Part shown: one piece after another, positions 1 through 64,000 of the stretch | How positions within the stretch are numbered: position 1 is the stretch's first letter | Layout: each line of letters begins with the position of its first letter | NCBI GenBank assembly: GCA_000014925.1 | Contig: CP000474.1 | Location: 1,736,001 to 1,800,000 of the forward strand | Length of the DNA: 64,000 nucleotides | Source: Paenarthrobacter aurescens TC1 | GTDB lineage: Bacteria > Actinomycetota > Actinomycetes > Actinomycetales > Micrococcaceae | Reading direction: 5' to 3' | The notes under the pieces: model-generated | What the model was told of the DNA's origin: nothing | What the model saw: only the letters and a program-made list of their open reading frames with translations | The model's database searches: none | Program-made: the position numbers and the translations under genes

Positions 1-261
1 GACGTCCTGGTCAAGCCCGATGACCTCGCAGCAGTACTTGCCGCGATGAAGGGCCAGGAATCACCCGCTGCGCCCGACGCGCATACCGCCGCGCTGAGCG
101 ATAACGCGAACTCGAACATCGCCGTCGGCGGTTATGCCGAAGACCTTGTGCAGGCGGACCTGGACAACCGGACGCAGGCCATCGAATACTACGACGGCGC
201 CGATGGCCCGAATGATGACGAAGAGGGCGGCGAGGACGCCTGGTCGCTCACGGGGCGTTAG
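1..261 (+). CDS. ftsK: DNA translocase FtsK, C-terminal end (5' truncated)
   Basis: The frame is open from the first base of the window, so the start lies upstream. The 86 visible residues begin DVLVKPDDLAAVLAAMKG, which matches the end of the FtsK gamma (winged-helix) domain, where a VGPSEGSKAR-like segment normally precedes DVLVKP. They end in an acidic tail, then DAWSLTGR. FtsK/SpoIIIE is a membrane-anchored hexameric ATPase that pumps chromosome termini through the division septum. The motor domain is not in the window, so the call rests on this short match and on gene order (ftsK directly before pgsA is usual in Arthrobacter relatives). Confidence 0.75.
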   Translation, partial: DVLVKPDDLAAVLAAMKGQESPAAPDAHTAALSDNANSNIAVGGYAEDLVQADLDNRTQAIEYYDGADGPNDDEEGGEDAWSLTGR

Positions 262-287
262 CCCAAGGAAGGCAGCCCCAAAGAAGG

Positions 288-293
288 TAGCCT
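288..293 (+). promoter_or_regulatory. -10 element for leaderless pgsA
   Basis: TAGCCT lies 6 nt before the GTG start of pgsA, so transcription should begin at or next to the start codon. The same decamer GGTAGCCTAG recurs before dapF. No clear -35 box. Confidence 0.5.
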
Positions 294-299
294 AGTGGG

Positions 300-902
300 G
301 TGACTACAGCCGAGGGTGATAACGCGACTTCCAGCAGTTCCGACGTCTGGAACCTGCCCAACATCCTCACGATGCTCCGCATCGTCCTGGTTCCCTTCTT
401 CGTCTGGTTCCTGGTGGCCGACGACGGCGAATACGGCGTCTGGCGCTGGGCCGCTGTTGTCGCCTTCGCCGTCGCCATCTATACGGACAAGCTCGACGGC
501 GACATTGCCCGGGCGCGGGGCCTCATCACCAACTTCGGCAAGATTGCCGATCCCATCGCCGACAAGCTGCTGATCGGTTCTGCGCTGGTTCTCCTGTCCA
601 TCCTGGGAGAGTTGCCGTGGTGGGTAACTATCCTCATCCTGGTGCGGGAGTGGGGGATAACCGCCCTACGCTTCGTGGTTATCCGGTACGGCGTCATGCC
701 TGCCTCCCGCGGGGGCAAGCTGAAGACAGTGGTCCAAACGGTGGCCATTTTCCTTTACATCCTGCCGCTGAAGGCGATCGCTCCCTGGCTGGGCGACGTC
801 GCCTTCTGGGTCATGATGGTGGCTCTCGCCATCACCCTCTGGACCGGCGTCGAGTACGTCATCCAAGCGCTGAAGCTGCGCGCGGCCGGGCGGCGTGCAT
901 GA
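300..902 (+). CDS. pgsA: CDP-diacylglycerol--glycerol-3-phosphate 3-phosphatidyltransferase
   Basis: This 200-aa integral membrane protein of the CDP-alcohol phosphatidyltransferase family makes phosphatidylglycerophosphate from CDP-diacylglycerol and glycerol-3-phosphate, the committed step to phosphatidylglycerol and cardiolipin. The full family signature D-x2-DG-x2-AR-x8-G-x3-D-x3-D is present (DKLDGDIARARG, then G, D and D at the required spacing, about residues 62-87). Several hydrophobic membrane segments surround it. The GTG start has no Shine-Dalgarno sequence but sits 6 nt after a TAGCCT -10 element, consistent with a leaderless message. The stop overlaps the start of cinA (ATGA), so the two are co-transcribed. 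Some actinobacterial homologues make other phosphatidylalcohols. Confidence 0.9.
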   Translation: MTTAEGDNATSSSSDVWNLPNILTMLRIVLVPFFVWFLVADDGEYGVWRWAAVVAFAVAIYTDKLDGDIARARGLITNFGKIADPIADKLLIGSALVLLSILGELPWWVTILILVREWGITALRFVVIRYGVMPASRGGKLKTVVQTVAIFLYILPLKAIAPWLGDVAFWVMMVALAITLWTGVEYVIQALKLRAAGRRA

Positions 903-1411
903 CGCCCGATGACGGCGCATCCGCCGCTGAACAGACGTCGACGGCGGCAGTGGCTATTGCCATCGGGAACAAACTGACCGTGGCTACCGCTGAGTCACTG
1001 ACGGCGGGCATGGTTGCGGCAGTATTGGCCAACACCCCGGGAGCATCCGGGATGCTGCAGGGCGGCGTGGTTGCCTACCAGAATTCAGTGAAGGCCGGTG
1101 TCCTGGGTGTTTCCCAGCAGCTGCTCTCAGAGGTCGGCTCCGTTGACGGGCAGGTGGCGGAGGCCATGGCCGACGGCGCAAGGCGGGTCTGTGGCGCCGA
1201 TCTTGGGATTTCCACGACGGGGGTGGCCGGACCTGAGCCGCATGACGGCAAAGCAGTAGGCACGGTGTTCATCGGAATTGCCGGGAAATCCGGAACGGAG
1301 TCGTTTGAATACAGTTTTTCGGGGGACAGGCAATCCATCAGGGAACAAGCTTGCGGGGCCGCCTTGGCGCGTCTGCTTGCTGCCCTGAGTGACGTTGGTT
1401 ACCGTTCGTAA
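899..1411 (+). CDS. cinA: CinA-family nicotinamide-nucleotide amidohydrolase (PncC type)
   Basis: This 170-aa single-domain protein matches the CinA C-terminal domain (PncC), which deamidates nicotinamide mononucleotide to nicotinate mononucleotide in NAD recycling. Visible motifs are TVATAESLTAG near residue 27, GGVVAYQNSVKAGVLGV, and ISTTGVAGPEPHDGKAVGTV around residues 115-135. The N-terminal molybdopterin-binding-like domain of full-length CinA is absent, as is normal for stand-alone PncC. The ATG overlaps the pgsA stop in ATGA, implying translational coupling. In several actinobacteria this gene lies, as here, between pgsA and the clp regulator gene clgR. Confidence 0.85.
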   Translation: MTPDDGASAAEQTSTAAVAIAIGNKLTVATAESLTAGMVAAVLANTPGASGMLQGGVVAYQNSVKAGVLGVSQQLLSEVGSVDGQVAEAMADGARRVCGADLGISTTGVAGPEPHDGKAVGTVFIGIAGKSGTESFEYSFSGDRQSIREQACGAALARLLAALSDVGYRS

Positions 1412-1548
1412 AGTAGTCGGGAACAAAAACTGATTGCCAATAGTTGTGTCATTGTGTCGCTTCGGAAGAGCCGGGGCGCCTAGGATGTAAAAACCAACCC
1501 GGTCCGCCAGCCAGCGAACCGGACGAATGAGGGAGCAAGGCGATACAG

Positions 1549-1983
1549 ATGGTAAAGCAGCCCGTATCCGTAAACGGCGTTGTCCGCTGGAAGGATGTGG
1601 GCTTGGCTGATCAGGCACAGAGCGAACAGAAGGAGCGCAAAATGGTTGTACTACGCCACGAGATCGGTGATGTACTGCGCGATGTCCGCCAGCGTCAGGG
1701 CCGTACCCTCCGCGAGGTTTCGCACAGCGCCCGCGTCTCACTCGGCTACTTGAGTGAAGTTGAACGCGGCCAGAAGGAGGCTTCTTCCGAGCTCCTGTCC
1801 TCTATCTGCACAGCCCTGGATGTTCCGTTGTCCCACATGCTTCGCGAAGTCAGCGACCGCGTGGCCGTCGCAGAAGGTGTCGCAGTTCCGGACACTGTTC
1901 CGCAGGAATTCTCCCAGCGTTACGGGCGCGATCTCGACCTCACGGACGACTTCCCGCAAGGAATGCTCTCCGGAGCCAGGTAA
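1549..1983 (+). CDS. clgR: XRE-family transcriptional regulator ClgR
   Basis: The 144-aa protein has a lambda-Cro/XRE helix-turn-helix (about residues 39-95: [20 protein letters not shown] then [20 protein letters not shown]), close to ClgR, the activator of clpP/clpC protease and heat-stress genes in Corynebacterium, Mycobacterium and Streptomyces. Position between cinA and recA also fits. Two starts are possible: 1549 (144 aa), or ATG at 1642 (113 aa, beginning [14 protein letters not shown]), which has the better Shine-Dalgarno (AAGGAGCG) and the usual family length. A perfect hairpin terminator follows. ClgR carries a C-terminal ClpCP degradation signal in other genera; the Ala-containing end GMLSGAR here is not diagnostic. 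Confidence 0.82.
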
Positions 1984-2003
1984 CCGCTCCACCAGAACCA
2001 TGG

Positions 2004-2038
2004 AAAAGGTCCCCAGCCTCAGGCTGGGGACCTTTTTC
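2004..2038 (+). terminator. Intrinsic terminator after clgR
   Basis: Perfect inverted repeat with a one-base centre (AAAAGGTCCCCAGCCT / AGGCTGGGGACCTTTT) ending in a T run. It lies between clgR and the convergent marR gene, and its A- and T-ended arms allow it to work in both directions. Confidence 0.9.
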
Positions 2039-2076
2039 GTTTGAGTTCGTGGGATGCAGGCGCGGCAGGATGCTGC

Positions 2077-2616
2077 CTAAACGCCCGTGGGCTTGTCCTC
2101 GGCGTCGATTCCAGGTTCCTTCACGTTGAGCACACCGTCGCCGTAGATCGCGTTGAGCCGGCCCATGTAATCAGCCAACGTTTGGACGTCCTCCAGTGGC
2201 CATTCGCCGAGTCGTTCTCGGAACACCTGCCTGCGGGCATCCTGAACCTGGTGCATCTTCTCTTCGCCCTTATCCGTCAACCGGATGGACTGGGCCCTGC
2301 CGTCCTGGGGATCCGCTTCTTTGTACACCAGGCCGATGCTTTCCAGAAAGGCGATCTGGCGGCTCACGGAGGGCTTGCCTACCCCGATGCACGTGGCCAG
2401 GTCAGTGAGCCGGATGGGCCCCTCCCGGCGGATGACTGTGAGGAGTCCATAGGCGGCAGGTTCCATGTCAGGGTGGACCTGGCGAGACAACTGGTGGGAG
2501 ATAGAACGGGCACGGCGCCAGAGCAGGCTCAGCTGGTGTTCAACCTGCTGGAGGGCGTCGTCCGCGGCGTCGCCTGGCACGGCCGCACTTGGCGTGCTCT
2601 GGAGAGGATTGCTCAT
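2077..2616 (-). CDS. MarR-family transcriptional regulator
   Basis: The 179-aa protein has the MarR winged-helix fold: MEPAAYGLLTVIRREGPIRL, then DLATCIGVGKPSVSRQIAFL as recognition helix, then GLVYKEADPQDGRAQSIRLT as wing with the family's D-x-R signature. MarR proteins repress genes for efflux or aromatic/oxidative stress until a ligand binds; no target is evident here. The start at 2616 (MSNPLQS) is preferred over the longer frame from 2667 because the longer one overlaps the divergent DUF3046 gene, and because TAGAAT on the minus strand lies exactly 7 nt before this ATG, predicting a leaderless transcript. It converges on clgR. Confidence 0.82.
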   Translation of the reverse strand: MSNPLQSTPSAAVPGDAADDALQQVEHQLSLLWRRARSISHQLSRQVHPDMEPAAYGLLTVIRREGPIRLTDLATCIGVGKPSVSRQIAFLESIGLVYKEADPQDGRAQSIRLTDKGEEKMHQVQDARRQVFRERLGEWPLEDVQTLADYMGRLNAIYGDGVLNVKEPGIDAEDKPTGV

Positions 2617-2623
2617 GGCAACC

Positions 2624-2629
2624 ATTCTA
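2624..2629 (-). promoter_or_regulatory. -10 element for leaderless marR-type gene
   Basis: Minus-strand TAGAAT, 7 nt before the ATG at 2616. This spacing decides the start codon of the regulator. Confidence 0.5.
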
Positions 2630-2657
2630 GAGTCCGGGGCCATGAGAGACTCTATCC

Positions 2658-2882
2658 GTGAGGGCAAGTGACTTTTGGCGATTGATGGACGATGAATTCG
2701 GGGCAGGCTACTCCCGGGTCCTGGCCAACTCGCTGGTACTCGCCGGCGTTGGCGGACGGACTGCCGTGGAGGCGTTGGCCTCCGGTTATCAGCCCCGCGA
2801 GGTCTGGTTGGCCATGTGTGAGGTCCAGGATGTTCCCCCCGAACGCAGGCTTGGCAGGGATATCAAACCGACTGCCAATTGA
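2658..2882 (+). CDS. DUF3046 domain protein
   Basis: A 74-aa protein that reads as the actinobacterial DUF3046 family: it opens MRASDFWRLMDDEFG, has a central LANSLVLAGVGGRTAVEALA helix pair, and closes with DVPPERRLGRDI. Family members are single-domain, of unknown function, and consistently found directly before recA. The GTG start lacks a clear ribosome-binding site. It is divergent from the MarR gene with 41 bp between starts. A strong hairpin (2906-2932) separates it from the recA promoter. Confidence 0.82.
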   Translation: MRASDFWRLMDDEFGAGYSRVLANSLVLAGVGGRTAVEALASGYQPREVWLAMCEVQDVPPERRLGRDIKPTAN

Positions 2883-2905
2883 ACTCCGGCACCCGATGGT
2901 GACGG

Positions 2906-2932
2906 CGTCCCGGCATGGGACACGCCGGGACG
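2906..2932 (+). terminator. Hairpin between DUF3046 gene and recA promoter
   Basis: Nine-bp perfect stem CGTCCCGGC/GCCGGGACG with a 9-nt loop, followed by only TTGTT. It probably insulates recA from read-through; the T run is poor, so termination strength is uncertain. Confidence 0.5.
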
Positions 2933-2936
2933 TTGT

Positions 2937-2952
2937 TCGAATATCTGTTCGG
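2937..2952 (+). promoter_or_regulatory. LexA (SOS) box of recA
   Basis: TCGAAT-ATCT-GTTCGG matches the actinobacterial SOS box TCGAAC-N4-GTTCGA with two changes. It covers the -35 position (TTCGAA, 2936-2941) of a promoter whose -10 is TATGCT at 2960-2965 (18-nt spacer), so bound LexA would block RNA polymerase. Confidence 0.8.
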
Positions 2953-3140
2953 GTGAGGATATGCTCCTGTGAGAGGAAAATTGATCTCGAAGGACGCATT
3001 CCAGAGCCTCCGGCAGCCCGGTTATCCACATAGCCATTGCCGGCTACTAAAAATGTCAGAGCACCGTAATAGCGTCTGACGTGACAGGAAAGCGGCCCTT
3101 CGGGCCACTCCACAGCGAGAAAGCATCAGAGGTGTGAACC

Positions 3141-4184
3141 ATGGCGGCAACCCCGGATCGTGAGAAGGCGCTCGAAGCAGCGCTTGCCCAGATCGACAAG
3201 CAGTTCGGCAAAGGCTCCATCATGCGCCTGGGTGATGACACCCGCGCGCCGATTGAGGTCATTCCGACCGGCTCCATTGCACTGGATGTCGCCCTTGGCA
3301 TTGGCGGCCTGCCGCGAGGCCGAGTGGTGGAAATCTACGGCCCGGAGTCCTCGGGTAAGACCACCGTTGCGCTTCATGCCGTGGCCAACGCGCAGCGGGC
3401 AGGTGGCATTGCAGCCTTCATTGACGCTGAGCACGCCCTTGACCCGGACTACGCTGCCAAGCTTGGCGTGGATACGGATGCACTCCTGGTCTCCCAGCCG
3501 GACACCGGTGAGCAGGCCCTGGAGATCATGGACATGTTGGTGGGCTCCGGCTCGCTGGACATCGTGGTCATTGACTCCGTGGCGGCCCTGGTACCCCGCG
3601 CCGAAATCGAAGGCGAAATGGGCGACTCCCACGTTGGCCTCCAGGCCCGACTCATGAGCCAGGCATTGCGTAAGATCACAGGCCGCTTGAGCCAGACCAA
3701 GACCACCGCCATCTTCATCAACCAGTTGCGTGAAAAGATCGGCGTGTTCTTCGGATCTCCGGAAACCACCACCGGTGGTAAGGCCCTGAAGTTCTACGCC
3801 TCAGTGCGAATCGACGTCCGTCGTATCCAGACCCTGAAGGAAGGTGCGGACTCCGTCGGTAACCGCACCAAAGCGAAGATCGTCAAGAACAAGATGGCTC
3901 CGCCGTTCAAAATCGCCGAGTTCGACATCATCTACGGTCAGGGCATCTCCCGCGAGGGCGGCATTATTGACATGGGTGTGGAGCACGGCATCATCAAGAA
4001 GTCGGGCTCGTGGTTCACGTACGACGGCGATCAGCTCGGCCAGGGCATGGAGAACTCGCGTCGATTCCTTCGGGATAACCCTGAGCTTGCTCAGGAGCTT
4101 GAGCGCCTGATCAAGGAAAAGCTTGGCGTGGGCGTCGTCAAGACGGAAGAAGATTCCCCGAAACTGAAGGCCGTTGACGGCTAG
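3141..4184 (+). CDS. recA: Recombinase RecA
   Basis: The 347-aa protein is the DNA-dependent ATPase that forms filaments on single-stranded DNA, drives strand exchange and triggers LexA self-cleavage. Visible features are the N-terminal polymerisation helix ([15 protein letters not shown]), Walker [10 protein letters not shown] (about residues 67-75), Walker [23 protein letters not shown], loop L2 [21 protein letters not shown], and an acidic C-terminus. No intein interrupts it. Start: ATG after GAGGTG. A leader of about 165 nt separates it from the LexA-controlled promoter. The stop overlaps the probable TTG start of recX. Confidence 0.98.
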
Positions 4185-4716
4185 AAGAGGGCCGGATCCG
4201 AATTCTTCGGTTGCGGCCGATCCCGAACCTGATCCCGAATCCGTGGCGCGTGCCATCGTGCTGAGGCAGTTGACGATGGCGCCGCGGAGTCGGCTGCAGT
4301 TGTCCCGGAAACTCGCGGAACGCAATGTTCCCGAGGACGTGGCGCAGGCAGTTCTGGATCGCTTCGAAGAGGTTCAGCTGATCGATGATGCTGAGTTTGC
4401 CAGAATGTGGGTCCGGAGCCGCTCGCAAAGCAAAAAGCTTGCCAAGGGTGCCATTCGTCGTGAACTGGCAGACAAAGGCATCGAGTTGGACGCAGCGGAA
4501 GAGGCCCTCTCGCAGCTCAGTGACCAAGACGAGGAATTGGCTGCCCGGGAGCTCGTTCAGCGCAAGCTGCGGCCGGGCATGGATTTGTCAGATCGGGCCG
4601 AGCGGGACAAGTACACCCGCCGGTTTGCATCCATGCTGGCACGCAAAGGGTATGCCCCTTCCTTGGCTTTCAGAATCGTCGGTGAGGTGCTGGCAGAAGC
4701 CGGTACCCTTGAGTAG
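4174..4716 (+). CDS. recX: Regulatory protein RecX
   Basis: A 180-aa RecX, which caps and limits RecA filaments and inhibits RecA coprotease activity. It shows the three-helix-repeat pattern of the family: [50 protein letters not shown], then [20 protein letters not shown]. The frame starts at TTG 4174 inside the end of recA, with AAGG a few bases upstream; GTG at 4241 is an alternative. Overlap with both recA and miaB (TAGTG) indicates one transcript. Confidence 0.92.
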
Positions 4717-6263
4717 TGAGTTTGACCATTCCCTCCCCAATAGCTGCCACCACTCCTTCTGCTGCGTCCATGACTGCCGGTGAGCCCAAGACCTATCAGG
4801 TTCGGACTTTTGGCTGCCAGATGAACGTCCATGATTCCGAGCGCATGGCGGGGCTGCTTGAAGAGGCCGGTTATGTGCCCGCTGACGGGGAGGTGGCGGA
4901 TGTTGTGGTCTTCAATACGTGTGCTGTCCGGGAGAACGCAGACAACAAACTCTACGGAAACCTCGGTCAGCTGCGGCAGGTCAAAGAGGCGAACCCCGGT
5001 ATGCAAATTGCAGTTGGCGGTTGCCTGGCCCAGAAGGACCGCGAAACTATTGTGAAGAAGGCGCCGTGGGTTGACGCTGTATTCGGAACGCACAATGTGG
5101 GGGCTCTTCCGGCTTTGCTGAACCGTGCCCGTCACAACAATGAGGCGCAACTGGAGATTCTCGAATCCCTGGATGTGTTCCCGTCGACGCTCCCCACAAA
5201 GCGTGACTCAGTGTATGCAGGATGGGTCTCCATCTCCGTGGGTTGCAACAACACCTGCACTTTCTGCATTGTGCCCTCGCTTCGTGGCAAGGAGAAGGAC
5301 CGGCGCCCGGGCGAGATCCTGGCCGAAATCCAGGCACTCGTTGATGACGGAGCTGTGGAAGTAACGTTGCTGGGCCAGAACGTGAATTCGTACGGTGTGG
5401 AGTTTGGTGACCGTCAGGCATTCTCCAAACTCCTGCGTGCTTGCGGTGAAATCGAAGGTCTGGAGCGTGTTCGTTTCACCAGCCCCCACCCCGCTGCATT
5501 TACGGACGATGTCATAGACGCCATGGCCGAGACACACAACGCCATGCCACAGCTGCATATGCCGTTGCAGTCCGGCTCGGACAAAGTGCTCAAGGACATG
5601 CGTCGTTCATATCGCTCCAGCAAGTTCCTGGGGATTCTGGACAAAGTGCGGGACCGCATCCCCCACGCCGCCATCACGACGGACATCATCGTTGGCTTCC
5701 CGGGCGAAACCGAAGAAGACTTCCAGGCGACCCTGGATGTCGTGGAGAAGTCGCGGTTTGCGTCCGCTTTTACGTTCCAGTACTCAAAGCGGCCAGGCAC
5801 GCCGGCCGCAGACCTTCCGGAGCAACTCCCCAAGGCCGTGGTGCAGGAGCGCTACGAAAGGCTCACGGCGCTGCAGGACCGCATTGCTGCAGAAGAGAAC
5901 GCCAAGCAGCTGGGACGGAAGGTGGAGGTCCTGGTCACAGCGCAGTCAGGGCGGAAGGCCGGTGAAACACACCGGTTGTCCGGGCGTTCCAAGGACCAGA
6001 GGCTGGTCCACTTCTCCGTGCCTGCAGGTGCTGAGGCTCCGAGGCCCGGTGACTTCGTCACGGTGACCATTACGGAGGCCGCTGCTTTCCACCTTGTAGC
6101 TGACCCGGCGGGCGCAGACGATTACCTCTTGCGCCGCTCCCGCGCAGGGGATGCCTGGGACCGTTCGCAGGCTGATTCCTGCGGAGTACCCGCAGCAGGA
6201 GCGGCGTCAGGCAAGGCCGGTGTGTCGTTGGGCATGCCGTCGCTGCCAACTCGTCGCGCTTAG
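4716..6263 (+). CDS. miaB: tRNA (2-methylthio-N6-dimethylallyladenosine-37) methylthiotransferase MiaB
   Basis: This 515-aa radical SAM enzyme adds a methylthio group to i6A37 of tRNAs reading UNN codons. Domain order: N-terminal UPF0004/MTTase domain ([18 protein letters not shown]; second cysteine in [13 protein letters not shown]; third in VGGCLAQKD), radical SAM domain with CNNTCTFC (about residues 179-186), and a C-terminal TRAM domain ([14 protein letters not shown] to [14 protein letters not shown]). A long tail after TRAM (about 50 residues) is unusual and low in conservation. The GTG start overlaps the recX stop. miaA, which makes its substrate, follows 19 nt downstream. Confidence 0.96.
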
Positions 6264-6282
6264 AGACGGATCACAGGACCTC

Positions 6283-7209
6283 ATGTCGTTCACCAGACAG
6301 GAACCTCCTCGGCCTGTCATTGCAGTTGTAGGCCCCACAGGTTCCGGTAAGTCGGATCTGGGCGTCAACCTCGCCCTTGCTTTGGATGGTGAGGTAATCA
6401 ACGCCGACGCCTTGCAGTTTTACCGCGGCATGGACATTGGTACCGCCAAGATCACAGTGGAAGAGCGCAGGGGTGTGCCACACCATTTGCTTGACTCCAT
6501 GGACGTCACCCAGGAGGCCAGCGTCGCAGACTTCCAAGATGAATGCCGCGCTGCCATCAATGACATTCACTCGCGGGGAAAGCGCGCTATCCTCGTGGGC
6601 GGATCCGGATTGTATGTGCGGGCCGCCTTGGATGTGCTGGAGTTTCCCGGCACTGATCCCACACTCCGCAAGGAGCTGGAAGAAGAGTGCGAAAACAACG
6701 GGCTTGCGCCGCTGCGTGCCCGCCTGGAGGAAGTCGATCCCGTGTCGGCGGCCCGCCTCGGCGACGCCCGGCGCGTGATCCGTGCTTTGGAGGTCCACGG
6801 CCTCACTGGGCGCCCCTTTAGTTCGTTCATGCCGCAGCGGGAGTACTTCCAGCCTGCACTGCAGATCGGCCTTGAAGTGGATCGGGAGCAACTAAGGGAA
6901 CGTCTGGCCGTGAGGGTCCATCGGATGGTGGAGGGCGGTCTTCAACAAGAAGTTGAACGACTCGACGCCGTCGGGTTGCGGAGCGGGAAGACAGCTTCGC
7001 GCGCCTTGGGGTATGCCCAGTTCCTGAAGGTTCTTGACGGTGAGATGACCGCAGATACTGCAGCTGAGGAAACCATCGTGGCCACCAGGCAGTTCGCACG
7101 CCGCCAGCTGACGTGGTTCCGGGCGGATCCACGCATCACGTGGCTGGGTTGGCAGGATCCGGAGCTTGTGGACAAGGCGGTCAAGGTGGTCAACGCGGCT
7201 TCGACGTAG
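6283..7209 (+). CDS. miaA: tRNA dimethylallyltransferase MiaA
   Basis: The 308-aa enzyme transfers the dimethylallyl group to A37 of tRNA, producing the substrate of MiaB. P-loop [13 protein letters not shown] lies at residues 14-26, followed by [28 protein letters not shown] and [20 protein letters not shown], all characteristic. The ATG at 6283 is chosen over the longer open frame starting at 6151 because the latter overlaps miaB and adds sequence before the P-loop. Pairing with miaB points to a shared A37-modification operon. Confidence 0.95.
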
Positions 7210-7243
7210 CCGATGCAATTTCTGGCCGAACAGGCGCGGCAGG

Positions 7244-7249
7244 TAGCCT
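7244..7249 (+). promoter_or_regulatory. -10 element for leaderless dapF
   Basis: TAGCCT followed by exactly 6 nt and the dapF ATG. The surrounding GGTAGCCTAG is identical to the one before pgsA. Confidence 0.5.
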
Positions 7250-7255
7250 AGAACC

Positions 7256-8224
7256 ATGGATGAAACCGCCGCAGTTCCCGCCCGGCAGGCCGCAACTGCC
7301 GACGTGTCAGTGACACCTCCAAGCCTCGCAGGCCTGACATTTTCCAAGGGTCACGGAACGGGCAATGACTTTGTGCTTATCGCTGATCCCGGGGACGCCC
7401 ATGAGGTCACGGCTGAGCAGGTGGCGCAATTGTGCGACCGCCATGTGGGCATCGGGGGTGACGGCCTTATCCGGGCGGTCCCGTCCCGCTTTCTCCCGGA
7501 AGGCCGCGTTGCCCTGGAGCAGGATCCCCAAGCAGAGTGGTTCATGGACTACCGCAATGGGGATGGTTCGCTTTCCGAGATGTGCGGCAATGGCGTGCGC
7601 GTCTTCGTCCATTTTCTGATCGCGGAGGGTTTGGTGGACCTGGGGCCCGGTCAGACCCTCACTATCGGCACACGCGGCGGCGTAAAAAAGGTTGTACGCA
7701 CGGTCAACGGCTATGCCGTGGATATGGGCCCGTGGGAGTTCCTTTTCCCCGAGGAAGCCACCAGTAAGGCCATGGATGCACTGGTCAGCGCCGAGGGCCT
7801 GGAAGTGCCAAGGCCCGGCCTGTCAGTCAGCATGGGCAATCCCCACACGGTAGTTGCCCTTGCGGAACTTAGCGAGCTTTCAGCCACACAACTGTTCAAG
7901 GCTCCCGTGGTGGACCCCAAGCCCGCCAATGGAACCAACGTCGAGTTTGTGGTCCCCGCCGAGCCGCTGGTGGAGGACGGTGTAGGAACCATCACCATGC
8001 GCGTTCACGAGCGTGGCGTGGGGGAGACACAGTCCTGCGGCACGGGCGCGTGTGCCGCCGCCGTCGCGATCCGTCACTGGGCGGGGGACACAGCCCCGAA
8101 CGACTGGCACGTCAAGGTGCCGGGCGGCGTCGTGGGTGTGAAGTTCTTCCCCGGGGCAGGCGGCCGCGAGCATGTGGAACTTAGCGGCCCGGCCGTGATT
8201 GTGGCTACTGGGACGCTTTCCTGA
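7256..8224 (+). CDS. dapF: Diaminopimelate epimerase
   Basis: The 322-aa enzyme interconverts LL- and meso-diaminopimelate for lysine and peptidoglycan synthesis. It has the pseudo-symmetric two-domain fold with both catalytic cysteines: C in [12 protein letters not shown] and C in [18 protein letters not shown]. The substrate-binding segment [11 protein letters not shown] is near residue 36. It is somewhat longer than the usual 270-290 residues, with about 22 extra at the N-terminus; no internal start is better placed, because the ATG at 7256 has the leaderless -10 spacing. Its last 20 bp overlap the convergent methyltransferase gene. Confidence 0.96.
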
Positions 8225-8885
8225 CCCGGATGATCCTGAACGTCTTGGACGTACTTTCACGGGAAACCGTGTAAGAACTGTCCAGTTCGGCGGCGAGCCA
8301 TCGCTGGAGGGAGTCCGAGCCCAGGTTCTTCTGCACAACCAACCAGGCGTTGCCTCCCGGGGCCAGCCGGGGCAGCCACGTCAGCAGCAGCGAGTGTAGT
8401 TCGTCCTTGCCGATGCGTATGGGCGGGTTGGACCAGATGGTGTCGAATTCGACGGCGGGATCTACCTCGTGCGGGAGGCTCGCCGCGACGTTCGTGAGGC
8501 CGAGCGCCGTCGCGTTCTCGTTGGTCAGCGCGATGCAACGCTCATTCACGTCCACGGCATGAACGTGGGCATGTGGCGCCATCAGGCCAAGGGTCAGGGC
8601 AATCGGGCCCCAGCCACAGCCGATGTCCAGAAGGTGACCCTTCGGTGACGGCGGTGGAACCTCGGCGAAAAGCACCGCCGTGCCCTTGTCTACACCGTCG
8701 GGACTGAAGATGCCCGATGAGGTCTGCAGATGGCGCGTGGCCCCAGCGAGTTCAACTGTGAGTGGCTTGCGCGTGAACGGTCCTGCCGGTTGGGCGGTGA
8801 AATAGTGTGCAGACTCCATAATTTGCCAGATTAGTTGGCTATCGTCGGCTTGGGAAACCGCCTCCGTCCACGGCAGGGTTGACAA
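8205..8885 (-). CDS. RsmC-like class I SAM-dependent methyltransferase
   Basis: A 226-aa class I methyltransferase of the MTS group, related to RsmC (16S rRNA G1207 N2-methyltransferase). Motif I is [13 protein letters not shown] (about residue 85), motif [12 protein letters not shown], and motif [22 protein letters not shown], the NPPIR signature of N2-guanine enzymes of this subgroup. It has only one catalytic-type domain, as usual in actinobacteria. Start is uncertain: the longest frame uses TTG at 8885; an internal ATG at 8819 would shorten it by 22 residues, but neither has a good ribosome-binding site. It is divergent from the hflX leader and overlaps dapF by 20 bp tail to tail. Confidence 0.8.
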
Positions 8886-8892
8886 CGGCTGC

Positions 8893-8898
8893 TAAAGT
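8893..8898 (+). promoter_or_regulatory. -10 element of the hflX leader
   Basis: TAAAGT lies 7 nt before the ATG of a 6-codon ORF, so the leader RNA should begin at that ATG. TTGACA at 8879-8884 is too close (8 nt) to serve as its -35. Confidence 0.5.
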
Positions 8899-8905
8899 GG
8901 AACGC

Positions 8906-8926
8906 ATGTTCTTGATCTTCGAGTAA
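8906..8926 (+). CDS. Six-codon leader ORF upstream of hflX
   Basis: ATG TTC TTG ATC TTC GAG TAA would encode MFLIFE. It is placed 7 nt after a TAAAGT -10 element, so it would be translated from the very 5' end of the mRNA without a Shine-Dalgarno. Ten nucleotides after its stop a stable hairpin begins (8936-8959). About 430 nt of untranslated sequence then separate it from hflX. Short leader peptides followed by hairpins control several ribosome-protection genes by drug-induced stalling, including an HflX-type gene in Listeria; the role here is inference. Confidence 0.45.
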   Translation: MFLIFE

Positions 8927-8935
8927 TCAGCCGAA

Positions 8936-8959
8936 CAACGCCTGATTCATCAGGTGTTG
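8936..8959 (+). promoter_or_regulatory. Hairpin in the hflX leader
   Basis: CAACGCCTGAT pairs with ATCAGGTGTTG (one G-T pair) around a two-base centre: an 11-bp stem starting 10 nt after the leader ORF stop. It has no T run, so it may be an anti-terminator or stalling-responsive structure. The remainder of the leader (8960-9359) is GC-rich with no recognised gene. Confidence 0.5.
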
Positions 8960-9359
8960 TATGGCACCGCCCGCGACGCAGGCCCCGCTTGGCATTTCAG
9001 CCCGGCCCGGCCTTTCCGCCCGGCAGGTCCCAATGGCCCAGTTTGGTCGCAACGGCTCAGTCCGTTGGTTCCATGCCGAGCCGGACACTCTGAAGATCCC
9101 GTCCCGCCTTTCTATTCGCTGTGGACCGCTAACGTTTTGCGGCCGAAGCGCAGGGACAGGCAGCGCATCCTCACCTTGGCCAAGGACCCTCCCCGCGGAA
9201 TCAACCACGCCACATCACAACAGCCCTGCCCCCACAAGGCCCGGGCTGCCCAGTACACAGGAGGCCCTTTTGGCCGATGCCCGTCAGCCCAGCGCGAATA
9301 GCGCCCCACCCAGCAGCAAACAGCACTATTCTGGAATTGCCGAACAGTCTAAGGAGACC

Positions 9360-10922
9360 ATGACCACCCAGAAGCACTCCGGATCCGATTCCGACGCCCA
9401 GGACATGAGTCCTGAACAAATCCAGGCCGTCATCGACCGGATTCTTTCCAAGGATGTACCTGCGCAGGCATCCGACGACAACGACGCCAATGGTGTGTTC
9501 GGCAAGGCGCAGGCGATTTCCACGCTGGACCAGGAACACAGCATCTTCGACGGCGATCAGGAAGATTTGGCTGAACGCCGCGCTCTTCGCCGTACCGCGG
9601 GACTGTCCACCGAGCTTGAGGACGTCACTGAGGTCGAATACCGGCAGCTGCGCCTGGAGCGAGTTGTCCTGGCCGGCCTGTGGACCGAGGGGACTCTTGC
9701 TGATGCAGAGAACTCCCTCCGCGAACTCGCGGCACTGGCTGAGACCGCCGGATCCGAGGTGCTGGATGGCTTGGTTCAGCGTCGGCAGAAGCCGGACCCC
9801 GGGACCTTCCTTGGTTCCGGTAAAGCCCAGGAACTCAAGGACATCGTCGCCGCCACCGGCGCAGACACCGTGGTGGTGGATACAGAGCTCGCACCGTCTC
9901 AGCGACGCGGCCTTGAGGACATTGTGAAGGTCAAGGTCGTTGACCGGACCACGTTGATCCTGGACATCTTCGCCCAGCACGCCAAGAGCCGGGAAGGCAA
10001 GGCGCAGGTTGAGCTCGCACAGCTCGAATACCTGCTCCCGAGGCTTCGTGGTTGGGGTGACTCCATGTCCCGTCAGGCCGGTGGCCAGGTGGGTGGAGCA
10101 GGCGCTGGCATGGGCTCGCGTGGTCCGGGTGAAACCAAGATCGAACTTGATCGACGGCGAATCCGCACCCGCATGGCCAAGCTGCGTCGTGAAATCGCCG
10201 CGATGAAGCCAGCGCGCGAGACCAAGCGCGCCAACCGCCGTCGTAATGCTGTTCCGTCCGTCGCCATCGCCGGGTACACGAACGCCGGCAAGTCGTCCCT
10301 GCTCAACCGCCTTACCGACGCCGGTGTCCTGGTGGAGAACGCCCTGTTCGCCACCTTGGATCCCACGGTCCGCAAGGCGCAAACCCCGGATGGCATCGGC
10401 TATACCCTCGCAGATACCGTTGGATTCGTTCGTTCACTGCCAACCCAGCTGATTGAGGCTTTCCGGTCCACGTTGGAAGAAGTTGCAGATGCGGACCTGA
10501 TCCTCCATGTGGTGGATGCATCGCACCCTGATCCTGAGGGCCAGATTGCCGCAGTAAGGGCCGTTTTCACCGAAGTGGATGCCCGCAAGGTTCCGGAAAT
10601 CATCGTCCTCAACAAGGTTGATGTCGCGGATCCCTTTGTGGTGGAGCGCCTTAAGCAGAAGGAACCCCGCCACGCTGTGGTGTCCACCCGCACGGGTCAG
10701 GGTATTGCCGAACTGCTGGAAGACATCAGCCGATCCATTCCCCGGCCTGGCGTGCGCCTTGAACTGCTCATTCCCTACGACCGCGGGGAAATGATCAACA
10801 AACTGCACAATTCCGACTCGGAAATCCTCAGCCTTGAGCATGAGGAGAACGGGACCCGCGTAGTTGTCATGGTGCGTGAAGGTCTGGCTGCCGAACTGGA
10901 GTCATTCGTCAGTAATGGTTGA
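9360..10922 (+). CDS. hflX: Ribosome-splitting GTPase HflX
   Basis: This 520-aa GTPase binds and splits stalled 70S ribosomes; homologues give macrolide/lincosamide tolerance in mycobacteria. Features: glycine-rich HflX domain (DPGTFLGSGKAQELKDIV, then QVGGAGAGMGSRGPGETKIE), coiled linker, and G domain with P-loop GYTNAGKSSLLNRL, G3 DTVGF (G4 NKVD). The ATG at 9360 follows an excellent AAGGAG. The frame stays open 133 codons upstream, but that stretch has poor codon bias and is read as leader. dinG starts inside its last codons. Confidence 0.95.
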   Translation: MTTQKHSGSDSDAQDMSPEQIQAVIDRILSKDVPAQASDDNDANGVFGKAQAISTLDQEHSIFDGDQEDLAERRALRRTAGLSTELEDVTEVEYRQLRLERVVLAGLWTEGTLADAENSLRELAALAETAGSEVLDGLVQRRQKPDPGTFLGSGKAQELKDIVAATGADTVVVDTELAPSQRRGLEDIVKVKVVDRTTLILDIFAQHAKSREGKAQVELAQLEYLLPRLRGWGDSMSRQAGGQVGGAGAGMGSRGPGETKIELDRRRIRTRMAKLRREIAAMKPARETKRANRRRNAVPSVAIAGYTNAGKSSLLNRLTDAGVLVENALFATLDPTVRKAQTPDGIGYTLADTVGFVRSLPTQLIEAFRSTLEEVADADLILHVVDASHPDPEGQIAAVRAVFTEVDARKVPEIIVLNKVDVADPFVVERLKQKEPRHAVVSTRTGQGIAELLEDISRSIPRPGVRLELLIPYDRGEMINKLHNSDSEILSLEHEENGTRVVVMVREGLAAELESFVSNG

Positions 10923-12975
10923 GAAGGTGGCGGCGGACGGCGTCGAGTCGGCGGGGGAGAAAGCCACCCTCGAGTTGTTGGACCGGGCTGTTGCCGGCAT
11001 GGGCGGACAAAGCCGTACGGGTCAGCACGAAATGGCCAAGTATGTAACCCGGGCTATTGAGACCGGAGAGCATTTGCTGGTCCAAGCGGGAACGGGAACG
11101 GGTAAGTCCTTGGCTTACCTGATTCCGTTGATCGCTCATTCCATGGACAGCGACAAACCGACGCTCGTGTCCACCGCCACCTTGGCACTCCAGACTCAGA
11201 TCGTCGGCCGTGATCTTCCCCGGCTGCTGGAGACGATCAATCCTGCCCTTGAGCGTCCGGTCAACGTGGCACTGGTCAAGGGCAGGGCCAATTACGTGTG
11301 CCTGCAGAAACTTGAAGGCGGATTCCCCAGCGAAGAGCCCTCCGAAGGGCAGCTGTTCTCCTTGGGCGAGGACACCAGCGTGCCTCACTTTGCTGCCTCC
11401 ATGGGCGGGCCGCAATCCCAGCTGGGCAAGGAAGTAGTCCGCCTCCGGGAATGGGCGGAGAAGACCGCTACGGGCGACCGGGACGAACTGATGCCGGGCG
11501 TCACTGACAGGGCCTGGCGTCAGGTGTCCGTCACGTCCATGGAGTGCTTGGGTGCGCAGAAGTGCCCTCTGGCCGAGGAGTGCTTCAGCGAGCTGGCGCG
11601 CTCCAGGGCGGGGGAGGCCGACGTCGTGGTCACCAACCATGCCATGCTTGCCGTCAGCGCCTTCGAAGGCCTCGCTGTGCTGCCTGAGTACGACGTCGTG
11701 GTGGTTGATGAGGCGCATGAGCTTCAGGACCGCGTGACCGGTGCCGTATCAGGGCAGTTGTCGGTGGCGATGGTCCACGCTGCGGCATCCAGTGCCCGCA
11801 AGCACACAGCCATAACAGTGGACGCCCTCAACGCTGCAGCGGACCGGCTGGATATGGCCATCGCCGGCGTACCCAACGGGCTGTTGCCCAGTGGCCTCAA
11901 CGACGAGCAGCTCGATTGCCTGGACCAATTGCGGGACGCCACGCGCGCTGCGCTCTCGGATTCGAAGACTGATTCGTCAAGCGCAGTGGACGGCGGCCGC
12001 CAGCTCGCGCGCTCACGGCTCATGCTCATCCTGGAACTGTGCGAGCGAATGCTGGCCGCCAAAGAGAACCGGGAAGTTGTCTGGTTCTCGCGGAACAGCA
12101 CATTCGACCCCCAGCAGGGCTATTCGCAACCGGATGAGACTGCCCCGGCTTTGATCAATATCGCCCCGCTCAGTGTCGCGGGACGGCTTCGGGAGGGCCT
12201 CTTCGCCGGCCATACCGTGGTGCTGACTTCCGCCACGCTGGCCATAGGCTCTGCCTTCGAGCCGGCAGCGGGCGGCCTCGGCCTGATTGGCGACGGTGCC
12301 CCGAGTTGGACAGGGATCGATGTCGGATCGCCCTTTGACTACCCCAAGCAGGGTGTGTTGTACGTGGCTAAGCACCTGCCCAAACCCGGTCGGGGAACTT
12401 CGCCCGAGGCGCTGGACGAATTGGAAGACCTCATCCGGGCCTCCGGAGGCGGGGCTCTGTGCCTGTTCTCCTCACGGCGTGCGGCAGAGGAAGCAGCCGA
12501 TGCCATGCGACTCCGGCTGGACGTGGATATTCTCTGCCAGGGCGAATCAACTATGGCGGCCCTCGTAAAGCAATTCGCGGATGAGCCGGACACCTGCCTC
12601 TTCGGAACAATGTCACTGTGGCAGGGGGTCGACGTTCCTGGCGGCTCATGCCGTCTGGTGGTGATTGACCGCATTCCCTTCCCGCGCCCCGATGATCCCC
12701 TCATGACTGCCCGCTCCCGGGCAGTGGCACAATCAGGCGGGAATGGCTTCATGGCCGTATCAGCAACGCACGCTGCCATCAGGCTGGCGCAGGGCGCTGG
12801 CCGCCTGATCCGCTCGACGGGCGACAAAGGGGTAGTGGCAGTGCTCGACTCGAGGCTTTCGACGGAACGTTACGGAGGCTTCCTGCGTGCCGCCCTGCCG
12901 CCCTTCTGGGCAACGACGGACCGATCAGTGGTCCGAGGCGTTCTGGAGCGTCTGGGCTCCGCTAAGGCCCCGTAG
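10915..12975 (+). CDS. dinG: ATP-dependent helicase, DinG/YoaA (XPD-like) family
   Basis: The 686-aa superfamily 2 helicase unwinds DNA 5' to 3' and resolves R-loops or forks. Motif I QAGTGTGKSLAYLIP lies near residue 60, DEAH box VVVDEAHEL near residue 263. Cysteines in YVCLQK, MECLGAQKCPLAEEC fit the four-cysteine iron-sulfur cluster of XPD-type helicases. Motifs V/VI include LWQGVDVPGGSCRLVVIDRIPF and GAGRLIRSTGDKG. The ATG at 10915 overlaps the hflX stop. No LexA box is seen, so SOS control suggested by the name is not supported here. Confidence 0.9.
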   Translation: MVEKVAADGVESAGEKATLELLDRAVAGMGGQSRTGQHEMAKYVTRAIETGEHLLVQAGTGTGKSLAYLIPLIAHSMDSDKPTLVSTATLALQTQIVGRDLPRLLETINPALERPVNVALVKGRANYVCLQKLEGGFPSEEPSEGQLFSLGEDTSVPHFAASMGGPQSQLGKEVVRLREWAEKTATGDRDELMPGVTDRAWRQVSVTSMECLGAQKCPLAEECFSELARSRAGEADVVVTNHAMLAVSAFEGLAVLPEYDVVVVDEAHELQDRVTGAVSGQLSVAMVHAAASSARKHTAITVDALNAAADRLDMAIAGVPNGLLPSGLNDEQLDCLDQLRDATRAALSDSKTDSSSAVDGGRQLARSRLMLILELCERMLAAKENREVVWFSRNSTFDPQQGYSQPDETAPALINIAPLSVAGRLREGLFAGHTVVLTSATLAIGSAFEPAAGGLGLIGDGAPSWTGIDVGSPFDYPKQGVLYVAKHLPKPGRGTSPEALDELEDLIRASGGGALCLFSSRRAAEEAADAMRLRLDVDILCQGESTMAALVKQFADEPDTCLFGTMSLWQGVDVPGGSCRLVVIDRIPFPRPDDPLMTARSRAVAQSGGNGFMAVSATHAAIRLAQGAGRLIRSTGDKGVVAVLDSRLSTERYGGFLRAALPPFWATTDRSVVRGVLERLGSAKAP

Positions 12976-12980
12976 CGCAA

Positions 12981-13016
12981 CCTTCCCGTGGACACCTGCT
13001 GGTGTCCACGGGAAGG
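12981..13016 (+). terminator. Hairpin between dinG and lexA
   Basis: Sixteen-bp perfect stem CCTTCCCGTGGACACC / GGTGTCCACGGGAAGG with a TGCT loop, 6 nt after the dinG stop and between convergent genes. No T run. Confidence 0.7.
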
Positions 13017-13017
13017 G

Positions 13018-13059
13018 GCGTCTAGATGGAGCTGCGTCTAGGGGGGGAACGGCGTCTAG
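13018..13059 (+). repeat. Three copies of GCGTCTAG
   Basis: GCGTCTAG occurs at 13018, 13034 and 13052; the last overlaps the lexA stop codon. Purpose unknown. Confidence 0.6.
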
Positions 13060-13799
13060 AGAGAGCGCAGTACCGAAACTACTTTGCCCATGATGGTGGC
13101 CTGATCGCCGAGGATGGGTTCGTACTGGGTGTTTTGGGGGAGCAGCCACGTATGGCCGTCACGCTGGCGGAAGGTCTTCACGGTTGCTTCGTCATCCAGC
13201 AGGGCGGCCACGATGTCGCCGTTGATGGCGTCGTTCTGGCGGCGGACCACCACCCAGTCACCGTCACAGATGGCGGCATCAATCATGGAGTCGCCGGCCA
13301 CTTTCAGCATGAACAATTCGCCGTGCCCCACAAGTTGCCGGGGGAGTGCAAGTACGTCTTCCACCGTCTGGTCAGCCAGGATTGGGCCACCGGCAGCGAT
13401 GCGGCCAACCAGCGGAACCATGGCGGTATCGCTGGCGCTGGCGAGTTCCGTTACGGCAAGGCCACCCGCGCTGCGAAGGGTGGTGGGCGCTTCCACTCCC
13501 GGAATCGCCCCACCATCAAGGGTCAGCGGCATCAGGACTTCCATGGCGCGCGGACGCTTGGGATCCCTGCGGAGATAACCAAGCTTCTCCAATTGGGACA
13601 ACTGATGAGTGACGCTCGACAAACTGGCCAGACCCACGGTGTCGCCGATCTCACGCATGCTGGGCGGGTAACCGTTGTCATTGACCGACCGTTGGATGGT
13701 CTCCAGGATCTTCTTCTGCCGGACAGTCAGGCTCTTGGGACTCTTTTGAGGCTGCTGGCTCCGCAGGGGTGCCCCGCCGCCTGTGGCTTTCGCTGCCAT
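13056..13799 (-). CDS. lexA: SOS repressor LexA
   Basis: A 247-aa LexA: winged-helix DNA-binding domain ([30 protein letters not shown]) and S24 autoprotease domain. Cleavage site Ala136-Gly137 (VGRIAAGG), catalytic Ser171 (AGDSM) and Lys208 (EATVKTF) are all present at the right spacing. The ATG at 13799 follows GGAAAGG; the frame extends 35 codons further but that part reads as 5' UTR. The leader contains an inverted repeat (GAAACAG-TG-CTGTTTC, 13884-13899) and a GGGTCTG/CAGACCC stem (13848-13871). Autoregulated through upstream LexA boxes shared with the divergent LysM gene. Confidence 0.97.
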
Positions 13800-13932
13800 G
13801 TTCGCCAATGCCTTTCCTTTCGGCCCCGAACCGTGCCCGGGGTTGTCGGGTCTGCAAAAAATGTCAGACCCTCCTGTTCCACTGAAACAGTGCTGTTTCT
13901 TCACTCAAACGTAGGGCAGGCACAGGCGTTTA

Positions 13933-13948
13933 TCAAACATTTGTTCTA
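13933..13948 (-). promoter_or_regulatory. LexA box proximal to lexA
   Basis: TCAAAC-ATTT-GTTCTA, two changes from TCGAAC-N4-GTTCGA. Confidence 0.6.
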
Positions 13949-13999
13949 GCGAGTCTCGACACCGTTCGTTGATAAGTGCTAAAAATGTCATAGCAAGGT

Positions 14000-14015
14000 T
14001 CGAATATGTGTTCTA
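14000..14015. promoter_or_regulatory. LexA box, middle of lexA/divS region
   Basis: TCGAAT-ATGT-GTTCTA, two changes from consensus; same core GAAT-N4-GTTC as the recA box. Confidence 0.65.
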
Positions 14016-14040
14016 TATACCTGATGCTGAAGCCGGATGT

Positions 14041-14057
14041 TCGAACATAGCGTTCGA
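14041..14057 (+). promoter_or_regulatory. LexA-like box proximal to LysM gene
   Basis: TCGAAC-ATAGC-GTTCGA has perfect half sites but a 5-nt rather than 4-nt spacer, so it may be a weak or non-canonical site. Confidence 0.45.
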
Positions 14058-14148
14058 ATATCCGGAGCCAGAGGAAGGGAACACCAAGAATTGGCCGCCA
14101 AGCACCGGGCACCCCGGAGCTTGGCAATAGCTCAGAAGGGCTCAGCTC

Positions 14149-14508
14149 ATGTCCGCAGTCACTACGTTCGCTGATTTCCGCACCACCCAGGCACCTGCTC
14201 GCCTGCGTCTCACCCGGCGGGGACGGATTGTTTTCTTCGGCATTCCGGCAATGCTGCTGGTGGCGGCACTGCTGAGCCTGGCCGGTTTCATCAACTCTCC
14301 AGCCAAGGCCTCGGACTCGCAGTCCCAACTGCGTCCGCCCGTTGCCGTCACCGTCACGGTTCAGCCGGGGCAGTCCCTGTGGGGCATCGCCGGCGCTGCC
14401 GCTCCCGAGCGGGACCCTCGGGATGTCATCGCCGAGATCATCCAGCTGAACGACCTCCGCGGCGGTCGCATCCTGCCAGGCCAGCAGCTGTTCGTTCCGG
14501 CGAACTGA
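14149..14508 (+). CDS. LysM membrane protein, DivS/Rv2719c-like SOS division inhibitor
   Basis: The 119-aa protein has a basic N-terminus, one membrane segment (about residues 28-46, IVFFGIPAMLLVAALLSLAG), and an external LysM peptidoglycan-binding domain (about residues 64-118: VTVQPGQSLWGIAG to GGRILPGQQLFVPAN). Architecture and position divergent from lexA match Rv2719c (ChiZ) of Mycobacterium, DivS of Corynebacterium and YneA of Bacillus, which halt septation during the SOS response. LexA boxes in the shared intergenic region support DNA-damage induction. Identity with the inhibitors is inferred from synteny and layout; sequence conservation in the family is low. Confidence 0.8.
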   Translation: MSAVTTFADFRTTQAPARLRLTRRGRIVFFGIPAMLLVAALLSLAGFINSPAKASDSQSQLRPPVAVTVTVQPGQSLWGIAGAAAPERDPRDVIAEIIQLNDLRGGRILPGQQLFVPAN

Positions 14509-14574
14509 GCCAGTTCCCATCCGCAGGAACCCGTGGTCGGGCGTCACAGTTAGTCGGCAGTACCGGAGGCCCCT

Positions 14575-14580
14575 TAAACT
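14575..14580 (+). promoter_or_regulatory. -10 element for leaderless hisC
   Basis: TAAACT with 6 nt to the GTG at 14587. Confidence 0.5.
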
Positions 14581-14586
14581 AAGTTG

Positions 14587-15705
14587 GTGAGTGACCAGCT
14601 TGAGCGACTTGACCGACTTCCCCTCCGGACCAACCTGCGTGGACTGAGCCCCTACGGCGCACCGCAGCTTGATGTCCCCATTCTGCTCAATGTCAACGAG
14701 AACACTCATGGCGTCCCCGCAGATGTCCAAGCCGCCATCACCGAGGCCGTAGCCGCTGCGGCCACAGGACTGAACCGCTATCCGGACCGCGAGTTCACCG
14801 AACTTCGTGAAGCCTTGGCCGAGTACCTTGGCCACGGACTTTCTCCGGACAACATTTGGGCCGCCAATGGATCCAATGAAGTCCTGCAGCAGATCCTTCA
14901 GGCATTTGGCGGACCCGGCCGCAAGGCCTTGGGCTTCCCTCCCACGTACTCCATGTACCCCCTGCTTGCCAGTGGCACAGACACCGAGTATGTCCGCGGA
15001 GTGCGTGCCGACGACTACGGGCTGGATGCCCAATCAGCCGCTGCCCAGGTTCGGGAAACGGGAGCCAACATTGTGTTCCTGTGTTCACCCAATAACCCCA
15101 CGGGTACAGGCCTGAGCCTTGACGTCGTCGAGGCCGTCTATGAGGCCGGCGAAGCGAGCCAGGCCATTGTGATCGTGGATGAGGCTTACCACGAGTTCGC
15201 GCACGACAATACTCCGAGCGCCTTGACCCTGTTGCCAGGACGCGAGCGTCTGATCGTCTCGCGCACCATGAGCAAGGCATTCGCCTTGGCGGGCGCCAGG
15301 CTCGGATACATGGCGGCTGCCCCGGAAGTCACGGACGCCATCAGGCTGGTCCGCCTCCCGTACCACCTCTCTGCCGTCACGCAGGCAACGGCCCTCGCAG
15401 CTCTCAATCACCGCGAAGCCCTTATGGCCGATGTTGAGGACATCAAGGTTCAGCGCGACCGCATCGTTACTGAGTTGCTGCGCATGGGCCTCAAGCCTGC
15501 GGCATCAGACTCCAACTACGTCTTCTTTGGAGGACTGGAGGATCCGCACACCATCTGGCAGGGCCTGCTGGATGCCGGCGTGCTGATTCGCGATGTCGGC
15601 ATCCCCGGACACTTGCGCGTCACTGCCGGAACCGAGCCGGAAACCACAGCTTTCCTGGAGGCTTTGGAAGCATTGCTGGACGGCACAGCGCCACACCGCG
15701 CCTAA
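14587..15705 (+). CDS. hisC: Histidinol-phosphate aminotransferase
   Basis: This 372-aa fold-type I PLP enzyme converts imidazole-acetol phosphate to histidinol phosphate. Visible: [10 protein letters not shown] at the N-terminus, [21 protein letters not shown], and the PLP lysine in [18 protein letters not shown]. The GTG at 14587 (MSDQLERL) is preferred to TTG at 14584 because of the -10 element spacing. It heads a his cluster followed by hisB after 46 nt. Confidence 0.95.
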
Positions 15706-15751
15706 ACTTGTCCATAGACCCAACCCACCCTCCGTGTATAAGGACGTCCCA

Positions 15752-16378
15752 ATGAGCGAAACCGGCGCCACGCCGACCGCTGCCCGCACTGCGCGCATGG
15801 AGCGCACCACCAGCGAGTCTTCCGTCCTGGTGGAGATCAACCTGGACGGTTCCGGTGTCTCCGACATCAGTACCTCGGTACCGTTCTATGACCACATGCT
15901 GACGGCACTGTGCAAGCATTCCCTGATTGACATGACCGTCAAGGCAACCGGCGATACCCACATTGATGCGCACCACACGGTGGAAGATGTCGCCATCACC
16001 TTCGGGGAGGTCCTTCGCCAGGCCTTGGGCAACAAAGCCGGTATTCGTCGCTTTGGTGAAGCAACGGTTCCCTTGGACGAAGCCTTGGCTCACGCCGTCG
16101 TTGATGTTTCCGGACGTCCCTACCTGGTCCACGGCGGTGAGCCGGCCGGACAGGAGTATCACCTGATCGGCGGGCACTTCACGGGATCGCTGACCCGTCA
16201 CGTTTTTGAGGCCATCACGCTGCACGCCGGCATCTGCCTGCACATGAACGTCCTTGCCGGACGGGACCCGCACCACATTGTAGAGGCCCAGTTCAAGGCC
16301 TTTGCGCGCGCGCTGCGTGCGGCCGTGGAGTCCGATCCCCGAGTGGAGGGCATTCCGTCCACCAAGGGCGCACTATGA
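15752..16378 (+). CDS. hisB: Imidazoleglycerol-phosphate dehydratase
   Basis: A 208-aa monofunctional HisB (no phosphatase domain) that dehydrates imidazole-glycerol phosphate. Metal-binding histidine clusters of both half-repeats are present: [13 protein letters not shown] with [15 protein letters not shown], and [25 protein letters not shown]. The ATG at 15752 follows AAGGACG; upstream in-frame sequence is the end of hisC in another frame. It overlaps hisH by 4 nt (ATGA). Confidence 0.97.
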
Positions 16379-17118
16379 GCGGCCAGGTTTTGAAGGATGG
16401 GGCAGTGGCGGATGCCATTGCGTCCGTGAAGCCGGAGTCGCCGGAAGGCAAGCCCACCGTCACCGTATTGGACTATGGATCGGGCAACGTTCGGTCCGCT
16501 GTCCGTGCGCTTGAACGCGCGGGCGCCCATGTGGTGTTGAGCTCCAAGCCTGAGGACGTGCTCAACGCTGATGGACTGGTGGTTCCCGGGGTTGGTGCCT
16601 TCGAGACAGTGATGAAGGAACTTAAGTCCGTTGACGGCATCCGCATGATCGGGCGCCGGGTTGCCGGTGGCCGCCCTGTGCTGGCCATCTGCGTCGGCTT
16701 GCAGGTCCTTTTCGAAGCCGGTGTTGAGCATGGCACCGAATCCGAAGGCATGGCCGAGTGGCCCGGCAAGGTTGAGCTCCTGCCCGCCCCCGTGGTCCCT
16801 CACATGGGCTGGAACACGGTAGACGTGCCGGAGGGCTCAAAGCTCTTCGCCGGCGTGGAAGAGGAACGTTTCTACTTTGTGCACTCCTACGGTGTTCAGG
16901 AGTGGAATTTCGACGTCGTGCAGCCCCGAATGGCTCCTCCCATGGTCACGTGGTCAGAGCACGGTGCACGCTTCATTGCTGCGGTGGAGAACGGCCCTCT
17001 CTGCGCCACGCAATTCCACCCGGAGAAGTCAGGCGACGCCGGAGCGCGGCTCCTGCGCAATTGGGTGGACAGCCTCCGCAAGCCCGCTCAGGAAGCATCC
17101 GGAAGCGGTGCCGCCTAA
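16375..17118 (+). CDS. hisH: Imidazole glycerol phosphate synthase subunit HisH
   Basis: The 247-aa class I glutamine amidotransferase subunit supplies ammonia to HisF. Catalytic triad: Cys in [13 protein letters not shown], His and Glu in [18 protein letters not shown]. An N-terminal extension of about 25 residues precedes the core [15 protein letters not shown]. hisF is not in this window, so it must lie elsewhere. Overlaps hisB; the next small gene begins directly after the stop. Confidence 0.96.
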
Positions 17119-17277
17119 ATGTGGTGGTCGGTAATACTCATGGGCCTCGCGGGCTTGCTGGTGGGTGGGGGTATCTCCTTCCACCAGCAGAAAAAGCCGC
17201 GGTGGGTTTCCATTTCTTTCTATGTGCTGGCCGGGATGTCCCTGCTGGCCGCTTATCTCCTGACGCTGGGTAACTGA
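17119..17277 (+). CDS. Small two-helix membrane protein between hisH and priA
   Basis: A 52-codon ORF begins with ATG immediately after the hisH TAA (no gap). It encodes a first hydrophobic helix ([18 protein letters not shown]), a basic loop HQQKKPRWV, and a second helix ([19 protein letters not shown]). Gapless placement inside the his operon and clear membrane topology favour a real gene. Function unknown; no family recognised. Confidence 0.6.
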
Positions 17278-17326
17278 ACCAGGCGCTCAACAAGCCCGCG
17301 TCACCTTTCAAACTCCAAGGACACAC

Positions 17327-18070
17327 ATGACCACCTCCGCCCAGTCCGTTCTGGAACTCCTTCCCGCCGTCGATATTGTTGACGGTCAGGCAGTCCGCCT
17401 CCTTCAGGGAGAAGCCGGTTCGGAAACCAGTTACGGCACACCCCTTGAAGCAGCTTTGAACTGGCAGAACGACGGTGCCGAATGGGTGCACATGGTGGAC
17501 CTTGACGCCGCTTTCGGGCGCGGAAACAACGCCGCGCTGATCAGCGATGTCGTGTCGCAGCTCAATGTCAAGGTGGAGCTTTCCGGCGGTTTGCGGGACG
17601 ACGAGTCCCTGGAACGTGCACTGGAACTGGGCGTCGCGCGCGTAAACCTCGGTACGGCAGCGTTGGAGAACCCGGAATGGACCCGGAAAGCAATCGACCG
17701 CTTCGGTGACAAAATCGCGGTCGGCCTTGATGTCCGCGGTACAACTCTTGCCGGGCGCGGTTGGACCAAGGAGGGCGGGGACCTCTGGGAGGTTCTGGCC
17801 CGCCTCGAGGATGCAGGTTGTGCGCGTTATGTAGTCACCGACGTCACCAAGGACGGAACACTGCAGGGCCCCAACGTGGAACTTCTGCGCCAGATGGTGG
17901 AGAAGACCGGCAAGCCTGTTGTCGCGTCGGGCGGAATCTCCAGCTTGGAAGACCTCCGTGTCCTGCGCGAACTGGTACCTCTGGGCGTTGAGGGCGCGAT
18001 CGTAGGCAAGGCGCTCTATGCGGGTGCCTTCACGTTGCCCGAAGCCCTGGACGTTGCCGGCCGACGCTGA
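17327..18070 (+). CDS. priA: Bifunctional HisA/TrpF isomerase PriA
   Basis: A 247-aa (beta-alpha)8 barrel that isomerises ProFAR (histidine pathway) and, in actinobacteria lacking trpF, also phosphoribosyl anthranilate. Signature parts: [21 protein letters not shown] at the N-terminus, [39 protein letters not shown] and [11 protein letters not shown]. The dual role is inferred from phylum; the absence of trpF in the genome cannot be checked here. AAGGACACACATG gives a good start. The stop overlaps the ATG of the SseB-like gene. Confidence 0.93.
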
Positions 18071-18981
18071 TGCCCCACGACGAAGGACACGGGCATGGGG
18101 ATCACGGCCACGGACGGCGTGAGCTTCCCGGCCACATTGCGGCCGCGTTGGCCGGCGCCGGGGGAGCTACCGACTCTGCAGGCCAGCCCTGGGCCGGCAG
18201 GAGCCTCAGCGGTGACGACGCCAAGATCCACAATTTCGAGGACGACGACGGCTCAGCGGACCCCGGGTACGTAGCCGCCGTGGCGGCACTGATCAACGGA
18301 ACCGGCAGTGAGGCAGACGTTGTGGCCTCCCTGGCGACGGCACGGGTTTTCGTTCCGGTGGTTGCTCAGCTGGCTGAAGAAGCCGAAGGCGTTGACGGCC
18401 TGCACGCTGACAAGCAAGCGGATATGGCGTTGGTCACACTTAAGGCTCCTGATGGCCGCACGGCCATGCCGGTATTTACTTCCGCAGCCGCCCTCGAGGC
18501 ATGGCATTCGGAGGCGCGGCCGGTTGCCGTTTACGCCGCGCGCGCAGCACTTTCGGCAGTATCTGAAGGCGCACAACTGTTGGTGTTGGATCCCGGTTCC
18601 GACTTTGCCTTTGTTGTGCGGCGCCCGGCCATGTGGGCCCTTGCCCAGCAGAAGGACTGGACGCCGTCATACCTTGATGATCAACTGGAGGCTGCTCTCG
18701 GTTCCACGGTCACGGCCTTCCGGACGGTCCGTCGACTCGAGACGCAACCCGGCGGCGGTGTTTCGTCGCTGACGGCCGATGGTCGTCAGGTCTCAGGAGG
18801 CGGTGCGGGGCCGGAACTACGCGTTGTTCTTTTCCTTGAGGATGGACTCGACGCCGTAGCGGTGCAAACTCTCGTTGCCCAACTGAACGAGGCGTGGGCG
18901 CAGATGGATTCCTTTGCCGAAAGCGTTGATTCCATGGAAGTAAAACTGCAGCGTGCAGCACAGGAGCCCACGCGGCATTAA
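18070..18981 (+). CDS. SseB-family protein
   Basis: A 303-aa protein with an N-terminal histidine-rich stretch (HDEGHGHGDHGHGRR) that could bind metal, then the SseB N-terminal-like fold (VASLATARVFVPVV, MALVTLKAPDGRTAMPVFTSAAALEAWH, then LLVLDPGSDFAFVVRRPAMWAL). SseB proteins are cytoplasmic and of poorly defined function. It overlaps priA by TGATG, a coupling seen in related genera, so it is probably co-expressed with histidine genes. Confidence 0.82.
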   Translation: MPHDEGHGHGDHGHGRRELPGHIAAALAGAGGATDSAGQPWAGRSLSGDDAKIHNFEDDDGSADPGYVAAVAALINGTGSEADVVASLATARVFVPVVAQLAEEAEGVDGLHADKQADMALVTLKAPDGRTAMPVFTSAAALEAWHSEARPVAVYAARAALSAVSEGAQLLVLDPGSDFAFVVRRPAMWALAQQKDWTPSYLDDQLEAALGSTVTAFRTVRRLETQPGGGVSSLTADGRQVSGGGAGPELRVVLFLEDGLDAVAVQTLVAQLNEAWAQMDSFAESVDSMEVKLQRAAQEPTRH

Positions 18982-19032
18982 CGGCAGTACCGGTTCCCCG
19001 GGGCTGCCCTGGGGAACAAGAGGATTTAGCCA

Positions 19033-20337
19033 GTGAACTTCGCTCTCTACAAAGAGATGCTGTCCATCCGTCCTGTCCGGCGTCTACTGATAGTGGGCAT
19101 GATTGCCCGCATTCCGCACTCGGCTGCCGGAGTGCTGCTGACGCTGCACATCGTGCTCACACTGGGCCAGGGATACGCTGCTGCCGGTGCGGCAGCAGCC
19201 GTCATGACCATCGGCATCGCGGTGGGTGCACCGTGGCGTGGCCGCCGGGTGGACATGGTGGGCCTCAGGAAGGCACTGATCCCTTCGGTTGTCTCCGAAA
19301 CTGTCATCTGGTCGGTCGTTCCGCACGTTTCATACGAGTGGCTGCTGCCGCTGGTGTTCGTCGGCGGCCTTTTCACGCTGCCGATCTTCAGCGTTGTCCG
19401 CCAGTCGTTGGGCGTCATGGTGGATGGTGAGCAGAGGCGTTCGGCGTTCGCCCTTGATTCCATCGCCACCGAGCTGGTCTTCATGATCGGCCCGGCAGTC
19501 GGTGCCATCGTTGCCACCAGCGGCTTCTCGGCAATTGGTCTCACCGCGGTGGGAATCTCCGTCTCTGTGGCGGGACTGTTCCTCATGTGGTTCAACCCGC
19601 CAACACGCAGCGAGGTGGTGTGCAGCCCACAAGAATCGGCAGACCGGGCCGCAGCTGACCTCGCTGCCGCGGAGGCTGCCATGGTGGCTTCAGCGCCTGC
19701 CCACGTTCAGGAGGCGGCATCGGAGATGGCGTCGGCAACCTCGCGTACAGCAGCCCTTCGGACCCGGGTCGCCAGGAACTTCACCTGGTTCACGGTCTCT
19801 GTTGCGGCACTCTTCGCGGTTGCTGCGGGATCGGGCATGGTGCTTAGCGGGTCCGACGTCAGCATCGTCGGGCTGTTGGAACGTGGCGGGCACGAGAATG
19901 AAATCGGAATTGTCTTCTTCTTCTGGTGCGCCGCGTCGGTAATTGGCGGACTCATCTACGGGTCCATGAAGCGGTCCATCTCGCCAATGCTCTTGCTGCT
20001 TGGAATGGCCGCCCTCACCATACCTATGGGCTTCGCCCAAGACACGTGGACCCTTGCGTTCCTGTCGCTGTTGCCCGGCCTGTTGTGCGCCCCGGTTTTG
20101 TCGGCATCGTCGGAGAAGGTGGCTGACCTGGTGGACGAGGAACGCAGGGGTGAAGCGATGGGCTGGTACGGCTCCGCACTGACCGCTGGCGTTGCGTTGG
20201 GCGCTCCTCTCGCCGGGGTCTTCATTGACACGGTTGGGCCGTCGGGCGGCTTTGCGGCCGTCGGCATCGCCGGCGTCGCTCTCTGCGCTACGGGCCTCAT
20301 CCTCACGTCTTTGCGCCGCCGGTCCGCGCGCGTCTGA
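19033..20337 (+). CDS. Major facilitator superfamily transporter
   Basis: The 434-aa protein has about 12 predicted membrane helices with the loop 2-3 MFS motif (GAPWRGRRVDMVGLRKAL), a central cytoplasmic Ala-rich loop (about residues 195-245), and a second half starting FTWFTVSVAALFAVAAGSG. It lacks features that name a substrate; a drug/metabolite exporter is most likely. GTG start with AAGAGG upstream, 51 nt after the SseB-like gene. A long terminator follows. Confidence 0.85.
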   Translation: MNFALYKEMLSIRPVRRLLIVGMIARIPHSAAGVLLTLHIVLTLGQGYAAAGAAAAVMTIGIAVGAPWRGRRVDMVGLRKALIPSVVSETVIWSVVPHVSYEWLLPLVFVGGLFTLPIFSVVRQSLGVMVDGEQRRSAFALDSIATELVFMIGPAVGAIVATSGFSAIGLTAVGISVSVAGLFLMWFNPPTRSEVVCSPQESADRAAADLAAAEAAMVASAPAHVQEAASEMASATSRTAALRTRVARNFTWFTVSVAALFAVAAGSGMVLSGSDVSIVGLLERGGHENEIGIVFFFWCAASVIGGLIYGSMKRSISPMLLLLGMAALTIPMGFAQDTWTLAFLSLLPGLLCAPVLSASSEKVADLVDEERRGEAMGWYGSALTAGVALGAPLAGVFIDTVGPSGGFAAVGIAGVALCATGLILTSLRRRSARV

Positions 20338-20355
20338 GGCGCGGTATAACCAAGC

Positions 20356-20406
20356 AAACAACGACGGCGGGTCGACCACATGTGGGTCCACCCGCCGTCG
20401 TTGTTT
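20356..20406. terminator. Bidirectional terminator between MFS gene and DUF1844 gene
   Basis: Seventeen-bp perfect stem AAACAACGACGGCGGGT / ACCCGCCGTCGTTGTTT, with A and T ends that serve both convergent genes. Confidence 0.9.
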
Positions 20407-20422
20407 CTTGCGGTTGTTGGGG

Positions 20423-20821
20423 CTAGTTCACCGGTCCGGTGAACTTTTCGCCCGGGCCCTTGCCCGGTGCGTCGGGAATGAGTGACGCTTCGCGGAAGGC
20501 GAGCTGCAGTGAGCGAAGGCCATCGCGCAACGGGCCTGCGTGCTGTGAACCGATCTCCGGGGCGGCTGCCGACACCAGGCCGGCGAGGGCTGTGATCAGC
20601 TTGCGGGCCTCGTCCAAGTCCTTGAGGTCCTCGGCATTGGGGTCATCTGCCAGGCCAACCTTGACGGCGGCCGCACTCATGAGGTGGACGGCGCCGGTGG
20701 TAATAACTTCCACGGCCGGAACTTCGGCGATGTCACGGATCTGCTGGGACACCCCGGCATCAACGGCGGGGGCGGCGTCTTCGCCATAGGAGTTGCGGGA
20801 GTTGCTGTCTTCAGTGCTCAT
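20423..20821 (-). CDS. DUF1844 domain protein
   Basis: A 132-aa protein with the DUF1844 core: IRDIAEVPAVEVITTGAVHL, AAVKVGLADDPNAEDLKDLD, EARKLITALAGLV. Family members are small, actinobacterial/proteobacterial, of unknown function, and often lie next to infC as here. The ATG at 20821 (MSTEDSN) is chosen; the frame is open further upstream but crosses the infC promoter region. Divergent from infC. Confidence 0.85.
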   Translation of the reverse strand: MSTEDSNSRNSYGEDAAPAVDAGVSQQIRDIAEVPAVEVITTGAVHLMSAAAVKVGLADDPNAEDLKDLDEARKLITALAGLVSAAAPEIGSQHAGPLRDGLRSLQLAFREASLIPDAPGKGPGEKFTGPVN

Positions 20822-21173
20822 ACTGGTAAGCTTGTCACAGACCGACTGGAAGTCGTTATTCACAGTCAACATCTGCAGTTCATGCTCCCGCCTCACGCAA
20901 TGTGCGCTTGGCGGGTTGTTTCTGTAGAATTGATTTTCAGTTTGCAAGCGGAGTTCTCTCCCACCCGCGTCAGCCGTTCCCTTCGGGGACAGGATCCCTT
21001 TTCGGGACAAGAGGTTGCCGGGTACCTGGTCGGACACTTTTGGAGGCATGGCCTCCGGGGGTGCGTGCTTCCTTAGAGGAGGCGCAGCCGATCTTCGAGG
21101 CCTTCGATTGCACCAGCAATTGGGGGCCTTCTCTATTTGCCGGTGACATCATCACAACCACAGGAGCTTTAAC
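20822..21173 (+). promoter_or_regulatory. infC promoter and leader region
   Basis: This 352-nt gene-free stretch holds a TAGAAT -10 candidate at 20925-20930 and several short hairpins, including GGAGGC-ATG-GCCTCC (21042-21056), before the infC ribosome-binding site AGGAG (21162-21166). A leader controlling IF3/L35/L20 by autogenous feedback is usual for this operon in other bacteria; no specific element is recognised. Confidence 0.45.
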
Positions 21174-22250
21174 ATTAGCGAGCCAAGAATCAATGAGCGT
21201 ATCCGCGTCCCCGAGGTGCGGCTGGTCGGTCCTGCCGGCGAACAGGTAGGAATTGTCCGCATCGAGGACGCCCTGCGTCTTGCTGCCGAGTCCGATCTCG
21301 ATCTCGTTGAAGTTGCCCCGCAGGCTAAGCCTCCTGTTTGCAAGTTGATGGACTTCGGCAAGTACAAGTACGAAGCCGCCGTAAAGGCCCGCGAGGCCCG
21401 CAAGAACCAGACCAACACGGTTCTGAAGGAAATTCGCTTCCGCCTGAAGATCGACAAGCACGACTACGAAACCAAGCGCGGACACGCACTTCGGTTCCTG
21501 GGTGCCGGCGACAAAGTCAAGGCCATGATCCAGTTCCGCGGCCGTGAGCAGCAGCGTCCCGAGATGGGCATCCGCCTGCTGCAGCGTTTCGCTGAAGACG
21601 TTGCCGAGGTTGGCATCATCGAGTCCAGCCCGCGCATCGATGGCCGCAACATGGTCATGGTGATCGGCCCGCTGAAGAACAAGGCTGAAGCGAAGGCTGA
21701 AGCCCGTCGCGCAACGCAACGTGCTGAGGCCAAGGCGCAAAATGAGGCCAAGGCGTCGGGACGCGTTGACACCACCGGCGAGCAGGCTCCGCTGACTCAG
21801 AGCCTCGCTGACCTTCTTCCCGAGGGCTTCAGGGTCACCGAAGAGGAGACCAAGCAGGAAACTGTTGAAGCACCCGAGGTCCAGGCGCCGGTTGCTGAGG
21901 AAGCTCCGGTTGTTGAGGAAGCTCCGGTTGTTGAGGAAACCGCGCCGGCTGCTGAAGAAGCTCCCGTCGTGGAGGAAGCTCCGGTTGTTGAGGAAGCCCC
22001 TGCGCCGGTGGTTGAAGAAGCACCCGTGGCCGAGGCTGCACCGGTCAAGGCAACGCCGGCCGCAAAGGCTCCGGCCGCCAAGGCTGCTCCAGTAGAAGCA
22101 GCTCCGAAGCCGGCTGTTCCCGCAGCTGCCCCGAAGCCTGCAGTTCCTTCGGCTCCGAAGCCCGTCGCCAAGCCGGCAGCTCCCAAGCCGGCAGCCCGGC
22201 CCGCGGCGCCCAAGGCTGCGCCGAAGCCCGCATCACGCAAGACCAACTAG
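21174..22250 (+). CDS. infC: Translation initiation factor IF-3 with long C-terminal tail
   Basis: IF-3 binds 30S, proofreads the start codon and prevents 70S formation. The frame from ATT at 21174 reads [19 protein letters not shown], the canonical IF-3 N-terminus, with AGGAG 7 nt upstream, so the rare ATT start typical of infC is used; the first conventional start (GTG, 21216) would delete conserved residues. Domains: IF3-N (1-75), linker, IF3-C (to about 180, ending [11 protein letters not shown]). The remaining ~170 residues are E/A/P/V-rich repeats of APVVEE, then K/A/P-rich. Total 358 aa against the usual 180-200. Confidence 0.95.
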
Positions 22251-22367
22251 TTCAACGCCGCGGAGGCCCCGCCTCCATCGGCAAGCAACCAGCACGCCGG
22301 CCCTCGTAGGCCGGCTGCGCGAAAGAATCGCGGACTCGTCCGTGGATACGTAAGGAGATCGGTTCCC

Positions 22368-22562
22368 ATGCCGAAGATGAAGACCCACAGCGGTGCTAAG
22401 AAGCGCTTCAAGCTGACCGGTACCGGCAAGCTGAAGCGCCAGCAGGCCAACCGCCGTCACTACCTGGAGCACAAGTCCTCCAGGCTGACCCGTCGTCTCG
22501 CAGGCGACAAGCTCGTCTTCAAGGGCGATGCCAAGGTCATCAAGAAGATGCTCGGCGTCTAA
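22368..22562 (+). CDS. rpmI: 50S ribosomal protein bL35
   Basis: A 64-aa, very basic protein with the bL35 signature [26 protein letters not shown] precedes the ATG. It sits between infC and rplT, the universal order. Confidence 0.97.
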
Positions 22563-22681
22563 GTTCCAAGTTCTTTGGTTACTGCCATCCGGCAGGGACC
22601 GACTACACCAAAAGCCTTCTCAGGCCGGCCGGGTTTCCGGCAGTAGCAGCTTGGGATAAAGATTTCTGAAGGAGTACGCAC

Positions 22682-23350
22682 GTGGCACGTGTGAAGCGGG
22701 CGGTAAACGCCCACAAGAAGCGCCGGGTTGTCCTCGAACGCGCAAAGGGTTACCGCGGACAGCGTTCGCGCCTGTACCGCAAGGCCAAAGAGCAGCTGCT
22801 GCACTCGTTTGTGTACAGCTACGGTGACCGCCGTAAGAAGAAGGGTGACTTCCGTCGCCTCTGGATCCAGCGCATCAACGCTGCATCCCGCGCCAATGGC
22901 CTCACCTACAACCGTCTGATCCAGGGCCTCAAGGCCGCTGAGGTTGAGGTTGACCGCCGCATGCTGGCCGAGCTGGCCGTTTCCGACGCCAACGCTTTCG
23001 CCGCTCTGGTGAACATCGCCAAGGCTGCACTTCCGGCCGACACCTCGGCTCCTGCAGCTGCCGCTGCCCCCAAGGCTGCCAAGGTTGCTCCGGCTGCTGC
23101 CACCGCAACGGCTGTCAAGGCTGTCGTTTCCGAGAAGCCGGCCATCGACGGCGCAGTTGCTGCTGACGGTGACGAGGCTCCGGAAGGCTACGCCATCAAG
23201 GGCAACGCCGAGTCCAAGAAGTACCACGTTCCGGGTTCTACCTGGTACAACACCACTGCTGCTGAGTACTGGTTCTCCACCGTTGAGGCTGCAAAGGCTG
23301 CCGGCTTTGAGCCTGCAGGTGGCGAAGCCCGCCAGCAGATCAAGAACTAG
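22682..23350 (+). CDS. rplT: 50S ribosomal protein bL20 with extra C-terminal domain
   Basis: Residues 1-118 are a normal bL20 ([55 protein letters not shown]), which binds 23S rRNA early in assembly. The protein continues to 222 aa: an Ala/Lys/Pro linker (119-167), then a compact segment (168-213) with [26 protein letters not shown] and [10 protein letters not shown]. This resembles small domains called sunset domains in actinobacterial proteins, and more remotely a cysteine-less Ada zinc-ribbon. GTG start after GAAGGAG. Confidence 0.93.
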
Positions 23351-23363
23351 TCGCAACTGCCAC

Positions 23364-23369
23364 TAAAGT
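23364..23369 (+). promoter_or_regulatory. -10 element for leaderless rRNA methyltransferase gene
   Basis: TAAAGT with 7 nt to the ATG at 23377. Confidence 0.5.
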
Positions 23370-23376
23370 TCTTTAT

Positions 23377-24288
23377 ATGAACGAAACCGGGCGCCCGCAA
23401 GACTTTCCGATGACCAACCCCCGAGCTGATCGGGTGAGGGACGTCGCCAAGCTTGCCGGGCGCCCGGCGCGTTTAAAACGCGGACGCTTTCTGGCAGAAG
23501 GTCCGCAGGCGGTGCGTGAGGCGTTGACACTGCACCGTGAGCGCACCGCGGCCGGAGGTCCCGCCGTCGTGCATGAAGTTTTCGCCAGCGAAGCCTGCCT
23601 TGAACGCCTCCCTGAGCTTGCCGACCTCGCGCTGGGGACGCTGCTCCGGCTGGCAAGCGACGAAGTCCTTGCCGCCATGGCGGACACCGTCAATCCACAG
23701 GGGATTGTGGCAGTGTGCAGTTTTGTGGATGTCAGCCTGGATTCAGTGCTCGACGCCGGTCCCCGCCTGATCGCCGTGATGTGCCAGGTGCGCGACCCAG
23801 GCAACGCCGGTACGGTCCTGCGCGCCGCTGATGCGGCTGGGGCAGATGCCGTGGTGCTGACAGGCTCCAGCGTGGATATTTACAACCCCAAGGCTGTCCG
23901 CTCCACTGCCGGCTCCCTCTTCCACCTGCCGGTGGTTCTGGGAGCCGACGTCGAGGAACTGGTGGCGCAGTGCCGCCGGCGAGGGATCGGCATTCTGGCG
24001 GCCGATGGCTATGGAACCGTCAACCTGGACAAGCTGCAGGATGAGAATGCGGCGCGGAGGCTCGGGAATGGTTCCGTAGCCTCGGACTATGCCCTTGAGT
24101 CTCCTACGGCATGGTTGTTCGGTAACGAGGCACAGGGTTTGTCGGATGCGGAGCTTGCACTGGCTGATCATCGGGTGGCAGTACCGGTTTATGGGGCAGC
24201 TGAGAGCCTTAACCTGGGCACGGCTGCCACGGTGTGCCTTTACGCCAGTGCGCGTTCCCAGCAAGGCGCCCGAGTGGGGAATGTGTAA
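23377..24288 (+). CDS. TrmH/SpoU-family RNA 2'-O-methyltransferase
   Basis: The 303-aa SPOUT-class methyltransferase has an N-terminal substrate-binding domain (RLKRGRFLAEGPQAVREAL) and the SpoU knot with motif 1 DPGNAGTVLRAADAAGA, motif 2 LFGNEAQGLSDAEL, motif 3 VPVYGAAESLNLGTAATVCLY. It modifies ribose of rRNA or tRNA; the exact target (e.g. TsnR- or RlmB-like) cannot be read from sequence. It follows rplT by 26 nt but has its own leaderless-type -10. Confidence 0.9.
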   Translation: MNETGRPQDFPMTNPRADRVRDVAKLAGRPARLKRGRFLAEGPQAVREALTLHRERTAAGGPAVVHEVFASEACLERLPELADLALGTLLRLASDEVLAAMADTVNPQGIVAVCSFVDVSLDSVLDAGPRLIAVMCQVRDPGNAGTVLRAADAAGADAVVLTGSSVDIYNPKAVRSTAGSLFHLPVVLGADVEELVAQCRRRGIGILAADGYGTVNLDKLQDENAARRLGNGSVASDYALESPTAWLFGNEAQGLSDAELALADHRVAVPVYGAAESLNLGTAATVCLYASARSQQGARVGNV

Positions 24289-24388
24289 ACAGCGCATCGC
24301 CGGGTACGGTATTGGATGCAGGATCAGACGATGACGACTCTTCTTGGTCAATTCCATTCTTTCCCTAACCCGAAGAGGTGAAGCTTTC

Positions 24389-25315
24389 GTGGCTGCAGGT
24401 GGCGGTACCAGAGCGATTGTGGCGGCGCTTGCCGCGAACCTGACCATCGCCGTATTGAAGTTCGTTGCGTTCTTCCTGACGGCGTCATCGTCCATGCTCG
24501 CAGAAGCCATTCACTCTGTAGCTGACTCAGGCAATCAGATCCTCCTGCTCGTGGGCGGAAAGCGTGCCAAGAAAGCCGCCAGCCCTGAGCACCCGTTCGG
24601 CTACGGCCGCGAACGGTATATTTACGCGTTTATCGTCTCGATCGTGCTGTTCAGTGTTGGTGGCCTGTTTGCGCTGTACGAGGCCTGGGAGAAGTTCCAG
24701 CACCCGCACGGTATTGAGGGGGCTTTCTGGTGGGTCCCGTTGGCCGTCCTGGTGGGTGCCATCATTGCCGAGTCGTTCTCGTTCCGCACTGCGATCATCG
24801 AGTCGAACCACATCCGCGGCAAGCAGTCGTGGGTGAGGTTCGTCCGGAACGCCAAGCAGCCGGAACTGCCGGTTATTCTCTTGGAAGATTTCGGCGCGCT
24901 GCTTGGCCTGATCTTCGCGCTTTTCGGTGTGAGCATGACGTTGGTTACGGGTGACGGTGTCTGGGATGCACTCGGCACGGCAATGATCGGCCTCCTGCTG
25001 GTGGCCATAGCCGTGGTCCTGGCCCTGGAAACCAAGTCCCTGCTGTTGGGGGAGTCCGCCACCAAGGAGGACGTCCAGCGCATCACGGAGGCCCTGGCAG
25101 CCGACGGCACCCGCATCATCCACCTCAAGACCCTGCATTTGGGCCCGGAGGAACTGCTCGTAGCCGCGAAGATCTCCATGGGTGCTTCCGAAACGGGTGA
25201 AGAGATCGCCAAAGGTATCGACGACGCCGAGCAGCGTATCCGTGCGGCCGTTCCGATCGCGCGGGTCATCTACCTCGAACCCGACATCGAGCGCGTCCAG
25301 GCATCGCAGCTTTAG
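24389..25315 (+). CDS. Cation diffusion facilitator family transporter
   Basis: A 308-aa CDF protein exporting divalent metals (Zn, Mn or Fe) by proton exchange. N-terminal helices carry SSSMLAEAIHSVADSGNQILLLVGGKR, where S, H-x3-D of helix II are metal ligands; a second ligand pair is in LEDFGALLGLIFALFGV. A cytoplasmic C-terminal domain follows (ALAADGTRIIHLKTLHLGPE). GTG at 24389 follows AGAGGTG and is preferred to the upstream TTG at 24344. The HPFGYGRERYIYAFI loop is typical of the group. The ligand set is closer to SLC30A9-like CDFs. Confidence 0.88.
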   Translation: MAAGGGTRAIVAALAANLTIAVLKFVAFFLTASSSMLAEAIHSVADSGNQILLLVGGKRAKKAASPEHPFGYGRERYIYAFIVSIVLFSVGGLFALYEAWEKFQHPHGIEGAFWWVPLAVLVGAIIAESFSFRTAIIESNHIRGKQSWVRFVRNAKQPELPVILLEDFGALLGLIFALFGVSMTLVTGDGVWDALGTAMIGLLLVAIAVVLALETKSLLLGESATKEDVQRITEALAADGTRIIHLKTLHLGPEELLVAAKISMGASETGEEIAKGIDDAEQRIRAAVPIARVIYLEPDIERVQASQL

Positions 25316-25332
25316 GATTTCGGCCACGCGCC

Positions 25333-25374
25333 TAACGCAGATGGGCTCCGCTTGCGCGGAGCCCATCTGCGTTA
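25333..25374. terminator. Bidirectional terminator, CDF gene / MFS gene
   Basis: Nineteen-bp perfect stem TAACGCAGATGGGCTCCGC / GCGGAGCCCATCTGCGTTA with a 4-nt TTGC loop between convergent genes. Weak T content. Confidence 0.8.
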
Positions 25375-25414
25375 ACTCAAGCTGACCGGCCAGTGCCGCC
25401 GGTCCTCATGAGGA

Positions 25415-26623
25415 TCAGGTGGCCAGCGGCCTCTTGCGTTCCAGCAGGCCGCTCAGTACGGCCACTCCGAGGCCCAAGATGGCCAGGACCGAACCTACCA
25501 ATGCAGGAGCTACATAGCCCCAGCCCCAGGCGATAACGGTTCCGCCGAGGAAGGCGCCGAGCGCGTTGGCGATGTTGAGGGCTGAGTGGTTCAGGGAGGA
25601 TGCCAGCGATGCGGCGCCCGGTGCAGCGTCCAGGAGTCGGGTCTGCAGGGCAGGGGTCAGCATGGAACCGATGCCGCCCACTACGAACGCCATGATGAAT
25701 GCGGCCCAAGCCCAGTGCGCAGCGATGGCGTAGACCACCAGCGCCACGGCGATTCCCGGCATGACCCAGTAGATGGTGCCCATCACGGACTTGTCAGCAA
25801 GGCGCCCACCAAAGATGTTGCCCACTACCATGCCTAGTCCGTAGAGGGCCACGACGGCGGGGATCAGGTTTTCGGGTATTCCAGCCACGGACGTCATGGT
25901 GTGCGCGATGTACGTGTACACGGCAAAGAAGCCGCCAAATCCAATGACGCCGATCAACAGCGCAAGCCAAACCTGAAGACGCTTGAGTGCCCCCAGCTCG
26001 CGCCGGATGCTCGCCTCCGGGTGCGCTGCTTCGAAGGGAACGAACTTCCACACCATGGCAACGGTCAACAGCCCGATGGCGCCGACGATGACGAAGAGCA
26101 GTCGCCATCCGAAGGTCTGACCCACCCACGTGGCCAACGGGACGCCGATGACGTTGGATACCGTGAGTCCTGCCATCACCATGGAGATTGCCCACCCCCT
26201 CTTGGTAGGGGCGACGAGGCCGGCAGCGATGACGGCTGCCACTCCGAAGAAGGCTCCATGGGGAAGGCCCGAAGCAAAGCGCGAGAGCAGCATGAAGCCG
26301 TAATCGGGCGCGATGAAGGAAGTCAGGTTCGCCAGGGACAGGAACAGCATGAGCCCCAGGGCAAGATGCTTTCTGGGGAGCTTTGCCCCGAATGCGGCGA
26401 AGACGGGAGCGCCGATGACCACACCCAAGGCGTAAGCAGAAATGAGGTTGCCGGCCTCGGGGGTGCTGATGCCCAGCCCTTCCTCGATTTCCTTCAACAG
26501 GCCCATCATGGCGAACTCGGTGGTACCGATGGCGAATCCGCCCATGGCCAAGGCCAGGATTGCCAGACCAAGGTGTTTCCTTGCAGCTTTGGCGGTAGCG
26601 GGTGGGGACACAGTGGTAGTCAT
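25415..26623 (-). CDS. MFS transporter, DHA1 family (AraJ-like)
   Basis: The 402-aa protein begins MTTTVSPPATAKAARKHLG and has 12 predicted helices. GGFAIGTTEFAMMGLL in helix 1 and the loop motif FGAKLPRKHL are typical of the arabinose-efflux/chloramphenicol-resistance DHA1 group. Substrate unknown. The ATG at 26623 is favoured; the longer frame runs into the divergent Nudix gene. A minus-strand TAAACT about 60 nt upstream is a possible -10. Confidence 0.85.
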   Translation of the reverse strand: MTTTVSPPATAKAARKHLGLAILALAMGGFAIGTTEFAMMGLLKEIEEGLGISTPEAGNLISAYALGVVIGAPVFAAFGAKLPRKHLALGLMLFLSLANLTSFIAPDYGFMLLSRFASGLPHGAFFGVAAVIAAGLVAPTKRGWAISMVMAGLTVSNVIGVPLATWVGQTFGWRLLFVIVGAIGLLTVAMVWKFVPFEAAHPEASIRRELGALKRLQVWLALLIGVIGFGGFFAVYTYIAHTMTSVAGIPENLIPAVVALYGLGMVVGNIFGGRLADKSVMGTIYWVMPGIAVALVVYAIAAHWAWAAFIMAFVVGGIGSMLTPALQTRLLDAAPGAASLASSLNHSALNIANALGAFLGGTVIAWGWGYVAPALVGSVLAILGLGVAVLSGLLERKRPLAT

Positions 26624-26744
26624 AAGCCTGCTTCTTGAGGGTGCCTTGTGGGCTGAGGAATGCGGAGAAAATCCGATAACAAGTTTAGTCCCGTACCCAC
26701 CACTTGGCGTCGCTATGTGACGAGCCCCATTCATCGGGCCCCCA

Positions 26745-26750
26745 TAGACT
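26745..26750 (+). promoter_or_regulatory. -10 element for leaderless Nudix gene
   Basis: TAGACT with 6 nt to the GTG at 26757. Confidence 0.5.
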
Positions 26751-26756
26751 GTTGCG

Positions 26757-27191
26757 GTGACTGCACTGATTAACGTCGTGGGCGCCGCCGTCGTCGACTC
26801 CCTGGAAGCCCCCACCCGCCTACTAGTTGCGCGCCGCACAGCACCACCCCAATTTGCGGGTATGTGGGAATTTCCGGGCGGCAAGGTGGAAACCGATGAG
26901 GCTGCGGAGGCTGCCCTGCATCGCGAACTCGCGGAAGAACTGGGAATTGAAGTGCAACTGGGGCCCGAGCTTGACTCAGGCAATGTCGCCGGGTGGACAC
27001 TCAATGAACGTGCGTCCATGCGCGTGTGGTTCGCCGAACTGACGGCGGGCGAGCCGCGGCCCCTGGAAGATCACGATGAACTGCGCTGGGTGTCGCTGGT
27101 TGAGCATGACGAAGCTCTCAGCCTTCCGTGGATTCCGGCAGACCTTCCGATTGTCCAGGCCCTGCTGGATCGGGTAGCCGCTCCAGCTTGA
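26757..27191 (+). CDS. Nudix hydrolase, MutT-like (deoxy)nucleoside triphosphate pyrophosphohydrolase
   Basis: The 144-aa protein carries a complete Nudix box G-x5-E-x7-REUxEExGU (GKVETDE then RELAEELGI, about residues 41-63), preceded by QFAGMWEFPGG, as in MutT enzymes that hydrolyse 8-oxo-dGTP or 5-methyl-dCTP. The C-terminal end EHDEALSLPWIPADLPIV matches that group. GTG start, no Shine-Dalgarno, leaderless -10 spacing. Convergent with the radical SAM gene 10 bp away. Confidence 0.92.
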   Translation: MTALINVVGAAVVDSLEAPTRLLVARRTAPPQFAGMWEFPGGKVETDEAAEAALHRELAEELGIEVQLGPELDSGNVAGWTLNERASMRVWFAELTAGEPRPLEDHDELRWVSLVEHDEALSLPWIPADLPIVQALLDRVAAPA

Positions 27192-27201
27192 GAACGGACT
27201 C

Positions 27202-28296
27202 CTAGAAAAGCGGCTGTTGTCCCGGGAGGGGAGCGGACACGTCCACGGCCGGGCCGGCTCCCGTTCCGGTGGAAGGCCGTGCATTCCGATGGCTGAAGCC
27301 CGACGTCCCGGTGAAGCCGTACTTCGCCTTGAAGTAGCTGATCCGGCCGGTCAGCCATGCACGGTACTCCTTGGAGGCGTAGGAGCCTTGGCCGTAAAGC
27401 CGCCTGTACTTGCCCACCAGCTCCGGGTGCTGGACGGCCAGCCACTTCATATACCACTCCCGCGTTCCCGGCTTGAGGTACAGGGCGCCGGCTGTGACTC
27501 CTGTGGCCCCCGCTTTCGTCAGCTCCGCGAACAAGGAGTCAAGGGCCTCATCCGAGTCTGTAAGCCAGGGCAGGATAGGCATCGCCATGACGCCGCAACC
27601 CAGGCCAGCGTCCCGAAGACGGGCGATGAGCTTCAACCGCGCCCTGGGAGAAGGCGTACCGGGCTCGATCAGTGCAGCCAGATCTTCGTTGGTCATAGCC
27701 AGGGAGATACCGAGGTCCACGGGAACCTGCGTAGCGGCGTGCTTGAGCAGAGGAATGTCCCGTGCCAGCAGGGTGCCCTTGGTCAGGATGGAAAACGGAG
27801 TGCCGGAGTCCGCGAGGGCCCGGATGATTCCCGGCATGAGCGCATAGCGACCTTCGGCGCGTTGGTAGGGGTCGGTGTTGGTGCCAAGGGCAACTTGAGG
27901 ACGTGCCCAGGAGGGCTTGGCCAGTTCCTTGCGCAGAACCTCTGCGGCGTTGATCTTGACCACCACTTGGGAATCGAAGTCCCGTCCGGCGTCGAATTCC
28001 AGATACGTGTGGCTCTTGCGGGCGAAGCAGTAGACGCAAGCATGGCTGCAGCCGCGGTAGGGATTCACGGTCCACTCAAACGGCATGTTGGAACCGGAAG
28101 GCACCTTGTTGAGCACTGACTTTGCGGTGACCTCATGGAAGGTGACTCCCGAGAATTCGGGTGTTGAGATGGAACGCACAAGCCCGGCCAGTGGCAGCAA
28201 GGCATCCAGTGCCGGGGCAGGGCCCGGAGCCTGGGTGTCACTGGTTTCCGACGCCGGTCCACGCGTAGGTGAAAGTGCTTGTGCGTCCCATCTCAT
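27202..28296 (-). CDS. Radical SAM protein, Rv2578c family, SOS-boxed
   Basis: A 364-aa radical SAM protein with the iron-sulfur motif CSHACVYCFA (C-x3-C-x2-C, about residues 93-100) preceded by WTVNPYRGC, and KINAAEVLRKEL, which identify the Rv2578c/spore-photoproduct-lyase-like family. Reaction unknown; a DNA-repair role is suspected. The ATG at 28296 (MRWDAQ) is chosen because a near-perfect LexA box ends 10 nt upstream; the frame open to 28332 would place the operator inside the coding region. The Mycobacterium tuberculosis homologue is also in the LexA regulon. Confidence 0.85.
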   Translation of the reverse strand: MRWDAQALSPTRGPASETSDTQAPGPAPALDALLPLAGLVRSISTPEFSGVTFHEVTAKSVLNKVPSGSNMPFEWTVNPYRGCSHACVYCFARKSHTYLEFDAGRDFDSQVVVKINAAEVLRKELAKPSWARPQVALGTNTDPYQRAEGRYALMPGIIRALADSGTPFSILTKGTLLARDIPLLKHAATQVPVDLGISLAMTNEDLAALIEPGTPSPRARLKLIARLRDAGLGCGVMAMPILPWLTDSDEALDSLFAELTKAGATGVTAGALYLKPGTREWYMKWLAVQHPELVGKYRRLYGQGSYASKEYRAWLTGRISYFKAKYGFTGTSGFSHRNARPSTGTGAGPAVDVSAPLPGQQPLF

Positions 28297-28305
28297 GGAC
28301 TCTAT

Positions 28306-28321
28306 TCGAATGTATGTTCGA
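28306..28321 (-). promoter_or_regulatory. LexA box of the radical SAM gene
   Basis: TCGAAT-GTAT-GTTCGA: one change from the consensus TCGAAC-N4-GTTCGA, the best SOS box in the window. Confidence 0.8.
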
Positions 28322-28375
28322 ATGAATGTCAAGGCCTCGACGCCAAGGTCCGGATTACGGGGGCAGGGGCATTGC

Positions 28376-28381
28376 TAAGGT
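28376..28381 (+). promoter_or_regulatory. -10 element for leaderless pcp
   Basis: TAAGGT with 6 nt to the ATG at 28388. Confidence 0.5.
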
Positions 28382-28387
28382 TGCCCC

Positions 28388-29029
28388 ATGATTCTGCTGA
28401 CTGGCTTCGAACCGTTTGCTGAGGACACCGTGAATCCTTCCTGGCTGGCGTCGCGGCGTGCGGGGGAGTTGCTCGCCTCAGAGGGCATCGCCGTTGAAGC
28501 GGTGGAGCTCCCATGCGTCTTCGGTGAGTCCGTACATGTCCTCACCGAGGCAATAGCCCGTCTCAACCCGGACTTGGTTATTTGTCTTGGCTTGGCGGGA
28601 GGCCGTGAACGGGTCTCCTTGGAACGCGTCGCCATCAATTGCGATGACGCCCGGATCCCGGACAATAAAGGCCAGCGCCCCGTCGATGAGGAGGTTATCC
28701 CGGGCGGGCCCGCAGCATACTTCTCAAGCCTGCCCATAAAGGCGGCGCTCAGAGACCTCCAGATTGCGGGAATCAGGGGAGAGATCTCGCAGTCCGCGGG
28801 AACCTACGTGTGCAACCACGTTTTCTACGCCCTGATGCATTCGCTCGTGTCCAGGCCCGGCATCCGTGGCGGGTTCGTCCACGTTCCCTACTTGCCGGAA
28901 CAGCTGCAGGCAGACAGCCCAGTGCCGTCCATGCCCTTGGATGTGATGGCGGAGGGAATTGCCGTCATTGTCCGGACGGCCCTGCGCACACAGACCGATG
29001 TGAAAATTTCAGCAGGGGCTATCCGCTAA
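28388..29029 (+). CDS. pcp: Pyroglutamyl-peptidase I
   Basis: A 213-aa C15 cysteine peptidase that removes N-terminal pyroglutamate. The catalytic triad is complete: Glu79 (GGRERVSLERVAIN), Cys142 (SAGTYVCNHVFYALMH), His165 (GGFVHVPYLPEQ). N-terminus MILLTGFEPF is diagnostic. Length is typical. Its stop overlaps the convergent SIMPL gene by 4 bp. Confidence 0.96.
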   Translation: MILLTGFEPFAEDTVNPSWLASRRAGELLASEGIAVEAVELPCVFGESVHVLTEAIARLNPDLVICLGLAGGRERVSLERVAINCDDARIPDNKGQRPVDEEVIPGGPAAYFSSLPIKAALRDLQIAGIRGEISQSAGTYVCNHVFYALMHSLVSRPGIRGGFVHVPYLPEQLQADSPVPSMPLDVMAEGIAVIVRTALRTQTDVKISAGAIR

Positions 29030-29655
29030 ACAAGCTCCCACTCAACCTTGACGCTCGCCGTGACTGAGGACTCGCCGGCTTCCACGGGCATGGCCTCGGC
29101 AGTGAAGGAGGCCCTGACCATTCCACCCAAAGGAATAGGTGCGCCGTGCAGGGGTTCTTGGGAAATGGACACCACCTGCCCAAGCCGGGCCGAAGCCAGC
29201 GAAGCGTACTGTTCGGCTCTTGCCACGGCATCCTGCCATGCGGCCTCTTGTGCCTGGGCTGTGACCGAGGAATTATCCGCAAAGCCTTGCTCGATTCCGT
29301 TGATCCGTATGTCGTCGCCGCCGGCCGCCACCGCGGCGGCGATAGCACCTGGTGCGTCCGCCTGGGAGCGGATTCCCACCTGCAGGTTCGTGGATGCCAC
29401 GTACGCGGTCACCTTCTGCCCTTGACCTTCCACCCACACCAGATCGGCACGAAGGTTCAATCCGCTGGTTCGAAGGTCCACGTCGGAAATACCGGACCCC
29501 CGCACAGCGGCCGCGACGGCGTTAGCCGCCTTCCCGGCGTCGTCATACGCTTTCGCCGCCGAGTCCCGGCGGGTCTCGATGCCGAGCGTCAAGGTGACCA
29601 GGTCTGGAACAGCCTTTGCGCTCGCGGTCCCGGTGACAGTGATGGTTCGCTTCAT
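29026..29655 (-). CDS. SIMPL (DUF541) domain protein
   Basis: A 209-aa protein starting MKRTITVTGTASAKAVPDLV and reading through VTLTLGIETRRDSAAKAYDDA, ISDVDLRTSGLNLRADLVW, GQKVTAYVASTNLQVGI, typical of the SIMPL/DUF541 family (periplasmic oxidative-stress protein relatives). No signal peptide is evident in this copy, so it may be cytoplasmic. It starts 2 nt after the stop of the upstream HExxH gene, forming a two-gene operon. Confidence 0.85.
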   Translation of the reverse strand: MKRTITVTGTASAKAVPDLVTLTLGIETRRDSAAKAYDDAGKAANAVAAAVRGSGISDVDLRTSGLNLRADLVWVEGQGQKVTAYVASTNLQVGIRSQADAPGAIAAAVAAGGDDIRINGIEQGFADNSSVTAQAQEAAWQDAVARAEQYASLASARLGQVVSISQEPLHGAPIPLGGMVRASFTAEAMPVEAGESSVTASVKVEWELV

Positions 29656-29657
29656 TC

Positions 29658-30104
29658 TTAAGCCTCGATTCGATTGCTGGCAGGTCTCTCCTGCGGGCGG
29701 TTGGGCGCGTCCACGTAGCCGCCGGCCGCGAGGCCCGCCTGGCGCTCGAAGAAATTCCTTGAGCCCGGGTTTCCGCTGCGCAGCATGGACCAAGCGGCGG
29801 CGACGCCGTAAAGGGCCAGGAAAGGAAGTCCCAGGCAGTACGCGTATTGGGTGCTGTGCCGCTCTTCATGGCCCAGGAGCACTGTGTCGGCTCCGGCCAC
29901 GCCCGGCGGCGCGCGGTACAGAATGACGTTCCCCAGTGTGAATGCGCCCGCGTGGGGGAGTTTCCACTGATATCCGGCAGCTATCAGGAGGCCGCGCGGA
30001 CCGCGCGAGAGAGTGCTTCGGGACGCCGCAGCCACTGCAAGTCCCAGCGGTGTGGACAGGTTCACGACGTTTGCGATCTGCCGTAAGCGTTGCGCCGGAG
30101 TCAT
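29658..30104 (-). CDS. Small membrane-associated HExxH protein
   Basis: A 148-aa protein with hydrophobic stretch near residues 17-27, then FTLGNVILYRAP, then LLGHEERHSTQYAY containing His79-Glu80-x-x-His83, a hydrophobic helix (LGLPFLALYGVAAAWSML), and NFFERQAG with Glu120 as possible third zinc ligand. The layout recalls minimal metallopeptidase-like DUF4157 proteins (HELTH-Q), but the active site context is unusual (HEERHSTQ). Proteolytic activity is not shown. Overall function unknown; co-transcribed with the SIMPL gene. Confidence 0.7.
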   Translation of the reverse strand: MTPAQRLRQIANVVNLSTPLGLAVAAASRSTLSRGPRGLLIAAGYQWKLPHAGAFTLGNVILYRAPPGVAGADTVLLGHEERHSTQYAYCLGLPFLALYGVAAAWSMLRSGNPGSRNFFERQAGLAAGGYVDAPNRPQERPASNRIEA

Positions 30105-30162
30105 GAAGCCATGCTAGACCCGTCCCAAACTCCGCGGTTAAAGCGCGCCTGCGAGGTTCAAC

Positions 30163-30168
30163 TAGACT
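30163..30168 (+). promoter_or_regulatory. -10 element for pheST leader
   Basis: TAGACT, 8 nt before a GTG that opens a 29-codon ORF coupled to pheS. Confidence 0.4.
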
Positions 30169-30169
30169 G

Positions 30170-30214
30170 AAGGGTAGTGCCTGCCGTCCGCGGTGAGCAC
30201 TGCCCTTTCGTTTT
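30170..30214 (+). promoter_or_regulatory. Terminator-like hairpin in pheST leader
   Basis: AAGGGTAGTGC pairs with GCACTGCCCTT (one G-T pair, 16-nt loop) and is followed by TCGTTTT. The 5' arm begins close to the predicted transcription start, so it acts as an attenuator only if transcription starts further upstream. Confidence 0.4.
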
Positions 30215-30266
30215 GCAGGCCTGCCTTGCCGGCCGCTCCCGACTCGTAGCTAAGAACAGTAGATGA
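30177..30266 (+). CDS. Possible 29-aa leader ORF overlapping pheS start
   Basis: GTG at 30177 opens a frame (VPAVRGEHCPFVLQACLAGR then SRLVAKNSR) that ends in TGA overlapping the pheS ATG as ATGA. It has a -10 element 8 nt upstream. pheS has only a weak ribosome-binding site, so translation coupling is plausible. The peptide has a single Phe, so classical Phe-codon attenuation is not evident. Confidence 0.35.
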   Translation: MPAVRGEHCPFVLQACLAGRSRLVAKNSR

Positions 30267-31324
30267 CTGACACTTTGCCAGGCGCTGCCATCCCGAATCC
30301 GCTGGATGAAGCCGCCATCACCGCCGCCGTCGAGGACGCCATTGCCGCTATTGCGGCTGCTTCCTCCCTTGATGAACTCAAGGCTGTCCGCCTCGCCCAC
30401 ACCGGTGAGAAGTCGCCCCTGAGCCTGGCCAACCGTGAAATCGGTGGCCTCGCCAAGGAGCACAAGGCTGCCGCCGGCAAGCTCATGGGCTCCTCCCGCG
30501 GCCGGGTCAACCAAGCGCTCGCTGCCAGGACCCAAGTGCTCGAGGCCGAGAATGACGCCCGCATCCTGGTGGAAGAAACCGTTGATGTCACGGCCGCTCC
30601 GCGTCGTCGCCGTGCCGGTGCGCGCCACCCGCTGTCCACGCTGCAGGACCGTGTTTCGGACATCTTTGTTGGCATGGGTTGGGAAATCGCCGAAGGCCCC
30701 GAGGTGGAGTCCGAGTGGTTCAACTTCGATGCCCTCAACTTCAAGCCGGACCACCCGGCCCGCGAAATGCAGGATACGTTCTTCGTCGAGCCCCCTGAGG
30801 CGCACCTGCTGATGCGTACGCACACGTCCCCTGTGCAGGTCCGTTCCATGCTGGAACGTGAAGTTCCCATCTATGTGCTGTGCCCCGGCAAGGTGTTCCG
30901 CACGGATGAACTCGATGCCACGCACACGCCTGTCTTCCACCAGTTCGAGGGTCTTGCGATCGACAAGAACCTCAGCATGGCAGACCTTCGCGGCACGCTG
31001 GAGCACTTCGCCCGCCAGATGTTCGGCGACGAAGCGTCCATCCGCCTGCGCCCCAACTACTTCCCGTTCACTGAGCCTTCCGCTGAGCTGGACATCTGGC
31101 ACCCGGGCGCCAAGGGCGGTCCCCGCTGGATCGAGTGGGGGGGCTGCGGCATGGTCAACCCCAACGTCCTCCGGGCAGCCGGCATCGATCCGGACATCTA
31201 TTCAGGTTTTGCTTTCGGTATGGGCATCGAGCGCACGCTCATGTTCCGCAACGAGGTCGGCGATATGCGCGACATGATCGAAGGCGATGTACGTTTCAGC
31301 GAGCACTTCGGGATGGAGATCTAA
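30263..31324 (+). CDS. pheS: Phenylalanyl-tRNA synthetase alpha subunit
   Basis: The 353-aa catalytic subunit of the alpha2-beta2 class II enzyme. N-terminal coiled-coil (residues 1-95) binds tRNA; class II motif 1 HPLSTLQDRVSDIFVGMGW, motif 2 PGKVFRTDELDATHTPVFHQ, motif 3 FAFGMGIERTLMFRNEVGDMRD. PheT follows after 2 nt. Confidence 0.97.
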   Translation: MTDTLPGAAIPNPLDEAAITAAVEDAIAAIAAASSLDELKAVRLAHTGEKSPLSLANREIGGLAKEHKAAAGKLMGSSRGRVNQALAARTQVLEAENDARILVEETVDVTAAPRRRRAGARHPLSTLQDRVSDIFVGMGWEIAEGPEVESEWFNFDALNFKPDHPAREMQDTFFVEPPEAHLLMRTHTSPVQVRSMLEREVPIYVLCPGKVFRTDELDATHTPVFHQFEGLAIDKNLSMADLRGTLEHFARQMFGDEASIRLRPNYFPFTEPSAELDIWHPGAKGGPRWIEWGGCGMVNPNVLRAAGIDPDIYSGFAFGMGIERTLMFRNEVGDMRDMIEGDVRFSEHFGMEI

Positions 31325-31326
31325 CA

Positions 31327-33870
31327 GTGCGTATCCCACTTTCCTGGCTGCGTGAATTCGCGCAGGTACCGGCCGACGCCACGGCCGAAGACGTCATGGC
31401 TGACCTGGTCAAAGTTGGCTTCGAAGAAGAAGAAGTCCACCGCCCCACCGACGAGCTCAGGGGTCCCATTGTGGTTGGCCAGGTCCTAAGCCTGGTCAAG
31501 GAACCGCAGACCAACGGCAAAACCATCAACTGGTGCCAGGTCCGCGTGGTCCCTGAGGGACAGGAGCAGACCCTCACCGGCAAGGGCATCGATCCTTCCG
31601 GTGTGCAGGGCATCATCTGTGGTGCTCACAACTTTGTTGAGGGAGACAAGGTAGTTGTCACGCTGCCTGGTGCTGTCCTGCCCGGCAACTTCCAGATCTC
31701 GGCGCGGAAGACCTACGGTCACTTGTCCGCGGGCATGATCGCTTCCGTTCGCGAGCTGGGCATCGGGGACGACCACGACGGTATCCTGGTCCTATCGCGT
31801 ATCGGCCTGGACCCGGAAATCGGCACTGACGCGATGGAACTCCTTGGTCTCTACGACCAGGCAGCGGAAATCAACGTCACGCCGGACCGCGGTTATGCTT
31901 TCTCCATCCGTGGTGTCGCCCGTGAATACGCCCACGCCACCGGGACCACGTTCGTGGATCCGGCGTCGAGGGTCAGCGCACCGGCTTCCCTTCAGGGCGG
32001 CTACGGCGTCAAGATCAACGACGAGGCGCCGATCTACGGCAAGCCCGGCTGCGACCGCTTCGTGGCCCGCACGGTCCGCGGCGTGGATGCTTCACGTCCC
32101 ACCCCGCCGTGGATGTCCGCGCGCCTTCGCCTGGCCGGCGTTCGCTCCATCTCGTTGCCGGTTGATATCTCCAACTACGTCATGCTGGAGCTCGGCCAGC
32201 CGAACCACTGCTATGACCTGGACAAGCTCGCTGGCGACATCGTGGTTCGTCGTGCAGTGGCGGGGGAGAAGATCACCACCCTCGATGACAAAGAGCGCAC
32301 GCTCGATGTCGAGGACCTGCTGATCACCGATGATTCCGGCGCCATCGGCATCGCCGGTGTGATGGGCGGCGCCCACACCGAGGTGTCCGATTCCACCACC
32401 AACATCCTGGTGGAAGCCGCGCACTTCGACGAAGTCTCCATTGCCCGCTCCCGTCGCCGGCACAAGCTGCCGTCCGAAGCTTCCAAACGCTTCGAACGTG
32501 GCGTGGACTGGCACGTCGCCAACATTGCCGCCCAGCGCGTGGTTGACCTCTTGGTCGAGCTCGCCGGTGGCACCGCAGATGAGGCCGGGACTGACGTCGG
32601 AACCGCTCCTGACGCCGTCACCATTGAACTACCCGCAGAGTTCGCCTCCGCCCGTATCGGCATCGACTTCACTGACGAGCAGATCACCACGTCCCTTGTG
32701 GACCTGGGGGCCGTGGTGGAGAAGACCGCCAGCGGCTACCGCGTGACGGCTCCGAGTTGGCGCAACGACCTCGAAACCAAGGAAGACCTCTCCGAGGAAA
32801 TCGCGCGTCTTGTCGGCTACGACAACATCCCCTCGACTCTTCCGGTGGCGCCTCCGGGCCGTGGCCTGAGCCGCAGCCAGCAGCAGAAGCGCCGCGTTGT
32901 CCAGGCTTTGGCTGATGCAGGGCTGACCGAGGTGTTGTCCTACCCGTTCGTCTCCAAGGCAGCCAATGACACCTTCGGTGTTGCTGCTGAAGGTGCGGCT
33001 CGCCCGGCGCTCAAGCTGGCCAACCCCATCAGTGAGGAACAAGGGTACCTCCGCACCTCCATCCTGCCGGGCTTGATCGAGGTCGCCCGCCGCAACCACT
33101 CGCGCGGCTTCCGCGACCTGGCATTGTATGAGGCCGGTTCGGTCTTCCTCCCCGGTGACAAGCTGGGCACGGATTCCATTCCGCCGCTGGGCGTCAAGCC
33201 TGCCGATGAGGTACTGGATGCACTGTACGACGGCGTCCCTTACCAGCCGCTGCACATCGCCGCTGTCCTGACCGGCCATGATTCACCGGCCGCTGCGACG
33301 CATACGCCGCGTGCCTGGGACTGGGCAGACGCTGTTGATGTGGCACGCCTGATCGCCGACGTTTTGGGCGTGGAACTGGTTGTCAGCCAGGGAAGCCACC
33401 AGGCATTCCACCCGGGCCGTGCAGCCCAGCTTGCGCTGCGCACTGGCGACGTTGTGGGCTACGCAGGAGAGCTGCACCCTAAGCTCCTGGCTGCGCACGA
33501 CATGCCGGCCCGCTCCGTGGCACTTGAGGTCAACGTTGAAGCGTTGTTCGAAGCTGCCGCTGACGTGATCGTGGCCAAGCACATCTCCGGGTTCCCCGTG
33601 GCGACGCAGGATGTTGCCTTGGTTGTCCCGCAGGACGTGCCGGCAGACCAAGTCCTTTCGGCGCTCCGCGAAGGCGCCGGAGTCCTCCTCGAAGATGTCT
33701 CGTTGTTCGATGTCTATGTGGGGCCGGGCATTGAGGACGGCAAGAAGTCGCTGGCTTTCGGCTTGCGTTTCCGCGCGGACGACCGCACGTTGACGGCCGA
33801 TGAGGCCTCTGAAGCCCGCGCTGCTGCTGTGGCCGTGGCGACTGAGCGGTTTGGGGCTGTTCAGCGCTGA
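31327..33870 (+). CDS. pheT: Phenylalanyl-tRNA synthetase beta subunit
   Basis: An 847-aa beta subunit: N-terminal IPLSWLREFAQVPADATAED, tRNA-binding (EMAP-like) domain with GIICGAHNFVEGDKVVV, B3/B4 editing domain around VDISNYVMLELGQPNHCYDLDK, B5 domain, inactive synthetase-like core (YPFVSKAANDTF), and the C-terminal anticodon-binding FDX-ACB domain (HISGFPVATQDVALVVP). GTG at 31327 is the first codon after the pheS stop; the longer open frame from 31135 lies inside pheS. A strong terminator follows. Confidence 0.97.
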   Translation: MRIPLSWLREFAQVPADATAEDVMADLVKVGFEEEEVHRPTDELRGPIVVGQVLSLVKEPQTNGKTINWCQVRVVPEGQEQTLTGKGIDPSGVQGIICGAHNFVEGDKVVVTLPGAVLPGNFQISARKTYGHLSAGMIASVRELGIGDDHDGILVLSRIGLDPEIGTDAMELLGLYDQAAEINVTPDRGYAFSIRGVAREYAHATGTTFVDPASRVSAPASLQGGYGVKINDEAPIYGKPGCDRFVARTVRGVDASRPTPPWMSARLRLAGVRSISLPVDISNYVMLELGQPNHCYDLDKLAGDIVVRRAVAGEKITTLDDKERTLDVEDLLITDDSGAIGIAGVMGGAHTEVSDSTTNILVEAAHFDEVSIARSRRRHKLPSEASKRFERGVDWHVANIAAQRVVDLLVELAGGTADEAGTDVGTAPDAVTIELPAEFASARIGIDFTDEQITTSLVDLGAVVEKTASGYRVTAPSWRNDLETKEDLSEEIARLVGYDNIPSTLPVAPPGRGLSRSQQQKRRVVQALADAGLTEVLSYPFVSKAANDTFGVAAEGAARPALKLANPISEEQGYLRTSILPGLIEVARRNHSRGFRDLALYEAGSVFLPGDKLGTDSIPPLGVKPADEVLDALYDGVPYQPLHIAAVLTGHDSPAAATHTPRAWDWADAVDVARLIADVLGVELVVSQGSHQAFHPGRAAQLALRTGDVVGYAGELHPKLLAAHDMPARSVALEVNVEALFEAAADVIVAKHISGFPVATQDVALVVPQDVPADQVLSALREGAGVLLEDVSLFDVYVGPGIEDGKKSLAFGLRFRADDRTLTADEASEARAAAVAVATERFGAVQR

Positions 33871-33888
33871 CCTGTTTTACTTAGGACT

Positions 33889-33926
33889 GTCCCCGGAATC
33901 GAACAGGTTCCGGGGACTTTCTTTTT
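33889..33926 (+). terminator. Terminator after pheT
   Basis: GTCCCCGGAA / TTCCGGGGAC stem (10 bp) with an 9-nt loop, then TTTCTTTTTATT. Confidence 0.9.
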
Positions 33927-33960
33927 ATTGAGATAACACTCCCAGCATCTTGACAGGGTA

Positions 33961-33998
33961 TTCACATGTGTATGACAGTTTTGTCATACACATGTGAA
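33961..33998 (+). promoter_or_regulatory. 16-bp palindromic operator or mRNA hairpin before protease gene
   Basis: TTCACATGTGTATGAC and GTCATACACATGTGAA are perfect inverted repeats around AGTTTT. Each arm contains the self-complementary octamer CACATGTG. TTGACA (33950-33955) lies just upstream. It could be a repressor site overlapping the promoter, or a protective 5' hairpin in the mRNA. Confidence 0.6.
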
Positions 33999-34054
33999 GC
34001 ATGCGTATCACATCCCTCGCACGGTTCCCCAGAGCCGTCCCTTGAAAGGTACCC

Positions 34055-34921
34055 ATGAAGAAGCAGAACGTTGCTTTGCTTGTCGGGGCTGCAGTAATGG
34101 CTTTGACGTCCTCGCTTGGTGGAGCCGCTGTGGCGTCAGAGTCGACGCCCCAAGTGAACGCCGCAGAGGTCCAGCCCGTATCGCACACGGTAGACCAATC
34201 GCAGGTTTCCGGTTCCGCCGCGTCGCCGTTGGCAGACAAATACACCATTGCCGCACCCTCCAAGAACGGCGGCGCCTCCACAGACTCAGTCATCGGTGCG
34301 GACGGCCGGGTGCGGATCACCAACACCACTGCGGCACCCAACCGCTCGATCGTGCAGATTGAATTCAATGGCGGCTACATCTGCTCCGGTGCCTTGATCT
34401 CCGACGACACAGTCCTGACTGCCGGGCACTGCGTGCACGAGGGCGGCACCGGATCGGAAACCGACTACTCCTGGGGTGTCAAAGTGGCTCCGGGCCGCAA
34501 CGGCTCAACCGATCCCTACGGCACGTGCGGGGCAACCAAGATCTTCACGGACCAGCGCTGGATCGACTCCGCCAATACCAACGCAGACTGGGGTGTCATC
34601 AAGCTCGACTGCACCATCGGTAACACCACCGGATGGCTCAACTACACCGGCACAACCGCCAGCCTGAACGGGATCAGCACTACGGTCCGGGGCTATCCGG
34701 GAGACAAAGCCTTCGGCACCATGTGGTCCATGACCGGCCCCATTGAAAGCACCCAGACGGAGAAGGTTTTCTACAAGATGGACACCTACGGCGGTCAGAG
34801 TGGCGCCCCCGTGTACAACAGCTCCAACACCATCGTGGCAATCCACACCAACGGCGGCAGCTCCAACTCAGGCACCCGCATCACGCCCACGCTGGCGAAC
34901 TACCTGACGTCGGTGAAGTAA
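34055..34921 (+). CDS. Secreted trypsin-like serine protease, glutamyl-endopeptidase (V8) type
   Basis: A 288-aa preproprotein. Signal peptide (residues 1 to about 28: MKKQ, hydrophobic core, AVAS), a propeptide to about residue 85, then an S1-family domain with catalytic His125 (LTAGHC), Asp178 (NTNADWGVIKL) and Ser249 (YGGQSGAPVY). The motif GQSGAP and short S1B-like fold recall the glutamyl endopeptidases; specificity for Glu is inferred. Cysteine pairs C110/C126 and C158/C186 probably form disulfides. Separate transcription unit with a strong palindrome in its promoter region. AAAGGTACCCATG start. Confidence 0.88.
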   Translation: MKKQNVALLVGAAVMALTSSLGGAAVASESTPQVNAAEVQPVSHTVDQSQVSGSAASPLADKYTIAAPSKNGGASTDSVIGADGRVRITNTTAAPNRSIVQIEFNGGYICSGALISDDTVLTAGHCVHEGGTGSETDYSWGVKVAPGRNGSTDPYGTCGATKIFTDQRWIDSANTNADWGVIKLDCTIGNTTGWLNYTGTTASLNGISTTVRGYPGDKAFGTMWSMTGPIESTQTEKVFYKMDTYGGQSGAPVYNSSNTIVAIHTNGGSSNSGTRITPTLANYLTSVK

Positions 34922-34945
34922 CCCGGATGAGTTAACTCACCTAAA

Positions 34946-34982
34946 AGTGTTCCCCGCTGCGAACCTGGCTGCGGGGAACACT
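34946..34982. terminator. Hairpin after protease gene
   Basis: AGTGTTCCCCGC / GCGGGGAACACT stem of 12 bp with a 13-nt loop. On the minus strand it is followed by TTTTAGG, so the T run is on that side. Confidence 0.6.
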
Positions 34983-35051
34983 GCTGTCCGGGTGGGATGC
35001 GAGAGAAGCACGCTAAAGTTTTGCTGGGGAGAGAGCCGTAGGGAGGTCGTG

Positions 35052-35699
35052 ATGGATAACCCAAAACTTGCGCTGCATAAGCTGGGTGACCTGCCTTTTT
35101 CGGATGTCCCTCTTCGAGACCTTGGCCAACCGGCCTTCGAGCGCGCCAACAGCTTTGCCGATGCCAAGGACCGCAACGTGTTCCTTGCCGGCCGGCTCGC
35201 TCTCCAGCACTTCGCGGCCTCGCTCCTCGACGTGGACCCCACTCGGCTGGTACCGGACTATTGTTGCCCGCGGTGCGGCCCGGGACAGGACCACGGCCGC
35301 CCCGGGTTCATGCTCGACGGCGGCCCGGCAGCTTTGGCGGTGAGCGCGTCCCGGGCGTCGGGCTGGGTGCTGCTGGCCGGCGTCGTACATCCAGCGGAGG
35401 GCATCCGGCTGGGAGCGGACCTTGAAGCGATAAGCGGGATTGGCTTCGATGGCTTTGACGGCGTCGCCTTGACCGCAGCCGAGAAGGTATTCCTGGTGTC
35501 CATCCCGGCGCAGGATCAAGCCAGGCAGCGCGCCCGGCTCTGGGCGCGCAAAGAAGCCTGGCTAAAGATGATGGGCGAGGGTCTGCGAAGGAACCCAGCC
35601 GAATTGGACGTGTTGGACCGTCCGGGCTTACAGGACGTGAACATTGTCAGCAATCGTGATCTGCCGGAAGGCCTGGTCGCCGCTTTGGCCCTCGGCTAA
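35052..35699 (+). CDS. 4'-phosphopantetheinyl transferase superfamily protein (Sfp-like)
   Basis: A 215-aa PPTase that loads the phosphopantetheine arm onto carrier proteins. Core motifs: RLGADLEAI (P2, metal-binding Asp-Glu) and RLWARKEAWLKMMGEGL (P3, W-x-x-KEA). The N-terminal half is typical of Sfp-type enzymes. ATG at 35052 follows GGGAGG; the frame opens earlier at 34947. A carrier protein with a matching Ser is present in the Pls-like synthetase two genes away, making it the natural substrate. It is convergent with the aminopeptidase gene (4 bp apart). Confidence 0.82.
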   Translation: MDNPKLALHKLGDLPFSDVPLRDLGQPAFERANSFADAKDRNVFLAGRLALQHFAASLLDVDPTRLVPDYCCPRCGPGQDHGRPGFMLDGGPAALAVSASRASGWVLLAGVVHPAEGIRLGADLEAISGIGFDGFDGVALTAAEKVFLVSIPAQDQARQRARLWARKEAWLKMMGEGLRRNPAELDVLDRPGLQDVNIVSNRDLPEGLVAALALG

Positions 35700-35703
35700 C
35701 GCG

Positions 35704-37047
35704 TCAACGCGCTGAAGGCAGTGGTGGCAGCGAAGCTTCGTACAGCCACGGGCGGAGAATCGACGCGGCATTAAGCCCGGGAACGAATGAATCCGCAGCC
35801 TCAATGAACGTCCCAGTTGAGACCGAACCGTGCCGATTCGTAGCCGTCCAGTGCTGCAGGAAACCGAAGAATGCTTCGTCCCCGGCCGCCATCCGCACCG
35901 CATGAACGGCAAGTGCGCCGCGTTTGTAGACCCGGTCATCGAACATCAGCTCGGGACCCGGATCACCCACTACGAGGTCTTGGGCCCCGGCGTCGAGCCT
36001 CTTCCACGCGGCCGTTGCGCGGGCGGCGACCGTCATGGTGCGGGATTCCTCGGACCATAGCCACTCCGCATAGCAGGCGAAGCCTTCATGCAGCCAGATG
36101 TCCTTCCAGCTGCTCACCGTGAGCGAATTGCCAAACCACTGGTGCGAGAGCTCGTGCGCGATCAGGCGCTGCGCATCCCATGTGTCGCGCATATGGTTTC
36201 GCCCGAAGATGGAGACGGTCTGGGCTTCCAGTGGAATTTCCAACTCGTCTTCGGTGACCACCGAGGTGTAGTCGGCGAACGGGTAGGGGCCGAAGCAGTC
36301 CTCGAAAGTACGCATCATGTCCGGCTGCCGGCGCAGGCCTTGGAGGGCGTCCACTGCCATCTCGGGCGTCACGGCAACAAACTGGGGGACCCGATGGTGA
36401 GTATTGCCGGCGTGGAGTGGAACCCTCGCGTAGCGACCGATCTGCACAGTGGCCAGGTACGTGGCCATGGGTTCGGTTTGTTCGTAGACCCACGTTTCCC
36501 GGCTGGACTTCCGGGTATGGCTGACCAGCCGGCCGTTGCAGACGGGCCGGTAATTGTCGTCTGTGGTGACGGAGATGAGGAAGGTTGACTTGTACCGCGG
36601 ATGGTCGTTGCACGGGAACCAGGACGCTGCACCGTTGGGCTGGCCGGCCACCAGTACGCCGTCGTTCAATTCCTCCCAGCCGACATCACCCCAGAGGCCG
36701 CGGCGCGGCTGGGGGTTGCCGTCGTAGCGGATCTCGAGTGAGAACTGCTGGCCAGGCTTGAGCGAGGCTGCCGGCGTCAGCACCAGGTGCTCCGCCCTGT
36801 GGCTGAACTTCTGAAGCTTCTTGCCATCCAGCTGAACCTTGCTGGCCCGCAGGCCCACCAGGTCCAGGACGATCTGCGAGGCCGCCTCCAGGGCCGTGCA
36901 TCGCAGGACCGCTTTGCCGATCAGCTTGTTGCTGCCCAGCCTGACATCGAGGTCCAACTCGTACCCGTCCACGCGGTAGCTGCTGCTGCCGTGGTTCAAG
37001 GCGTAGGGGTCGGCTTCGGCTGTGGGAGTAGCGATTGGTACGGTCAT
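35704..37047 (-). CDS. M1-family zinc metallopeptidase (aminopeptidase)
   Basis: A 447-aa M1 peptidase with complete zinc site HELSH-x18-E (His298, His302, Glu321; Glu299 catalytic) and the exopeptidase motif position occupied by PLEAQTVS (residues 272-279) instead of GAMEN. It contains the N-terminal beta-saddle and catalytic domain but lacks the large C-terminal HEAT domain of PepN (about 850 aa). It starts 12 nt downstream of the Pls-like synthetase stop, so the two are probably co-transcribed. Streptomyces epsilon-poly-lysine degrading enzyme is described as an M1-type zinc aminopeptidase, so a similar role is possible. Confidence 0.85.
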   Translation of the reverse strand: MTVPIATPTAEADPYALNHGSSSYRVDGYELDLDVRLGSNKLIGKAVLRCTALEAASQIVLDLVGLRASKVQLDGKKLQKFSHRAEHLVLTPAASLKPGQQFSLEIRYDGNPQPRRGLWGDVGWEELNDGVLVAGQPNGAASWFPCNDHPRYKSTFLISVTTDDNYRPVCNGRLVSHTRKSSRETWVYEQTEPMATYLATVQIGRYARVPLHAGNTHHRVPQFVAVTPEMAVDALQGLRRQPDMMRTFEDCFGPYPFADYTSVVTEDELEIPLEAQTVSIFGRNHMRDTWDAQRLIAHELSHQWFGNSLTVSSWKDIWLHEGFACYAEWLWSEESRTMTVAARATAAWKRLDAGAQDLVVGDPGPELMFDDRVYKRGALAVHAVRMAAGDEAFFGFLQHWTATNRHGSVSTGTFIEAADSFVPGLNAASILRPWLYEASLPPLPSAR

Positions 37048-37059
37048 GATCCGTCCAAT

Positions 37060-40000
37060 CTACTTGAGGCGCGGCGCTTGTGCAGACGGACCCACCCACG
37101 GGCTCACCGGGTTACCCATCCAGTACGTCCCGGCCGGGACGGTTTCGCCGCGCATGACCAACGACGCCGGACCAACAGTACCGCCGTCGCCGATGCTGGC
37201 CGCGGGGAGGATGACGCCGTGCGGTCCCATGGTGGCACCGTTGCCGAGCGTCACGGTGTCGAGGCTCATCACACGGTCGTGGAACAGGTGGGTCTGGACC
37301 ACGCAGCCACGGTTGACGGTGGAGTTCTCGCCCAAGGTCACGAGGTCAGCTTCGGGGAGCCAGTAGCTTTCGCACCATGTTCCGCGTCCGATCTTGGCTC
37401 CAAGTCCGCGCAACCACCACACCAAGGCAGGAGTTCCGGCAGCAGACCGGGCAAACCACGGGGCGCTCACCATCTCGATAAACGTGTCCACAACCTCGTT
37501 GCGCCAAATGAACGAGCTCCACAGCGGATGTTCTCCCGAACGGATGCTCCCCACCAGGACCCACTTAGCGACGATGGAGCTGAGCGCGGCAACGGCGCCT
37601 GCGGCCAGCATCACTACGCCACCCAGGAGGGCGGCAATCCAGTAGCCCCACCCGCGGGCGATCCAGTCCAGCACCAGCATCACGGAGACAGCGATGTTCA
37701 CCGTGAGGATGACCGGAACCAAGCGGCACAGCTCCCACAGGGCTCGTGCCAGTTTGAGCTTGAGGGGCGGTTGAAAGGTGCGGGTCTGGTCAGCGTTGAC
37801 TGCGGTGCGGCGCAACCTCACCGGAGGGCTGCCAAGCCATGAGGTACCGGATTTCGCCTTGGCGGGCGTGGCCGACAGCACTGCGACGAGGGAATTCTTG
37901 GGTACGTTGCGGCCTGCGGCCGTCATCCCCGAGTTGCCAAGGAAGGAACGCTTCCCGATCTTCGCGGGAGCGATTTTCATCCACCCGCCGCCAAGCTCGT
38001 AGGAGGCAACCATAGTGTCATCCGCCAGGAAGGCGCCATCGCCAATGGTGGTCATTTTTGGAACGAGCAGCACGGTGGAGGCTTCCACGTTCTTGCCCAC
38101 CTTGGCCCCGAGGAGTCGGAGCCAGACAGGGGTGAACAGGCTTGCGTACACGGGAAAGAGGAGGTCGCGTGCCATGTCCAGGAGGCGTTCCGTGGCCCAG
38201 ACCTGCCAGCCGATGCGGCTTCGAACCCGGTAGTAGCCCTCCGCCAGGCCCAATCCCAGAAGCCTGGCGACAATCAGGATGAGCACGAGGTTGCCGAAGA
38301 ACCACACCAGGGCCGCCAGCGGCAGGGCGATGGCGATGTGCGGAAGAGCGGTCTCCAACGAATCATGGCCTTGGATGAAAGCCAGGACCACCAGTGCGCC
38401 TGCGAAAGCAGAAACATAGGGGATGAGGGCCAGAAGGGCCGAAGCGCTGGCAAAGGCGGAGAACCAGAGCCTGTCGATGACGGGCCGGCGGCTGCTGGGC
38501 TCAGGCCACTCGTGCTTGGCTTTTCCGCGGCGTTCTGCGGGGGAGCCGGCTACGAGGTGTCCGGCTTTTACTTTGCCCAGCACAGCGGATCCAGCATCGA
38601 CATGGGCACCTGCGCCGATGGTCGCTCCGGGCATCAGGGTGCTCCGTGCACCTACGACTGCACCAGCTCCCACGTGGATCTGGCCGATGTGGACTGAATC
38701 GCCGTCCACCCACCAGCCCGAAAGGTCCACTTCGGGCTCGATGTTTGCGCCGCTACCCAAGGACAGCAGGCCGGTGACCGGGGGCAACGAGTGCAGATGG
38801 ACGTCCCTGCCGATTTTCGCACCCAGGGCGCGCGCGTAGTACGGGACGAACGGTGCGCTGGCCAGGCCGATGGCGCCCGAAAGATCCTGAATTTGCTCTG
38901 CGAGCCACAGCCGCAGGTGCGTCTTGCCGGACCTCGGGTAAGTGCCGGGTTCAATTCTGCCGAGCAGGATGCGGGCCGCCAGGACCGAGATCGCCATGCG
39001 GCCCAAGGGGCTGACAAAGACCAACCATGACGCCGCGATCCACCACCAGGAGACCACGGGGGCCGCAGCGAACCCGGCAAAGGCTGCAAGTAGATTGTTG
39101 GCGCCCATGAGGTAGGTCAGCCAGCGCATCCCCACGAGTATGTGGAGCGGCACGCCCATGAGGACCTGGAAAATCTGCGACTTCAAAGCGGTGGGACGGA
39201 CGGTGCGCTCAGCGGCGGGACCCGGCGTGCCGCCGTCGGGCAGTGATTGCCGGGCGGCGTCAATCAGGGCGCCGATGCGAGGCGTCGCATAAATATCGGC
39301 GACGGTAATGGTGGGGTACCGGACACGAAGAGCGGAAACGAGCTGGGCCGCTGCCAGGGACCCGCCGCCGTAGGCGAAGAAATCGGCATCCAGGGAACTC
39401 ACCGGACTGCCCAGCACAGACTCCCACTGATCCACTACCCAACCCGCGTCATCCGGCAGGTTCAACGGTGCGTTGCTGGCCTCCGTGGCACCGGCCCCCG
39501 CCAGCGGCCAGGGAAGGGCATGACGGTCTACTTTGCCGCTGGTCTTGGTGGGTAGCGAATCCACCACGGTCAGCAAAGGGATCAAGGCAGCCGGAAGGCT
39601 CTCGCCGAGGAGCTTCCGTGCTTCATCCATATCGAGCTCATGGCCGTCAGCCGGAGCCAAGTACCCCACCAGGATCTGGTTGCCGGCCGCCGTCGTCTGG
39701 ACTGCGGCCGCTGCGCCGGCAACGCCGGGGAGGGATTGCAAGGCCGCATCCACTTCGCCCAGTTCGATGCGTCGCCCGCCCAGCTTGACCTGTTCATCGG
39801 CCCGGCCCATGAAGATCAAGCCCTCGGCTTCGAAGCGCACCAGGTCGCCAGAGCGGTAGGCGCGGGCCCATCCCAGCGTGGTCATGGGGGCGTACTTCTC
39901 GGCGTCCTTGGCGGGATCCAGGTAGCGGGCCAACCCGACGCCGCCGATGATCAGTTCGCCGATGTCGCCTTCAGCGACCGGTACTCCATTGGAATCGACG

Positions 40001-41016
40001 ACGGCGAGGTCCCACCCGTCCAGCGGCAGGCCGATCCGCACGGGACCGGGTCCGCCAAGGGGAGCGGCGCACGCCACCACCGTGGCCTCTGTGGGCCCGT
40101 AAGTGTTCCACACTTCGCGGCCGTCCACGGCGAGCCGTTCGGCCAATTCGGGTGGGCATGCTTCGCCGCCGAAGATGAGGAGCCGCACGTTCTCCAATGC
40201 CTCAGCCGGCCACAGTGCAGCCAAGGTGGGCACTGTGGAGACTACCGTGATGCCGTGGTTGATGAGCCAGGGGCCGAGGTCCATTCCGGTGCGAACCAGG
40301 GCTCGTGGTGCGGGCACCAAGCAAGCACCGTGCCGCCAGGCAAGCCACATCTCCTCGCAGGAAGCGTCGAATGCGACGGAGAGCCCAGCCAGTACCCGGT
40401 CCTGAGGTCCAATGGGTTCGGCTTGGAGGAAGATCCGGGCTTCCGCGTCAACGAACGCTGCGGAAGAGCGGTGCTTGACGGCGACGCCCTTGGGAGTGCC
40501 TGTGGAACCGGAAGTGAAAATGATCCAGGAATCGTCATCCAGTCCGGGCGTGCCGGGACCGGAAACAGCTTCCCTTGCCTCGCCGGCGAGCTGGACGTCC
40601 AGGCCCGAAGCAATGACCGCGCCAACTTTGGCTTCCCCGAACACCAACTTGGCGCGCTCGTCGGGGTCGTCCGCATCCACCGGGACATAAGCGGCGCCGG
40701 CCATGAGAATTCCCAGTATGGCGATGTAAAGCTCATTGGTTCCCGAGGGGATCCTGACGCCGATCTTGTCCCCACGGCCAAGCCCTGCACCGTTCAATTG
40801 CGCTGCGAAAGCGCGGACAGCCTTGAGCAGTTCGGTGTAGCTCAATGACTTGTGCCCATCATCCAAGGCAGAGGCCTCGGGGAATGATGAAGCGGTATCT
40901 TCCAGGATGTCGACGAGAGTGCGCTCGGCGGGGGCCGCCGCGCCTCCCGGTAGCTGGGGTCGGTATGTCATCAGGGCAGGCGTCGTACCGGCCCCAGCGG
41001 GATGTTCTGTGCTCAC
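37060..41016 (-). CDS. Pls/PosA-family nonribosomal peptide synthetase (epsilon-poly-L-lysine synthetase-like)
   Basis: A 1318-aa membrane NRPS. Domains: adenylation (about 30-510; P-loop IIFTSGSTGTPKGVAV, RSGDLVRFEAEGLIFMGRAD, GKVDRHALPW), carrier (525-590; phosphopantetheine Ser553 in YGGGSLAAAQ), then three left-handed beta-helix C-terminal domains (about 725-830, 970-1060, 1205-1300) separated by membrane helices (about 615-690, 845-920, 1090-1150). No condensation or thioesterase domain. This exact layout is that of epsilon-poly-L-lysine synthetase Pls, where the tandem domains ligate lysines iteratively. Pocket residues read D217 A218 E221 S260 I281 G283 T305 V313 V314 K495. GTG start. 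Confidence 0.85.
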   Translation of the reverse strand: MSTEHPAGAGTTPALMTYRPQLPGGAAAPAERTLVDILEDTASSFPEASALDDGHKSLSYTELLKAVRAFAAQLNGAGLGRGDKIGVRIPSGTNELYIAILGILMAGAAYVPVDADDPDERAKLVFGEAKVGAVIASGLDVQLAGEAREAVSGPGTPGLDDDSWIIFTSGSTGTPKGVAVKHRSSAAFVDAEARIFLQAEPIGPQDRVLAGLSVAFDASCEEMWLAWRHGACLVPAPRALVRTGMDLGPWLINHGITVVSTVPTLAALWPAEALENVRLLIFGGEACPPELAERLAVDGREVWNTYGPTEATVVACAAPLGGPGPVRIGLPLDGWDLAVVDSNGVPVAEGDIGELIIGGVGLARYLDPAKDAEKYAPMTTLGWARAYRSGDLVRFEAEGLIFMGRADEQVKLGGRRIELGEVDAALQSLPGVAGAAAAVQTTAAGNQILVGYLAPADGHELDMDEARKLLGESLPAALIPLLTVVDSLPTKTSGKVDRHALPWPLAGAGATEASNAPLNLPDDAGWVVDQWESVLGSPVSSLDADFFAYGGGSLAAAQLVSALRVRYPTITVADIYATPRIGALIDAARQSLPDGGTPGPAAERTVRPTALKSQIFQVLMGVPLHILVGMRWLTYLMGANNLLAAFAGFAAAPVVSWWWIAASWLVFVSPLGRMAISVLAARILLGRIEPGTYPRSGKTHLRLWLAEQIQDLSGAIGLASAPFVPYYARALGAKIGRDVHLHSLPPVTGLLSLGSGANIEPEVDLSGWWVDGDSVHIGQIHVGAGAVVGARSTLMPGATIGAGAHVDAGSAVLGKVKAGHLVAGSPAERRGKAKHEWPEPSSRRPVIDRLWFSAFASASALLALIPYVSAFAGALVVLAFIQGHDSLETALPHIAIALPLAALVWFFGNLVLILIVARLLGLGLAEGYYRVRSRIGWQVWATERLLDMARDLLFPVYASLFTPVWLRLLGAKVGKNVEASTVLLVPKMTTIGDGAFLADDTMVASYELGGGWMKIAPAKIGKRSFLGNSGMTAAGRNVPKNSLVAVLSATPAKAKSGTSWLGSPPVRLRRTAVNADQTRTFQPPLKLKLARALWELCRLVPVILTVNIAVSVMLVLDWIARGWGYWIAALLGGVVMLAAGAVAALSSIVAKWVLVGSIRSGEHPLWSSFIWRNEVVDTFIEMVSAPWFARSAAGTPALVWWLRGLGAKIGRGTWCESYWLPEADLVTLGENSTVNRGCVVQTHLFHDRVMSLDTVTLGNGATMGPHGVILPAASIGDGGTVGPASLVMRGETVPAGTYWMGNPVSPWVGPSAQAPRLK

Positions 41017-41127
41017 GAACGTCAGCTTTCCGCAGAAAGATGAACAAAAGGTGTCTGACGTTTCCTGCCCTTAACACTTTGTTGCATCATTGTTCGCTTT
41101 CCGCTCACCTGACGTTCAAACCGGTAC

Positions 41128-42093
41128 TTAAGGGACCAGCAGGACTTTTCCAGTGGTCCGGCGGCCTTCCAAGTCCCGGTGCGCCTGGGCCGCTTCTGCC
41201 AAGGGATAGGTGGCACCAACCCTGACAGCGAGGGTGCCGTTGGCGGCGGCGTCGAAAATTTCTGCCGAGCGCCATCGACGCTCGTGGGTGTTCTGGACAA
41301 AGTGAGCCATGGTGGGCCTGGTCAGGGTGAGCGAACCTGCGGCGTTCAAACGCTGGGGATCGAACGGCGGCACCGGGCCGGAAGCCGCACCGAAGAGCAC
41401 CATGGCGCCGCGGATGCGCAGGCTCTTCAGGGAGTCATCGAACGTGTCCTTGCCGACGCCGTCGTACACCACATTGACGCCCTCGCCGTCGGTAAGTTCG
41501 CGGACTCTGTCTGCGAAGCCCTCGTAGCGGAGTACTTCATCGGCACCTGCCAGCGTGGAGAGATCGGCCTTCTCATCAGAGGAGACGGTGGTGATGACGC
41601 GGGCGCCGCGGGCCTTGAGCAGTTGGGTCAGCAGGAGGCCGACGCCGCCGGCACCTGCATGCAGGAGGACGGTGTGCCCGGGCTCCACCCGGAAGGATGA
41701 ATTCATCAGGTAGTGAGCGGTGATTCCCTGCAGCGGCAGGGCCGCGGCGGTGTGATCATCGACGCCGTCAGGAACCGGCAGTGCCTTGCTTGCCTCAACG
41801 AGGGCGTACTCCGCGTAGGTTCTGGACCCCTCGGCGGTGGCAATGCGGTCACCAACAGAGAATTCCTCAACGCCTTCTCCTACGGCCTCGACTGTGCCGG
41901 CAGCCTCGGCGCCCGGCGTGAAGGGGTACTCCACTTTGTAGGTGCCGCTGCGTTGGTACGTCTCGATAAAATTGACCCCGGCAGCTGCGACCTTGATCAA
42001 CAGCTGGCCGGGGCCAGGCGACGGTGTTTCCACGGATGCGTACTCGAGGACCTCAGGTCCTCCGGACTGCTGTGCAACGATGGCGTTCGTCAT
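41128..42093 (-). CDS. NADPH:quinone oxidoreductase (zeta-crystallin type, MDR superfamily)
   Basis: A 321-aa zinc-free medium-chain reductase. N-terminal GroES-like fold with GVNFIETYQRSGTYK and PFTPGAEAAGTVEAVGEGV, and NADPH-binding Rossmann fold with VLLHAGAGGVGLLLTQLLK. GGPEVLEY and EGVNVVYDGVGKDTFDDSL are typical of quinone oxidoreductases. AAGGAGCC precedes the ATG. Followed by the Pls-like gene after 111 nt on the same strand, upstream of which sits the desaturase. Confidence 0.93.
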   Translation of the reverse strand: MTNAIVAQQSGGPEVLEYASVETPSPGPGQLLIKVAAAGVNFIETYQRSGTYKVEYPFTPGAEAAGTVEAVGEGVEEFSVGDRIATAEGSRTYAEYALVEASKALPVPDGVDDHTAAALPLQGITAHYLMNSSFRVEPGHTVLLHAGAGGVGLLLTQLLKARGARVITTVSSDEKADLSTLAGADEVLRYEGFADRVRELTDGEGVNVVYDGVGKDTFDDSLKSLRIRGAMVLFGAASGPVPPFDPQRLNAAGSLTLTRPTMAHFVQNTHERRWRSAEIFDAAANGTLAVRVGATYPLAEAAQAHRDLEGRRTTGKVLLVP

Positions 42094-42178
42094 GGTGGCT
42101 CCTTACTCCGGGGCGGTCCTTCCGGTGCCCGGTTTCAGAATCCATCCTAGGGAGGTTGGGGCCTCCGGTGTCGAACGC

Positions 42179-43267
42179 CTAGCGGCGTCCGTGCGTCGAA
42201 GCGACGGGGCAGTCGAAGCCGCGGCCTGCGGCCAAGCCCACGTCATTCAGGTACCGGACCACGATGCCGTAAGACTGCATGAGCGTGGTTTCGGTGTAGG
42301 TGATGGAGTGTTTGCTGCAGAACTCGCGCACAATTTTTGTGGCCTTGTACAAATGGGGGCGAGCCATGTCAGGGAACAGGTGGTGTTCCACCTGCCGGTT
42401 CAGTCCACCCAGGAGGAAGTCCATAAAGATGCCGCCGGAGATATTGCGCGAGGTCAGGATCTGGCGGTTGAGGAAGTCCACGCGGCTGTCCTTGGGAAGG
42501 ACGGGCATGCCTTTGTGGTTCGGGGCGAACGAGGCCCCCATGTAGAAGCCGTAGACCATGATCTGCACACCCAGGAAGGCGAACGCCATGCCGATGGGCA
42601 GGAACGTGAATGCCAGAACCGGGAGGGCGGCCAGCCTTGTGACCAGGATGGGCGTCTCTACCCAGCGGTGGCGTACTTTCTGCTTGCCGAAGACGAAGCG
42701 AAGGGAGTCAAACTGCAGGCTCAAGCCGAGGAGCGTCAGGAGCGGGAAGAAGAACCAGCCCTGCTTCTTGGTGAGGAAAGCGAGGCGGCCCTTACGTTCG
42801 GCTGCGGCGTCTTCGTAGAAGACCAAGGCGTTGTTCCGGATGTCCGGGTCCTTGGAAATGACGTTGGGGTGGTTGTGGTGGGCTCCGTGCTTCTGCTCCC
42901 ACCAAGAGTAGCTGATGCCGGCGACGCCGGTGGCCAGGAGACGGGCGGACCAGTCATTGGCGCGGCGTGAGGCGAAGATCTGCTTGTGGCCCGCCTCGTG
43001 GGCCAGGAAGCTCAACTGCGTGCAGAGGATACCCACGGCAGCGGCGATCAACAGCTGGTACCAGGATTCACCGATCAAGGCGAACCCCAACCAGGTGCCC
43101 GCCATAAGGAGCACTAAGGCCACGAAGACCCAGATGTAAAAGCCGCTACGGCGTTCGAGGAGTCCTTCGGCTTTGACGCTCTTGAGGAGCTCGGAGTAGC
43201 TCTGGACGACGGGGTTGGGTTGAATTGCGCGAGCTTTGGGGCGCTCAGCGGTGGACGTGGGTGACAT
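42179..43267 (-). CDS. Acyl-CoA/acyl-lipid fatty acid desaturase
   Basis: A 362-aa membrane di-iron desaturase with the three histidine boxes HEAGH (about residue 97), HGAHHNHP (about 130) and NRQVEHHLFPDMAR (about 300). The third box starting with Q rather than H resembles front-end or DesA3-like acyl desaturases. Membrane helices flank the boxes. ATG at 43267 (MSPTSTAERP) follows GGGG; the frame is open a little further (43333). Regiospecificity cannot be read from sequence. Divergent from argC. Confidence 0.88.
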   Translation of the reverse strand: MSPTSTAERPKARAIQPNPVVQSYSELLKSVKAEGLLERRSGFYIWVFVALVLLMAGTWLGFALIGESWYQLLIAAAVGILCTQLSFLAHEAGHKQIFASRRANDWSARLLATGVAGISYSWWEQKHGAHHNHPNVISKDPDIRNNALVFYEDAAAERKGRLAFLTKKQGWFFFPLLTLLGLSLQFDSLRFVFGKQKVRHRWVETPILVTRLAALPVLAFTFLPIGMAFAFLGVQIMVYGFYMGASFAPNHKGMPVLPKDSRVDFLNRQILTSRNISGGIFMDFLLGGLNRQVEHHLFPDMARPHLYKATKIVREFCSKHSITYTETTLMQSYGIVVRYLNDVGLAAGRGFDCPVASTHGRR

Positions 43268-43382
43268 AAATGTGCCCCGTATCGCTAACGGGCAACGCTG
43301 CAGCCGACGTTCGGACTGCACGGTCTGGATCACCCTTCACTAAGCATACGGGTAATCTCCAAAATAATGAGACTGCTCACAA

Positions 43383-43400
43383 TTGCATGCATAAATATCG
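43383..43400 (+). promoter_or_regulatory. Candidate ARG box 1 of argC promoter
   Basis: TTGCATGCATAAATATC resembles a degenerate ArgR half-pair (TGCAT / ATAAAT). It is 1 nt from a better symmetric site. Confidence 0.4.
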
Positions 43401-43401
43401 G

Positions 43402-45629
<2,228 letters not shown>

Positions 45630-45633
45630 GCGG

Positions 45634-46584
45634 ATGACTATGACTGCGCACACCCGCGAAACCACCTCCATGAGTGACGCCCAGGACAAGGCCGGCACCC
45701 TGATCGAGGCCCTTCCGTGGATCCAGCGTTTTGCCGGTACCACCATGGTGATCAAGTACGGCGGCAACGCTATGGTCAACGACGACCTTCGTCGTGCCTT
45801 CGCCGAGGACATTGTGTTCCTCCACCATGTTGGCATCCACCCCGTGGTGGTCCATGGCGGTGGCCCCCAGATCAACTCCATGCTGAGCCGCCTGGGCATC
45901 GAGTCCGAGTTCAAGGGCGGCCTGCGCGTCACCACCCCTGAAGCCATGGATGTGGTCCGCATGGTCCTCACGGGCCAGGTTGGACGCGAGCTTGTTGGCC
46001 TCATCAACTCCCACGGTCCCTACGCCGTGGGCATGTCAGGCGAAGACGGCGGCCTGCTGCGCGCCGTTCGTACGGGCACGGTTGTTGATGGCGAAGAGGT
46101 GGACCTGGGCCTGGTGGGCGAAGTAGTGGGTGTGGATCCCGCCGGAATCAAGGACATTCTCGACGCCGGCCGCATTCCGGTGATCTCCACGGTCGCCCCG
46201 GAAATTCTCGACGACGGCAACGGTTCCGGTCCCACCACCGGACAGGTCCTCAACGTCAACGCGGACACTGCAGCTGCCGCCGTCGCCTCCGCCCTGGGCG
46301 CCACCAAGCTTGTCATCCTGACCGACGTCGAAGGCCTGTACGCCAACTGGCCGGACAAATCGTCGCTGATCTCATCACTGACCGCATCGGAACTCCGGGA
46401 CATGCTGCCTCGCTTGGAGTCCGGAATGATTCCAAAAATGGCCGCCTGCCTCAAGGCCATCGATGAAGGCGTGGAACGCGCGCACATCGTGGACGGCCGC
46501 TTGCCGCACTCGATGCTGCTGGAGACGTTCACGACCGCCGGTATCGGCACGCAAGTAGTACCCGACGAGGAAGTGAACGCATGA
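45634..46584 (+). CDS. argB: Acetylglutamate kinase
   Basis: A 316-aa amino acid kinase phosphorylating N-acetylglutamate; the arginine-sensitive control point. [29 protein letters not shown] and [19 protein letters not shown] are typical. ATG at 45634 is the first codon after argJ; internal starts at 45640 and 45670 (MSDAQDK) are possible. Overlaps argD by ATGA. Confidence 0.96.
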
Positions 46585-47858
46585 GCACCGAACTGAGCCA
46601 TACCGCCATCGCTGCGGAGGCTGCCGCAACCACGCTCGTTTCCCAGAGCTCAGGCGCTGACTGGCTTGCTCGTTACTCGTCCTCGCTCATGGGCGTCTTC
46701 GGCACGCCGCAGCGTGTCCTGGTCCGTGGCGCCGGCTGCCTCGTGTGGGACGCCGACGGCAAGGAATACCTGGACCTGTTGGGCGGGATTGCCGTGAACG
46801 CGCTGGGCCATGCCCACCCCTTCGTCACGTCTGTCATCTCCAGCCAGCTGGCCACGCTGGGCCACGTCTCGAACTTCTTCACCAGCCCCACGCAGATCGC
46901 ACTGGCCGAGAAGCTCCTGGCCATCAGCAATGCACCGGCAGGTTCCAAGGTCTTCTTTGCCAACTCCGGCACTGAGGCCAACGAGGCAGCGTTTAAGCTC
47001 GCCCGACGGAACAACTCCGACGGGAAGCGGACCAAGATCATCGCCTTGGAGGGCGCGTTCCACGGCCGCACCATGGGTGCCTTGGCGCTCACGGCCAAAG
47101 AGGCTTACCGTGCACCGTTTGAGCCACTGCCCGGTGGCGTGGTCCACATCCCGTTCGGCGACGTCGAAGCCTTGCATGCCGCCGTCGACGATTCCACAGC
47201 GGCCGTCTTCCTGGAACCCATCCAAGGCGAAGCGGGCGTCCGCCCACTCAGCGCCGAATACCTGCAGGCGGCCCGCGAGGTGACCACCGCGGCGGGAGCC
47301 CTGCTGATCTTGGATGAGGTACAAACCGGCATCGGCCGGACCGGTAAATGGCTCGCCAGCGAAGACGCCGGAATTGTTCCCGACGCCGTGACCCTCGCCA
47401 AGGGACTCGGCGGCGGTTTCCCGGTGGGTGCCTTGGTCACGTTCGGAAGTACGACGTCGGCCCTGCTCACCGCCGGGCAGCACGGCACCACGTTCGGCGG
47501 GAATCCGGTGGCTACGGCCGCCGCGCTGGCCACGCTCCACGCGATCGAAAGCCAAGGTGTCCTGCAGAACGTGCTGACTGTCGGCGCCCACCTTCGTGAG
47601 GGACTGGCCGCCATCGAGGCCGTCACTGACGTCCGTGGCGAGGGGCTGTTGATCGGCTTCGATGTGAACGCCGACATCGCACCCGCCATGGTGACCGCAG
47701 CTTTGGACGCCGGCTTCATCATCAACAGCCCGGGCCCGAGGACCATCCGCCTCGCGCCGCCGCTGATCCTGACCGTCGATCAAGCGAACCGTTTCCTGGA
47801 CGCTCTACCCACCCTGATCGCTACGGCTACGGCCAACACCGCTAAGGACGCACAGTGA
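46581..47858 (+). CDS. argD: Acetylornithine aminotransferase
   Basis: A 425-aa fold-type I PLP transaminase. [50 protein letters not shown], and PLP lysine in [15 protein letters not shown]. Overlaps argB (ATGA) and argF (GTGA). Confidence 0.96.
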
Positions 47859-48862
47859 CTACTACCAACACCACCCGTCACTTCCTCAAGGACACGGATC
47901 TGAGCCCTGCCGAGCAGGCTGAGGTTTTGGAACTCGCCGTCCGTATGAAGGCCGCGCCGTACAGCGTGCAGCCCTTCGCCGCCGAGGGTAACGGCCGTAA
48001 GACAGTGGCAGTGATCTTTGACAAGACCTCCACCCGCACGCGTGTTTCCTTCGCCACCGGCATAGCGGACATGGGCGGCAACGCGCTGATCATCAACCCG
48101 GGTGAAGCCCAGATCGGCCACAAGGAATCCGTGGAGGACACGGCGAAGGTCCTGGAGCGCATGGTGTCCACCATCGTATGGCGGACAGGTGCGCACTCCG
48201 GCCTGGTGGCGATGGCAGAAAACTCGAAGGTCCCCGTCATCAATGCCCTGTGCGACGACTACCACCCCTGCCAGCTCCTTGCCGACCTTCTGGCCGTCAA
48301 GGAACACAAAGGCGAACTGGCTGGATTGAGCATGGCTTATCTGGGTGACGCCGCGAACAACATGGCCAACTCCTACTTGCTGGCCGGAGTTACTGCCGGA
48401 ATGCATGTGCGCATTTCCGGCCCCGAAGGCTATCTTCCGGCACCTGAAATCGTGGCTGCCGCGGAGGAGCGTGCGGCCGAGACAGGCGGCTCGGTGCTCA
48501 TCACCAGTGATGCAGCCGAAGCGCTCAAGGGCGCCGACGTCGTAGCAACGGACACGTGGGTTTCCATGGGCCAGGAAGCCGAAAAGGAAGCCCGGCTGCA
48601 GCTCTTCCGCGACTACTCCGTGGACGAGGCCGCCATGGCGCAGGCCGCGCCGGACGCCGTTGTGCTTCACTGCCTTCCGGCCTACCGGGGTTACGAAATT
48701 TCCGCCGGAGTGATCGACGGGCCGCAGTCGATTGTCTGGGACGAGGCGGAGAACCGCCTGCACGCCCAGAAGGCGCTGATGGCCTGGCTGATGCACCGCT
48801 CCGGTCTCGCTTTCGTGGACGGTCTTTCTCCCGTCGAAGGAACCGGGGAGAGCACGTTCTAG
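47855..48862 (+). CDS. argF: Ornithine carbamoyltransferase
   Basis: A 335-aa anabolic OTCase. Carbamoyl-phosphate motif [27 protein letters not shown], and ornithine site [15 protein letters not shown] start overlapping argD. Confidence 0.97.
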
Positions 48863-49398
48863 TGTCCACCAACCCGTCCGTGCCGGGCGCCAGCCCAGCC
48901 ACCAAGACTGCCCGACAGGCGCGCATCACCGCGATCCTGACGGGTGAGTCCGTGCGTTCACAAGCAGAGCTTGCAGCCCTGCTGGCGGACGACGGCGTCC
49001 AGGTCACCCAGGCCACCCTGTCCCGCGACCTCGTTGAACTGGGCGCAGTCCGGGTCCGGGGCAAGGAAGGCGCACTTGTTTACGCTGTCCCGGGGGAGGG
49101 TGGGGACCGCAACGCCAAGAGCGGCGTCACCCAGGAAATCCTGGATGCGCGGCTGACCCGGCTTTGCGGCGAACTCCTGGTGACAGCGGAGGCATCGGGC
49201 AACATCGTGGTACTCCGCACCCCGCCGGGAGCAGCCAATTTCCTGGCCTTGGCAGTTGACCACTCGGTGATGCCGTCGGTATTGGGTACGATCGCAGGCG
49301 ACGACACTTTGCTGCTGGTCGCACGGGATCCCGATGGCGGGGCAGAACTGGCAGCGCGTTTCCTGCGCATGGCCGAAGAAGCCGGGCCTGGCAACTAA
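48862..49398 (+). CDS. argR: Arginine repressor ArgR
   Basis: A 178-aa ArgR: N-terminal winged helix ([40 protein letters not shown]) and C-terminal hexamerisation/arginine-binding domain ([38 protein letters not shown]). GTG at 48862 overlaps the argF stop; the longer open frame from 48556 lies in argF. Its likely operators are the boxes before argC and possibly those before argG. Confidence 0.95.
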
Positions 49399-49410
49399 TT
49401 GATCTTTTTC

Positions 49411-49444
49411 AGCATTGATTCACACAGCATTGATTCGAATGAAC
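49411..49444 (+). promoter_or_regulatory. Repeat/ARG-like region before argG
   Basis: AGCATTGATTC occurs twice (49411 and 49426) and TTGATTCGAATGAA is a near-palindrome. They lie 26-60 nt before argG, where an ArgR site would be expected, but match to an ARG box is weak. Confidence 0.3.
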
Positions 49445-49469
49445 CAAGCAACAATAAAGGAGCACTCTC

Positions 49470-52147
<2,678 letters not shown>

Positions 52148-52154
52148 ACCACTC

Positions 52155-52208
52155 GGGACGGCACGTCGCGGCCATGCCTTCGGGCAGGGCAACGCGAGGT
52201 GCCGTCCC
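52155..52208 (+). terminator. Hairpin after argH
   Basis: GGGACGGCAC and CGCG/ CGCGA with GTGCCGTCCC form a long stem around the loop; no T run. Confidence 0.7.
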
Positions 52209-52217
52209 GCTGTGCGT

Positions 52218-52223
52218 TAACAT
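52218..52223 (+). promoter_or_regulatory. -10 element for leaderless DinB-type gene
   Basis: TAACAT with 6 nt to the ATG at 52230. Confidence 0.5.
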
Positions 52224-52229
52224 GGCGCT

Positions 52230-52967
52230 ATGACTCAGATCACCCCTGAGGCGTTGCCCGCAGAGCTTCACAAAGCCGCCGACACCGTCACCCGCCTCGT
52301 ATCCAAGATGGACGAATCCTCCGTCGCGGAACCGTCAGAACTTCCAGGCTGGACCCGTGGCCACGTCCTGGCGCATCTTGCCGGAATTTCCAACGCCATG
52401 GCCCGGCAACTGGAGTACGCGCGCCGCGGCGAAACCGTGGAGCTGTACGACGGCGGCAGGGACGGCCGTACGAAGGCCATCGAACTGGCGGCAGGGCACA
52501 GCCTCGCCCGGCACACGGAATCGGTCACCGCCGCGCTGGGGTCCGCCATTGCCGCGTTCGACGCCTTGGGTCCGGACGATTGGCAAGCACGGATCGCCTA
52601 CAGAGACGGAACAGTGCTCGACGGCGGTCTGGCGCTGTGGCGCGAACTCACCATCCACGCATCGGACCTGCGTTTGGGTTACGGGCCGGAGACTTGGAGC
52701 CGACCCTTCTGCGAGCACCTCATCACTTTCCTGGCCGCACGTGTGCCCGAGACCTACAAACTGGTCCTGCAACCCACAGGGCTGCCACAACTGAGCATCG
52801 GCACCGGAGGCACATCCATAGCAATTACCGGCATGCTGACGGACATCGCGGCCTGGCTGGCCGGCCGCGAACCGAGCCTTGGGAGCCTGCGGGCAACTGC
52901 AGCCGCTGACGGAGTGGAGCTCCCCGAATTGCTGCCGTGGCCCGCGGCCCAGCCCGCCGCCCGCTAA
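52230..52967 (+). CDS. Mycothiol-dependent maleylpyruvate isomerase family protein
   Basis: A 245-aa DinB/MDMPI-superfamily protein. N-terminal ELPGWTRGHVLAHLAGISNAM and EELTIHASDL-like WRELTIHASDLRLGYG supply the His-x-His-Asp metal/thiol ligands. The family includes mycothiol-dependent isomerases and thiol transferases; the substrate here is unknown. The start is set by leaderless -10 spacing. Its 3' end runs into the 32-bp repeats that also encode the tail of the convergent alkA gene. Confidence 0.8.
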   Translation: MTQITPEALPAELHKAADTVTRLVSKMDESSVAEPSELPGWTRGHVLAHLAGISNAMARQLEYARRGETVELYDGGRDGRTKAIELAAGHSLARHTESVTAALGSAIAAFDALGPDDWQARIAYRDGTVLDGGLALWRELTIHASDLRLGYGPETWSRPFCEHLITFLAARVPETYKLVLQPTGLPQLSIGTGGTSIAITGMLTDIAAWLAGREPSLGSLRATAAADGVELPELLPWPAAQPAAR

Positions 52968-52976
52968 AGTCCGGAT

Positions 52977-53070
52977 GCTCTCTCACGTCCCTCGGGTTTG
53001 GGGCGGTCGCTCTCTCACTTCCCGCGGGTTTGAGCTGGTCGCTCTCTCACTTCCCGCGGGCTTGGTCTTC
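52977..53070. repeat. 32-bp tandem repeat, locus 1 (3 units)
   Basis: Units start at 52977, 53009 and 53041 with the pattern GCTCTCTCAC-tTCCC-GCGGG, then variable to TC. Units 2-3 contain the palindrome CCCGCGGG. The same unit is repeated four times at 59253. Confidence 0.85.
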
Positions 53071-54542
53071 ACCGCTGCTGCCCGCCACAAGTGCATGGTG
53101 GCGTACGAACGCCACGGGCTGACCTCCCTGAAGTCTGCGCTGAGTCCCAACCCCACGGGCAGCGCCTTCACGCCGTTCCTTACTGCCGCGTCATTGGCCA
53201 GGAACACATCCGGGGCGCCCAGTACCCTCATGACGACATAGCCCACCGTCCACGGTCCCACGCCAGGCATTGGGAGAAGCTTCCGGCCGAGGCTGGCGGG
53301 GTCGTCGCCGTAGCCGAAGTCCAGTTCCCCGCTGGCCATGGCCTCGGCGGCGGCCACGATGGAGTCGATGCGGCGCTGTGGTCCTCGGAGTAAGGCACGC
53401 CCGTGTTCGGCGAGTTCTGCTGCTGTAGGAAATAGTCGATCAAGGTCTGGCGCAGCGCCATCGACGGCGGATCCGGCCGCAGACAACTGGCTAAGGGCAG
53501 TTCGGGCAGCAGCGACGGTGATCTGTTGTCCGATCATTGCCCGAATAAGCAGTTCCTGGGGCTCCACAGCCCCCGGCACGCGCATCCCCGGGAGTGCGGC
53601 CACGCTGGCCGTAAGCCTCGGATCCGCTGCCAGGGCGCCATCGACCGCTTGCGGATCGGCGTCCAGGTCGAACAGCCTGCGGACCCGGCTCAACAGTGCC
53701 GGGAGGTCGTGCAGGTCCACGGCCGTGGCTGTGAGTTGCAACGGTTTGCCGGGTGTTGAGGGGCTGTAGGCAACCGAAAAGGATGCGCTGCCTCGGGGGA
53801 GCCGGAGCGTGCGGGCATAGGTCCGGCTCCCGTCACTGTCAGTCGTTGCTCTTTCGATGCCCGGCACCGCGCGAACTGCCAGGAAGTCGACAATGCCCGG
53901 ATCGAAGGGTTCCCTGTAAGGAAGGTTCAGCGTCAGCGCCGCCGGGGCTGGCGTCGCTGCCCCGGAACCTTTGCGGGTGCTGGACTTCGCCGCGGTGGCA
54001 CGGACCGCCGTCGGGGTCATCGCGAAAACCTCGCCGATGGTGTCGTTGAATTGCCGCACGCTGTTGAACCCTGACGCGAACGCAACGTCGGCGAGGAGCA
54101 TGTCGGTGGAAACCAGCAACGTCCTGGCGGTCTGCGCCCTGCTGGCCCGTGCCAGTGAGAGGGGGCCGGCGCCGAGTTCGTTGCTGAGGATGCGATTAAG
54201 CTGTCGAGCGGAGTACCCCAGCCGGTTCGCGAGGCCGTCGACGCCCTCGCGCGTGATGACGCCGTCGTTGATCAATCTCATCGCGCGTCCGGCAATGTCG
54301 GAACGGATGTTCCATGCAGGCGTTCCAGGGACAGCCTCGGGCAGGCATCGCTTGCAGGCGCGATACCCGGCCTCATGAGCCGCTGCGGAGGTTTCGTAGA
54401 AGGTGACGTTCTCAGCCTTGGGCGTTCGGGCAGGGCACGACGGCCGGCAGTAGATGCCGGTGGAGCTGACGGCAGTGAAGAACTGACCGTCAAAGCGGGT
54501 GTCGCGGGCGTCGATCGCCCTGTAGCGCTGCCAGAAGTCCAT
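52983..54542 (-). CDS. alkA: Ada-AlkA fusion: methyl-sensing regulator and 3-methyladenine DNA glycosylase II
   Basis: A 519-aa bifunctional protein. Ada metal-binding domain (residues 1-80, [35 protein letters not shown], four Cys zinc site with the methyl-acceptor Cys), AraC-type helix-turn-helix (about 95-185), AlkA N-terminal domain (about 200-310), and HhH-GPD glycosylase domain (about 325-490; [21 protein letters not shown]). The O6-guanine methyltransferase domain is absent. The final 28 residues ([20 protein letters not shown] and on) are encoded by the 32-bp repeats and lie outside the known fold. Divergent from mpg by 83 bp. Confidence 0.92.
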
Positions 54543-54613
54543 TGCTTTATCCTGCCAGCCGTTCGAAGCAGTCGCTAGCGGAAATCGGACATGGCCGTTT
54601 GCTGCATTGTTGC

Positions 54614-54619
54614 TAGGGT
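54614..54619 (+). promoter_or_regulatory. -10 element for leaderless mpg
   Basis: TAGGGT with 6 nt to the ATG at 54626. Confidence 0.5.
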
Positions 54620-54625
54620 CTGGTC

Positions 54626-55291
54626 ATGAGTTACGTGCCAAACGAGGTCAGCAGCCCCGCCGACGTGCGCAAGTTCCTTGAGGGCGATCCCCGTGTCATC
54701 GCTCCGCTGATACTCGGTGCGGTACTGACCCACCACTCGGAAGCCGGTCCGGTCTCCGTCAGGCTCACCGAAGTTGAGGCCTACCTTGGGCCTCGCGACT
54801 CCGAGCACCCCGACCCCGGCTCCCACACCTTCGGCGGTCCTACCGCCCGGAATGCGCCCATGTTCGGGCCGCCCGGGTTCCTGTACGTCTACTTCACCTA
54901 CGGCATGCACTACTGCGCCAACATTGTCTGCGGTCCCGATGGCGCTGCGTCAGCACTGCTCCTGCGTGCCGGTGAAATCGTCGAGGGGGAGGGTCTCGCC
55001 GCCCTTCGCCGGCCTGCATCCAAAGCGCACAAGGACCTGGCCAGCGGACCCGCCAGGCTCGCCTCCGCGCTGGGACTTACGACGGCGGACACTGGCCGTG
55101 ACGCGCTCGCGGAACCGTTCAGTTTGTGGTTGCCCAGGACGCCGGCGCCTGCCGTTGCCAGCGGACCACGGGTGGGCGTAGCGGGTCCGGGCGGAAGCAC
55201 TGAATACCCGTGGCGCTTCTGGATCGAGGACGATCCTACGGTGTCCCGGTACAAGGCAGCACGGCCGCGGAACCGGAGCGCCACCAACTGA
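54626..55291 (+). CDS. mpg: DNA-3-methyladenine glycosylase, AAG/MPG family
   Basis: A 221-aa base-excision glycosylase removing alkylated purines. Catalytic Glu in RLTEVEAYLG; MFGPPGFLYVYFTYGMHYC and SGPARLASALGL are typical. Unrelated in fold to AlkA, so this locus holds two alkylation-repair glycosylases back to back, 83 bp apart. Confidence 0.93.
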   Translation: MSYVPNEVSSPADVRKFLEGDPRVIAPLILGAVLTHHSEAGPVSVRLTEVEAYLGPRDSEHPDPGSHTFGGPTARNAPMFGPPGFLYVYFTYGMHYCANIVCGPDGAASALLLRAGEIVEGEGLAALRRPASKAHKDLASGPARLASALGLTTADTGRDALAEPFSLWLPRTPAPAVASGPRVGVAGPGGSTEYPWRFWIEDDPTVSRYKAARPRNRSATN

Positions 55292-55380
55292 CTTCAGCGC
55301 TGGCGGCTTTGCGAACCTCGACTTTTGTGTGACGCAGCCCGCCGTATGACGCGTACCCCCCACGTTTACCAAAATCGCTG

Positions 55381-55386
55381 TAGAAT
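55381..55386 (+). promoter_or_regulatory. -10 candidate for helD-like gene
   Basis: TAGAAT, about 37 nt before the ATG. No clear -35. Confidence 0.4.
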
Positions 55387-55422
55387 GGTAGGTCTGTCTT
55401 TTGCGATAGGGGTTACGGTTCG

Positions 55423-57651
55423 ATGCACGACGCTGATTTGGTCCATGAGCAGGAATATGTTGCCGGGCTGTATGCCCGGCTCGATGAGCTGCGCGCCGAA
55501 AAGCGCGCCCAGCTGGCGCAGGTGCGCAAGGCCGGTGCGGTGGGAACCATGCAGAACGTCTCAGAACGTGACGCGTTCGCGGCACTGTACGAAGACCGCC
55601 TGGCCCAGCTCGACGCCGTCGACGACCGCCTGGTCTTTGGCCGCCTGGACCTTGATTCCGGTGAGGCGCAGTACATTGGCCGCATCGGGCTGTCCACGGC
55701 CGATCTCCAGCGGCTGATGGTCGACTGGCGTGCTCCGGAAGCCGGCCACTTCTACCAAGCCACCGCGTTCGACCGTCAAGGCGTGCGCCGCCGCCGTCAC
55801 CTGATCCTTCAGGGGCGCGACGTGAAAGCCATAGAAGACGATGTCCTGGATGCCGGGATGCTTGCGGACAACGACTCGCTCCAGGGCGAGGGCGCGCTGC
55901 TCGCTGCGCTGAATTCCAAGCGCACGGGCCGCATGTCGGACATCGTGGGCACCATCCAGTCCGAGCAGGACCGGATCATCCGTTCATCCATTTCCGGCGC
56001 GCTGGTAGTCCAGGGCGGCCCCGGAACGGGCAAGACCGCCGTAGCCCTGCACCGTGCCGCCTACCTGTTGTACACGCACCGCGAGCGGCTCAAGAGCGCC
56101 GGTGTGCTGCTTGTCGGGCCGTCGTCGTCCTTCATGCACTACATCGAACGAGTGCTTCCGTCGCTCGGCGAGACCGGTGTGGTCATGGCCAGCCTCGGAC
56201 GCCTCATGCCCGGCATTCACGCCATTCCCGAGGAAAATGCGGACGTCGCCGCCCTCAAGGGCAAGCTGGACATGGCCACCGTGGTGGCAAATGCCGTGGC
56301 AAACCGGCAACGGACGCCTGCTGAGGACCGTATCCTCGAAGTTGACTCGCGGAAGCTGACGCTGACGGTTCGTCAGGTCCGCCGTGCCCGGGAAAAAGCC
56401 CGCGCAACAGGCAAGCCGCATAACGAAGCGCGGCTCACGTTCGTCAAGATCCTCCTACGCGAGCTCACGGAGCAGCTGACGGACCTCGTAGAAGAGGGCA
56501 ACATCGGCAACAACGCCGATCGCGCCTACTTGGCCGAAGACGTACGGTCGGCCCGCGACGTGCGCATCGCGCTCAACCTTTGCTGGATGCCGATGACGCC
56601 TGAGAAACTCATTTCCGAGCTCTTCAGCAAGCCTGCCATCCTCGAAGCCTGCACGCCGCACCTGACACCCGCACAGCGTTCGCTGCTGCAGCGTCCGGTG
56701 GATGCGCCGTGGACGGAAGCAGATGTTCCGCTGCTGGATGAGGCTGCAGAATTGCTCGGTGAGCTGGACCCGGCCGCCGGCAGGGGACTGGCCCAACAGG
56801 AAGCCGACCGCGCACGCGACCTCGCCAACGCCAAGCAGACCCTCGCCAACATGGAAGCGATGGGCGTGGACGTCCTGGTGACCGCTGAAGAGCTCGCCGA
56901 ACAGAACCAGGAACGCGAAGGACGGCTGACCGCTGCCGAACGCGCCACGAGCGACCGGTCATGGGCCTTCGGCCACATCGTGGTTGACGAGGCCCAGGAA
57001 CTCTCGCCCATGCAGTGGCGGCTTCTGGTACGGCGTTGCCCGCTCAAGTCCTTCACGATCGTGGGCGACATCGCCCAAACGAGTGCAGCAGCCGGTGCCA
57101 ATTCGTGGCAAAGCGCACTGGCGCCGTCGTTCGGTGACCGCTGGACACTGGAAGAACTTACCGTCAACTACCGCACGCCGTCGCAGATCGCAGAAGCTGC
57201 TGTCCGCATGGCCAACCGCGCAGGTTTGGTTGTTTCGGCTCCGAAGGCCGTACGCGAAGGCAAGTGGTCACCCATTGTGGACCACGTGGAGGCGGACGGC
57301 ATCGTGAAGCGCTTGGTTGAAGTCCTGCCGGAAGAAGTCGAAGCGATCGACGGCGGCCTTCTGGCTGTCATTGCCGACGGTCCCTTGCTGCCTCAGGCCA
57401 CAGCCGCGTTGCGGGAAGTCTACGGGCGTCGCATCGGATCCGGGGCGGGCAGCTACCAGCAGGACATCGTGGTGATCAGCCCCAAGGAAGCCAAAGGACT
57501 GGAATTCGACGGTGTGGTGGTGCTGGAACCGGCTGCCATGTTGAATCACGAGCACGGCAAGGTGGGTGACCTCTACGTTGCCATGACCCGGGCCACCCAG
57601 CGTCTGCGCCTCATCGCAGCCGCACCGGTACCCGCCGGTATCGAACGGTAG
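55423..57651 (+). CDS. HelD-like RNA polymerase-associated ATPase (SF1, UvrD-like)
   Basis: A 742-aa SF1 ATPase. N-terminal coiled-coil (residues 1-70, EYVAGLYARLDELRAEKRAQ) that enters the RNA polymerase channel, 1A domain with Walker A VVQGGPGTGKTAVAL (about residue 190), DEAQELSP motif II, VGDIAQTSAAAG motif III, SPKEAKGLEFDGVVV motif V and YVAMTRATQRL motif VI. HelD proteins release stalled polymerase; actinobacterial HelR members displace rifampicin. No rifamycin-associated element is seen in the promoter. Which HelD class it is has not been established. Confidence 0.87.
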   Translation: MHDADLVHEQEYVAGLYARLDELRAEKRAQLAQVRKAGAVGTMQNVSERDAFAALYEDRLAQLDAVDDRLVFGRLDLDSGEAQYIGRIGLSTADLQRLMVDWRAPEAGHFYQATAFDRQGVRRRRHLILQGRDVKAIEDDVLDAGMLADNDSLQGEGALLAALNSKRTGRMSDIVGTIQSEQDRIIRSSISGALVVQGGPGTGKTAVALHRAAYLLYTHRERLKSAGVLLVGPSSSFMHYIERVLPSLGETGVVMASLGRLMPGIHAIPEENADVAALKGKLDMATVVANAVANRQRTPAEDRILEVDSRKLTLTVRQVRRAREKARATGKPHNEARLTFVKILLRELTEQLTDLVEEGNIGNNADRAYLAEDVRSARDVRIALNLCWMPMTPEKLISELFSKPAILEACTPHLTPAQRSLLQRPVDAPWTEADVPLLDEAAELLGELDPAAGRGLAQQEADRARDLANAKQTLANMEAMGVDVLVTAEELAEQNQEREGRLTAAERATSDRSWAFGHIVVDEAQELSPMQWRLLVRRCPLKSFTIVGDIAQTSAAAGANSWQSALAPSFGDRWTLEELTVNYRTPSQIAEAAVRMANRAGLVVSAPKAVREGKWSPIVDHVEADGIVKRLVEVLPEEVEAIDGGLLAVIADGPLLPQATAALREVYGRRIGSGAGSYQQDIVVISPKEAKGLEFDGVVVLEPAAMLNHEHGKVGDLYVAMTRATQRLRLIAAAPVPAGIER

Positions 57652-57675
57652 GAAAAACGGACCCTGCAATCCTGC

Positions 57676-57681
57676 TAACTT
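57676..57681 (+). promoter_or_regulatory. -10 element for leaderless tyrS
   Basis: TAACTT with 7 nt to the GTG at 57689. Confidence 0.45.
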
Positions 57682-57688
57682 AGATCTC

Positions 57689-58999
57689 GTGTCACACGTA
57701 AACAACCTCGAGTCCCAGCACAACGATCCCGCCTTTGCCAACGTCTGGCAGGAGCTCAAATGGCGCGGCCTTGTCCACGTTTCCACTGATGAAACGGAAC
57801 TGGAAAAGCTGCTCGCCGGGGACCCGATCACGTATTACTGTGGCTTCGATCCCACCGCGCCGTCGCTGCACCTGGGCAACCTTGTGCAGTTGCTGGTGAT
57901 GCGCCGCCTGCAGCTGGCCGGCCACAAGCCGCTCGGTTTGGTGGGCGGTTCCACCGGCTTGATCGGTGACCCCCGCCCGACGGCGGAACGTACTTTGAAC
58001 ACCAAGGACACCGTCGCGGAGTGGGTCGGCTACCTTCAGGGCCAGGTGCGCCGTTTCCTCAGCTTCGAGGGCGAAAACCCTGCCCGCATGGTCAACAACC
58101 TGGACTGGACGGCGCCTTTGAGTGCCATCGACTTCCTTCGCGAGATCGGCAAGCACTTCCGTGTTGGCACCATGCTGCGCAAGGATGCCGTAGCGTCGCG
58201 CCTCAGCTCGGACGAAGGTATCAGCTACACCGAGTTCAGCTACCAGATCCTGCAGGGAATGGACTACCTCCAGCTTTTCCGCGACTACGGCTGCGCGTTG
58301 CAGACGGGCGGCTCGGACCAGTGGGGCAACCTCACCAGCGGAACCGAACTCATCCGTAAGGTAGAAGGCAAGAGTGTCCACGCCCTCGGCACGCCGCTCA
58401 TCACCAACTCCGACGGCACCAAGTTCGGCAAGAGCGAAGGCAACGCCATTTGGCTGGACCCGGACATGTGCAGCCCGTACACCTTCTACCAGTTCTGGCT
58501 GAACACCGCCGATGCTGATGTGGTTGACCGGCTTAAGGTATTCACATTCCTGAGCCGTGCCGAGATCGAGGCACTTGGCCAGGCTGTGGAGGAGCGCCCG
58601 TTTGCCCGCGAAGGCCAGAAGAAGCTCGCCTTCGAAGTGACCTCCCTGGTGCATGGCGTAGACGCGACCGAGAAAGTCATCGCTGCTTCGGCTGCGCTGT
58701 TCGGCAACGGGGACCTCGCCGTACTGGATGAGCGGACCCTTGAAGCTGCCACGGCGGAACTTCCCTCCGCGACGATTGGGGCCGACGGCCTCGGCATCAT
58801 CGACCTCCTGGTTGCTTCGGGTCTGTCGGACAGCAAGTCGGCCGCCCGCCGGACCGTCGGCGAGGGCGGCGCCTACGTGAACAACACCAAGGTGTCCGAT
58901 CCCGACGCTGTCATTGCCCGCGAGGAACTGCTGCATGGCCGGTACTTGCTCCTCCGCCGGGGCAAGAAGAACCTGGCAACCATCGAGGTCTCGGCCTAA
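57689..58999 (+). CDS. tyrS: Tyrosyl-tRNA synthetase
   Basis: A 436-aa class Ic synthetase. The HIGH-like motif PTAPSLHLGNLVQLL, VGGSTGLIGDPR, GSDQWGNLTSG and KMSKS-like KFGKSEG are present; the C-terminal S4 domain (SAARRTVGEGGAYVNNTKV) binds tRNA. GTG start. Followed by a clear terminator. Confidence 0.97.
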   Translation: MSHVNNLESQHNDPAFANVWQELKWRGLVHVSTDETELEKLLAGDPITYYCGFDPTAPSLHLGNLVQLLVMRRLQLAGHKPLGLVGGSTGLIGDPRPTAERTLNTKDTVAEWVGYLQGQVRRFLSFEGENPARMVNNLDWTAPLSAIDFLREIGKHFRVGTMLRKDAVASRLSSDEGISYTEFSYQILQGMDYLQLFRDYGCALQTGGSDQWGNLTSGTELIRKVEGKSVHALGTPLITNSDGTKFGKSEGNAIWLDPDMCSPYTFYQFWLNTADADVVDRLKVFTFLSRAEIEALGQAVEERPFAREGQKKLAFEVTSLVHGVDATEKVIAASAALFGNGDLAVLDERTLEAATAELPSATIGADGLGIIDLLVASGLSDSKSAARRTVGEGGAYVNNTKVSDPDAVIAREELLHGRYLLLRRGKKNLATIEVSA

Positions 59000-59023
59000 G
59001 TAGTTTAGTTATCCAGCTCTGAG

Positions 59024-59058
59024 AGGGTCGGCAACCGTTATGGTTGCCGACCCTTTTT
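59024..59058 (+). terminator. Terminator after tyrS
   Basis: AGGGTCGGCAACC / GGTTGCCGACCCT, 13-bp stem with a 5-nt loop, then TTTT. Confidence 0.92.
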
Positions 59059-59252
59059 GCGTTTAAGCGTGCTTACTCCTGCCGGCGTTGGGTGGTGTGG
59101 CTGAATGGTGGGGGGTGGGCTGGTGTGGTTGGCGCGGAAGCGGTGGTTGGTGCGGAGGGTGTGGTTGGCGCGGTGGCGGTGGTCATCCTCTGCGCGCTCG
59201 CTCCTTCGTCGCTTGGACGCGCGCTGCCGGATAACCGCCGCCACCTTCCGAC
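59059..59252 (+). other. Gene-free G-rich spacer downstream of tyrS
   Basis: Between the tyrS terminator and the 32-bp repeats. The plus strand is G- and T-rich (many GGTGG/GGTTGG runs). Open frames here have no recognisable protein content. Confidence 0.6.
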
Positions 59253-59373
59253 GCTCTCTCACATCCCTCGGGTTTGGAGCCGTCGCTCTCTCACATCCCT
59301 CGGGTTTGGAGCCGTCGCTCTCTCACATCCCTCGGGTTTGGAGCCGTCGCTCTCTCACATCCCTCGGGTTGGT
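59253..59373 (+). repeat. 32-bp tandem repeat, locus 2 (four units)
   Basis: Units start at 59253, 59285, 59317 and 59349; three are identical and the last is truncated. Each contains CTCTCTCACATCCCTCGGG followed by TTTGGAGCCGTC. Related to the three units at 52977-53070. Confidence 0.9.
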
Positions 59374-59562
59374 GGGGTGTTCGACGGCGGTGGTTGGGTT
59401 TGGGGTTTTGGTGGTCTTGGTGTGGGGGTTGGGTGGTGTGATGGGCTTCACGGGGTGGTGTTTTGGTGGTTTGGTGGGTGTTTTGGGGTTGGGTGGGGTT
59501 GTTTTCCTTGTGTTAGCGGTGTTTTTGGGTGGTGTTGGGGTGGATTTGGTGTGGGGGTTGGG
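59374..59562 (+). other. G/T-rich tract before the rrn operon
   Basis: About 190 nt almost free of A and poor in C on the plus strand, with many GGG and GGTGGTTTGG-type runs, able to form G-quadruplexes or R-loops. No gene recognised. It lies next to the rrn promoter region. Confidence 0.6.
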
Positions 59563-59574
59563 CGCGTGTAAAGT
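59546..59574 (+). promoter_or_regulatory. Candidate rrn promoter
   Basis: TTGGTG (59546-59551), 17-nt spacer, TAAAGT (59569-59574). Weak -35. Additional promoters could lie at 59700-59770. Confidence 0.3.
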
Positions 59575-59775
59575 TATTCGAGTCGCCGCCGCTGATGCGG
59601 AAAGTTAGCGACAATCTCCCTTCAAATCACCGGTTCCGGTTGTGCTTTTGTGTGCTTCTGGTTGGTGGGGGAGGCCTGTGGCTGGTTTGCTTTGTGCGGC
59701 TGGTTCGGGTAAGTTTGAAAAGTTGCTCCGGAGCGATCCAGCTGAGGCTGGTGGTACTGCTTTGGATTAGCGACC

Positions 59776-59800
59776 TGTTGTTTGAGAACTCAATAGTGTG
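59776..59800 (+). promoter_or_regulatory. boxA-like leader element before 16S
   Basis: TGTTGTTTGAGAACTCAATAG, a motif repeated before 23S (61890) and typical of actinobacterial rrn antitermination/processing regions. Confidence 0.55.
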
Positions 59801-59966
59801 CCAAGTTTGTTGATACCGATTGTTTTATCAATTGGTTGAATTTATGCTGGATTGTCATGCACCCCCGTGTGTGGTGGTCTGGTTTTCAGCTGGTTTCGAA
59901 TTTTGTGCAGCCGTGTTCGCCGTTATTTCCGGTGGGTGTGGTTGTGTCTGTTTGATTTGTTTTTCT

Positions 59967-61495
<1,529 letters not shown>

Positions 61496-61889
61496 AGCTG
61501 CTAACAACTGGTTGCTGCGCCTGCATGGGTGTGGTGGTGGTTGTCAGTGTTGCCCATTGCGCAGGCGTCTGTTCTGCGGTGGGTGCTCATGGGTGGAATA
61601 TCAACGAATCAAACTTGTTTGGCATGGCCTTCACCGGTTGTGTCCTGGTGCCAGTACGGCAACCTGTGCCCCTTGTGGGTGTGGTGTTGTTTGGAACGCT
61701 GCCGGGGTGCGGGTGTGTGGGGTTGTGTTTGGCGCACTGTTGGGTCCTGAGGCAACAGGACCTTTTTGCAGCAATGCATGGGGGCATCTTCTGGTGTTTC
61801 TTTTGTTCCTGCTTCCGGTAGCACTGTTCATCGTGCACGGCCCCGCTGTGGTGTGGGTTGTGGTGGGTGGTGGTCTGGTTGACGGGGTT

Positions 61890-61911
61890 GTTGTTTGAGA
61901 ACTACATAGTG
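61890..61911 (+). promoter_or_regulatory. boxA-like element before 23S
   Basis: GTTGTTTGAGAACTACATAG, a copy of the motif before 16S. Confidence 0.55.
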
Positions 61912-61925
61912 GACGCGAGCATCTA

Positions 61926-61972
61926 GAACACACACGTGGCTGATCCCTTTTTTGGGGTTGGTGTGTGTGTTC
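61926..61972 (+). other. Processing-type stem in 16S-23S spacer
   Basis: GAACACACAC and GTGTGTGTTC (10 bp) around an inner loop with CCC/GGG; a likely RNase III or spacer folding element close before 23S. Confidence 0.5.
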
Positions 61973-62066
61973 TTACAGCAATTTCTTATGAATGAACCTG
62001 GCCCTTGTGGTCATGGTTCTCTCGAATAGATGATGCATGATCGGATGAGAGTCCGGTTTGTGTGTG

Positions 62067-64000
<1,934 letters not shown>

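What the first reader, a model, noticed from the sequence alone, without database searches (positions are those of the whole stretch)
35052..41016. Pls-type poly-lysine synthetase in tandem with an M1 aminopeptidase and beside a phosphopantetheinyl transferase
The 1318-aa protein (37060-41016) has the exact layout of epsilon-poly-L-lysine synthetase: adenylation, carrier, then three beta-helix domains with membrane helices and no condensation or thioesterase domain. Twelve nucleotides downstream is an M1 zinc aminopeptidase (HELSH-x18-E) lacking the HEAT domain. Established knowledge: the Streptomyces poly-lysine degrading enzyme is a membrane zinc aminopeptidase of the HExxH-x18-E type. An Sfp-like transferase that could prime Ser553 lies 4 bp from the aminopeptidase. 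Together they look like a make-activate-trim module for a cationic homopolymer. Production of poly-lysine by this genus is inference.
Basis: partly seen in the sequence, partly recalled or inferred. Interest (0 to 1): 0.8.

Follow-up and report, generated by a model that had tools for sequence, protein, structure and literature searches.

The report
Poly-lysine synthetase, peptidase and activator cassette
This actinobacterium carries an enzyme that very probably strings lysine into the natural antimicrobial poly-lysine, next to a likely poly-lysine-degrading enzyme (a pairing already known from Streptomyces and Corynebacterium), plus a neighbouring enzyme that probably switches the synthetase on, a partner not mentioned in the papers found here.

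Summary
37060-41016(-) is a Pls-type synthetase (TIGR02353, 708.5 bits; cut-off 423.1) whose 10-residue adenylation pocket, DAESIGTVVK, equals that of the crystallised S. albulus Pls (7WEW). 35704-37047(-) is an M1 peptidase 12 nt downstream. 35052-35699(+) is a PPTase, convergent with it at 4 bp.

Pls plus peptidase is not new: pls-pldII operons are published for S. albulus and C. variabile, and Pls homologues for Arthrobacter.

Three points go beyond the papers I found. (1) In the window's family the PPTase lies within 10 kb of a Pls in 70 of 77 genomes with both. Here it is the only ACPS-family match besides an AcpS-sized one; no condensation domain was found, and two of four carrier domains are Pls. 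Outside the family the link is patchy (at least 9 of 59). (2) The M1 lacks the twin-arginine-like leader of S. albulus-type enzymes, so it probably clears polymer inside the cell. (3) A related lysine-code Pls type goes with a membrane acetyltransferase gene, mostly without this M1.

No product was measured.

The parts
37060..41016 (-). Pls-type cationic homopoly(amino acid) synthetase, 1318 aa: A domain about 25-507, carrier about 526-587 (Ser553), terminal C1-C3/TM region 616-1304; pocket DAESIGTVVK
35704..37047 (-). PldII-like M1 zinc peptidase, 447 aa, HELSH-x18-E, no export signal seen; starts 12 nt after the Pls stop
35052..35699 (+). Sfp/HetI-superfamily 4'-phosphopantetheinyl transferase, 215 aa, convergent with the M1 gene (4 bp between the two stop ends)

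Best explanation
A lysine-homopolymer cassette. The PPTase loads phosphopantetheine on Ser553 of the Pls carrier. The A domain activates L-lysine, and the membrane C1-C3 region joins lysines iteratively through the side-chain amine to give epsilon-poly-L-lysine, which leaves the cell. The co-directional M1, by position and homology the counterpart of Streptomyces PldII, hydrolyses poly-lysine; having no signal peptide it most likely works in the cytosol, protecting the cell from polymer on the wrong side of the membrane and recycling lysine. Shown by sequence here: domain make-up, pocket identity, conserved linkage, no condensation domain in the genome, no export signal. Inferred: product, PPTase-Pls pairing, M1 substrate and its location.
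For: TIGR02353 708.5 bits against cut-off 423.1. 7WEW A domain 670 bits, E 4.8e-200, next hit 366 bits. Pocket identical 10/10; Ala at position 2 marks lysine, Met ornithine, Phe Dap/Dab (PMC10522769, passages). No TIGR00238 (KamA) match in the genome, against poly-beta-lysine. PldII-like M1 in 75 of 149 family genomes, all 75 with Pls, 70 with it directly downstream; class: 62 of 296, all with Pls, 61 directly downstream. A Streptomyces locus 93% identical in the A domain to the S. albulus query has the same M1 subfamily directly after Pls (L154), the published pldII position. PPTase profile hit in 77 of 82 family genomes with Pls against 18 of 67 without; within 10 kb of a Pls in 70 of the 77. 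Own genome: two PF01648 matches, no PF00668 match, four PF00550 matches, two of them Pls. The C. variabile homologue gave epsilon-PL when expressed in S. coelicolor (PMC8117764, parts 1-2 of 4).
Against: No product, expression or enzyme data for this locus. C. variabile itself made no detectable polymer in the published test, and its Pls gave polymer in S. coelicolor with no added PPTase, so a dedicated PPTase is not strictly needed. The PPTase is convergent, not co-transcribed; it was not seen in 14 of 74 M1 loci read (stretches of limited length), and 5 of 82 family Pls genomes lack a hit. In the class, only 43 of 73 Pls genomes hit the profile at E 1e-10, as do 62 of 223 without Pls. The two small carrier proteins could also be its clients. 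The export test was a hydropathy and R/K-R rule, not a trained predictor. 11 of 80 named Pls loci showed no M1.
Confidence: 0.75

Rival explanations
1. Same enzymes, but the peptidase leaves the cell by a non-classical route or sits on the outer face, and trims or removes secreted polymer as PldII is reported to do in S. albulus.
For: PldII of S. albulus is reported on the outside of the membrane (PMC9223678 and PMC9205021, passages); same subfamily and position.
Against: A twin-arginine-like leader is flagged in 7 of 69 named loci examined, all titled Streptomyces (7 of the 11 Streptomyces loci with M1), plus one doubtful; in 73 family loci only one doubtful case. The window M1 opens MTVPIATPTAE with no hydrophobic stretch.
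Confidence: 0.15
2. The synthetase polymerises another basic amino acid (ornithine, Dab, Dap or beta-lysine).
For: Relatives with these products share the architecture (PMC10522769 passages, PMC8117764 parts 1-2).
Against: Pocket identical to the lysine enzyme; Ala at position 2; no KamA match; the other Pls in this genome has the Phe-containing code DFECLSVVTK, so a non-lysine type is separately present.
Confidence: 0.08
3. The PPTase is only a neighbour: it serves small fatty-acid-type carriers or both Pls enzymes non-specifically, and its position reflects frozen gene order.
For: Convergent strand; a second FAS-like cluster with its own small carrier exists (read by eye); the locus lies between pheT and argC (read by eye), an old neighbourhood; family genomes share ancestry, so the Fisher p of 1.7e-18 overstates the evidence; outside the family 50 of 59 genomes with Pls and M1 show no nearby PPTase in the (cut) listing.
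Against: The convergent position recurs in at least 9 of those 59, from 7 other families, 97-358 bp from M1; in the family it is commoner with Pls (77 of 82) than without (18 of 67); no condensation domain in the genome.
Confidence: 0.2

Closest known systems
pls-pldII operon of Streptomyces albulus
   Same: Pls with identical pocket; peptidase gene directly downstream on the same strand, of this M1 subfamily in the close relative L154
   Different: There the two ORFs overlap by 4 nt (PMC4361855, passages) and PldII is reported on the outside of the membrane, with a leader seen in L154; here a 12-nt gap, no leader, and a convergent PPTase
Pls plus peptidase of Corynebacterium variabile (PMC8117764, parts 1-2 of 4 read, whole main text searched for terms)
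   Same: Coryneform actinobacterium, Pls-peptidase operon, lysine pocket; product shown by expression in S. coelicolor
   Different: No PPTase is mentioned anywhere in its main text; its peptidase sequence was not examined here
PosA delta-poly-L-ornithine synthetase, Acinetobacter baumannii (PMC10522769, passages)
   Same: Same synthetase family and architecture
   Different: Pocket DMEHNGTVSK (ornithine); single-gene operon
Sfp/HetI-type PPTases
   Same: ACPS-superfamily domain and catalytic core
   Different: Far below the curated cut-offs of the two NCBIfam families it hits (HetI 30.9 bits against 370; AusB 16.8 against 225)

Membership tests
Pls/PosA family synthetase (TIGR02353) | Terminal domain above curated cut-off, full profile | tested here: met
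   708.5 bits, 2-695/695
Pls/PosA family synthetase (TIGR02353) | A and carrier domains, no condensation or thioesterase, about six TM helices | tested here: met
   hydropathy only, two of the six stretches weak
epsilon-poly-L-lysine synthetase | Lysine pocket | tested here: met
   DAESIGTVVK, identical to 7WEW
epsilon-poly-L-lysine synthetase | Makes epsilon-poly-L-lysine | not testable with these tools
   needs expression and mass spectrometry
PldII | M1 fold with HExxH-x18-E | tested here: met
PldII | Gene directly downstream of pls | tested here: met
PldII | Exported to the outside of the membrane (reported for the S. albulus enzyme) | tested here: not met
   no leader or hydrophobic stretch by a simple rule; hence filed as PldII-like, not as an exported PldII
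PldII | Hydrolyses epsilon-poly-lysine | not testable with these tools
   needs enzyme assay
Sfp/HetI-type phosphopantetheinyl transferase | ACPS domain and WxxKExxxK core | tested here: met
Sfp/HetI-type phosphopantetheinyl transferase | Modifies Pls Ser553 | not testable with these tools
   needs biochemical assay

The most novel reading that the evidence does not exclude
In the window's family and scattered other actinobacteria, poly-lysine production is a self-contained make/clear switch: a dedicated PPTase turns Pls on, while a leaderless cytosolic PldII destroys polymer inside the cell. Their tail-to-tail genes (within 300 bp in 41 of 74 M1 loci read, 4 bp here) could set the two against each other by convergent transcription. 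Poly-lysine tolerance would then be an intracellular problem, not only one of the cell surface.
Probability: 0.2. Interest if true: 0.6.

Novelty: new variant of a known kind. Interest (0 to 1): 0.4.

Why it matters
Poly-lysine is an approved food preservative, and most of its genetics comes from Streptomyces. A compact cassette that appears to bring its own carrier-activating enzyme gives one testable reason, among others such as the promoter effect the authors favour, why Pls protein can be made without polymer, as in C. glutamicum (PMC8117764). The missing export signal makes the role of the degrading enzyme testable by simple fractionation.

Tried and rejected
Rejected: M1 as a chance neighbour or ordinary PepN. 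In the class search the listed scores fall from 394 to 301 bits, and every hit at 394 or above is in a Pls genome. Rejected: poly-beta-lysine (no KamA match). Promoter and terminator scans were at chance level; no tandem repeats in 33800-43500. The IPLEAQ segment, where many M1 enzymes have GxMEN (recalled), is common in this subfamily but was not shown to be specific to it. Structure prediction was not run because sequence homology was already decisive. An empty-site test between pheT and argC was planned and not run (genome searches spent).

Rows dropped: G039:C2 (219 bits, 35% identity, a second M1) was left out of the PldII-like count. Of 75 linked Pls rows 73 were fetched (the two rows of broken G144 were not); of 50 unlinked Pls rows 26 were fetched (7 of the 24 left out are under 500 bits). 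Several genome listings were cut at their low-scoring end.

Literature behind 'not found in print': searches, and the main text of PMC8117764. The library lacks most subscription papers; the primary PldII paper was seen only through later papers.

Full report
Observation. The PPTase lies on the opposite strand, tail to tail with the M1 gene, so the three genes are not one operon.

Synthetase. TIGR02353 covers the whole terminal region at 708.5 bits (cut-off 423.1). The nearest solved chain is the A domain of epsilon-poly-L-lysine synthase, 7WEW, at 670 bits; the next is at 366. I located the ten pocket positions from core motifs (the GrsA numbering is recalled) and read them through an alignment: window and 7WEW both give DAESIGTVVK. 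PMC10522769 (passages) reports that position 2 is Ala in lysine enzymes, Met in the ornithine enzyme and Phe in Dap/Dab enzymes. No TIGR00238 (KamA) match in this genome speaks against beta-lysine.

M1 linkage. Family (149 genomes): 82 have Pls; 75 have a PldII-like M1 and all 75 are Pls genomes; in 70 it lies within 500 bp of the end of the Pls match, downstream on the same strand, in 4 at 3.4-4 kb, in 1 on another contig (threshold 190 bits, one 219-bit row at 35% identity excluded; broken G144 is counted among the 70). Class (296 genomes, 3 of them from the family): 73 have Pls; 62 have the M1 at 394 bits or more, all 62 with Pls, 61 adjacent; the exception is G286, on another contig. The listed M1 scores fall from 394 to 301 bits at that point. 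11 of 73 class Pls genomes lack this M1; three of these have a more distant M1 (about 36% identity) about 970 nt from the Pls match. Named genomes: 69 of 80 Pls loci carry it. Of the 11 without, 3 stop within Pls or at its end at a contig edge (L156, L195, L206), one ends 0.75 kb after (L199), 4 are Kitasatospora loci from 3 genomes, one has an HGSNAT-like gene instead (L200), and L159 and L219 remain. Most Streptomyces loci closest to S. albulus carry the same subfamily in the published pldII position, so the window gene is the PldII counterpart by position and homology.

Prior knowledge. pls and pldII overlap by 4 nt and form an operon in S. albulus (PMC4361855, passages). The Corynebacterium variabile pair, and Pls homologues in Arthrobacter and related genera with pockets identical or highly similar to confirmed Pls, are in PMC8117764 (parts 1-2 of 4). 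The core is therefore a known kind.

PPTase. Among 149 family genomes, 77 of 82 with Pls hit the 19-row profile and 18 of 67 without; shared ancestry makes the Fisher value (1.7e-18) only indicative. In 70 of the 77 it lies within 10 kb of a Pls of any type. Of 74 loci with the M1 gene (73 with Pls, among them the window's own, and one M1-only stretch), 60 show it: 54 convergent downstream of M1 (41 within 300 bp; one of the others, L121, is a weak 26-bit hit), 3 upstream of Pls, 3 between M1 and Pls. In the class, 43 of 73 Pls genomes and 62 of 223 others hit the profile at E 1e-10. Of the 59 class genomes outside the family with both Pls and this M1, at least 9, from 7 families, have it convergent 97-358 bp from M1 (G228, G420, G342, G351, G377, G395, G356, G402, G434; the listing was cut). 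So the partnership is strong in the family and patchy beyond. Among 80 named loci 7 show it, in Arthrobacter, Pseudarthrobacter, Humibacillus and Brachybacterium. In this genome PF01648 has two matches, an AcpS-sized frame and this one; PF00668 has none; PF00550 has four: two small carriers whose neighbours look like fatty-acid synthesis genes by eye, and the two Pls.

Export. A rule asking for an R/K-R pair followed by a hydrophobic run flags 7 of 69 named loci, all titled Streptomyces (7 of the 11 Streptomyces loci with M1), and one doubtful case; in 73 family loci it flags one doubtful case. A leader without such a pair would not be flagged. For the window itself the case is clear: the frame runs only 4 codons above the ATG, about 15 codons separate the Pls stop from the conserved domain, and no hydrophobic stretch is present. 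This moves the likely site of action to the cytosol; a trained predictor should repeat the test.

Other Pls types in the family (26 of 50 unlinked rows read). M1-linked: 71 of 72 readable pockets are DAESIGTVVK, one DAESIGTVIK. Not M1-linked: 12 DAESIGTVIK, all with an HGSNAT-like membrane acetyltransferase gene in the stretch read, 4 of them also with dapA and 4 with the PPTase; 10 DFECLSVVTK, 3 with M28 peptidases, 3 with an HGSNAT-like gene and one shown with a class III aminotransferase (L131); 1 DGESVSVVNK; 3 split types. The VIK group suggests a second way of handling poly-lysine, acetylation instead of hydrolysis; that is inference, and four loci (L123-L126) plus the named locus L232 carry both genes.

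Noticed in passing
L127:4501-8367 (G000:C2, own genome): A second Pls-type synthetase on another contig with pocket DFECLSVVTK (Phe at position 2, as reported for Dap/Dab enzymes), with an HGSNAT-like gene about 3 kb away.
   Followed up: partly
L132, L133, L136, L137, L138, L140-L143, L145-L147; both gene sets in L123-L126: Lysine-code (VIK) Pls with an HGSNAT-like membrane acetyltransferase gene nearby in 12 of 12 loci read, 4 with dapA; none of the 69 family loci with M1 directly after Pls shows the acetyltransferase in the stretch read. Possible alternative poly-lysine handling.
   Followed up: partly
L135:4843-6957; L152:2390-4239; L134:5255-6118: M28 peptidase genes beside DFECLSVVTK-type Pls, two in tandem in L135 and L152, one in L134.
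   Followed up: no
L149 (similar split synthetase in L148, L150): Synthetase apparently split in two proteins; in L149 next to PALP and TauD-family genes, suggesting a different monomer supply.
   Followed up: no
G144:C1:641982-645507: Pls with in-frame stops next to an M1 gene that is also broken: both decay together.
   Followed up: no
G163:C9, G234:C3, G308:C1: Another M1 subfamily (about 36% identity) lies about 970 nt from the end of the Pls match in three genomes of one genus.
   Followed up: no
window 34055-34921: Trypsin-like serine protease gene just upstream of the PPTase, same strand.
   Followed up: no
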